This document shows, piece after piece, positions 1 through 34,145 of a stretch of DNA of 34,145 bases. Both the position numbers and the translations under genes were made by a program. Origin of the DNA: Acidimicrobiia bacterium. Lineage in GTDB: Bacteria > Actinomycetota > Acidimicrobiia > UBA2766. Each line of letters opens with the position of its first letter. Position 1 is the stretch's first letter. The DNA lies in assembly GCA_020850945.1 (NCBI GenBank), contig JADZDR010000024.1, positions 1 through 34,145 of the forward strand, read 5' to 3'. The notes under the pieces were generated by a model, which saw only the letters and a program-made list of their open reading frames with translations, had not been told where the DNA came from and did not search any database.

Positions 1-392
1 AGGAAGAAGAAGAGGACCACGAGCAGGGACGAGCTCAGCGCCGCCGAGAAGTCCCGTGTGCCGGCCAGGCCGAGGAGAGAGACGACGACAGCCGCGCCCG
101 CCATGGAGAGCAGGACGATGCGCGCCCGGCGGACTACATGACAGACCGCCACGAGTCGCCACGTGGCGACGGCCGTGAGTGCGCATTGCGTGGCGCCCGC
201 CCAGTGCGCGTCGGCGACGAGGCCGACGACGTAGACGAGGACGAGCAGACCGAAGATGCCCGAGAAGCCAGCCCAGTCCTCGGCCATCTTCGCGAACGCC
301 GCGGTCGCAAAGACGTCGGAATCGACGGGTTCGACGACGTCGGAATCGACGGGTTCGACGCCGGTCGTGTCGCTTGCGGACTTTTCTGTCAT
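1..392 (-). CDS. membrane protein, C-terminus beyond window edge
   Basis: The frame runs open from an ATG at 392 to the window edge, giving about 130 residues. The first 40 residues are polar and acidic. They include a perfect tandem duplication of the octapeptide VEPVDSDV (residues 12-27), encoded by a 24-bp DNA repeat. Hydrophobic stretches follow at about residues 43-60 and 91-110, with another starting near 120, so this looks like a small polytopic inner-membrane protein with a cytoplasmic acidic N-terminus. It lies 82 nt downstream of the ketosteroid-isomerase-like gene on the same strand and could be the last gene of that operon. I do not recognise the family. It could be any small membrane protein with three or more helices. 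Confidence 0.6.
   Translation of the reverse strand, partial: MTEKSASDTTGVEPVDSDVVEPVDSDVFATAAFAKMAEDWAGFSGIFGLLVLVYVVGLVADAHWAGATQCALTAVATWRLVAVCHVVRRARIVLLSMAGAAVVVSLLGLAGTRDFSAALSSSLLVVLFFF
312..359. repeat. 24-bp perfect tandem repeat, two copies
   Basis: Two identical 24-bp units lie at 312-335 and 336-359, inside the N-terminal coding part of the membrane protein. Because 24 is a multiple of three, the repeat adds exactly eight residues (VEPVDSDV) and keeps the frame. It looks like a recent slippage duplication. Confidence 0.9.
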
Positions 393-474
393 GGGCTGCC
401 TCGGGCCGGATCCGCGGGCAGCCTACCGAGTCGCCGGTCCGAGGCTGCGTATCCCCGTGGCCTGGTCGTGGCCC

Positions 475-855
475 TCAGACTGCGCGCAGGTCCTCCGGAG
501 CCCAGAAGGCACGCATCGACGTGATCCGGGCGGATTCGTCGAACGTCATGACGTCTATCGGTTCGAGGGCGACGGAGTTGTCGCCGACGGTCGTCGTCAC
601 ACGGAAGGCGAAAGCGGCCTCGTTGGCCGCCACACGGGGGCTGCCGAGGAGCTCGAGACGCATCTCAGCCGCCATGCCCCGCATGCGGTCCCAGAATCCC
701 GAGATCTCGTCCCGCCCCGTGCAGACAGGCGCTCCGACCGGGTCTTCCACGGTCGCCCCGTCCGCGAACAGGTCGAGATACCCCTCCTTGTCGCCCTTCT
801 CGAAGGCCGCCAAGTACGCGTCGATCGTCCCCCGGATGTCGTCGGCTGTGGCCAC
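475..855 (-). CDS. ketosteroid-isomerase-like NTF2-fold protein
   Basis: A 126-residue protein of the SnoaL/NTF2 fold that reads closely along the classic delta5-3-ketosteroid isomerase. Tyr14 and Asp38 (in the segment VEDPVG) fall exactly where the Comamonas enzyme has its oxyanion-hole tyrosine and catalytic base. Asp101 in EPID matches the second oxyanion residue, Asp99. The segment ANEAAFAF is also shared. A steroid delta5-to-delta4 isomerisation is therefore plausible, although the fold is used for many small substrates. The start is a GTG preceded by GGGGAG. It sits 12 nt after xylB on the same strand, so it is probably co-transcribed with the xylose genes, which is an unexpected partner for a steroid enzyme. 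Confidence 0.8.
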   Translation of the reverse strand: MATADDIRGTIDAYLAAFEKGDKEGYLDLFADGATVEDPVGAPVCTGRDEISGFWDRMRGMAAEMRLELLGSPRVAANEAAFAFRVTTTVGDNSVALEPIDVMTFDESARITSMRAFWAPEDLRAV

Positions 856-867
856 GGTGATCTCCCC

Positions 868-2304
868 TCAGGCCTTGTCAGATTTCGCTGCGTACCGTAG
901 GCGAATCCGCGTGGCCGTGTCCGAATCGACGCCTGCCTCCACTGTCTGCCCGGCTGCCAACCCCCAGTCGGCGGCGACCGCGCCCGGTTCGCGTCCACTC
1001 CGGACAGCTCCGGCCTGCACGCATGCCCCGGCCGCGACCAGCTCGTCGGCTGCCGGGACCACGACCGCGCACTGGGCGAGATCTGCCAGCGTCTGACGGA
1101 AGACGGCCGAGCGCGCCCCTCCCCCGACGAGGAACACACGTCCGTCCACCGCGACGCCGGCCGCGGCGAGCGCGTCGCGGGCGTCGAGGAGGCTGCAGAC
1201 GACACCTTCGTATGCCGCGCGTGCGACGTCGGCCGGAGTCGTGCTCGTGCCGAGACCCCAGAGAGATCCGGTGGCGTCGGGTCGGTTCGGCGTGCGTTCT
1301 CCGTCCAGGTACGGGACGAGCGTGACTCCACGTGCGCCCGGCTCCGTCCCCGCGGCAAGCCGATCGAGGTCGGCGGGTATGCAGCCGAGGAGTCCCGCCA
1401 CCCAATCCGTGACACGCATGCAGTTGAGGGTGCAGACGAGCGGCAGGAACCCGCCCGCCGCGTCGGCGAAACCTGCCACCGCGCCGGTGCGATCGGCGAC
1501 GGGGTCGTGTGTGACGCCGAAGACGGTGCCGGACGTACCGAGTGAGAAGACGACATCGCCGGGGCGGAGTCCGAGGGCGAGGGCGGCAGCCATGTTGTCC
1601 CCCGTGCCGGGACCGACGGCAGCACCCGGGGCGAGGCCCACGTCGCATGTGAGCTCGCCTGCCACTTCGACAGGGCCGAGGACGGCGGGCAGGGCCTGGG
1701 TCCAGTCCCGTCCAGTGCCCACGAGGTCGAGGAGGTCGGTGCGCCACGCATTCGTGGCCGGCGACCAGTAGCCCGTGCCCGATGCGTCGCCACGGTCGGT
1801 GACGAAGCGGCCGGTGAGCCGCCACGTCAGCCAGTCGTGCGGGAGGAGGAGCGTGGCGAGGCGGGCCAGGTTCTCGGGTTCGTTCTCGGCGAGCCAGGCG
1901 AGCTTGGAGATCGTGAAGGACGCGACGGGAACGAGTCCGGTCGCCTCCACCCACGCCTCCGCCCCGAGGCGGGTGACGAGTGCCGCGGCCTGCGGGGCCG
2001 ATTCGGTGTCGTTCCAGAGCTTGGCGGGTCGCACCACCCGTCCCGCGGCGTCGAGGACGACCATGCCGTGCTGCTGACCTGCAACTGCCAGCGCGTCGAC
2101 GCGGTTGGTCCCGGCCGGGCCGAGCGCCATCCCGACGGCTGACCCGAGTGCCCTGAACCACGCCTCGGGGTCCTGTTCGCTTCGAGGCGGCGACGTCGGC
2201 GGATGCGCGGCCCGACCCGAGGCGACGAGCGAGCCGTCATCCGCGTCCCGCACCTCGACCTTCGTCGCCTGCGTGGAGGAATCGACACCGAGCACGAGAG
2301 ACAT
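868..2304 (-). CDS. xylB: xylulokinase
   Basis: A 478-residue FGGY-family sugar kinase that phosphorylates D-xylulose to xylulose 5-phosphate with ATP, in the cytoplasm. Visible landmarks are the N-terminal phosphate-binding strand VDSSTQATK (residues 7-15), the xylulokinase substrate motif GQQHGM (76-81), and the catalytic aspartate in GTGDN (Asp236, equivalent to Asp233 of E. coli XylB). SLGTSG follows at about 254-259, and the C-terminal ATP-site motif is VGGGARS. Length is normal for the family. The ATG overlaps the xylA stop codon by one base (TGATG), so the two are translationally coupled. The position directly after xylose isomerase supports xylulose rather than another ketose as substrate. 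Confidence 0.93.
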   Translation of the reverse strand: MSLVLGVDSSTQATKVEVRDADDGSLVASGRAAHPPTSPPRSEQDPEAWFRALGSAVGMALGPAGTNRVDALAVAGQQHGMVVLDAAGRVVRPAKLWNDTESAPQAAALVTRLGAEAWVEATGLVPVASFTISKLAWLAENEPENLARLATLLLPHDWLTWRLTGRFVTDRGDASGTGYWSPATNAWRTDLLDLVGTGRDWTQALPAVLGPVEVAGELTCDVGLAPGAAVGPGTGDNMAAALALGLRPGDVVFSLGTSGTVFGVTHDPVADRTGAVAGFADAAGGFLPLVCTLNCMRVTDWVAGLLGCIPADLDRLAAGTEPGARGVTLVPYLDGERTPNRPDATGSLWGLGTSTTPADVARAAYEGVVCSLLDARDALAAAGVAVDGRVFLVGGGARSAVFRQTLADLAQCAVVVPAADELVAAGACVQAGAVRSGREPGAVAADWGLAAGQTVEAGVDSDTATRIRLRYAAKSDKA

Positions 2305-3473
2305 CAGCGCACACCGAGGAGGATCTCCAGGCTCAGTTGATCGAGGCGCTCGTGCGCGTAGGACTTGGCCTGGAGGGCAGTGAGGTCAGGCACCTCGGCC
2401 TGGACAGCGGCGAGGGCGTCCGCGCCGAGACCGGCAGGTGACGTCGGCTCGGCAAGGCGCGCCGCCTCGACGTCCTGGAGTGCCGCCCGGATCTCGGGAT
2501 CCTCGCGGAAGCGGCGGGCCTTGTCGGCGAGGATGAGATACGTGCGCATACAACCGCGGGCGAATTCCCAGACACCGGCCGTGTCCTCGGTGCGGTAGGC
2601 GTGCGCGTCGAAATGACGCATGCCGTCCCAGGCCGCGTCCTCGAGGAGTCGCACGAGGTTGAATGCGTCCCGGATCCCTTCGGATCCGAAGCGGAAGTCC
2701 TGGTCGTACCGGCCGATGCGCTGCGCGTTGAGGTCGATGTGGAACAGCTTGCCGTGCCAGAGCGTCTGCGCGACCGCGTGTGTGAAGTTCAGACCCGACA
2801 TCGTCTCGTGCGCGAGCTCGGGGTTGAGGCCGACCATCTCGGGCCATTCGAGAGTCTCGATGAAGGCGAGGGCGTGACCGACGGTGGGTAGGAACATGTC
2901 CCCCCGCGGTTCGTTGGGCTTGGGTTCGAGCGCGAAACGCACGTCGTAACCCCGGTCGCGCACGAACGCGCAGCAGAGGTCGAGCGCCTCCTTGTAGCGG
3001 TCGAGGGCGAGGCGTACGTCCTTGGCCGCCTCGCACTCCATGCCCTCGCGACCACCCCACATCACGTAGACCCCCGCCCCGAGCGAGGCCCCGAGGTCAA
3101 TCGCCTCGAACGTCTTGCGGACGGCGAAGCGGCGCACGTCGGGATCGTTGGCCGTGAAGGCACCGTCCCGGAACACGGGTTGGCTGAAGAGGTTCGTTGT
3201 CGCCATGGGCACGTGCAGGCCGGTCGCGTCGAGTGCCGCCCGGAACCGCGTGAGGATCGCCTCCCGCGCGGCCGGGCTCGATCCGAACGGAACGAGGTCG
3301 TCGTCGTGGAAGTTCACGCCGTAGGCGCCGAGGTCGGCGAGGCAGTGCACGGCCTCACCGGGATCGAGCACGGGCCGCACCTCGAGCCCGAACGGGTCAC
3401 GGCCCCGGTTCCCCACCGTCCAGAGTCCGAACGTGAAATGATGTTCCGGCCGGGGCTCGTACGGATCGGTCAC
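2304..3473 (-). CDS. xylA: xylose isomerase
   Basis: A 389-residue class I (actinobacterial-type) xylose isomerase that converts D-xylose to D-xylulose with two divalent metals. The active-site His56 and Asp59 lie in [10 protein letters not shown]. The metal/substrate region [11 protein letters not shown] follows, and then the aspartate-rich motif [11 protein letters not shown], where Streptomyces enzymes have HFDFKPPRTED. The metal-binding Asp is kept but the KPP triplet is replaced. The frame is open further upstream, but the chosen start is the GTG at 3473. It has a strong GGAGG seven bases before it, and the resulting length matches the Streptomyces enzymes. It lies 14 nt after the GroES-like gene and is coupled to xylB. 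Confidence 0.95.
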
Positions 3474-3487
3474 GTGCTCGCCTCCAC

Positions 3488-3829
3488 TCAGAGGTACAGG
3501 CCGGGCGTGTCCTCCTGCGCTGCAGCGGCAAGGGCCTGGATGTCGGGTTCGCGGAGGATCACGTAGAGGTCGCCGCGGATCTCGACCTCGTAGGCGGAAT
3601 CGGGTGCGAAGAGGACGCTGTCTCCGGGTTCGATCGAGCGGACGGTGGGGCCGGTCATGACCACCTCGCCCCATTCGAGACGCCGGCTCACGTCGGCGGT
3701 GGCGGGGATGAGGATGCCGCCCCGCGACTTGCGCTCGCCTTCCTCGGTCTGGACCTCGACGAGGAGGCGGTCGCCGGTCATCCTGATCTTCTTGTGCGCC
3801 GAGTCGATCTTGCTGCGGGCCATGGCCAT
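3488..3829 (-). CDS. groES: divergent GroES-type co-chaperonin
   Basis: A 113-residue chaperonin-10 family protein. GDRLLVEV near the N-terminus is followed by a mobile-loop-like stretch rich in Glu, Lys and Arg and by GGILIP, then WGEVVMTGP. The second half carries [29 protein letters not shown], split here only by family-typical turns, which is the roof and C-terminal strand pattern of GroES. It is about 15 residues longer than usual, with extensions at both ends, and the mobile loop is not canonical. No groEL is adjacent. It is therefore likely a secondary co-chaperonin. It is the first gene of the xylA-xylB operon. Its ATG lies 8 nt from a -10-like box, so the mRNA may be leaderless. Confidence 0.8.
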
Positions 3830-3837
3830 CAGCCCAA

Positions 3838-3866
3838 GTTATCGCGGACGGCAATCCGGTCCGCAA
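3838..3866 (-). promoter_or_regulatory. promoter of the groES-like/xylAB operon
   Basis: Read on the minus strand there is a -35-like TTGCGG (3866-3861), exactly 17 bp, and a -10-like GATAAC (3843-3838), followed 8 nt later by the ATG at 3829. Spacing is ideal for a housekeeping sigma factor and predicts a leaderless or nearly leaderless transcript. Confidence 0.55.
3844..3864. promoter_or_regulatory. palindromic operator candidate between -35 and -10
   Basis: GCGGAC-N9-GTCCGC is a 6-bp-arm inverted repeat lying inside the spacer of the promoter for the xylose operon, where a bound repressor would block RNA polymerase. It is not the CIRCE element of HrcA. Short GC-rich arms can also arise by chance. 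Confidence 0.35.
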
Positions 3867-3970
3867 CGCGTCCCTGTCCCGGCTACGTGGGACACGCACT
3901 GGAGTAGCGAGGAGGGGCGTGATACCGTCGCCACATCCGTACGGCCGGCCCCGGCCGGGAGGGGGGAGAC

Positions 3971-4486
3971 ATGACCGCGATCGTCGAGACCAGCGACACC
4001 TCGATCGTCCGGGACGAGGACGTGCCCTGGGCAACACTCACACCCGGTGTCGAGATCAAGATGTTCCGGGTGGGCCGGTACGACAACACGTACCAGATGC
4101 TCCTCTGCGCCCAACCCGGCGCCCAGCTTCCCACCCATCACCACTTCGGCGAGGTGCACGCCTACACGATCTCGGGTCGCTGGGCGTACCGGGAATACGA
4201 GTGGGAGGCGACGGCCGGGACCTACGTCTACGAGGAGCCACGCTCCGCCCACACGCTGTTCGTCCCCGAGGACGCAGACGAGCCCGCCCTCGTCTTCTTC
4301 ACGATCGCGGCGGGGATGCTCGTGTTCCTCGACACGCTGCCCGACGAGATGTCGAGGCGGGCGGAGGAGATGGGCGTGGAGCCGGGCCAGACGATGATCC
4401 AGGACGGGGTCACGCTCGACGGCCTGTACCGGGCTGTGTTGGAGGCGGCTGGTGAGCGGTATCCGGATGCGGTGCTGCACCACTGA
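3971..4486 (+). CDS. cupin-domain dioxygenase-like protein
   Basis: A 171-residue single-domain cupin resembling the 2,4'-dihydroxyacetophenone dioxygenase/acetylacetone-cleaving (ChrR-like) group, which cleaves carbon-carbon bonds using Fe(II) and oxygen. The metal-binding motif is [16 protein letters not shown]: His56, His58 and His63 (or Glu61) are likely ligands, with the second-motif His94 in RSAHTLFVP. The start ATG follows GGGAGGGGGGAG. It is divergent from the groES-like operon. The last 77 nt overlap, tail to tail, the 3' end of the permease gene on the other strand. The substrate cannot be read from the sequence, and non-enzymatic cupins share these motifs. Confidence 0.75.
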
Positions 4487-5375
4487 GCGCTCCGTCCGGT
4501 TCGGCAACCTCCAACTCCTCGGCGACCGTCGGTGACGTCGAGAGGATCACGACACCGGCGACGATGACTCCGAGTGCGAAGAAGCGCAGGACGTGCACCC
4601 AGAGACCGGCCGGTAGCACCTGCCCGAACGCGAGCACTGCGATCGCGATCGGGACGAGGAGGACCGTCACCTGGTCCGACGGGGCGACGGCTGTCGCCCT
4701 GTGGCGCCGCAGGGCGTTCTGGAAGGTGGCGAAGCCGAAGCCGCCGAAGACGACGAGTATCGCGATCGACGTCGCGAGCATGGCGGGAGGAGGAACCCAG
4801 TCCCCCTCCCCGGGGTCGACCGCGACCCCGATCACCCGGAACATCGTGGTCGCGACACCCAGCGCCGTGCCCGTGACACTCCCGATCACGACTCCCGCAG
4901 CCGTGTCGCTCTCGAACGTGTGGCGCCCGTACCAGACGAACATGCCTGCGCAGTACCCGGTCAGGACGAGCAAGGTGAGTGCGAACGCGAGTCCGTCGAT
5001 CGGCACGAGATCGGTCTCCTCCCCTGCCGACACGAGGGCGAGCACGAGTCCGGCCAGAACGACGAGGGTGCCTCCCACCTCACGCCGCCCCGGTCTCTCG
5101 CCGAGGACAGGTCGTGAGAAGAGGACGATGAAGACGAGCGCAGCCGCCGAGAACGGCTGCACGACCGGGATCGGGGCGAGTTGGAACGCGACGAACGTCA
5201 GTGCGCCCGTCACCAACTGGCAGAGGGCACCGAGGAGCCATATCGGCCGGCGCACGAGGACGGCGAGGATCGCAGCCCCCGCCGCCTCGGCCCGGCGCGC
5301 CTCGAAGCGCATGAGCACGATGCCGAGCCCGGCGAAGAAGGCCGCCACGATCTTGACAACGATCCCCGCGATCAC
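4410..5375 (-). CDS. DMT-superfamily (EamA/NIPA-like) permease
   Basis: A 321-residue integral membrane protein with about nine or ten hydrophobic helices in two halves, the organisation of drug/metabolite transporters. It begins IVVKIVAAFFAGLGIVLMR. Conserved small-residue segments such as VVQPFSAAALVF and APSDQVTVLLVPIAIAVLAFG flank the pore in this fold. The last 35 residues are hydrophilic and Pro-rich and are encoded antisense to the cupin gene. The GTG start overlaps the stop of the upstream hydrolase (GTGA), so the two are translationally coupled. It may export or import a product of that hydrolase. The substrate is unknown, and an Mg-transport-like NIPA role is also possible. Confidence 0.75.
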   Translation of the reverse strand: MIAGIVVKIVAAFFAGLGIVLMRFEARRAEAAGAAILAVLVRRPIWLLGALCQLVTGALTFVAFQLAPIPVVQPFSAAALVFIVLFSRPVLGERPGRREVGGTLVVLAGLVLALVSAGEETDLVPIDGLAFALTLLVLTGYCAGMFVWYGRHTFESDTAAGVVIGSVTGTALGVATTMFRVIGVAVDPGEGDWVPPPAMLATSIAILVVFGGFGFATFQNALRRHRATAVAPSDQVTVLLVPIAIAVLAFGQVLPAGLWVHVLRFFALGVIVAGVVILSTSPTVAEELEVAEPDGALSGAAPHPDTAHQPPPTQPGTGRRA

Positions 5376-6277
5376 GAATCAGGCGCGACCATGTGCTCGG
5401 CGAGGAAGTCACCCGCGAGCTTCTTCGCCTCTTCGTGCTGCGGGCCGTCGTAGACGTCGAAGTGATCACAGTCGAGCTCGCGCACGGTTGCACGACGCAT
5501 GCGGACTGCGACAGCCTGCGTAAGGGCGGCCGGTGTTCCCCTGTCCTGCAGCGCCGTCAGGAACAGGACGGGGCACCGCACGTCGGCGGCTACCCGGGCG
5601 GGGCGATAGGCGAGGATCTCGGGCACCGTGCGGGCCGGGGTCGCGTTGACCCATTGCGTGTCAGCGGGAACGAGGCGTGTGTACGCCTCGTTCCAGCCCG
5701 GGTACGTGAGAAGAGCGGTGTCACCCGGCTCCCCTATGAGGCCGACCTCGCAAGGAGCACCGCCGCGGCGGGCCCGCAGGAGATCCCTGGCGACAGCCGG
5801 GACGAGCCGCGCGAAGGACGCGAGGGGCGGCATGTTCGAGGCGGTGACACCGACGAAGGGAACCTGGGAGACGACACACCGGATCGCGCCGTCACGGGCC
5901 GCCGCGACCAGGGTGTGACCACCCGAGTACGACGTGCCCCAGAGGCCGATCCGGGTCGAGTCGACGTCCTCGAGTGCGCGGACGTGGGCGATCGCGGCAT
6001 GCCAGTCCTCGACGTGGCGGTGCGGGCTGACCAGTTGACGGGGCCGGCCGTCGCTGTCGCCGAACGTGCGGTAGTCGAAGACGAGGACGGCGAGGCCCCG
6101 CGAGCAGAACTCCTCGGCGAACGGTTCGAGGCCGAAGGTCCGCAGGGCGCCGAACCCGTGCGCCATCACGAGCACGGGCGGAGCCGGTACACCGTGAGGC
6201 CGGTACAGCCATGCTGCGCACTGCTCCCCTGTGCTGTGGAACTCGACGTCATGTCGCTCGAAGGCTGTTCCCGCCAC
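5372..6277 (-). CDS. alpha/beta hydrolase
   Basis: A cytoplasmic serine hydrolase of 301 residues from the preferred GTG at 6277, which follows GGGGGA. A TTG at 6301 would add eight residues but lies inside the -10-like box, so it is unlikely. The core shows VMAHGFGA (oxyanion turn), VFDYRTFGDSDG, and the nucleophile elbow GTSYSGG (Ser116). An acidic residue lies in TALQDRGTP and the catalytic histidine in DCDHFDVYDG near the C-terminus. The pattern fits the dienelactone-hydrolase/peptidase-S9-like group, with cleavage of esters or amides. It is coupled to the downstream DMT permease by a 4-nt overlap. It is divergent from the D-aminoacylase-like gene. Confidence 0.85.
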   Translation of the reverse strand: MAGTAFERHDVEFHSTGEQCAAWLYRPHGVPAPPVLVMAHGFGALRTFGLEPFAEEFCSRGLAVLVFDYRTFGDSDGRPRQLVSPHRHVEDWHAAIAHVRALEDVDSTRIGLWGTSYSGGHTLVAAARDGAIRCVVSQVPFVGVTASNMPPLASFARLVPAVARDLLRARRGGAPCEVGLIGEPGDTALLTYPGWNEAYTRLVPADTQWVNATPARTVPEILAYRPARVAADVRCPVLFLTALQDRGTPAALTQAVAVRMRRATVRELDCDHFDVYDGPQHEEAKKLAGDFLAEHMVAPDS

Positions 6278-6299
6278 GTGATCCCCCGTGTGTGCGAGC

Positions 6300-6305
6300 A
6301 AGCTA
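6300..6305 (-). promoter_or_regulatory. -10 box of the hydrolase-permease operon
   Basis: TAGCTT on the minus strand fits TANNNT. It would start transcription near 6293, giving a short leader that contains GGGGGA before the GTG at 6277. No clear -35 is seen. Confidence 0.35.
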
Positions 6306-6377
6306 GTGGGCTCGACACGACGGCATCCACCCGCGAAGCTTGTGGGGAAGGCACAGTGTCGGGACCAGGGGGGTCAG

Positions 6378-8093
6378 ATGCTCGACACGAAGATCACAGG
6401 TGGACTCGTCTGCGACGGCACGAACACGACACCACGCCGTGTCGACGTCGGTGTGAGAGACGGACGCGTCGTCGCCGTCGGCACCGTCGACGAGCCGGCT
6501 GCCGTCACGATCGACGCCCGCGGCAAGATCGTGGCGCCGGGTTTCGTCGACCTCCACACGCACTACGACGCCCAGGTGTTCTGGGACCCGGACCTGACGC
6601 CGTCGCCACTCCACGGCGTGACGACGGCACTGGGCGGGAACTGCGGATTCTCGATCGCTCCCCTCTCCGCCGAGGCGGGTGGTTACCTCATGCGGATGCT
6701 CGCCCGCGTGGAGGGCATCCCCGTCTCCGTCCTCGAGGAGGGCGTGCCCTGGGACTGGTCCACGACGGCCGAGTACCTGGACAGGCTCGACGGTTCCCTC
6801 GCCGTCAACACGGGCTGGCTCGTGGGCCACTCGGCCCTGCGACGTGTGGCGATGGGCCCGCGGGGTGTGGGGGGAGAGGCCGAACCGGCCGACCTCGACG
6901 AGATGCGCCGGCTGCTCGACGCGGGGCTCGGTGCCGGCGCGCTCGGCTTCTCCTCGTCGTGGGCTGCGACCCACAACGACAGCGAGGGCAACGCGGTACC
7001 GTCCCGGGCGTCGACACCCGAGGAGCTCGTCGCCCTCTGCGAGGTCGTGGGGAGACACGACGGCACGACCCTCGAGTTCATCCCGGCCGTCGAGGTCTGG
7101 ACCGACGACCACGTCGACATCATGGCCCGCATGTCGGTGGCGGCGAACCGACCCCTCAACTGGAACCTGCTCGCGGTGTCGCAATGGGACACGGACGTGG
7201 CGATGCAGAAGCTCGCCGCGAGTGACCATGCCGCCCACCTGGGTGGAACCGTGAAGGCCCTCACGGTCCCCGACGCCTTGGGTGTGCGCCTCACGTTCAA
7301 GACGGGCTTCGTTCTCGACAGCTTCCCCGGCTGGGCAAAACCCATGGCCCTGCCCGACGACGAGAAGATCGCCATGCTCGCCGATCCCGCCGAGCGCAGG
7401 CGTCTCGACACCCTCGCGAAGCAGATGGAAGGGCGGCTGCGGGCCCTGGCCGAGTGGACACCGTTCACGATCGCCGAGACGTTCTCGCCCGAGACCCGGA
7501 AGTACGAGGGGCGCATGGTCTGGGAGATCGCCGAGGAGGAGGGCCGCGACCCCTTCGATGTGCTGTGCGACATAGTCGTCGCCGACAACCTCCTCACGGG
7601 ACTCGCCACGCCCCGCCTCGGTGAGGACGACGGGAGTTGGGCGGCCCGGGTCGAGATCTGGCGCGATCCGCGCGCCGTGGTGGGTGCGTCGGATGCGGGT
7701 GCCCATCTCGACATGATCACGACGTTCAACTACACGACCACGCTCCTGCACGAAGCCGTGGCGAAGCGCGGTCTGCTCCCCGTGGAGGAGGCAGTCCACT
7801 ACCTGTCGGACGTGCCCGCCCGCCTCTACGGCCTCACCGACAGGGGCCGCATCCGCCAGGGCTGGTACGCCGACCTAGTCGTCTTCGACCTCGACACGGT
7901 CGGTCCCGGTGACGTGTACACACGCTTCGATCTCCCCGCCGGCGAGGGACGCCTCTACAGCGGTGGAGCGGGTATCGAGCACGTCCTCGTGAACGGAACC
8001 GAGATCGTGCGCAACGGCGAGATGACCGGCGCCAAGCCCGGCACGCTGTTGCGTTCCGGCCGCGACACGGAGACCGTCGAGGCGGCCGGATGA
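6378..8093 (+). CDS. N-acyl-D-amino-acid deacylase-like amidohydrolase
   Basis: A 571-residue member of the D-aminoacylase (COG3653) branch of the amidohydrolase superfamily, which hydrolyses N-acylated D-amino acids or related cyclic amides using zinc. The N-terminal beta-sandwich (residues 1-55) leads into the metal motif DLHTHYDAQ (His60, His62). The barrel shows GNCGFSIAP, GHSALRR and SSSWAATHN, and the late active-site aspartate lies in GASDAGAHLD. The C-terminal segment GRIRQGWYADLVVFD closes the beta-sandwich, as in the family. The ATG at 6378 follows GGGGGG at 6368-6373. It is transcribed away from the hydrolase-permease pair and ends 4 nt from the convergent helicase stop. Confidence 0.85.
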   Translation: MLDTKITGGLVCDGTNTTPRRVDVGVRDGRVVAVGTVDEPAAVTIDARGKIVAPGFVDLHTHYDAQVFWDPDLTPSPLHGVTTALGGNCGFSIAPLSAEAGGYLMRMLARVEGIPVSVLEEGVPWDWSTTAEYLDRLDGSLAVNTGWLVGHSALRRVAMGPRGVGGEAEPADLDEMRRLLDAGLGAGALGFSSSWAATHNDSEGNAVPSRASTPEELVALCEVVGRHDGTTLEFIPAVEVWTDDHVDIMARMSVAANRPLNWNLLAVSQWDTDVAMQKLAASDHAAHLGGTVKALTVPDALGVRLTFKTGFVLDSFPGWAKPMALPDDEKIAMLADPAERRRLDTLAKQMEGRLRALAEWTPFTIAETFSPETRKYEGRMVWEIAEEEGRDPFDVLCDIVVADNLLTGLATPRLGEDDGSWAARVEIWRDPRAVVGASDAGAHLDMITTFNYTTTLLHEAVAKRGLLPVEEAVHYLSDVPARLYGLTDRGRIRQGWYADLVVFDLDTVGPGDVYTRFDLPAGEGRLYSGGAGIEHVLVNGTEIVRNGEMTGAKPGTLLRSGRDTETVEAAG

Positions 8094-8097
8094 CGAC

Positions 8098-10149
8098 TCA
8101 CGCCCAGAGGGCTGACACGGCGCGGCGCACCGCGTCCGGGCGGGACACGATCTGATCTGCCGCGGCGGGGTCGTCACCCACCCAGCCGACCTGCTCGGCA
8201 CGGAACGTGTGGCGGGATGCGGCCAGGAAGCGGGAGAGCTGCGCCCAGTTGTGTGATCCGCGCCGGGTGCTGCGGTGGTGGTAGAAGCGCAACGGCCACG
8301 AGACGTACAGGTGGTCCCGGGCGCGTGTCATCGCGACGTAGAGGAGTCTCCGTTCCTCTGCCACCTGGCGGGCGTCCCCGGTCGCGAGGTCCGACGGGAT
8401 GTTGCCGTCCGCGGCGTGGATCACATGCACGGCGCGGAACTCGAGGCCCTTCACGCCGTGGATCGTCGAGACGACCAGCCAGTCCTCGTCGAGGTGCGGT
8501 GTGGAGGCGAGAGCACCGGTGCGTGTGGGTGGGTCGAGCACGAGGGCGCCGACGAAGCTCGCCCGCGTCGGATGCTCACGGGCCGCCGCGGCGAGGACCT
8601 CGAGGTCGCCGAGGCGGGCGGGGGCGTCGTCGTAGCGGCGTGGGAGGAGCTCGCGACAGAGGTCGACGAGACGCTCCGCCTGCCCAGCCGGGGTGGGTGC
8701 GGGTTCGGCCGTGCAGTCTCCGATCGCGGCGACGAGCAGCTCGTAGTCCGCCCGTGCGCGTGCGGGCACCGTGATCTCACCCGCACAGAAGCTGCACAGC
8801 GGGTCGGGTGCCGTCGGGTCGCCGGAGCCGACCCCGAGCTCCTCGAGCCAGCGCCGCGCGGTGGCGGGACCCACTCCGTCCAAGAGGCGGAGCACGCGGT
8901 TGAAGGCGAGCGAGTCGCGGGGGTTGTCGAGGACACGCAGGAGGGCGAGGAAGTCCTTCACGTGGCCGCGCTCGAGGAAGCGGAGCCCGCCGTAGACCGT
9001 GTAGGGGATGTCACGGCGCCTCAGCTCGAGCTCGAGGACGTCGGAATGGTGGGCGGCCCGCACGAGGACGGCCTGGTCCCGCAGGGACATGCCCTCCTCG
9101 CGGTGCTCGAGGATCCTGTCGCACACATACGCAGCCTGCGCGGACTCGTCGAAGCAGGTCGCGAGGACCGGCATCACCCCCGCCCGGCGTGCGGCCGTCA
9201 TGTCCCGGGCGAACGGCGAGTCGGCCTCTGCGATCACCGCGTCGGCGGCGCGGCAGATCTCGGGTGTCGACCTGTAGTTGTGGTCGAGGAACAAGACCTC
9301 GGTGCCGGCGAAGTGGTCCGTGAACTCGTGCATGTGCGTGACGTCGGCACCGCGGAACCCGTAGACGGCCTGGGCATCGTCGCCGACGGCGGTGATCCGG
9401 GCGCCGCGGTCGGCGAGGCCCTCGAGGATCTCGACCTGCACGCGGTTCATGTCCTGGGCCTCGTCGACGAGGACGTGGCGGAGCTCGGCCGGCCCCGTGC
9501 CGGGTGTCGAGAGCAGGGCACGCCAGTACACGAGGAGATCGTCGAAGTCGAGAAGAGCCTGCTCTGCCTTGCGTTGCGTGCATGCCGTGAAGATCTCCGT
9601 CAACGCCTCCCGGTGGTCCCGGCACCACGGGTACCAGTTGTCGAGGACGTCGGTGAGGGGATGCTGCGTGCTCACCATGCGCGAGTAGATCTCGGCGATC
9701 GTCGCCGGCCGCGGGAAGCGGACCTCGCCCGCGGCGGCGCCGAGCTCCGTGCGCACAAGCGAGAACAGCTCTGTTACGTCACCGGGGTCGAGGACGCTGA
9801 ACGTCGGGGGCAGGCCGACGAGCCGCCCCCACCGCCGCAACTCGGCCAGCGCAACCGAGTGGAAGGTCCCGCCCCGTACGCGGGCGACACCTTCACGCCC
9901 GCAGGCACGGGCGGCGCGATCCAGCATCTCGCGCGCGGCACGCCGCGTGAAGGTGAGGAGGAGGATGGCCTCCGGTGGAACGCCGGTGTCGACGAGGCGG
10001 GCGACGCGGGCTGCGAGCGTGCGTGTCTTGCCCGAGCCGGCCCCGGCCACGACGAGGAGGTGACCCCCGTCCGCCCCTGCCGCCGCGCGTTGTTGCGGGT
10101 CGAGGTCTTGCGCCCAGGCCTCCACGGCCTGACAGGTTGTCGAACGCAT
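8098..10149 (-). CDS. UvrD/Rep-family ATP-dependent DNA helicase
   Basis: A 683-residue superfamily 1A helicase that unwinds DNA 3'-5' using ATP. Motif I is VVAGAGSGKT (residues 33-42), Ia is LLTFTRRAAREM, and motif II (Walker B) is DEAQD (229-233). Motif III is VGDDAQAVYGFRGAD, IV is DHNYRST, V is STIHGVKGLEF and VI is VAMTRARDHLYVS. All key residues look intact. A CSFC pair lies in the 2B region. The start at 10149 is preferred over an upstream ATG because TAGGCT lies 7 nt before it. The protein is slightly short and lacks the PcrA C-terminal extension. It probably acts in repair, with no defence neighbours close by. Confidence 0.92.
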   Translation of the reverse strand: MRSTTCQAVEAWAQDLDPQQRAAAGADGGHLLVVAGAGSGKTRTLAARVARLVDTGVPPEAILLLTFTRRAAREMLDRAARACGREGVARVRGGTFHSVALAELRRWGRLVGLPPTFSVLDPGDVTELFSLVRTELGAAAGEVRFPRPATIAEIYSRMVSTQHPLTDVLDNWYPWCRDHREALTEIFTACTQRKAEQALLDFDDLLVYWRALLSTPGTGPAELRHVLVDEAQDMNRVQVEILEGLADRGARITAVGDDAQAVYGFRGADVTHMHEFTDHFAGTEVLFLDHNYRSTPEICRAADAVIAEADSPFARDMTAARRAGVMPVLATCFDESAQAAYVCDRILEHREEGMSLRDQAVLVRAAHHSDVLELELRRRDIPYTVYGGLRFLERGHVKDFLALLRVLDNPRDSLAFNRVLRLLDGVGPATARRWLEELGVGSGDPTAPDPLCSFCAGEITVPARARADYELLVAAIGDCTAEPAPTPAGQAERLVDLCRELLPRRYDDAPARLGDLEVLAAAAREHPTRASFVGALVLDPPTRTGALASTPHLDEDWLVVSTIHGVKGLEFRAVHVIHAADGNIPSDLATGDARQVAEERRLLYVAMTRARDHLYVSWPLRFYHHRSTRRGSHNWAQLSRFLAASRHTFRAEQVGWVGDDPAAADQIVSRPDAVRRAVSALWA

Positions 10150-10156
10150 GTTCGGG

Positions 10157-10162
10157 AGCCTA
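10157..10162 (-). promoter_or_regulatory. -10 box of the helicase gene, leaderless start
   Basis: TAGGCT on the minus strand is followed by 7 nt and the ATG at 10149. This spacing puts the transcription start at or next to the start codon and argues against the longer reading frame. Confidence 0.45.
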
Positions 10163-10174
10163 GTGGTGCCGAAC

Positions 10175-11065
10175 TCAGTACTTGGGGACGGTGGATCGCT
10201 CGTCGGTGGCACGGATCGCGTCGGCGATGTCGGTACGCGGCATGTCGGTGTAGACCGGCTCCCGTCCCTCGCGTCGTGCTGCCACGCACTCGATCAGGTT
10301 CGCGGTGTTGCCGAGGAGGAGCTGGGTGCGGTCCTCGAGGTCGATCGCGGCCCGCAGGCTCGTCGTCTCGAGGTTGTCCCAGATCACCTGCTTTGTCATC
10401 TGGAGTCCGTATGCCGAGTAGCGGCACATCTGCTCGGCGACAGCGATGCAGTGCTCGAGGAGGTCGGTGTCCGGCAGCACTCCGGACACGAGGCCGATGC
10501 GCTCCGCCTCGGCGGCGTCGATCTCGCGTCCCGTGAGGAGGAGCTCCGAGGACCGTGACGCACCGATGAGGCGGGGCAGGAGGTAGCTGGCGCCGAGCTC
10601 CGTGCTGCACAAGCCGTTCACTATCCCGGTGGCGTTGAAGCGGGCCGACTCGCCTGCATACCGCACGTCGGCCCCGAGGGCGAGGCACATGCCTCCGCCG
10701 AACGCGGGCCCGTTCACGGCAGCCACGATGGGTTGGGGGACGTCCCGCATGACCGGCACGATCTTCGAGAAGTGCGCCATCGCGACGGGGCCGATCCGGG
10801 CGAGAGGCATGGAGTCGATGCCGGGGATGACGCCGGGATCCTCGAGGTCGAGGCCGGAGCAGAACCCGCGGCCGTCCCCCGTGAGGACCACGACGCGGCA
10901 CTCGTTGTCCGCGGCGACGGCGGCGAAGGCACCTTCGAGCTCGGTCATGAGCTCGAAGGACATGGCGTTGAGGCGATGCGCCCGGTTCAGGTGCACGACA
11001 CGCACGTGCGGACGTACGGGTTCGACGAGGACGAGAGCTTCCTCCCCGGGCACGCTGGGTTGCAT
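10175..11065 (-). CDS. enoyl-CoA hydratase/isomerase family protein
   Basis: A 296-residue crotonase-fold protein. The two oxyanion-hole regions are GRGFCSGLDLED and NGPAFGGGMCLALGADVR. The catalytic glutamate position is in STELGASYLLPR, equivalent to Glu164 of rat crotonase. N-terminal LNRAHRLNAMS is typical of the family. It probably hydrates or isomerises an enoyl-CoA in fatty- or aromatic-acid breakdown in the cytoplasm. The C-terminal helix, with an arginine- and glutamate-rich end, is intact. It is divergent from an aldehyde dehydrogenase that could supply acids to the same pathway. The exact acyl substrate cannot be told. Confidence 0.9.
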   Translation of the reverse strand: MQPSVPGEEALVLVEPVRPHVRVVHLNRAHRLNAMSFELMTELEGAFAAVAADNECRVVVLTGDGRGFCSGLDLEDPGVIPGIDSMPLARIGPVAMAHFSKIVPVMRDVPQPIVAAVNGPAFGGGMCLALGADVRYAGESARFNATGIVNGLCSTELGASYLLPRLIGASRSSELLLTGREIDAAEAERIGLVSGVLPDTDLLEHCIAVAEQMCRYSAYGLQMTKQVIWDNLETTSLRAAIDLEDRTQLLLGNTANLIECVAARREGREPVYTDMPRTDIADAIRATDERSTVPKY

Positions 11066-11092
11066 GGAGCGGATACTTGCCGAGCCCGCCGC

Positions 11093-11098
11093 TACTGT
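11093..11098 (+). promoter_or_regulatory. -10-like box of the aldehyde dehydrogenase gene
   Basis: TACTGT fits TANNNT and lies 31 nt before the GTG at 11130, leaving room for the GGGGGG ribosome-binding site. No convincing -35 is seen. Confidence 0.3.
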
Positions 11099-11129
11099 TC
11101 AACACTGCTGTCGGACCTCGGGGGGTCGT

Positions 11130-12599
11130 GTGCCGGAGCTCTGGACCGAGGAACGTCTCCTCATGGGCGGCTCGCTCACCCCCGCCGCGGGTGGTCGCAC
11201 GTACGAGAACGTCGCCCCGGCAACCGGGGAGGTGATCGGAGTCGCGGCGGATGCGTCCGCCTCCGACATGACCCGGGCGATCGGAGCCGCCCGCGCGGCC
11301 TTCGACGAGTCGGACTGGGCGCACGACGTCGGTCTCCGCGTGCGCTGTCTCCGCCAGCTCCACGACGCCGTCAAGGCCCGCCTCGACGACTTCAAGGCCA
11401 TGACGGTCGCCGAGTGCGGCTCACCGGTGCTCCTCACGCACGGCCCCCAGGTCGGCACTCCCCTCAGGTTCCTCACCTGGTTCGCCGATCTCGCGGCGTC
11501 CTACGAGTTCAGGCAGGACCTCGGCGAGCGCAAGATGTACGGACTGACCTCCCGCCGATGGGTGGAGAAGGAACCCGCCGGCGTGGTGGGCGCGATCACC
11601 CCCTGGAACTTCCCGACGCAGATCAATCTCGCGAAGCTGGCGCCTGCCCTCGCCGCCGGCTGCACCGTCGTCCTCAAACCGGCACCGGACACGCCTTGGT
11701 CGGGTCTCGTCCTCGGACAGGTGATCGCGACGCAGACCGACATCCCACCGGGTGTGGTGAACGTTGTGACGTCCTCGGACAAGACGATCGGCGAGATCCT
11801 CTCGACGGACCCACGTGTGGACGTCGTGAGCTTCACCGGTTCGACGGCGACGGGCAGGCGGATCATGGCCGACGCATCTGCCACGGTGAAGCGGCTCTTC
11901 CTCGAGCTGGGCGGCAAGTCGGCCTTCGTCGTGCTCGACGACGCCGATCTCGAGAGTGCGTGCATGAGCTGCGCCCTGCCCGTGACGGTCCACGCCGGCC
12001 AGGGCTGCGCAATCACGACGCGGGCCCTCCTGCCGCGGCGTGTCTTCGACGAGGCTGTCGACCTCCTCGCGGCCAACCTCGCCCAGACGCGGTACGGGGA
12101 CGTGGACGACGAGTCGGTCCTCATGGGTCCCCTCATCAGCGCGGCGCAACTCGCCCGTGTCGAGGGCTATGTCGGGCGGGCCGTGGCCGGTGGCGCTACG
12201 GTCGTGACGGGTGGGCGCCGCCCCCCGCATCTGCCGCACGGCTTCTGGTACGAGCCGACCCTCGTCGTCGGCGTGGACCCCGATGACGAGATCGCGCAGG
12301 AGGAGGTGTTCGGCCCCGTGCTCGTGGCCCTCCCCTACGACGACGACGACGATGCCGTCGCAATCGCAAACGACTCGGTCTACGGCCTGTCCGGCGCCGT
12401 GTTCGGAAGGGACGTGGGGCGGGCCGAGGCAGTCGCACGCCGCATCCGCACCGGCTCCGTCTCCATCAACGGCGGTCAGATCTACGGCCCGGACGTGCCC
12501 TTCGGCGGCTTCAAGCAGAGCGGGATCGGACGTGAGCTCGGTGTCGCCGGGTTCGAGGAGTACCTCGAGCTCAAGGCGTTCGCCGTCCCCGCACCGTGA
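11130..12599 (+). CDS. NAD(P)-dependent aldehyde dehydrogenase
   Basis: A 489-residue enzyme of the aldehyde dehydrogenase superfamily that oxidises an aldehyde to an acid. The cofactor-binding PWNFP motif is at residues 158-162 and Lys183 is in VLKPAPDTPWSG. FTGSTATGR follows, then general-base Glu259 in LELGGKS and the catalytic Cys293 in HAGQGCAITTR. EEVFGPVL and the C-terminal PFGGFKQSGIGRE complete the set. The GQGCA context marks the large clade of uncharacterised actinobacterial enzymes rather than betaine-aldehyde types. The GTG start has GGGGGG 5-10 nt upstream. Longer frames run back through the divergent hydratase and are not credible. The substrate is unknown. Confidence 0.93.
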   Translation: MPELWTEERLLMGGSLTPAAGGRTYENVAPATGEVIGVAADASASDMTRAIGAARAAFDESDWAHDVGLRVRCLRQLHDAVKARLDDFKAMTVAECGSPVLLTHGPQVGTPLRFLTWFADLAASYEFRQDLGERKMYGLTSRRWVEKEPAGVVGAITPWNFPTQINLAKLAPALAAGCTVVLKPAPDTPWSGLVLGQVIATQTDIPPGVVNVVTSSDKTIGEILSTDPRVDVVSFTGSTATGRRIMADASATVKRLFLELGGKSAFVVLDDADLESACMSCALPVTVHAGQGCAITTRALLPRRVFDEAVDLLAANLAQTRYGDVDDESVLMGPLISAAQLARVEGYVGRAVAGGATVVTGGRRPPHLPHGFWYEPTLVVGVDPDDEIAQEEVFGPVLVALPYDDDDDAVAIANDSVYGLSGAVFGRDVGRAEAVARRIRTGSVSINGGQIYGPDVPFGGFKQSGIGRELGVAGFEEYLELKAFAVPAP

Positions 12600-12750
12600 G
12601 GCGATGGACAGCGCGGTCAGGCCCCCCGGCCGCGAAGTCCTGGGCCCTCCCCCCTGCCAGCTCCCCGCTGTGTAGAACTCTTCCCCTCGCCTCCCGGCGC
12701 CGAGATGGCGCCACCGACGCTGCCCGTCACCGAGGACTGACGAGAACGCC
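12600..12750. other. intergenic boundary of the accessory island
   Basis: About 150 nt between the aldehyde dehydrogenase and the toxin-antitoxin operator. I see no gene, tRNA or clear attachment site. It marks the left edge of the island of toxin-antitoxin and restriction remnants. Confidence 0.4.
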
Positions 12751-12778
12751 TGGTCACTTAGGGGCTCCCAAGTGACCA
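12751..12778. promoter_or_regulatory. inverted repeat upstream of HTH/PIN module
   Basis: TGGTCACTT (12751-12759) and AAGTGACCA (12770-12778) form perfect 9-bp arms around a 10-nt centre, just upstream of the -10 box of the antitoxin gene. The position is what is expected for the autoregulatory operator of a toxin-antitoxin operon. Confidence 0.55.
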
Positions 12779-12781
12779 CAA

Positions 12782-12794
12782 CCATGTATCATGG
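12782..12794 (+). promoter_or_regulatory. -10 box TATCAT within a CCATG-TAT-CATGG palindrome
   Basis: TATCAT (12787-12792) lies 6 nt before the ATG at 12799, predicting leaderless mRNA. The box sits inside a 5-bp-arm palindrome at 12782-12794 that could be a second operator half. Confidence 0.45.
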
Positions 12795-12798
12795 GCAC

Positions 12799-13131
12799 AT
12801 GAGCGGACCGCTGACGATCAACCCGGCTCACCTGTCCGACGACGACTGGGAGACGATTCGCTCCTTCCTCGATGCCGCCAAGGCTAGGGGCGAGGTCGTC
12901 GAGTTCCATTCCCGGGTGGAGTTGCTGACGCCGGCCGACGTCGCCAAGCGCCTCGGCATGTCTCGCTCGACGGTGTTGCGCCGGATCGCAGATGGCGATC
13001 TCCACGCGACGAAGGTCGGCACCCACAATCGGATCCCGCTTGCCGAGTTCGAGAGATACAGTCACGAGCTGATGCGCCGGATGGCCGAAGCCAGCGCGGA
13101 CGACATCGAGGCCGAGCTCTTCGGTGAGTGA
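12799..13131 (+). CDS. excisionase-type HTH antitoxin
   Basis: A 110-residue DNA-binding protein. Residues 42-87 form an excisionase/MerR-like helix-turn-helix: LLTPADVAKRLGMSRSTVL is the HTH and the following RIADGDLHATKVG...RIPLAEFERY is the winged part. The acidic C-terminus (SADDIEAELFGE) is what would wrap a PIN nuclease. The coding end overlaps the PIN gene by 8 nt, a typical toxin-antitoxin arrangement. A frame back to 12772 exists, but the ATG at 12799 is correctly placed for the TATCAT box. It probably neutralises the downstream PIN protein and represses its own promoter through the inverted repeats. A simple excisionase role is unlikely, as no integrase is present. Confidence 0.75.
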   Translation: MSGPLTINPAHLSDDDWETIRSFLDAAKARGEVVEFHSRVELLTPADVAKRLGMSRSTVLRRIADGDLHATKVGTHNRIPLAEFERYSHELMRRMAEASADDIEAELFGE

Positions 13132-13789
13132 CACTGTCGTCTTCCTCGACGCCAACGTCTTGGCGTCCCCTGTCACGCGCACGCTGCTGATCGCGGGAGG
13201 ACGCTTCGACGGCCTGCTCCTCACCTGGTCGGCGAGCGTCGAGGCCGAAGCCGACCGTCACGCCCGCGGCACGGCATCGCGTACTTCGGTGGTGCGCCGG
13301 GAGATTCTCGGGATGCGCCTCTCGAAGGCCGCACCAAGCACTCGGGGGTTGCTGACATCGGCACCCGAGGACCGGCAGGTGATCGCCGACGCGATCAGCG
13401 CGGGCGCGCGGTACCTCGTCACCACCGACGTGGACGACTTCGCCGCCGAGGATCTCGACGCTCACGCGATGAGCGCGGTCAACCCGGACTACTTCATGGC
13501 GCTGCGTTTCAGCGCACGTGCGTACGGGGTGGGGGTTCGCATGCTCGCCGATGTCGCGAAGAACCCGCCGCGGACCGAAGCCGAGGTTCACATGATGCTC
13601 GGACGCCGACACCCCAACGTGACCTCACGCTTCGCCGACTCCTACGAGTCGACGCCAGTACCACCTGACCCGGATCAGCCGAACGTGCGCTTCCGTGGAG
13701 CCATCTGCGTGCGCTGCGAGGAAGCGCTCTCCGGTGTGCGGAGCCGGCGAATTGGCCTGTGCAGCGATCACCTTGCGGCCTCGGGCTGA
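13124..13789 (+). CDS. PIN-domain toxin with C-terminal zinc-knuckle-like tail
   Basis: A 221-residue PIN nuclease, probably an RNase toxin paired with the upstream HTH protein. Acidic positions are Asp9 in FLDANVL, Glu40 in SVEAEAD, Asp83 in APEDRQVIADA and the cluster TDVDDF (102-106) after YLVT. It is longer than a usual VapC (about 130 residues). Residues 115-190 form a helical extension, followed by CVRC (Cys195, Cys198) and CSDH (Cys213, His216). That is a CxxC-x14-CxxH arrangement able to bind zinc. The GTG start lies inside the end of the antitoxin gene. The extension could contact RNA or the antitoxin. It may still be active, since no lesion is visible. Confidence 0.75.
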   Translation: MSDTVVFLDANVLASPVTRTLLIAGGRFDGLLLTWSASVEAEADRHARGTASRTSVVRREILGMRLSKAAPSTRGLLTSAPEDRQVIADAISAGARYLVTTDVDDFAAEDLDAHAMSAVNPDYFMALRFSARAYGVGVRMLADVAKNPPRTEAEVHMMLGRRHPNVTSRFADSYESTPVPPDPDQPNVRFRGAICVRCEEALSGVRSRRIGLCSDHLAASG

Positions 13790-13944
13790 ACACGCGCAAC
13801 CACTGGGCGACGCCGGTCACCCTTCGTTCGGTCGATGCACGAAGCTCGTAGCCGTCTGCTCCGTCGATCGGGCGCGCTGTCACCTTGCACTCCTTCAGCC
13901 GCACCGCCTGTGAGGAAGCTCGAGTGGACAGGAGATCGTGACAC
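13790..13944. other. spacer between PIN gene and restriction remnant
   Basis: No intact gene is seen. A minus-strand frame here starts MRLKECKVTARPIDG and might be a scrap of a mobile-element protein, but the resemblance is too weak to name. Confidence 0.3.
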
Positions 13945-15301
13945 CGGCCAATGCTGGGTCAGGTACGCATCCACCTCGCCCTCAGGCATCTCACGGGTGG
14001 AGTTGTTCAGCCTGACGAAGAAGGTGCGGTCAGCCTTGCTGGTCTTTACCCCGCACCGGTCCGCCCGACGCAGCGACGTCGACCCGGCAGATCTCCTTGG
14101 CGCCGTGCACGACGATCCTCGCCCGGGTGCGAGTGACGGGGACGCTGCCGACGGCGTGGACCAGGCGCCCGGTCAGCCAGTTGACGAAGCCGTCGCCGTT
14201 CCCCGGCGTCACGACGGCGTAGTCGTGGTCGAGCCCGACCAGGGACCGGTCGGGTCCGACGCCGATGAGCAGGGTGCCGCCTTCGGTGTTGAGGAACCCG
14301 GCGACGGTCTTGACCACCGCGTCCTCCATCGCCTTGTTCTTCCGGTTCTCCCTCAGGTCCCACCGGGCCGTGGACTTGAACTCGACGGCGAAGTCCTCGT
14401 CGTTGTCGATGAGCTCCTGGACGGTCCGCAGCGTGCCGCCGGGCAGGCCGAACTCGTCGGCCACGCGGGCTGCCAGATCGGCGTCACGTCGGATCCGTTC
14501 GATCACGTCATCGGTGACCGTGCTCAGGTCAGGCGGGGTCATCACCGCCACACCGGCACCGCCGGTCGCCGGCTCGATCGCCGCTCCCCCGTAGACGCTC
14601 GTGCCGTCGTCGCCGTAGACGGTGGCGACGTGGTCGAAAACCTTCCAGTCCCCAAAGAGCTCCCACGGCGAGTACGTCGAGCCGACCTTCGCCTCGGATC
14701 CGTTGGAGAGCAGCACGAAGCCGTTCGGGGTGAACAGCTGCGGGATGGTGTCGCGGCAGTCGGTAAGGTTCTCGTCGAACGCGGCCTTCGCCGGTCGGTT
14801 CGGTTCCTTGAACTCGGCGAACACCAGCGGGATGCCGTTGACGAACAACACGACGTCGGCCCGACGCCGGTGCAGCTCGCCGGCCACTCACACCTGCGAT
14901 GCCGCCAGCCAGTCGTTCTTGGTCGAGTCGTGGAAGCCGACGTAGCGGACCGTCGCGTACCGCCGCTCGCCCCGGACGTCGGTCCACTCGGCTCGGAGGC
15001 CGTCGCGCAGCAGGTCGTAGAGGTCCTTGTTGGCCCGCACCCGGTCCATGAGCGGCCGGTCTTTGGCGATCGCCTCCAGCGCCTCCTCCCGGACAGCCTC
15101 GGGAACGTCCGGGTTCAGGAGGCGCAGAGCATCGCGGAGGCGGTGCACCAGGACCACCTCCCGCATCGAGTTCCGGCCGAGGGTGCCCGCCGGCCCGAAC
15201 GTCTCGGACCATGCCGACACGACCGTCCACCCCAGCTCCTCGAGCAGGTCCAACGCCGGTCGCTCCACCAGCGCGTCCTCGGAGTAGGGCTGCGGGCTCA
15301 C
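13945..15301 (-). pseudogene. broken HsdR N-terminal / AlbA_2 fusion
   Basis: Remnant of a type I restriction R-subunit start joined to a Schlafen-type AlbA_2 domain. From the GTG at 15301, 137 codons give the HSDR_N leader (EDALVERPALDLLEELGW...). Codon 138 is TGA (14890-14888), where the family has Trp in QVWVAGE. The same frame then continues with [22 protein letters not shown], the PD-(D/E)xK nuclease region. The sequence then changes to an AlbA_2 domain (FAVEFKSTARWDLREN, FLNTEGGTLLIGV). At the G-run 14049-14052 an extra base shifts the frame. The natural tail, VKTSKADRTFFVRLNNSTRE and then YLTQHWP, reads on in the next frame to 13945. The helicase part of HsdR and hsdM/hsdS are absent. 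Confidence 0.8.
14801..14913 (-). repeat. hsdR segment, copy A of a diverged direct repeat
   Basis: About 113 nt encoding AASQV*VAGELHRRR to FAEFKEP, with the TGA lesion. It aligns along its whole length with 15955-16066 at roughly four bases in five, by eye. Confidence 0.7.
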
Positions 15302-15681
15302 GAGGCCACGACGGTGATCGGACAGGTCGGGCCGGTGGCGCCGGCCAGGCGACGGTCGGCGGTGACCAGGCTGCAACCGAGCGCCTCGGCCACGGCGACG
15401 TAGCTGGCGTCGTAGGAGCTGAGGTTGTCCCGCAGTTGCCAGACCCGGTCGAGCAGGCCGGTCACCGGGAACCTGTCGATGCCCAGCCTGGCCCAGCGGC
15501 TCAGTGCACGTTCGGCGTCCTCGGCGGCGAGCTCGCCCCGCAGCACCCTGGACCCCAGCGCGTGGGCTACCTCGGTGTCCACGAGGTGCGGAGCGGCCAG
15601 GACCTCCACGGAGAGCTGCGAGCGCGAGATCCCGTCGTTGAGCAGACCGAACACGGCCACCGACGCGTCCACGACGATCAA
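15298..15681 (-). CDS. VapC-type PIN-domain toxin
   Basis: A 127-residue PIN ribonuclease of normal VapC length. The four acidic active-site positions are visible: Asp5 in IVVDASVAV, Glu37 in DTEVAHAL, Asp91 in [15 protein letters not shown] and Asp109 in LVTADRRLA. The start is read as TTG at 15681, overlapping the antitoxin stop (TTGA). A downstream GTG would cut into the first catalytic Asp. Its 3' end overlaps the GTG of the hsdR remnant by 4 nt. It is probably an mRNA/tRNA-cleaving toxin held inactive by the upstream RHH protein. Confidence 0.88.
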
Positions 15682-15899
15682 CGGGCGGCGCGGCCTGTGT
15701 CGATGTCGTCGAGGACCGACGCCGCGTCGACCCCCAGGTCGGGGAGATCGCCGAGCAATCGGGGGTTGTCGGCCCGGCGGGCCACCCGGGCCAGCTCCCG
15801 GACGGCGAACGCCGAGACGGACATACCCTCCCGTGCGGCCAGGGCTTCGAGTCCTTCGCCGACCTCGTCGGGAACGTTGCGGAGATACAGGGTAGACAT
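15678..15899 (-). CDS. FitA/VapB-type ribbon-helix-helix antitoxin
   Basis: A 73-residue antitoxin. Residues 1-45 form a ribbon-helix-helix DNA-binding domain: the strand [10 protein letters not shown] is followed by [24 protein letters not shown]. The C-terminal tail, with an acidic stretch and arginines ([12 protein letters not shown]), would bind the PIN toxin. This is the FitA layout. The ATG at 15899 sits 8 nt after a TAGCAT box. Two direct copies of the motif GTGCAACA flank that box and are probably its operator. A much longer open frame runs upstream through the second hsdR scrap, but it has no family support. Confidence 0.85.
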
Positions 15900-15928
15900 G
15901 TTGCACGATGCTAGCAGATGTGTTGCAC
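15899..15928 (-). promoter_or_regulatory. leaderless promoter with two GTGCAACA direct repeats
   Basis: On the minus strand GTGCAACA occurs at 15928-15921 and again at 15906-15899, 22 bp apart (two helical turns). The -10-like TAGCAT (15913-15908) lies between them and the ATG follows 8 nt later. RHH antitoxins bind such spaced repeats to repress their own operon. Confidence 0.55.
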
Positions 15929-15954
15929 AACGCATCGGGCGAACCGCTTCTCTT

Positions 15955-16066
15955 CGGTTCCGTGAACTCGGCCAACACCAGAGGAATGCCGTTGACGAAG
16001 GCACGACATCGGCCCGGCGGTGGTGCAGCTTGCCGGCCGCCCATACCTGCGACGCCGCCGGCCAGT
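15955..16066 (-). pseudogene. second hsdR scrap (copy B of the repeat)
   Basis: A 112-nt relic similar to 14801-14913. On the minus strand it reads [18 protein letters not shown]. It then loses one base near 16008 and continues in another frame as [17 protein letters not shown]. Here the Trp codon that became TGA in copy A is intact (TGG). No start or further domain remains. The relic lies between the VapBC operator and the 3' end of the esterase gene. The two copies bracket the VapBC operon and the 5' end of the larger remnant. Confidence 0.7.
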
Positions 16067-16110
16067 GCTTCGAACTCCGATCTCCGGCTCGCCTTGTCCC
16101 GCGCCGTGAT

Positions 16111-17403
16111 TCAGGGGAGCGTGAACTGGGACACGAAGTCCCAGATGACGTCGTTGACGTCGATGTCGTACGTCTGTCCGCCGAGGGTCGGTGGGGGTAG
16201 GAAGGGAGCGTGGCCGTACCAGAGGGGGCCTCCGCCTCGGACCTCGAAGTAGACGACGGGGGCATCGCAACCGGTACGGTCCCAGCGCTCCACGGTCGTG
16301 CCGTCTCCGGGGAAGACGTCGGCCAACTGCGTGATCGTGGGGTCGGCGGGATCGCAGCCGTTCAGCTCCGCCCAGCGGGCGGCCGCTGCGCGTCCCTCGA
16401 GATGGGACACGAGCGGATCGGCGGTGCCGTTGAGGATCGTCATCGGTAGGGGCCGCCCCGGTTCGCACGGCCGCGTGTCGGGCAGGTATCCCACCACCGA
16501 CACGGCCGCGGCGACGCGGTCGGCGAGGTCACACGCGAGGACGTGTGTGAAGAAGCCGCCGTTGGAGAGTCCCGTGACGTAGACACGCGCGGGGTCGGCG
16601 CCGAACCGGTCGACCATCTCGTCTATGAGGGCGGTGAGGTAGCCGACGTCATCGACACTGGGCGCCGCGTCCTGCCAGCGCAGCCCCGTCGACTGCGGGT
16701 AGGCGACGATGTAGCCGTTGGCATCGGCGTGCGCGCTCGTCTCACCGAAGAGGTCCACCATCCAATGCCGTTCGAGGTATCCGTGGAGGTTCAGGACGAG
16801 GGGCAACCGCTCCGGCCCGCTGCCGGCGGGTGGGACGTGCACCACGGCGAAGCGGCGGAGCCCGTTGTGGAAGATGCGCACGGTGTGGTCGCCGGGTGTG
16901 CGGCTCCTGTCGGTGACGCGCAGGACGACCGTCACGGGCGCGGGCAGCGGCCTGCCGGCCAGGGCAAGCGCCGTGACCTCCACCGCACCCGCTGACGTCT
17001 CCTTCAGGGGTGCCACGACCGCCGCCGCGTAGCGCTGCGAGGACACCTCGACGTGGACGGATCCGAGGGCGAGCGGGAAGAACGGCACACGTGTGACGTC
17101 CACCGAGACCCTCGCAGTCGTGTCTGCTCCGGGCACGGCGGCTTCGCCGGTTATGCGGGCGGGGCGTGTGTCGAAGGCGTCGTCCGTGACCGCCAGGTCG
17201 CCGTCGGTCACGTCTCCCGTCCAGGCGGATCTCGGCCCACCGGCCGGCTTCAACTCGAGCGTCACGTGGTCCGGTTGCGCCGCTGCTTCCGCCTGCGCAT
17301 GCGCCTCGGCACCGAACGCGAGGACTGCCAGGCACACGACGAAGGCACACCAGGCTCCGACGCGCAGAGCGCGTGCGGTGTGGCTTCCCCGGCTTCCTCC
17401 CAT
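16111..17403 (-). CDS. secreted PHB-depolymerase/feruloyl-esterase-like protein
   Basis: A 430-residue exported esterase. Residues 1-38 are a signal peptide with a long hydrophobic core ending AEAHAQA. About residues 40-170 form a beta-rich N-terminal domain of unknown role. The catalytic part resembles the LpqC/PHB-depolymerase group. [11 protein letters not shown] supplies the oxyanion turn, VTGLSNGG the nucleophile Ser280, and NGTADPLV the acid (Asp329). The histidine is probably in GHAPF near the C-terminus. Likely substrates are polyesters or plant-wall ester links outside the cell. The ATG is 7 nt after TACAGT, predicting leaderless mRNA. It lies 50 nt downstream of the LysR gene on the same strand. 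Confidence 0.82.
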
Positions 17404-17410
17404 GCGGGCA

Positions 17411-17416
17411 ACTGTA
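17411..17416 (-). promoter_or_regulatory. -10 box of the esterase gene, leaderless start
   Basis: TACAGT on the minus strand, then 7 nt, then the ATG at 17403. The esterase can therefore be transcribed independently of lysR. Confidence 0.45.
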
Positions 17417-17453
17417 CGCCAGGGAGTGTCCCCTGCCCCACCCCGGGCTCGCC

Positions 17454-18314
17454 TCACCCCCTGCGGACGACGTCCACGAAGGCCTGGGCGGCGGGTGACA
17501 GGGCCATCCCCGCCGGCGCGAACAGGGCGGTGTTCCAGGTGACGCTCGGCCGCAGGGGCTGCGCCCCCGCCCCGAGTGCCGCTGCCGCGAGCCCGACGGA
17601 GGCGGGCTGGAAGGCGATGCCGGCGCCTGCGAGGACGAGAGGGAGGACGAGCTCGTGTGCCGCGCACTCGACCGCGATGTCGGCTTCGAGGCCCGCCTCG
17701 TGCCACACGCGTCGTATCTGGTCAGCAGCACCGCGGGGGACGACGAGGGGTGCGTCGAGGTGGTCCTTCAGATCGGCCGGGCCGTCCGCCACGGAAGTGC
17801 CGGGTGGGCGCACGAGCCAGATCTCCTCGGTCCAGGTGCGGATCACCTGCATCGTCTCATCCACGGGAAGCTGGCCGAACCCGAGCTCGGCTCTTCCCTT
17901 CACGAGCTCCTCCTGGATCGAGGCAGTGTCCTCGGCGGATTCGATGCGCAGGCTGACCCGCGGATGCCGGGTGCGGAAGCGGCCGAGCACTCCGCCGAGC
18001 GGCCCGGCCGCGAAAGCGGGTGCGACGACGAGATCGAGGTGCCCGCCGGCGATGCCGACGATCGCGTCGACCGAGTCCCGTGCGACACGCACGTCCCGCA
18101 GGACGCGGCGGGCCGCGTCCGTGAACGCCTCGCCCGCCGCCGTCAACGACGTCTCGCCGCGACGCCGCACGAAGAGGTCGGCGCCCAGTTCCCGCTCGAG
18201 CGCCGCCACGCCCTGGGACAGAGCGGACTGGGTGACGTGCAGCGTCTTTGCCGCCTCGGTGAACGAGCCGGCGTCGACGACTGCGACCGTGTACTCGAGC
18301 TGACGCAACTGCAT
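17454..18314 (-). CDS. LysR-family transcriptional regulator
   Basis: A 286-residue LysR-type regulator. The N-terminal winged HTH (residues 1-60) reads LRQLEYTVAVVDAGSFTEAAKTLHVTQSALSQGVAALEREL. The effector-binding domain from about residue 90 begins GHLDLVVAPAFAAGPLG and has the GFGQLPVDE strand. It is probably CynR/CatR-like, with a small-molecule co-inducer that cannot be named. The ATG lies within a perfect inverted repeat containing ATAAG-N5-CTTAT, a T-N11-A-type LysR box, which suggests autorepression. The only flanking candidate targets are the downstream esterase and the divergent secreted protein. Confidence 0.9.
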   Translation of the reverse strand: MQLRQLEYTVAVVDAGSFTEAAKTLHVTQSALSQGVAALERELGADLFVRRRGETSLTAAGEAFTDAARRVLRDVRVARDSVDAIVGIAGGHLDLVVAPAFAAGPLGGVLGRFRTRHPRVSLRIESAEDTASIQEELVKGRAELGFGQLPVDETMQVIRTWTEEIWLVRPPGTSVADGPADLKDHLDAPLVVPRGAADQIRRVWHEAGLEADIAVECAAHELVLPLVLAGAGIAFQPASVGLAAAALGAGAQPLRPSVTWNTALFAPAGMALSPAAQAFVDVVRRG

Positions 18315-18330
18315 AAGGCTTGCTTATGCA
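18310..18330. promoter_or_regulatory. LysR-box palindrome overlapping the lysR start
   Basis: TGCATAAG (18310-18317) and CTTATGCA (18323-18330) are perfect 8-bp arms around five bases. The core ATAAG-N5-CTTAT fits the LysR-type T-N11-A rule. The ATG of the regulator lies inside the left arm. Confidence 0.6.
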
Positions 18331-18456
18331 GTTCCGCAGAACGTTTCAAGTTCCTTCTGGAGGGAGGTGGGCGGCGCAGAGCGAACTCCGATCCTGACGA
18401 GGGCACGAGGTAGGCGGTGCGTCACCACCTTGCGCTCCGGGAGGGGTTCGACCCAG

Positions 18457-20109
18457 ATGCTGTTTTCGAGGATCAGGGGAGGAACGGCATCCGGACCGGC
18501 GCCTGGCACCGGCACCAAACCCGCGACGCACCGCCTCGCCCGGCTCCTTTGTGCCCTCGTGCTGGGGGCGGCTTCGGCTGCGGCACCCATCCCGTCAGCC
18601 GCAGCCGACCCGCCCCCGGCCCGCCCCATACCCGACTGGTTCGGGCGCGGCCTCGTACCCGGCTTCGTGGGAGGACCCCACACGCCGGACCCGCCGGCCG
18701 GGACTCCGCCGCCCCAGCATCCCTTCATGGCCGACAGCGGCGCGAACCTCATGCACGGGGACTCCTACGAGTCAGGCACGCACGCCGCGTCCGGGCCGCT
18801 CGGCATCGATCCCGAGGTGCGTTCGTCGGCCTTCGCCCCCATCGGCGGACTGTGCGCCGCGATCTCGTTCGACTCGCAGGGTCGCATCGTCACCGTGTGC
18901 GGCTCCTTCAAGAACTTCACGTTGCGCCTCCTCGACCCCGTGAGCCTCGGCCAGTACGCGGCGCGGACCCTGCCGCAGCGTCCCTCCACCCTCCAGGCCC
19001 TCCTCACCCTCGATCTGAGCAAGATCTTCACGGACACGTCGGGAGGCGCCTACTTCTACCTCGACCACCTGGACCGGGCGGTTCTCGTCGACGCCGACCA
19101 GAACCTGCGCGTGATCCGCGTCGACGAGTCAGGGCCGGCGCCGGTGTTCGTCGACGACCTCGTCCTGCCCCTCGCCGGCCACCTCGCGGAGCGGGACTGC
19201 TTCTCGTTCCCGGACAACCTCTTCCCGTCCGGCCGTTGCGACGCCGTCACGACCGTGATGCCCGACTGGGACGGCACCTACTGGTGGGTGTCGCGCCTCG
19301 GGATCGTGGGCACCGTGGATCCCACCAGCGGCGAGGTGCAGACGATCGACCTCGGCGAGGAGATCCAGAACAGCGTCGCGACTGCTCCGGACGGTGTCTA
19401 CATCCTCTCCGACCACGCGATGTACGGCTTCCGGCGTGACGCCGGCGGCGCCCCCGAGATCGCGTGGAGGGAGACGTACGAGCGGGCGGTCGCCCCCCGC
19501 CCCGGCCAGATCAACCTCGGCTCGGGCACGTCGCCGACACTCATCGGCGACGACCTCGTCGCGATCGCCGACGGGGCCGACCCGATCAACGTCGTCTTCA
19601 TGAACCGCGATCCCAACTTCGGGGGGGAACGGACCCTCTGCACGGAGCCGGTCTTCGCGGCCGGGCGAAGCGCCACGGACAACTCGCTGATCGGCTACGG
19701 CAACTCCGTCGTCGTCGAGAACAACTACGGATACGCGGACTTCCTCACCGTCGTCTTCGGCCGCACCGTCACGGGCGGTCTGGCCAAGGTCGACCTCGTC
19801 GACGACGGGGGCGGCGCCTTCCACTGCGAGACGGCCTGGACGAGCAGCGAGCGCTCGCCGTCGACGGTCCCCAAGCTCTCACGGGGGAACGGACTCGTCT
19901 ACATTGACACGAAGGCGGCCGGACCCGGCATCGTCGACGCGTGGTACTTCACCGCGATCGACTGGGACACGGGCGATACGGTGTACAAGGTCCTCACGGG
20001 GACAGGCTGGAACTTCGACAACCTCTGGGCGCCGATGACCGTGGGCCCCGACGGGACCGGCTACGCCGGGGTTTTCAACGGGCTCGTCTCGGTCACCGAC
20101 CAGCCCTGA
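18457..20109 (+). CDS. secreted propeller-like protein of unknown function
   Basis: A 550-residue exported protein that I do not recognise as a named family. A signal peptide occupies about residues 1-50 (basic start, then LLCALVLGAASAAAPIPSAA). A Pro-rich segment follows (PPARPIPDWFGRG, PPAGTPPPQHPF). The rest is a series of beta-strand-turn blades such as FDSQGRIVTVCGS, DGTYWWVSRLGIVGTVDP, APDGVYILSDHAMYGF and DGTGYAGVFNGLVSV, consistent with a beta-propeller of PQQ/NHL type. Several cysteines could pair outside the cell. The ATG at 18457 follows GGGAGGGG. It is divergent from lysR. A GC hairpin follows its stop, so it may be transcribed separately from the HAD gene. Confidence 0.75.
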   Translation: MLFSRIRGGTASGPAPGTGTKPATHRLARLLCALVLGAASAAAPIPSAAADPPPARPIPDWFGRGLVPGFVGGPHTPDPPAGTPPPQHPFMADSGANLMHGDSYESGTHAASGPLGIDPEVRSSAFAPIGGLCAAISFDSQGRIVTVCGSFKNFTLRLLDPVSLGQYAARTLPQRPSTLQALLTLDLSKIFTDTSGGAYFYLDHLDRAVLVDADQNLRVIRVDESGPAPVFVDDLVLPLAGHLAERDCFSFPDNLFPSGRCDAVTTVMPDWDGTYWWVSRLGIVGTVDPTSGEVQTIDLGEEIQNSVATAPDGVYILSDHAMYGFRRDAGGAPEIAWRETYERAVAPRPGQINLGSGTSPTLIGDDLVAIADGADPINVVFMNRDPNFGGERTLCTEPVFAAGRSATDNSLIGYGNSVVVENNYGYADFLTVVFGRTVTGGLAKVDLVDDGGGAFHCETAWTSSERSPSTVPKLSRGNGLVYIDTKAAGPGIVDAWYFTAIDWDTGDTVYKVLTGTGWNFDNLWAPMTVGPDGTGYAGVFNGLVSVTDQP

Positions 20110-20121
20110 CCGTGCCCCGAC

Positions 20122-20147
20122 CCGGGGACGTCAACGACCGTCCCCGG
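20122..20147 (+). terminator. GC-rich hairpin after the secreted-protein gene
   Basis: CCGGGGACG (20122-20130) pairs perfectly with CGTCCCCGG (20139-20147) over an 8-nt loop, 13 nt after the stop codon. There is no T tract, as is common in high-GC actinobacteria. It could equally be an operator, as it lies just before the HAD promoter. Confidence 0.5.
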
Positions 20148-20152
20148 TCTCC

Positions 20153-20158
20153 TACGCT
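20153..20158 (+). promoter_or_regulatory. -10 box of the HAD operon
   Basis: TACGCT lies 6 nt before the proposed CTG start. The 11-mer CTACGCTCGGG around it is repeated exactly before the GH13 gene at 28371-28381. Confidence 0.45.
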
Positions 20159-20164
20159 CGGGGC

Positions 20165-20848
20165 CTGGACACAGCCGAGCTCCGTCTCTTCGTATTCGAT
20201 CTCGCCGGCACGACGATCGCCGACGACGGGCGTGTCCTGCGCGCCTTCAGGTCCGTCGCCGCCCGCGAGGGCCTCGAGGCGGACGACGCGTGGCTCACGT
20301 CACGCATGGGATGGTTCAAGACGCGCGTGTTCGAGGACCTGCTCGCCCGCAACGACCGCGACCCGGCGCAGGCCCGCGTCCTCACCGAGTCCTTCGACCG
20401 CACCATCGGGGACGACTACCGGGCCGACCCGCCCCGCCCCCTCGCCGGGGCCGTCGACTCGATGCAGACCCTTCGCGCAGCCGGTACGGCGATCGGCTTC
20501 ACGACAGGCTTCACGCGGGCGGTCACCGACGTGGTCTTCGGGGCCCGCCCGTTCGGACACGACTTCACCCCCGACGCCGTCGTCGCATCGGACGAGGTCG
20601 AGCGGGGTCGCCCCGCTCCGGATCTCGTGTTCGAGGTGATGCGCCGCGTGGGTGTCGTGGATCCACGCACGGTCGGGGTGGCGGGTGACACGCCGGCCGA
20701 TCTCGAGGCGGGAACTGCGGCGGGCTGCCGCGTAGTGGTCGGGGTCGGCCACGGCACGCACACACTCGCCCAGCTCGCCTCTGCCCCCCACACCCACCTC
20801 CTTCCCGATCTCGGCGGCCTCGTCGCCGCGATCTCCGAGACACCCTGA
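20165..20848 (+). CDS. phosphonatase-like HAD hydrolase (PhnX-like)
   Basis: A 227-residue haloacid dehalogenase-superfamily enzyme closest to phosphonoacetaldehyde hydrolase. Motif I is FDLAGTT (nucleophile Asp12), the DxAGT form typical of phosphonatases instead of DxDxT. Lys52 in MGWFKTR matches the Schiff-base lysine of the PhnX cap. The motif III lysine is replaced by Arg in ERGRPAPDLV, another phosphonatase trait, and motif IV is GVAGDTPADLEAG. It therefore probably cleaves a carbon-phosphorus bond of an aldehyde- or keto-phosphonate. No ATG, GTG or TTG precedes motif I in frame. The CTG at 20165, 6 nt after a TACGCT box, is the best start. The first gene of a probable four-gene run. 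Confidence 0.82.
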   Translation: MDTAELRLFVFDLAGTTIADDGRVLRAFRSVAAREGLEADDAWLTSRMGWFKTRVFEDLLARNDRDPAQARVLTESFDRTIGDDYRADPPRPLAGAVDSMQTLRAAGTAIGFTTGFTRAVTDVVFGARPFGHDFTPDAVVASDEVERGRPAPDLVFEVMRRVGVVDPRTVGVAGDTPADLEAGTAAGCRVVVGVGHGTHTLAQLASAPHTHLLPDLGGLVAAISETP

Positions 20849-20870
20849 GCCGCACGGAACCGGCGGCGGC

Positions 20871-20876
20871 TACAGT
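20871..20876 (+). promoter_or_regulatory. -10-like box upstream of the phosphodiesterase gene
   Basis: TACAGT fits TANNNT. It would give a leader of about 47 nt containing two GATGCATCCG repeats and a GAGGGGGGG ribosome-binding site before the GTG at 20930. Confidence 0.3.
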
Positions 20877-20929
20877 GGCCGGGACGCAACCGGCGATGCA
20901 TCCGTCGATGCATCCGAGGGGGGGAAAAT

Positions 20930-22444
20930 GTGAACAGGCACGCCGACTTCGAGAAGACGTGGGCCATCCTCTGCTCGGAGGAGGTCGCGCCGATCTGCGA
21001 GATGGCCGTCGCAGCGGGCGAGGAGATGGACACCTACGTCGTGGGCGCGGCGGACGGCAGCGTCGAATTCCGGCGCATCCGTGACGGGGGCGGGTATGCA
21101 TACGAGGTCCTCGGTGTCGAGGGCAGGAACCCGCTCGCGAGGCGCGACCCGGCGGCGTTCTCACCCCTCTCCGTCGAGCTCGGCGACCTCTTCCCCGCCA
21201 GGGACCGCAATCACTACCCGGATGCCTTCGAGTCACTCAGCCAGATCTTCGACGATCCGAACGCCCCCGACATCGGCGTCGTGCACAGCGCCGCGCACAA
21301 CTGGGAGGACCGGGGCGGGCATCGCGGTGAGCACGGCTCGATCGACGTCGTGCAGGCACGTGCGCCCATGATCTTCTCCGGTCCCGGCTTCGGCCGGGGC
21401 GGCTTCGTCGATGCCGGCATGCGCAACGTCGACCTCGCCCCCACCCTCGCCGCGGTCCTCGGCGTCGAGCCGCGACCCGGCATGCACCTCGACGCGTCGG
21501 ATGCGGACGGCCTCTTCCTCGCGCGCCAGGACGGATGCGTCGTCGACAGCGTGCTCGACCCCGACACACGGCCCGAACACCTCGTATTCTTCCTCATGGA
21601 CGGGACGAACTCGAACGTCCTGTACCAGATGCTCGAAGACGGCCTGCTTCCCAACATCGGCGCACTCGTCGCGTCCGGCATCGCCCTGCGACAGGGGAGC
21701 ACGGCCGCCTTCCCCACGATCACGCTCGCGAACCACACGACGATGGTGACCGGTGCCTACCCGGGCCACCACGGCATCCTCCACAACGCGTACTGGGATC
21801 GGGCCAAGGCGCAGGAGATCGTGACGAACCATCCGGCCACGTGGGCAATGGCCCGCGACTGGATGCGCGACGACGTCGAGACCCTCTGGGAGGCGGCCGC
21901 ACGGACGTGGCCGGATGCGTTCACGGCGTGCGTGAACGAACCCGCCGACCGCGGGGCGGGCTATTCGACGTTCGACTTCTTCCGGCGAGGCGAGGTGCCG
22001 GCGATCGCGTCACCCGACTCGGTGCCGCACGCGAACCAGCGCTTCGTGCGCCCCCACAAGGACTACGCGTGGAGCGTGTCGGTCGACCACATGGCCATGG
22101 AACAGGCCCGCGGCATCTGGACGGGAACGTACCGGGACACCTCCTACCCGGCTCCCAAGCTCATGTGGGTCAACTTCACGCTCACGGACTCGGCGATGCA
22201 CCTCGGCGGGCCCCATTCCGAGGTCGCCCGCGCCTCGATCGAGGAGTGCGACGCCCGCATCGGGGAGATCGTCGATGCGATCCGCATGCGGGGAGTCCTC
22301 GACCGCACGGCCTTCGCGCTGTCCGCCGATCACGGCATGGAGGAGACGAACCCCGAGGTGAGAGGCGACTGGAACGAGTCGCTGCGCGACGCAGGCATCG
22401 ACTACCGGGACGAGGCGTACGGCTTCATCTATCTGGGTGTCTGA
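20930..22444 (+). CDS. alkaline-phosphatase/NPP-superfamily enzyme, circularly permuted
   Basis: A 504-residue two-metal phosphatase/phosphodiesterase. From residue 217 it reads like the N-terminal part of a nucleotide pyrophosphatase/phosphodiesterase. LVFFLMDG gives Asp224 and AFPTITLANHTTMVTG gives nucleophile Thr263. TLTDSAMHLGG gives Asp420 and His424, and SADHGMEE gives Asp467 and His468. The seventh ligand, normally a late His in a GxHG motif, is missing there. It appears instead at His135 in GEHGSIDVVQARAPMIFSG, followed by PGF and VDLAPTLAAVLGVEPRPG, the usual C-terminal segment of the family. The order is therefore permuted. Start GTG follows GAGGGGGGG. Phosphonoacetate hydrolase belongs to the same superfamily. 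Confidence 0.8.
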   Translation: MNRHADFEKTWAILCSEEVAPICEMAVAAGEEMDTYVVGAADGSVEFRRIRDGGGYAYEVLGVEGRNPLARRDPAAFSPLSVELGDLFPARDRNHYPDAFESLSQIFDDPNAPDIGVVHSAAHNWEDRGGHRGEHGSIDVVQARAPMIFSGPGFGRGGFVDAGMRNVDLAPTLAAVLGVEPRPGMHLDASDADGLFLARQDGCVVDSVLDPDTRPEHLVFFLMDGTNSNVLYQMLEDGLLPNIGALVASGIALRQGSTAAFPTITLANHTTMVTGAYPGHHGILHNAYWDRAKAQEIVTNHPATWAMARDWMRDDVETLWEAAARTWPDAFTACVNEPADRGAGYSTFDFFRRGEVPAIASPDSVPHANQRFVRPHKDYAWSVSVDHMAMEQARGIWTGTYRDTSYPAPKLMWVNFTLTDSAMHLGGPHSEVARASIEECDARIGEIVDAIRMRGVLDRTAFALSADHGMEETNPEVRGDWNESLRDAGIDYRDEAYGFIYLGV

Positions 22445-22476
22445 CGAGCGGGTGTCTGGCCGAGGGAAGGGGGCGC

Positions 22477-24180
22477 GTGACGCAGGGACAGGGCGCACGG
22501 GTCCACGTCGCGTTCGGCATGCACGTCGACCTGCACCATTCGTACAGGGGCGACTCTCCCGACACCGACGGTTTCGGGCTCGACTTCGACGTGATCCGGG
22601 CGAGCCTCGACGTGCTCGACGCACATCCGCATGTCCCCTGCGACTGGGACATCGAGTGCGCGTGGGCTCTGGAGGAGCGCTTTCCCGAGTATGCACCCGA
22701 GCTCCTCGAACGCATTCGGACCCGGGTCGTGCAGGGGCCCGATTCGGTGCGTCACATGTCCTGGGCGGGCGAGATGCTCGCCGCGCTCACGGGAGACGAG
22801 CTGCGTGAGTCCTTGCAGCGCTCCTGGACCACGCTCGGGACCGTCTTCGGCGAGGAGCACGTGGACGCGGGCTGCTATTCGCAGGAGTGCAGCTACAGCC
22901 CCGACATGCCCCGCCTCCTGTCCGCCGCCGGCATCGAATGGCTCAGCCTCTTCTATTCGGCGACGCAGTTCTCGGCCTTCCGCCAGGACGTGCGACTCGT
23001 GGGTGCCGAGGCCTACAACCCACTTCGCCTCCTCACCCCCGAGGGCGACGCCGCGATCGTCGTCCTGCCCACCTACCACCACGGCGACCTGCTCGACTTC
23101 TCGGGCCTGGACGGCTGGGCGCGCCACATCCACGCCACATGCGAGGGTGACTGCCTCGTCTACATGAGCTTCGACGCCGACGCCCCCACGTGGCCGGGCG
23201 TCCTCGCGAGCTCGATCGAGGCCCTCGAACCCCTCGACTTCACGGCCTTCACGCTCGCCACGGACTACGTCCGCGCACACCCCCCGCGTCGCGACGTGAC
23301 GGTCCACCGCGACCTCTGTGACGGCGCGATGGACGGCTTCGACAGCTGGTCGGAGAAGCCCGTCAACTTCCGGCTCTTCCACGCCGTGCAGGCTGCCCGC
23401 AGACGAGGCGGCGCCGACATGACGACCCGGCTCCGCGCGATGAAGACGACGCACTTCGGCCTCGCCGTCCCCTTCCTCCACCCCGACCGCGAGAGGGGGG
23501 TCGAGGACTACATCAGGCGGCTCGGGGGAAGGCCCGAACCGAGACCACCGGCACTCGACTCACCCCCACCCCGCGTCCCGGGCGTATCCGTCCTGCCCGG
23601 TGCGCCCGCCCGCTTCTCTGAGCCGGAGGCCTTCGGTGACGGTGGCACCTCGTTCTGGGTCGAGACGAACTTCCCCGCCCACCACGACGGGGACGACGCC
23701 GAGCCGTGCGCGCTCGGCCTCGCCTGGAACGGGCCCGTGACCGTCCACAAGGAGAACTTCCGCGGCTACCGCTCGACCTGGACCGTCGAAGACGACACCG
23801 ATTCGGTCAACAACGCGCTCACGCCGGGGTGGGCCGCCTTCTCTCGTCCGGACGGATCAGGCCTTCTCGTCGCCTTCGACGAGGACGTCCTCGCGGCACC
23901 GGCCGCGCTCCCCTTCCGTCTGCGTCGGGGCGAGTTGCGCATCAATCCGTTCGGGGCCTACTGGGGCGAGTACCCCGACCTGCATCCCGAGTGGACGGGG
24001 GCGAGCGGCCTCGGCGCCCAGATCCTGCCCGCGGTCGCCGAACACCTGCACGCATCCGGCCCTGCCTTCGCCGGCGAGACGATCCGCATGCGCCTCGGCC
24101 TCGTCCCGTACCGGAGTGAGGATGGGACACCTCCTCCCGTGCCTGCGTTCGACCCGCCGGCCTGCGAACCCGACCCGTGA
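22477..24180 (+). CDS. GH38/GH57-like glycoside-hydrolase-fold protein
   Basis: A 567-residue protein resembling the N-terminal barrel of family 38/57 glycosidases and DUF5054-type relatives. VAFGMHVDLHHSYRGD near the start recalls the H-x-H/D metal motif. CDWDIECAWALEERFPEY is like the 'see the substrate stand' motif of alpha-mannosidases, and MSWAGEML and GCYSQECSYSPDMPRLLSAAGIEWLS continue the barrel. MSFDADAPTWPG could carry the acid. The C-terminal third (from about residue 375) looks beta-rich, like the GH38 jelly-roll. The GTG start follows GGAAGGGGG. It is 32 nt after the phosphodiesterase and co-directional. Glycosidase activity is an inference; the catalytic nucleophile is not certain. 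Confidence 0.55.
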   Translation: MTQGQGARVHVAFGMHVDLHHSYRGDSPDTDGFGLDFDVIRASLDVLDAHPHVPCDWDIECAWALEERFPEYAPELLERIRTRVVQGPDSVRHMSWAGEMLAALTGDELRESLQRSWTTLGTVFGEEHVDAGCYSQECSYSPDMPRLLSAAGIEWLSLFYSATQFSAFRQDVRLVGAEAYNPLRLLTPEGDAAIVVLPTYHHGDLLDFSGLDGWARHIHATCEGDCLVYMSFDADAPTWPGVLASSIEALEPLDFTAFTLATDYVRAHPPRRDVTVHRDLCDGAMDGFDSWSEKPVNFRLFHAVQAARRRGGADMTTRLRAMKTTHFGLAVPFLHPDRERGVEDYIRRLGGRPEPRPPALDSPPPRVPGVSVLPGAPARFSEPEAFGDGGTSFWVETNFPAHHDGDDAEPCALGLAWNGPVTVHKENFRGYRSTWTVEDDTDSVNNALTPGWAAFSRPDGSGLLVAFDEDVLAAPAALPFRLRRGELRINPFGAYWGEYPDLHPEWTGASGLGAQILPAVAEHLHASGPAFAGETIRMRLGLVPYRSEDGTPPPVPAFDPPACEPDP

Positions 24181-24237
24181 GTGCCGTCCCGAACCGGTTG
24201 ACGGAACCCGCGATCGCGACGAGACTCGGGGGACGCT

Positions 24238-25128
24238 GTGGGTGGGGAGGCGACCACTTCCGGGGAGCTGCCGACCTTGATTCCACGAGGGGGAATTCCG
24301 GCAGGTGTGTCTGCACCGACGACACCTGTGGAGACACTCGGCGACATGGCCGCGCGTGTGGCGACACTGGCGAGCGCTACGCGCCGCCTCGACCGCGACG
24401 GCTACATGCGCGTCCCCTCGTTCTGCGCTGCGGACACCCTCGCCTCCCTGAGCGAAGCCGCCGCGGCCCACGTCCGCGCATCCGACCCGACGCCGCCCCA
24501 GACACGCGAACGAGCGGGGACCACCACACGCGTGCGCCGGTCCGAGACCCTCTCGCTTCTCTTCGGGATCCACCGCCTCCCCGCATACCGATCCCTGCTC
24601 GAGAGCCCGGCCTTGGTGGACCTCACGCGCTGCCTCCTCGGCGACGACGTCGACTGCTTCCTCTCCGTGTTCCGGGAGAGGGCACCCGGCAACATCGGCG
24701 AGGGCTGGCACCAGGACGGCTTCTGGTACCCGTCGACGACGGGGAACACCCTCGTCGCGTGGCTCGCCCTCTCGGACGTCATCGCTGCCCGCGGCGCGCT
24801 CAAGGTCGTGCCCGGCTCGCACGCGTGGGGTCTTCTCCCCCACCAGCCGGACATCCGCGAGGGAAGCGGGCGAGGCTGGATGCACATCCCTCACCCCCAC
24901 GGTGACCCGGCACGGATCGAGCTCCGGGCCGGGGACCTCGTGCTCATGCAGGACGCGCTGGTCCACGCATCGGACCCGAACGCGTCGGCGTTGCCGGCCC
25001 GCGAGGCGCTCTTCTGCTTCGTGACAGCCGGCACCACCGTCGACTCCGAAGGCATCGATGCCGTAACCGACCGCATGCCCTGGCTGCGGGGAGGCAAGGC
25101 GAGACGCGGCCGGGCGCCACGACACTGA
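24238..25128 (+). CDS. PhyH-family Fe(II)/2-oxoglutarate dioxygenase
   Basis: A 296-residue protein of the phytanoyl-CoA dioxygenase family. The double-stranded beta-helix shows the facial triad GWHQDGFWYP (His158, Asp160) and LVHASDPN (His243). The 2-oxoglutarate-binding Arg255 is in PAREALFCF, and WLALSDVIAARGALKVVPGSH is the family hallmark. It would hydroxylate a small substrate using oxygen and 2-oxoglutarate. The PhnY phosphonate hydroxylases belong to this family, so a phosphonate substrate fits the PhnX-like and phosphatase-superfamily neighbours, but many other substrates are known. The GTG start has GGGGGA upstream. The first 30 residues are low complexity, and an internal ATG at 24346 is an alternative. 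Last gene of the run. Confidence 0.82.
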   Translation: MGGEATTSGELPTLIPRGGIPAGVSAPTTPVETLGDMAARVATLASATRRLDRDGYMRVPSFCAADTLASLSEAAAAHVRASDPTPPQTRERAGTTTRVRRSETLSLLFGIHRLPAYRSLLESPALVDLTRCLLGDDVDCFLSVFRERAPGNIGEGWHQDGFWYPSTTGNTLVAWLALSDVIAARGALKVVPGSHAWGLLPHQPDIREGSGRGWMHIPHPHGDPARIELRAGDLVLMQDALVHASDPNASALPAREALFCFVTAGTTVDSEGIDAVTDRMPWLRGGKARRGRAPRH

Positions 25129-25138
25129 GTCCAGACAG

Positions 25139-25152
25139 GCCCGGGGTCGGGC
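25139..25152. terminator. weak bidirectional hairpin
   Basis: GCCCG-GGGT-CGGGC lies in the 44-nt gap between the converging dioxygenase and ABC permease genes. The stem is only 5 bp and has no T tract. Confidence 0.3.
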
Positions 25153-25172
25153 TCGGCCGCCGGGGAACCTTC

Positions 25173-26264
25173 TCAGGCAGCCAGGCGACGCAGGTGCAGC
25201 GTGCCCCGCAACTGCAGAGCCCCGAGTGTGACGAGGGTGAGGGCCATCACCCAGAGGACCCCGATGTCGGCGAGGACGTCGACCCAGGAGGCGTCGTAGA
25301 ACTCGAGAGCCGTGTAGGCGTCCATCGCCCACGCGGCGGGCGACACGTGACCGAGCACAGCGAGCGGAGCGGGCACGATCCTGAGGGGCCAGAAGGTCCC
25401 GCCCAGCATGCCGAGGATCACGGCGAGGAGGGGTCCGAGCGTGTAGGCCTGTCGCGTGCCCCGGAACAGGGTCCCGAACGCGACGCTCAGGCCCATCGCG
25501 ACGCCGGCGAGGGCAACGGTGACGAGAGTGACGCCGAGCAGGTCCCCCCACTCGATCGAGAAGGCGAGGCTCGTCACCACGATCAGGAAGACGGCCTGCG
25601 CGAACGCGGCCTGCCACGAGCCGGCACCCACCTGGCCGAGGACGTCGCGGACGGCGGAAGGTGTTGCGAGGATGCGCGCGAGGAAGCCGCGCTCGCGCAA
25701 CTCGACGAGAGTCGACGACAGGACGAGGCCTGTCACGATCGCGAATTGCACGGTCATCGCGGGAGCGGCGTAGCCGAGACCGACCTGGAGGCTGCTGAGC
25801 TGCGATCCTACGGCGACGACCGTGGGAAGCTCTGCCGCCGTCACAGGCGCACGGTCTGCGGCGAGACCGGCGTCGACGAGGGTGAGAGCGGGCACGGCGG
25901 ACTCCCCCTCACCCGCGTACACCTTCACGTCGTCCCCCGGCCTCCAGACGTCCGGGAAGACGATCCCGACCGCCACCCTCCCGCGGAGGACCGCCCCCCG
26001 CAGGCTCGTATCGTCGTCGTAGCGACGCACGCGCAGGTCGGGGTCGGCCTCGATGGTGGCGATGGCTCTCTCGGTGTCCGCCGTGCCGGTGGAGTCGAGC
26101 ACCCCGATCACGAATGTCGGATCGCCGTATCCGCCGAGTGCCACGCCGACGACCCCGATGAAGACCAAGGGCAGCAGGAAGTGGACGGCGACCACGAACC
26201 GGTTGCGCCGCAGCCTCGCCGCACCGACCACCCCGAAAGCCGCCCATACATGCCGGGCGGTCAC
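25173..26264 (-). CDS. ABC-2 type exporter permease (second subunit)
   Basis: A 363-residue ABC-2 family membrane subunit. One transmembrane helix near residue 30 (FVVAVHFLLPLVFIGVVGV) is followed by an extracytoplasmic domain of about 130 residues. Five further helices follow in the C-terminal half, including TVQFAIVTGLVLSSTLVELRERGFLARILATP, where ERG is the coupling region. That is the layout of half-transporters in drug or lipid exporters. The GTG start overlaps the stop of the first permease (GTGA). It should pair with that permease and the ATPase upstream. The substrate is unknown. Confidence 0.85.
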   Translation of the reverse strand: MTARHVWAAFGVVGAARLRRNRFVVAVHFLLPLVFIGVVGVALGGYGDPTFVIGVLDSTGTADTERAIATIEADPDLRVRRYDDDTSLRGAVLRGRVAVGIVFPDVWRPGDDVKVYAGEGESAVPALTLVDAGLAADRAPVTAAELPTVVAVGSQLSSLQVGLGYAAPAMTVQFAIVTGLVLSSTLVELRERGFLARILATPSAVRDVLGQVGAGSWQAAFAQAVFLIVVTSLAFSIEWGDLLGVTLVTVALAGVAMGLSVAFGTLFRGTRQAYTLGPLLAVILGMLGGTFWPLRIVPAPLAVLGHVSPAAWAMDAYTALEFYDASWVDVLADIGVLWVMALTLVTLGALQLRGTLHLRRLAA

Positions 26265-27319
26265 TTGGCCGCTCCGTCACCGATCTCGAATGCCCGCCGG
26301 GCGGAGACGACCCCGAGCAGGATCCCCACGCACGCGACTGCCGACATGACGGCGAGCGGTTCGGCGATCGTCCCGAACGTGGATGCCTTACCGAGGGCCG
26401 CGAGGTTCGTGAACCCGAACAGGGCCTGTCCGTTCGGCGTGAATCGGGCGATGCGGTCGAAGACGTCGGGCAGCCCCTCCGGGGGGAAGAACTGCCCTCC
26501 GAGCACGGCGAGAAGGAACATCGATACCATCCCGATCAGCGCCCTGCGTTCGGGCCGGACGGGGACCGTCACGAGGATCGACGCCACCCCGAGGGCCGCC
26601 CCCACAGTTGCCAGGGCGAGGACGGCGACGAGAAGAGGTTGGCCCCAGTTCACGCCGAAGACGAGTCCACTCACCGCTATGAGCACTCCCACCTGGACGA
26701 GCCCGAGGGCGAACATGGCACCGTACTTGCCGGCGAGGATCTCATGGGGCCGCGACGGTGTCGCGGCGAGACGTGCCAGCATCCGACCCTCCTTCTCCTC
26801 TTGGAAGGAACGCACTGCACCCCAGATGAGGAACGTCAGGAACAGGATCGTCATCGAGATCGCGAAGTAGTCAAGAGGACGGATCTTCCCACCCGCGGAA
26901 ACGAGCTGCACGTGCGAACCGGCGCGAGCAGCGTCTTCCGCCGAGAGGTAGGCGATCGCGCGTGCGACACGGGCGGGAACGGGCCGATAGCCGTTCACGA
27001 TGACCGCCGGTGCCGGCCCCCCGACCACGACAGCCGCATCGACATGACCGGACTCGACCGCGGCACTCGCGGCTGCCCTGTCATTGAACGGGATCAGCTC
27101 GACAGGATCCTCGGCGTATCCGGGCACCACGACCCTCGCTGACAGCGTGTCGCCGGTGGCGGTGATTCCCAGCCTCATCGCGAAGGATTCCTCGCGGGAG
27201 AACGCTGCCGCGATGAGGACGGTGAGGACGACGGGCAGGACCAAGCCGACGAGCACGGCCGTCCTGTCTCGGAGGCGTTGCCGCAGGTCTTTTCGGAAGA
27301 CAGCCGACGCGTGCCTCAA
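26261..27319 (-). CDS. ABC-2 type exporter permease (first subunit)
   Basis: A 352-residue ABC-2 permease of the same layout as its neighbour. An N-terminal helix (AVLVGLVLPVVLTVLIAAAF) precedes an outside domain and five C-terminal helices. The cytoplasmic elbow EEKEGRMLARLAATPSRPHEILAGK is the typical ABC-2 coupling stretch. The start is TTG at 27319, overlapping the ATPase stop (TTGA). The two permeases are diverged paralogues and probably form a heterodimer. The last residues overlap the next gene by 4 nt. Confidence 0.85.
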   Translation of the reverse strand: MRHASAVFRKDLRQRLRDRTAVLVGLVLPVVLTVLIAAAFSREESFAMRLGITATGDTLSARVVVPGYAEDPVELIPFNDRAAASAAVESGHVDAAVVVGGPAPAVIVNGYRPVPARVARAIAYLSAEDAARAGSHVQLVSAGGKIRPLDYFAISMTILFLTFLIWGAVRSFQEEKEGRMLARLAATPSRPHEILAGKYGAMFALGLVQVGVLIAVSGLVFGVNWGQPLLVAVLALATVGAALGVASILVTVPVRPERRALIGMVSMFLLAVLGGQFFPPEGLPDVFDRIARFTPNGQALFGFTNLAALGKASTFGTIAEPLAVMSAVACVGILLGVVSARRAFEIGDGAAK

Positions 27320-28257
27320 TCCCGCAGCGCCTTTCCCGTGAGCTCGAGGAACACGTCCTCGAGACTCGGTGTGTCGAGATCGATCGAGCTCGGGGTGATC
27401 CCGGCATCCAGCAACTCCGCCACCACGGCGGCGATGTGCGGATCAGAGCCCTTCGAGCGCACACACACGGCACCGTCCCCGGTAGTCACCCCGCGCAGAC
27501 CCTTGATGCCGGCAAGCACCTTGACGGCCTTCTCGTGCTCGGCCGGATCGGTGACACGGATGCGCAGCGAGGTTCCTCCCGCGAGCCTGGCAATCAGCTC
27601 GGCAGGCGCGCCCTCCTCGATGACACGGCCTGCGTCGATGATCCCGACCCGGTCGCAGAGCCGTTCGGCCTCCTCCATGTAGTGGGTCGTGTACAGGACC
27701 GCGACGCCTCCGTCCCGCCGTGCCTCGACGAGCTCGAATATCGCGTTGCGGCTCTGCGGGTCCACACCCACGCAGGGCTCGTCGAGGACGAGCAGCGCCG
27801 GATCGTGCATGAGGGCGACGGCGATGTTGAGCCTGCGCTGCATCCCCCCCGAGTACGTGTCGACGCGGTCGTCGGCGCGGTCGTGCAGGCCGACGTCGGC
27901 CAGGGCCCGGTCGACGGCTGCGCGAAGGCGCTTGCGGGGGACATCGTGCATTCGCCCCCAGAACTCGAGGTTCTCCCGCCCGGAGATGTCGTGATAGAGC
28001 GTGAGCCACTGCGTGACGAGGCCCAGTCTCGCCCGTGCCGCGGGACCCGAACGGATGTCGAGCCCGTCGACGTGCACGGTTCCGGAGTCGGGGCGCAGCA
28101 CCCCCGCGATCATCGAGATGGTCGTCGTCTTGCCCGCCCCGTTCGGTCCCAGCAAGCCGACGACCTCACCCGCCTCCACGGCGATGTCGACCTCGTCGAC
28201 GGCGCGCCGCGCGCCGAATGCCTTGACCAATCCCCGGGCTTCGAGCACCGCACCCAT
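27316..28257 (-). CDS. ABC exporter ATP-binding subunit
   Basis: A 313-residue ATPase of the DrrA/NodI-like exporter group. Walker A is GPNGAGKTT (residues 37-45), the Q-loop is in VTQWLTLY, the signature is YSGGMQ (135-140), Walker B is LLVLDEP (155-161) and the H-loop is TTHYMEEAE. The C-terminal domain of about 90 residues ends SLEDVFLELTGKALRD, the usual DrrA tail. Of two in-frame ATGs, the one at 28257 is better placed after GGAGG than the one at 28263. It is the first gene of a tightly overlapping ATPase-permease-permease operon that exports an unknown drug, lipid or metabolite. Confidence 0.93.
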   Translation of the reverse strand: MGAVLEARGLVKAFGARRAVDEVDIAVEAGEVVGLLGPNGAGKTTTISMIAGVLRPDSGTVHVDGLDIRSGPAARARLGLVTQWLTLYHDISGRENLEFWGRMHDVPRKRLRAAVDRALADVGLHDRADDRVDTYSGGMQRRLNIAVALMHDPALLVLDEPCVGVDPQSRNAIFELVEARRDGGVAVLYTTHYMEEAERLCDRVGIIDAGRVIEEGAPAELIARLAGGTSLRIRVTDPAEHEKAVKVLAGIKGLRGVTTGDGAVCVRSKGSDPHIAAVVAELLDAGITPSSIDLDTPSLEDVFLELTGKALRD

Positions 28258-28371
28258 CGACATCCTCCGTCGCCGACGCAAAGCCTGCCCGCCCGCGACC
28301 GGGTGTGCAAGGCAGCACGGGAGATGTCCCCCGCACCCGAACATCCACGTGGCGCAGGGGAGAGTGACGGC

Positions 28372-28377
28372 TACGCT
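28372..28377 (+). promoter_or_regulatory. -10 box of the GH13 gene, leaderless start
   Basis: TACGCT lies 8 nt before the ATG at 28386, within the same CTACGCTCGGG 11-mer seen at the HAD gene. There is no ribosome-binding site between box and start. Confidence 0.5.
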
Positions 28378-28385
28378 CGGGCGCC

Positions 28386-29984
28386 ATGACAGCACCGTGG
28401 TGGAAGACCGCAGTCCTCTATCAGATCTATCCGAGGTCCTTCGCCGACTCCGACGGGGACGGAATCGGGGACCTGCCCGGTCTCACGGCGAAACTCCCCT
28501 ACCTCGGACGCGGCGGGCTCGGTGTCGATGCCGTCTGGCTCTCCCCCATCTACCGGTCGACGAACTTCGACTTCGGCTACGACGTGAGCGACTTCTGCGA
28601 CGTCGACCCCACGCTCGGGACGCTCGCCGACACCGATGCGCTCCTGGCCGAGGCACACAGCCACGGCATGCGTGTCGTGCTCGACTTCGTCCCGAACCAC
28701 ACCTCGACCGAGCACGCCTGGTTCCGGGAATCCCGGTCACGTCCCGACAGCCCGAAACGGGACTGGTACTTCTGGCGTGACCCCCGCCCGGACGGATCTC
28801 CCCCGAACAACTGGGGGTCGAGCTTCGGCGGCCCCGCATGGCGCTCGGATCCGGAGAACACGCAGATGTACCTGGCGTCGTTCACCCCCGAACAGGCCGA
28901 CGTGAACTGGCGCGACCCGGGATTGCGGGAGGCGATGCTGGACTCGATGTCGTTCTGGCTCGATCGCGGTGTGTGGGGGTTCCGCCTCGACGTGGCCGAC
29001 CGCCTCGCGAAGGATCCGGAGCTCGACGACAACCCGCTCGCCCCCGGCCGGGAGGCGCTCACCGACGTCATGCCGTGGCTCGCGCAGGAGCACGTGGGCG
29101 ACCAGAACCATCCCGACCTGCCCCGCGTCCTCCGCGCGATCCGCGTGATGGCCGAGAGCCACTGCTCCGAACCGCTCCTTCTCGGCGAGATGTTCCCCGA
29201 CTCGGACGCCGACGTCGCCCTCTACTACGGCACGCGCGACGAACCCGCCCTCCACCTCTCCTTCAACTTCAACAGGTCGCTCTGCGACATCCCGTGGGAC
29301 GCAAGGGCGTTCCGCAACATCGTGGTGCGGATCGAGGACGTGCTGCCCGACTTCGCGTGGCCGTGCTGGGTCATGTCGAACCACGACAGGTCGCGTCACG
29401 CGACCCGTTTCGACAAGGAGGGAACGGCCCCCGCTCGGCCGAAGGCGGCAGCCACGATCCTCCTCACGCTGCGCGGCACTCCGGTCCTCTACTACGGCGA
29501 GGAGATCGGCATGCGAGACGTCGACATCCCCGCGGACAGGCAGCTCGACCCCGTCGGCAAGGCCTTTCCCGGCTTCGGACGCGATCCGGAACGGACTCCG
29601 ATGCGCTGGTCGCCCGAGCCCGGCGTCGGCTTCACGACGGGAACTCCCTGGCTGCCCGACGGCGGCCTCGTCCCGGGCCTGGACGTACAGACCCAGGCGG
29701 ACGATCCGGAGTCCACCCTGAACCACTACCGCCGCCTCATCCGGATCCGCAAGGAGCGGCCCTCGCTCCAGACCGGCACTTTCGAGGCAGTCGACGGGGA
29801 CGACGGCGTGTTCGCCTACGTCCGCTCCCTCGGAAGTGAGTCGACGGCGATTGCCGTGAACATGGGCCCGGAACCGGCGCCGCCTCCCGCCCGCTTCGGC
29901 CGGGCAGACGTGCTCCTCGCCTCGCCCGGTGCCGCCTGCGACGTCCCCCTCGCCCCCGATGCCTACGTGATCGCCGACCTCTGA
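28386..29984 (+). CDS. GH13 alpha-glucosidase (oligo-1,6-glucosidase type)
   Basis: A 532-residue alpha-amylase-family enzyme that releases glucose from short alpha-glucosides. YQIYPRSFADSDGDGIGDL is the opening of the barrel and DFVPNHTS is region I. Nucleophile Asp202 is in GFRLDVADRL, acid/base Glu268 in LLGEMF, and transition-state stabiliser Asp334 in SNHDRSRHATRF. Region V and the C-terminal beta-domain are present and the length is normal. The lack of a signal peptide indicates a cytoplasmic role on imported maltose, isomaltose, trehalose or sucrose; specificity cannot be fixed from motifs alone. It is transcribed away from the ABC exporter. Confidence 0.93.
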   Translation: MTAPWWKTAVLYQIYPRSFADSDGDGIGDLPGLTAKLPYLGRGGLGVDAVWLSPIYRSTNFDFGYDVSDFCDVDPTLGTLADTDALLAEAHSHGMRVVLDFVPNHTSTEHAWFRESRSRPDSPKRDWYFWRDPRPDGSPPNNWGSSFGGPAWRSDPENTQMYLASFTPEQADVNWRDPGLREAMLDSMSFWLDRGVWGFRLDVADRLAKDPELDDNPLAPGREALTDVMPWLAQEHVGDQNHPDLPRVLRAIRVMAESHCSEPLLLGEMFPDSDADVALYYGTRDEPALHLSFNFNRSLCDIPWDARAFRNIVVRIEDVLPDFAWPCWVMSNHDRSRHATRFDKEGTAPARPKAAATILLTLRGTPVLYYGEEIGMRDVDIPADRQLDPVGKAFPGFGRDPERTPMRWSPEPGVGFTTGTPWLPDGGLVPGLDVQTQADDPESTLNHYRRLIRIRKERPSLQTGTFEAVDGDDGVFAYVRSLGSESTAIAVNMGPEPAPPPARFGRADVLLASPGAACDVPLAPDAYVIADL

Positions 29985-30010
29985 CTCCGGCCCATTCCCG
30001 GGCGGCCGGC

Positions 30011-31945
30011 TCAGTCTCCGAGCTCGGGCCTGTTCCGGAAATGGTCGAGGGCCTCGGGATTCGCGAGGGCGTCCGTGTTGAGGACCTCGCGACCGTGGAT
30101 CACGTCCCGCACGGTGAGCTCGGTGATCTTGCCGCTCTTGGTACGCGGGATGTCGGGCACGGCGAGCACGCGGGCCGGAACGTGCCGTGGCGTCGTCTCC
30201 TCCCGGATCCGAGCCTTGATCCGGGCGACGAGGGCGTCGTCCAACTCGATTCCCGGCGCGAGGCGCACGAAGAGCACGACGCGCGTGTCGGAACCCCACT
30301 CCTGGCCCACGACGATCGCCTCGAGCACCTCGTCGAACTGCTCGACCACGCGGTAGATCTCGGCCGTGCCTATGCGCACGCCACCCGGATTGAGGGTGGC
30401 GTCGGATCGGCCGTGGACCACGTAGCCGCCGTGCGCTGTCGCCGAGACGAAATCCCCGTGATTCCACACGCCCGGGAAGCGCTCGAAGTAGGCGCGCCGG
30501 TACCTCGAACCGTTGCCGTCGCCCCAGAAGCGCAGCGGCATCGACGGGAAGGGCCGCGTGCAGACGATCTCACCCTTCGTGCCGGTCGGTGCCTCACTTC
30601 CGTCCGCCTCGAACACACGGATGTCCATGCCGAGTGCCGCGCACTGGATCTCCCCCCGCCAGACAGGCGCCGTCGGGTTGCCGCCCACGAGAGTCCCGCA
30701 CAGGTCGGTGCCACCCGAGATCGAGGCGAGATGCACATCCGCCTTCACACTCCCGTAGACGTAGTCGAAGCCCTCCGGCGCGAGTGGCGAGCCCGTCGAG
30801 AAGAGCGTGCGCACGCTCCCGAGGTCGTGCGTGCGGGCCGGTTCGAGGCCGGCCTTGGCGATGGCGTCGATCCACTTCGCGCTCGTCCCGAAGTGCGTCA
30901 CACCCACCTCGTCGGCGAGATCGAAGAGCACGTGCGGATCCGGGTGGAAGGGGGAGCCGTCGTACAGAACGATCGTCGCGCCGGATGCGAGGGCGGATGT
31001 GAGCCAGTTCCACATCATCCATCCCGTCGTCGTGAAGTAGAACAGCCTGTCACCCGGCCGGATGTCGCCGTGGAGGCCGTGCTCCTTGAGGTGTTGGAGG
31101 AGGATGCCGCCCGCCCGGTGCACGATGCACTTGGGGATGCCGGTCGTGCCCGACGAGTAGAGGATCACGAGGGGATGGTCGAACGGGAGAGGTTCGAACT
31201 CGAGGTCGTCGTCTCCGTTGGCGATGAAGTCGTCCCAGAGGACTCCGTTGCGGAGGCGGCTCACGTCCGGTCTCGGATCTACATGGGGAACGACGACGGT
31301 ACGCTCGACAGCGGGGATCCGCGCCTCGATCTCGCCGAGACGGCCGAGGCAGTCGTGCTCCTTCCCTCCGTACAGGTACGCGTCGACCCCGAAGAGGACG
31401 CGGGGTTCGATCTGGCCGAAGCGATCGACGACACCGCTCGTCCCGAAGTCCGGGGACGTGGAGGAGAAGGTGGCGCCGACGGCAGCGGCGGCGAGGAGGA
31501 CGGCGACCGCCTCGGGTGAGTTCGGCATCCAGGCAGCGACGCGGTCTCCCGGCCCGATCCCGGCGGATACGAGGGCCCCGCGCAGGGCGGCGACGCGTCC
31601 GCGCAGCTCAGCCCAGCTCCACGTGCGCCTCAGTCCGTCCTCGCGTGCGAACACGACGGCCGCGCTTTCGTCCTCACGGCGCAGGAGGTTCTCGGCGAAG
31701 TTGAGGCGGGCGTCGGGGAAGAACCGGGCGCGCATCATGTCGGGAGCGGGCTCGTACACCGTCGCGCCGGGGTCGCCGCGCACCCCGCAGAAGCGCCAGA
31801 CCTCCTCCCAGAAGCCGTCCGGATCCTCGACCGAGAGGGCGTGCAGGCCGGCGTAGTCGGACGGGTCGCGGCCGAGCCCGCGCGCGAAGGCGGTGAGGCG
31901 GGCGGTCTCGACGCGGGTGGCGTCCGGGGTCCAAAGCGGCGGCAC
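30011..31945 (-). CDS. aacS: acetoacetyl-CoA synthetase
   Basis: A 644-residue adenylate-forming ligase that activates acetoacetate with ATP and CoA. The N-terminus PLWTPDATRVETARLTAF and RLNFAENLLRR are typical of acetoacetate-CoA ligases. The P-loop-like A3 motif is LYSSGTTGIPKCIVH, then TTGWMMWNWL, ISGGTDLCG and the A8 hinge region. The C-terminal catalytic lysine lies in PRTKSGKITELTVRD. Length matches AacS rather than acetyl-CoA synthetase. The GTG start is 6 nt after the yqgE stop, so the two are probably co-transcribed. The role is likely use of ketone bodies or polyhydroxybutyrate-derived acetoacetate. Confidence 0.9.
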   Translation of the reverse strand: MPPLWTPDATRVETARLTAFARGLGRDPSDYAGLHALSVEDPDGFWEEVWRFCGVRGDPGATVYEPAPDMMRARFFPDARLNFAENLLRREDESAAVVFAREDGLRRTWSWAELRGRVAALRGALVSAGIGPGDRVAAWMPNSPEAVAVLLAAAAVGATFSSTSPDFGTSGVVDRFGQIEPRVLFGVDAYLYGGKEHDCLGRLGEIEARIPAVERTVVVPHVDPRPDVSRLRNGVLWDDFIANGDDDLEFEPLPFDHPLVILYSSGTTGIPKCIVHRAGGILLQHLKEHGLHGDIRPGDRLFYFTTTGWMMWNWLTSALASGATIVLYDGSPFHPDPHVLFDLADEVGVTHFGTSAKWIDAIAKAGLEPARTHDLGSVRTLFSTGSPLAPEGFDYVYGSVKADVHLASISGGTDLCGTLVGGNPTAPVWRGEIQCAALGMDIRVFEADGSEAPTGTKGEIVCTRPFPSMPLRFWGDGNGSRYRRAYFERFPGVWNHGDFVSATAHGGYVVHGRSDATLNPGGVRIGTAEIYRVVEQFDEVLEAIVVGQEWGSDTRVVLFVRLAPGIELDDALVARIKARIREETTPRHVPARVLAVPDIPRTKSGKITELTVRDVIHGREVLNTDALANPEALDHFRNRPELGD

Positions 31946-31951
31946 GGGGGC

Positions 31952-32515
31952 TCAGTTCATCGACGGGTCGGGCGGATACGAGGCGACGAACCGGAGCGCG
32001 CCCCGCTGACGGGCGAGCACGTCGCTCCAGAGACGGCTCGGGTCGCGACTGAACGCGTCCTGGGCGAGGGCGTCGAGAACGTACCACCCGCCCACCTCGA
32101 GCTCCCCCTCGAGCTGACCCTCTGCCCATCCCGAGTAGCCCGCGAAGACACGAAGGTCATCACAGGTGTGAGCGACGTCGTCGACGTCGCCGTCGAGGTC
32201 CACCGTTCCGATACCGAGCTCGCGCAGCACCGGGTCCCACTGTGGCGTGTCCGCACCCCCGTCCGGGGGGCAGCGCGCCAGGCATATCGCCGTGGTCTGC
32301 TGGACGGGGCCACCCACGAAGACGATTCCGGGCTCCGTCGCGATCGCCTTCCAGTTCGGGAGAACTTCGGCCAGAGGCGTGTCCGACGGCCGGTTCAGGA
32401 CCAGCCCGAGCGCGCCCTCGTCGTTGTGCTCGAGCATGAGCACGACCGTGCGATGGAAGTTCGGATCGCGCAGATCCGGGGTCGCAACGAGGAGTCTGCC
32501 TTTGAGGGAGTCCAC
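31952..32515 (-). CDS. YqgE/AlgH (UPF0301) family protein
   Basis: A 187-residue protein of the UPF0301 family, whose role is not established. Family landmarks are LKGRLLVATPDLRDPNFHRTVVLML near the start, then GALGLVLNRPS, FVGGPVQ, and RVFAGYSGWAEGQLEGELEVGGWYV in the middle. The chosen GTG at 32515 gives the normal family length and lies 8 nt after an AGAATT box. A longer frame to 32566 would add residues without family similarity. It heads a two-gene unit with acetoacetyl-CoA synthetase and is divergent from the oxygenase gene. Confidence 0.88.
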   Translation of the reverse strand: MDSLKGRLLVATPDLRDPNFHRTVVLMLEHNDEGALGLVLNRPSDTPLAEVLPNWKAIATEPGIVFVGGPVQQTTAICLARCPPDGGADTPQWDPVLRELGIGTVDLDGDVDDVAHTCDDLRVFAGYSGWAEGQLEGELEVGGWYVLDALAQDAFSRDPSRLWSDVLARQRGALRFVASYPPDPSMN

Positions 32516-32523
32516 AACTGCGC

Positions 32524-32529
32524 AATTCT
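32524..32529 (-). promoter_or_regulatory. -10-like box of the yqgE gene
   Basis: AGAATT on the minus strand is followed by 8 nt and the GTG at 32515, with no ribosome-binding site. The spacing matches the other leaderless genes here. Confidence 0.35.
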
Positions 32530-32579
32530 GGCAGGTCGCGGTCTTCCCCACACCCTTCCACGGCACCCACGAGCAAACC

Positions 32580-32585
32580 TAGCCT
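32580..32585 (+). promoter_or_regulatory. -10-like box of the oxygenase gene
   Basis: TAGCCT fits TANNNT, 37 nt before the GTG at 32623, which has its own GAGGAG ribosome-binding site. Confidence 0.3.
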
Positions 32586-32622
32586 TGCCTCCCGGACCGG
32601 CCGGCCGACCCGAGGAGGAGAT

Positions 32623-33477
32623 GTGAAGCGGGCACCGTTCGTTCCCGAGAGTCCGATCCGGCGCTTCGCGGCAGAGCCTGTTCTCCTCTTCGGCGCCCAA
32701 CGCGCCCTGCTCCTCCAACTCGCCCACGCCAAGGTCGCCGCCGGCGTCGCAGCCCACAGCGAGTTCCGGGAGAAGCCACTCTCCCGGTTGTGGGGAACCG
32801 CGGACAAGGTGGTGGAGATCGTGTGGGGCGGAGGCAGCGCACCGCACACGGCGTTCACCTCGATCATGGCTGTCCACGACCGCGTGCACGGCAGCCTGCC
32901 CGAGGCAGCCGGGGCCTGGCGGGCAGGTGATCCCTACAGCGCCCACGACACCGATCTCATGCGATGGGTCTGGGCGACGCTCGTCGAGACGACGGAGGTC
33001 ATCACACGGCGGTACGTCCGCCCCTTCCGTGCTGACGAGGCCGAAGCCCTCTACGCGGACTGGTGCACGTTCGCGGAGTGGTTCGGCGTGCCGCCCCGCG
33101 ATATCCCGCGTACGAGACCCGAGTTCGTCGACTACTACCAGAACACGCTCCACGGTCCCGAGATCGCGGTGAGCGCGACGGCCGTCGGTGTGTCGCGGGC
33201 CATCCTCGATCCGCCTCTGCCCCTCGTTCCCTCTCCCGTGAAACGCGTGGGCGCGATCGTCGCGGCCGGGCTTCTGCCTCCCCATGTCCGAGACGCATAC
33301 GCCCTCGCGTGGAGTGACTCTGAGCGTCGGGTGTTCGGTCTCGTGGATCGCACCGTGCGCATCGCCTATCCCCACCTGCCTCGTGCGCGACGCGTGCTGC
33401 CGCGAAGCTACGTGGCGGCCAAGCGCGTCCTCTATGCCCCCCACGCCTCCGGCACGGCGGCCGGAGCGAATACTTGA
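32623..33477 (+). CDS. DUF2236/MpaB-family oxygenase-like protein
   Basis: A 284-residue protein of the 'oxygenase MpaB' family (DUF2236), a mostly helical fold related to rubber oxygenase Lcp and thought to bind haem. The N-terminal SPIRRFAAEPVLLFGAQRALLLQLAHAKVAAGVAAHS and the TAFTSIMAVHDRVHGSL segment, with conserved His, are typical. WVWATLVETTEVITRRYVRPF follows and carries the family's conserved pattern. The C-terminal part is Arg-rich. The GTG start follows GAGGAG. It is divergent from yqgE. The substrate is unknown. Confidence 0.85.
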   Translation: MKRAPFVPESPIRRFAAEPVLLFGAQRALLLQLAHAKVAAGVAAHSEFREKPLSRLWGTADKVVEIVWGGGSAPHTAFTSIMAVHDRVHGSLPEAAGAWRAGDPYSAHDTDLMRWVWATLVETTEVITRRYVRPFRADEAEALYADWCTFAEWFGVPPRDIPRTRPEFVDYYQNTLHGPEIAVSATAVGVSRAILDPPLPLVPSPVKRVGAIVAAGLLPPHVRDAYALAWSDSERRVFGLVDRTVRIAYPHLPRARRVLPRSYVAAKRVLYAPHASGTAAGANT

Positions 33478-33478
33478 G

Positions 33479-33507
33479 TTGCAGATCAAGCAGACGCTTG
33501 GTATACT
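33479..33507 (+). promoter_or_regulatory. near-consensus sigma-70 promoter of the HBHA-like gene
   Basis: TTGCAG (33479-33484), exactly 17 bp, then TATACT (33502-33507). This is the strongest promoter in the window and is unusually AT-rich for its surroundings. Transcription should start near 33514. Confidence 0.75.
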
Positions 33508-33564
33508 TAGCAAATGCGACACGGAAGTCCCGTCGCACACCTCAGGCAACAGATGGAGAAACAG

Positions 33565-33915
33565 ATGGGCGTCATGGAGACCACGAAGGACATCCAGAAC
33601 CAGGTTCTCGAGACTGTCTCGGCGGCACAGGACACGGTCGTGGGAACGGTGAAGGATCTCACCGACAGGACTGGTGGACCCGTGGTAGACCTGTCGACGG
33701 TTCCGGGCCTCGACGAGGTACCGAGTGCTCGTGACGTCGTCGACAACGTCTTCGACTTCGCCGGCAAGGTCCTCGAGACGTCCCGCACGTTCGTCTCGGG
33801 CCTCGTCGACGCCACCGCGCCGCTCGTGCAGTGCGGAGCCGCGGACAAGCCCGCCGACAAGGCCAAGAAGCCGGCAAGCCCCAAGCCCAAGACCGCGCAG
33901 GGGAACCAGAACTGA
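33565..33915 (+). CDS. small HBHA/phasin-like helical protein
   Basis: A 116-residue protein from the ATG at 33565, which has GGAG seven bases upstream. An upstream ATG at 33514 is 6 nt from the TATACT box and could be a leaderless start, but the codons between (CGA, GGA, AGT, AGG, CAA, AAA) are unlike the gene body, so that part is probably leader. Residues 1-75 form an amphipathic helix series (KDIQNQVLETVSAAQDTVVG...). The tail KPADKAKKPASPKPK is Lys-Ala-Pro-rich, as in the mycobacterial heparin-binding haemagglutinin HBHA and phasins. Its strong promoter suggests an abundant protein. It is 41 nt before an XRE regulator, the same gene pairing as Rv0474-hbhA. Confidence 0.65.
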   Translation: MGVMETTKDIQNQVLETVSAAQDTVVGTVKDLTDRTGGPVVDLSTVPGLDEVPSARDVVDNVFDFAGKVLETSRTFVSGLVDATAPLVQCGAADKPADKAKKPASPKPKTAQGNQN

Positions 33916-33956
33916 CCGAGGACGACTCCCGCGACGACGAACCGGCCGAAGGTGGC

Positions 33957-34145
33957 ATGGCTGCCCTCGGCCGGTTCATTCGCGCGCAACGCAAGCTCGC
34001 GAACCTCTCCCTGCGCCAGCTCGCCGACCTCACCGACGTCTCCAACCCGTATCTGAGCCAGATCGAACGCGGCAGGCACGAGCCGTCCGTGCGCGTCATA
34101 AGCGCGATCGCCCGCGCTCTCAACCTCTCCGCCGAGACGCTTCTC
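33957..34145 (+). CDS. XRE-family transcriptional regulator, 3' end outside window
   Basis: The first 63 residues of a Cro/C1-type HTH regulator. GRFIRAQRKLANLSLRQLADLTDVSNPYLSQIERGRHEPSVRVISAIARALNLSAETL covers helix-turn-helix helices 1-5 and contains the SQIERG recognition motif, broken here only by the window edge. The ATG at 33957 is preferred. The frame runs back to a CTG at 33912 that overlaps the preceding stop, adding 15 acidic residues. It sits directly downstream of the HBHA-like gene and may regulate it, as proposed for the equivalent mycobacterial pair. Confidence 0.85.
   Translation, partial: MAALGRFIRAQRKLANLSLRQLADLTDVSNPYLSQIERGRHEPSVRVISAIARALNLSAETLL

Follow-up and report, generated by a model that had tools for sequence, protein, structure and literature searches.

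The stretch of DNA analysed here, hereafter the window (34,145 nt from an Acidimicrobiia bacterium), carries on its forward strand a gene for an enzyme whose catalytic domain appears to be circularly permuted. The features discussed below, all on the plus strand, are these:

18367-20109, plus: 580-aa protein with a hydrophobic stretch in its N-terminal region, no Pfam or NCBIfam match
20162..20848 (start approximate), plus: HAD hydrolase (TIGR03351 and motifs), upstream neighbour lying outside the enzyme gene
20930..22444, plus: predicted permuted NPP-like (PF01663) enzyme gene, from the open reading frame, Pfam, AlphaFold2 and N-terminal hydrophobicity
20930..21250, plus: residues 1-107, new N-terminus with a helix and a beta insert, lying between the two hhalign blocks and described from secondary structure
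21251..21478, plus: residues 108-183, displaced C-terminal segment (GGHRGEHGS ... VDLAPTLAAVLGVEP), from hhalign to canonical positions 411-493
21332..21334, plus: His135, predicted seventh metal ligand, aligned with the His of the canonical Gly-x-His-Gly, 52/52 homologues
21479..21568, plus: residues 184-213, linker between the former C- and N-termini, the gap between the two blocks
21569..22441, plus: residues 214-504, canonical first part of the domain (Asp...Thr...Asp-x3-His...Asp-His), from hhalign to canonical positions 127-376
21599..21601, plus: Asp224, predicted metal ligand, aligned with Asp of canonical NPP, 52/52
21722..21724, plus: Thr265, predicted nucleophile, aligned with the canonical nucleophile Thr, 52/52
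21785..21787, plus: Asn286, predicted phosphate-contacting Asn of NPPs, aligned with Asn, 52/52
22187..22201, plus: Asp420 and His424, predicted metal ligands, aligned, 52/52
22328..22333, plus: Asp467-His468, predicted metal ligands, aligned, 52/52
24238-25128, plus: PhyH-family dioxygenase near the enzyme gene

The enzyme gene opens with GTG and encodes 504 amino acids, in which N-terminal hydrophobicity revealed no signal peptide; the enzyme is probably cytoplasmic. Pfam assigns it to PF01663 (type I phosphodiesterase/nucleotide pyrophosphatase) at 137.4 bits against a gathering cut-off of 23 bits, and all ten members of alignment A1 match the same family. The match spans residues 218-498 but only profile positions 1-249 of 342, since the protein stops there and the remainder of the domain lies at its N-terminus. 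The early stop after the Asp-His motif that the sequence-only reading had described is real, the protein ending 36 residues past His468, and the GEHGS motif (with His135), MIFSGPGF and LAPTLAAVLGVEP lie in the N-terminal part where that reading had put them.

Segment order was compared by means of profiles made from 21 members of the permuted family and from ten canonical-order enzymes. With hhalign, residues 214-502 of the core profile (206-504) aligned with canonical positions 127-376 (probability 99.8, E 2.7e-30), while residues 108-183 of the N-terminal profile (1-205) aligned with canonical positions 411-493 (probability 96.4, E 1e-9). When the canonical profile was doubled, the two blocks fused into one unbroken alignment (108-502 to 411-882, E 4.7e-34) scoring 275, compared with 221 for the core alone, the best single-copy piece. 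The displaced segment reached at best an E of 0.025 against 20 column-shuffled canonical profiles and 0.39 against the reversed profile, and the doubled-profile controls scored at most 23.6 (20 column-shuffled profiles) and 15 (reversed profile), which excludes a chance match of the displaced segment. In a canonical enzyme the counterpart of residues 1-107 would be the interval from the strand following Asp-His to the Gly-x-His-Gly segment (canonical 376-411); these residues had no independent match to any canonical enzyme.

A phmmer search of the PDB gave the same picture for the Xanthomonas enzyme Xac NPP (2gsn), in which residues 215-313 matched 6-98, 408-475 matched 159-226, and 129-184 matched 318-373 in swapped order, the last being weak alone. 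Putting the segments back in canonical order raised the Pfam score only from 137.4 to 141.1 bits, a small gain since PF01663 ends before the His segment. The permutation proposed from the bare sequence is supported by the swapped phmmer pieces, the swapped profile-profile blocks, the doubled-profile alignment and the ligand invariance described below.

An enlarged alignment comprised 53 distinct rows including the window's own protein, of which 52 were near full length and were used for conservation. The seven ligand and nucleophile residues and Asn286 are invariant in these 52 distinct homologues, and in the doubled-profile alignment Asp224, Thr265, Asn286, Asp420, His424, Asp467, His468 and His135 are each aligned with the same amino acid in the X. 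sacchari NPP. Asp224, Asp420, His424, Asp467 and His468 are the residues picked out in the sequence-only reading, as is the spacing of 43 from His424 to Asp467, which recurs between His297 and Asp340 of the aligned X. sacchari enzyme (L114). The nucleophile was placed wrongly at Thr263: within P-T-I-T-LANH it is Thr265 that lies opposite the Thr of the canonical motif PSLTFPNH, and a Thr stands there in 52/52 homologues, whereas Thr263 lies opposite a canonical Ser and is itself a Ser in 9/52. The predicted nucleophile is therefore Thr265. The aligned residues keep a constant offset that agrees with the Xac NPP numbering D54, T90, N111, D210, H214, D257 and H258, with H363 off by one.

The ligand order Asp-Thr-Asp-His-AspHis-His with a late His is absent, the His segment being N-terminal in all near-full-length homologues. 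Homologues retaining a complete late GxHG histidine had been named as evidence against permutation; none of the 52 has a C-terminal extension able to carry one, the longest tail past residue 502 being 15 residues, so that loss of a late His is answered as an objection. Nor did any of the 52 near-full-length homologues have a second core upstream. Two further histidines, His119 and His123 (window 21284-21298), are also invariant in 52/52 homologues, at positions where the X. sacchari NPP has Met and Trp; they may be substrate or extra metal contacts.

AlphaFold2, run with ten sequences, returned a model of mean pLDDT 86 and pTM 0.90, with pLDDT below 50 only at residues 121-142 (the His135 loop) and 469-473. 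Foldseek ranked NPPs as the best matches over only ~265 aligned columns (target TM 0.43-0.45 for Xac NPP), as would be expected of a permutant, since Foldseek aligns in sequence order and the permuted part is beyond its reach; no significant match was found among viral structures. An alpha/beta core with a central mixed sheet, as in other members of the superfamily, may be present. Predicted alone, residues 1-214 reached a pLDDT of 64, with 122-168 below 50 (mean pLDDT 32-42), whereas residues 141-170 have pLDDT 75-97 in the whole-protein model. This loss of confidence fits an N-terminal segment that would belong to the core sheet.

Among known systems, the closest for comparison are the bacterial NPPs (Xac NPP, PDB 2gsn/2gso; X. 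sacchari WP_082028935.1), in which all seven ligand/nucleophile residues and Asn286 align, the core appears similar and the His424-Asp467 spacing is the same. The permuted enzyme differs from them in its rearranged segments, in having no visible signal peptide and in a larger region between the Thr and Asp420. Eukaryotic ENPPs supply the best PDB matches to the core by both sequence and Foldseek, have the canonical order and use a Thr nucleophile in most cases; ENPP1-3 carry somatomedin B and nuclease-like domains in addition (PMC11677397). Phosphonoacetate hydrolase PhnA (TIGR02335, PDB 1ei6) belongs to the same superfamily and matches partially (residues 219-301), but unlike the permuted enzyme it has the canonical order, and identity with it was rejected at 43.5 bits against a cut-off of 407.55. 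A further member of the superfamily, L002 (a 434-aa frame), is encoded in the same genome and likewise has the normal segment order.

The enzyme thus very probably is a circularly permuted single-domain member of the alkaline phosphatase superfamily, within its type I phosphodiesterase/NPP branch; comparison of sequences establishes the swapped order, shows that this order is conserved, and finds every ligand conserved too. The old C-terminal segment, with His135 in its Gly-x-His-Gly and D-APT-LLG further on, would now be N-terminal and joined through the ~30-residue linker to the old N-terminus, and the new ends would fall in the loop past the strand downstream of the Asp-His pair. The two parts would assemble into the usual core and bind two divalent metals, one through Asp224/Asp467/His468 and the other through Asp420/His424/His135, and Thr265 would attack a phosphate (or phosphonate) ester via a covalent phospho-enzyme. 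The permutant is most likely an active two-metal phosphoryl hydrolase.

We weighed three other accounts of the gene. That the C-terminal part and the seventh ligand were simply lost, GEHGS belonging to an unrelated accessory domain, would agree with the lack of any Pfam match to the N-terminal 205 residues alone and with their weak single-sequence matches to canonical enzymes. We regard this as extremely unlikely, given that the missing segment is itself found by profile-profile comparison (E 1e-9, controls negative), that its Gly-x-His-Gly is invariant, that the doubled-profile alignment is continuous, and that most of the N-terminal segment folds confidently only with the core. The N-terminal segment might instead complete the core of a second chain in an intertwined, domain-swapped dimer, as completion within and between chains look the same in sequence; the pTM of 0.90 for the monomer model and a linker that is probably long enough to rejoin the old termini make such swapping very unlikely. 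The window is the whole contig of a fragmented 97-contig assembly, and a rearranged or frameshifted contig might be suspected on that account, but the same order recurs in dozens of independent genomes, including the single-contig G411 and G117, so that the chance of an assembly artefact is negligible.

Permuted homologues are, by their sequences, common in Actinomycetota and kept across several of its classes. Family matches, some not full length, were found in 61/296 genomes of the window's own class, 37/198 of the class of G117, 5/5 of the class of G083 and 15/396 genomes sampled across the phylum. A pattern scan of all genomes, which reaches close relatives only, hit Actinomycetota only; plasmid records matched the core only, and were canonical-type enzymes where inspected. 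Some copies are broken: L172 (G727) has a frameshift near residue 157 with a short loss, L174 (G656) is a shrunken relic, and frame changes occur in L013 and L064 (G108), reflecting either sequencing error or pseudogenes. Apparent split-gene versions were rejected in G791, where the scaffold has a run of N, and in G727, where the frameshift with its short loss lies at the junction.

Gene neighbourhoods did not point to a substrate. The HAD hydrolase upstream in the window scores 173.5 bits with TIGR03351, below the cut-off of 218.9, and is close to PhnX-like phosphonatases (DLAGTT and the cap-Lys motif MGWFK); another neighbour has a sub-threshold GH57 match. Together the HAD and PhyH genes may form a phosphonate-related cluster in this genome only, and a phosphonate pathway was rejected as a clue to substrate, as the PhnX-like, GH57-like and PhyH neighbours were not found beside other homologues. 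At 15 loci a GlmM-cluster gene lies upstream of the permuted gene on the opposite strand, followed at 13 by a GlmS-like-cluster gene. Both names are taken from L096, where rplM lies between and where the permuted gene is divergent from rplM, glmM and the GlmS-like gene (L096:9231-14876, plus strand); the GlmS-like open frame there is 1132 aa and falls below the curated GlmS cut-offs.

Four genomes encode much longer relatives (1181-1389 aa, open frame):

L060:1574-5116, plus: long, probably nested protein, secreted-looking
L061:1121-4948, plus: long, probably nested protein, secreted-looking
L062:1716-5744, minus: long, probably nested protein, secreted-looking, LPFTG or LPRTG end
L063:1828-5994, minus: long, probably nested protein, secreted-looking, LPFTG or LPRTG end

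Their parts run in the order His-segment 1, linker, core 1, His-segment 2, core 2 and further material, which past core 2 is Ig-like by weak Pfam matches; L062 and L063 end in LPFTG/LPRTG followed by a hydrophobic stretch and arginines, an LPxTG-like arrangement. Scored with the permuted N-terminal profile, His-segment 1 reached 73-107 bits and the region holding His-segment 2 no more than 10; with the permuted core profile, core 2 reached 143-168 bits and core 1 50-68 bits. Almost the whole of the canonical paralogue L002 aligned with the stretch formed by core 1 and His-segment 2, at 27-30% identity and with E values as low as 6e-44. A tree built from the cores, several of its branches long, united the single-domain proteins with core 2 (100/97) and placed core 1 with L002 (97/94). 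The profile matches, the L002 alignment and the tree are best explained if, in the long proteins, a canonical-order domain was inserted into a permuted one at the linker between the old ends.

The linker motif L-x-RQDG-x-V is common to the single-domain proteins, the long proteins and L029, which comes from the window's own family (genome G003) and is cut by its contig end. L029 has a single-type junction, yet it groups with core 2 (99/93), and genome G069 holds both single and long forms. We tentatively suggest that the single-domain permuted form is older than the long secreted-looking one, since with this placement of L029 a single-first history takes one insertion and a long-first history two deletions. 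The reverse history, in which the 504-aa form arose from an ancestral two-core protein by deletion of the middle canonical domain, draws on the fact that the short form equals the long one minus its middle, with all its segments present there; given the single-type junction of L029 within the core 2 group of this unrooted tree, we consider it unlikely.

To our knowledge, all members of the superfamily share one linear ligand order, an order that is common to the described members and not a formal criterion of membership. A search of the open-access literature turned up no natural permutant described for the alkaline phosphatase superfamily, and a 2024 review devoted to its fold does not mention permutation (PMC11677397). 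We think it rather likely that this is the first recognised natural permutation in the superfamily, one kept across Actinomycetota classes and accompanied, in a secreted-looking offshoot, by a canonical domain nested at the rejoined termini to give two complete active sites per chain. This superfamily serves as a model in the study of catalytic promiscuity and of conserved folds, and a conserved natural permutant would mean that the linear ligand order is not required within it. Annotation with linear profiles would report such enzymes as truncated. For engineering, the permutant would offer evolution's own choice of sites at which to cut and join the chain, and the nested two-domain proteins may serve as material for studying the origin of such rearrangements.
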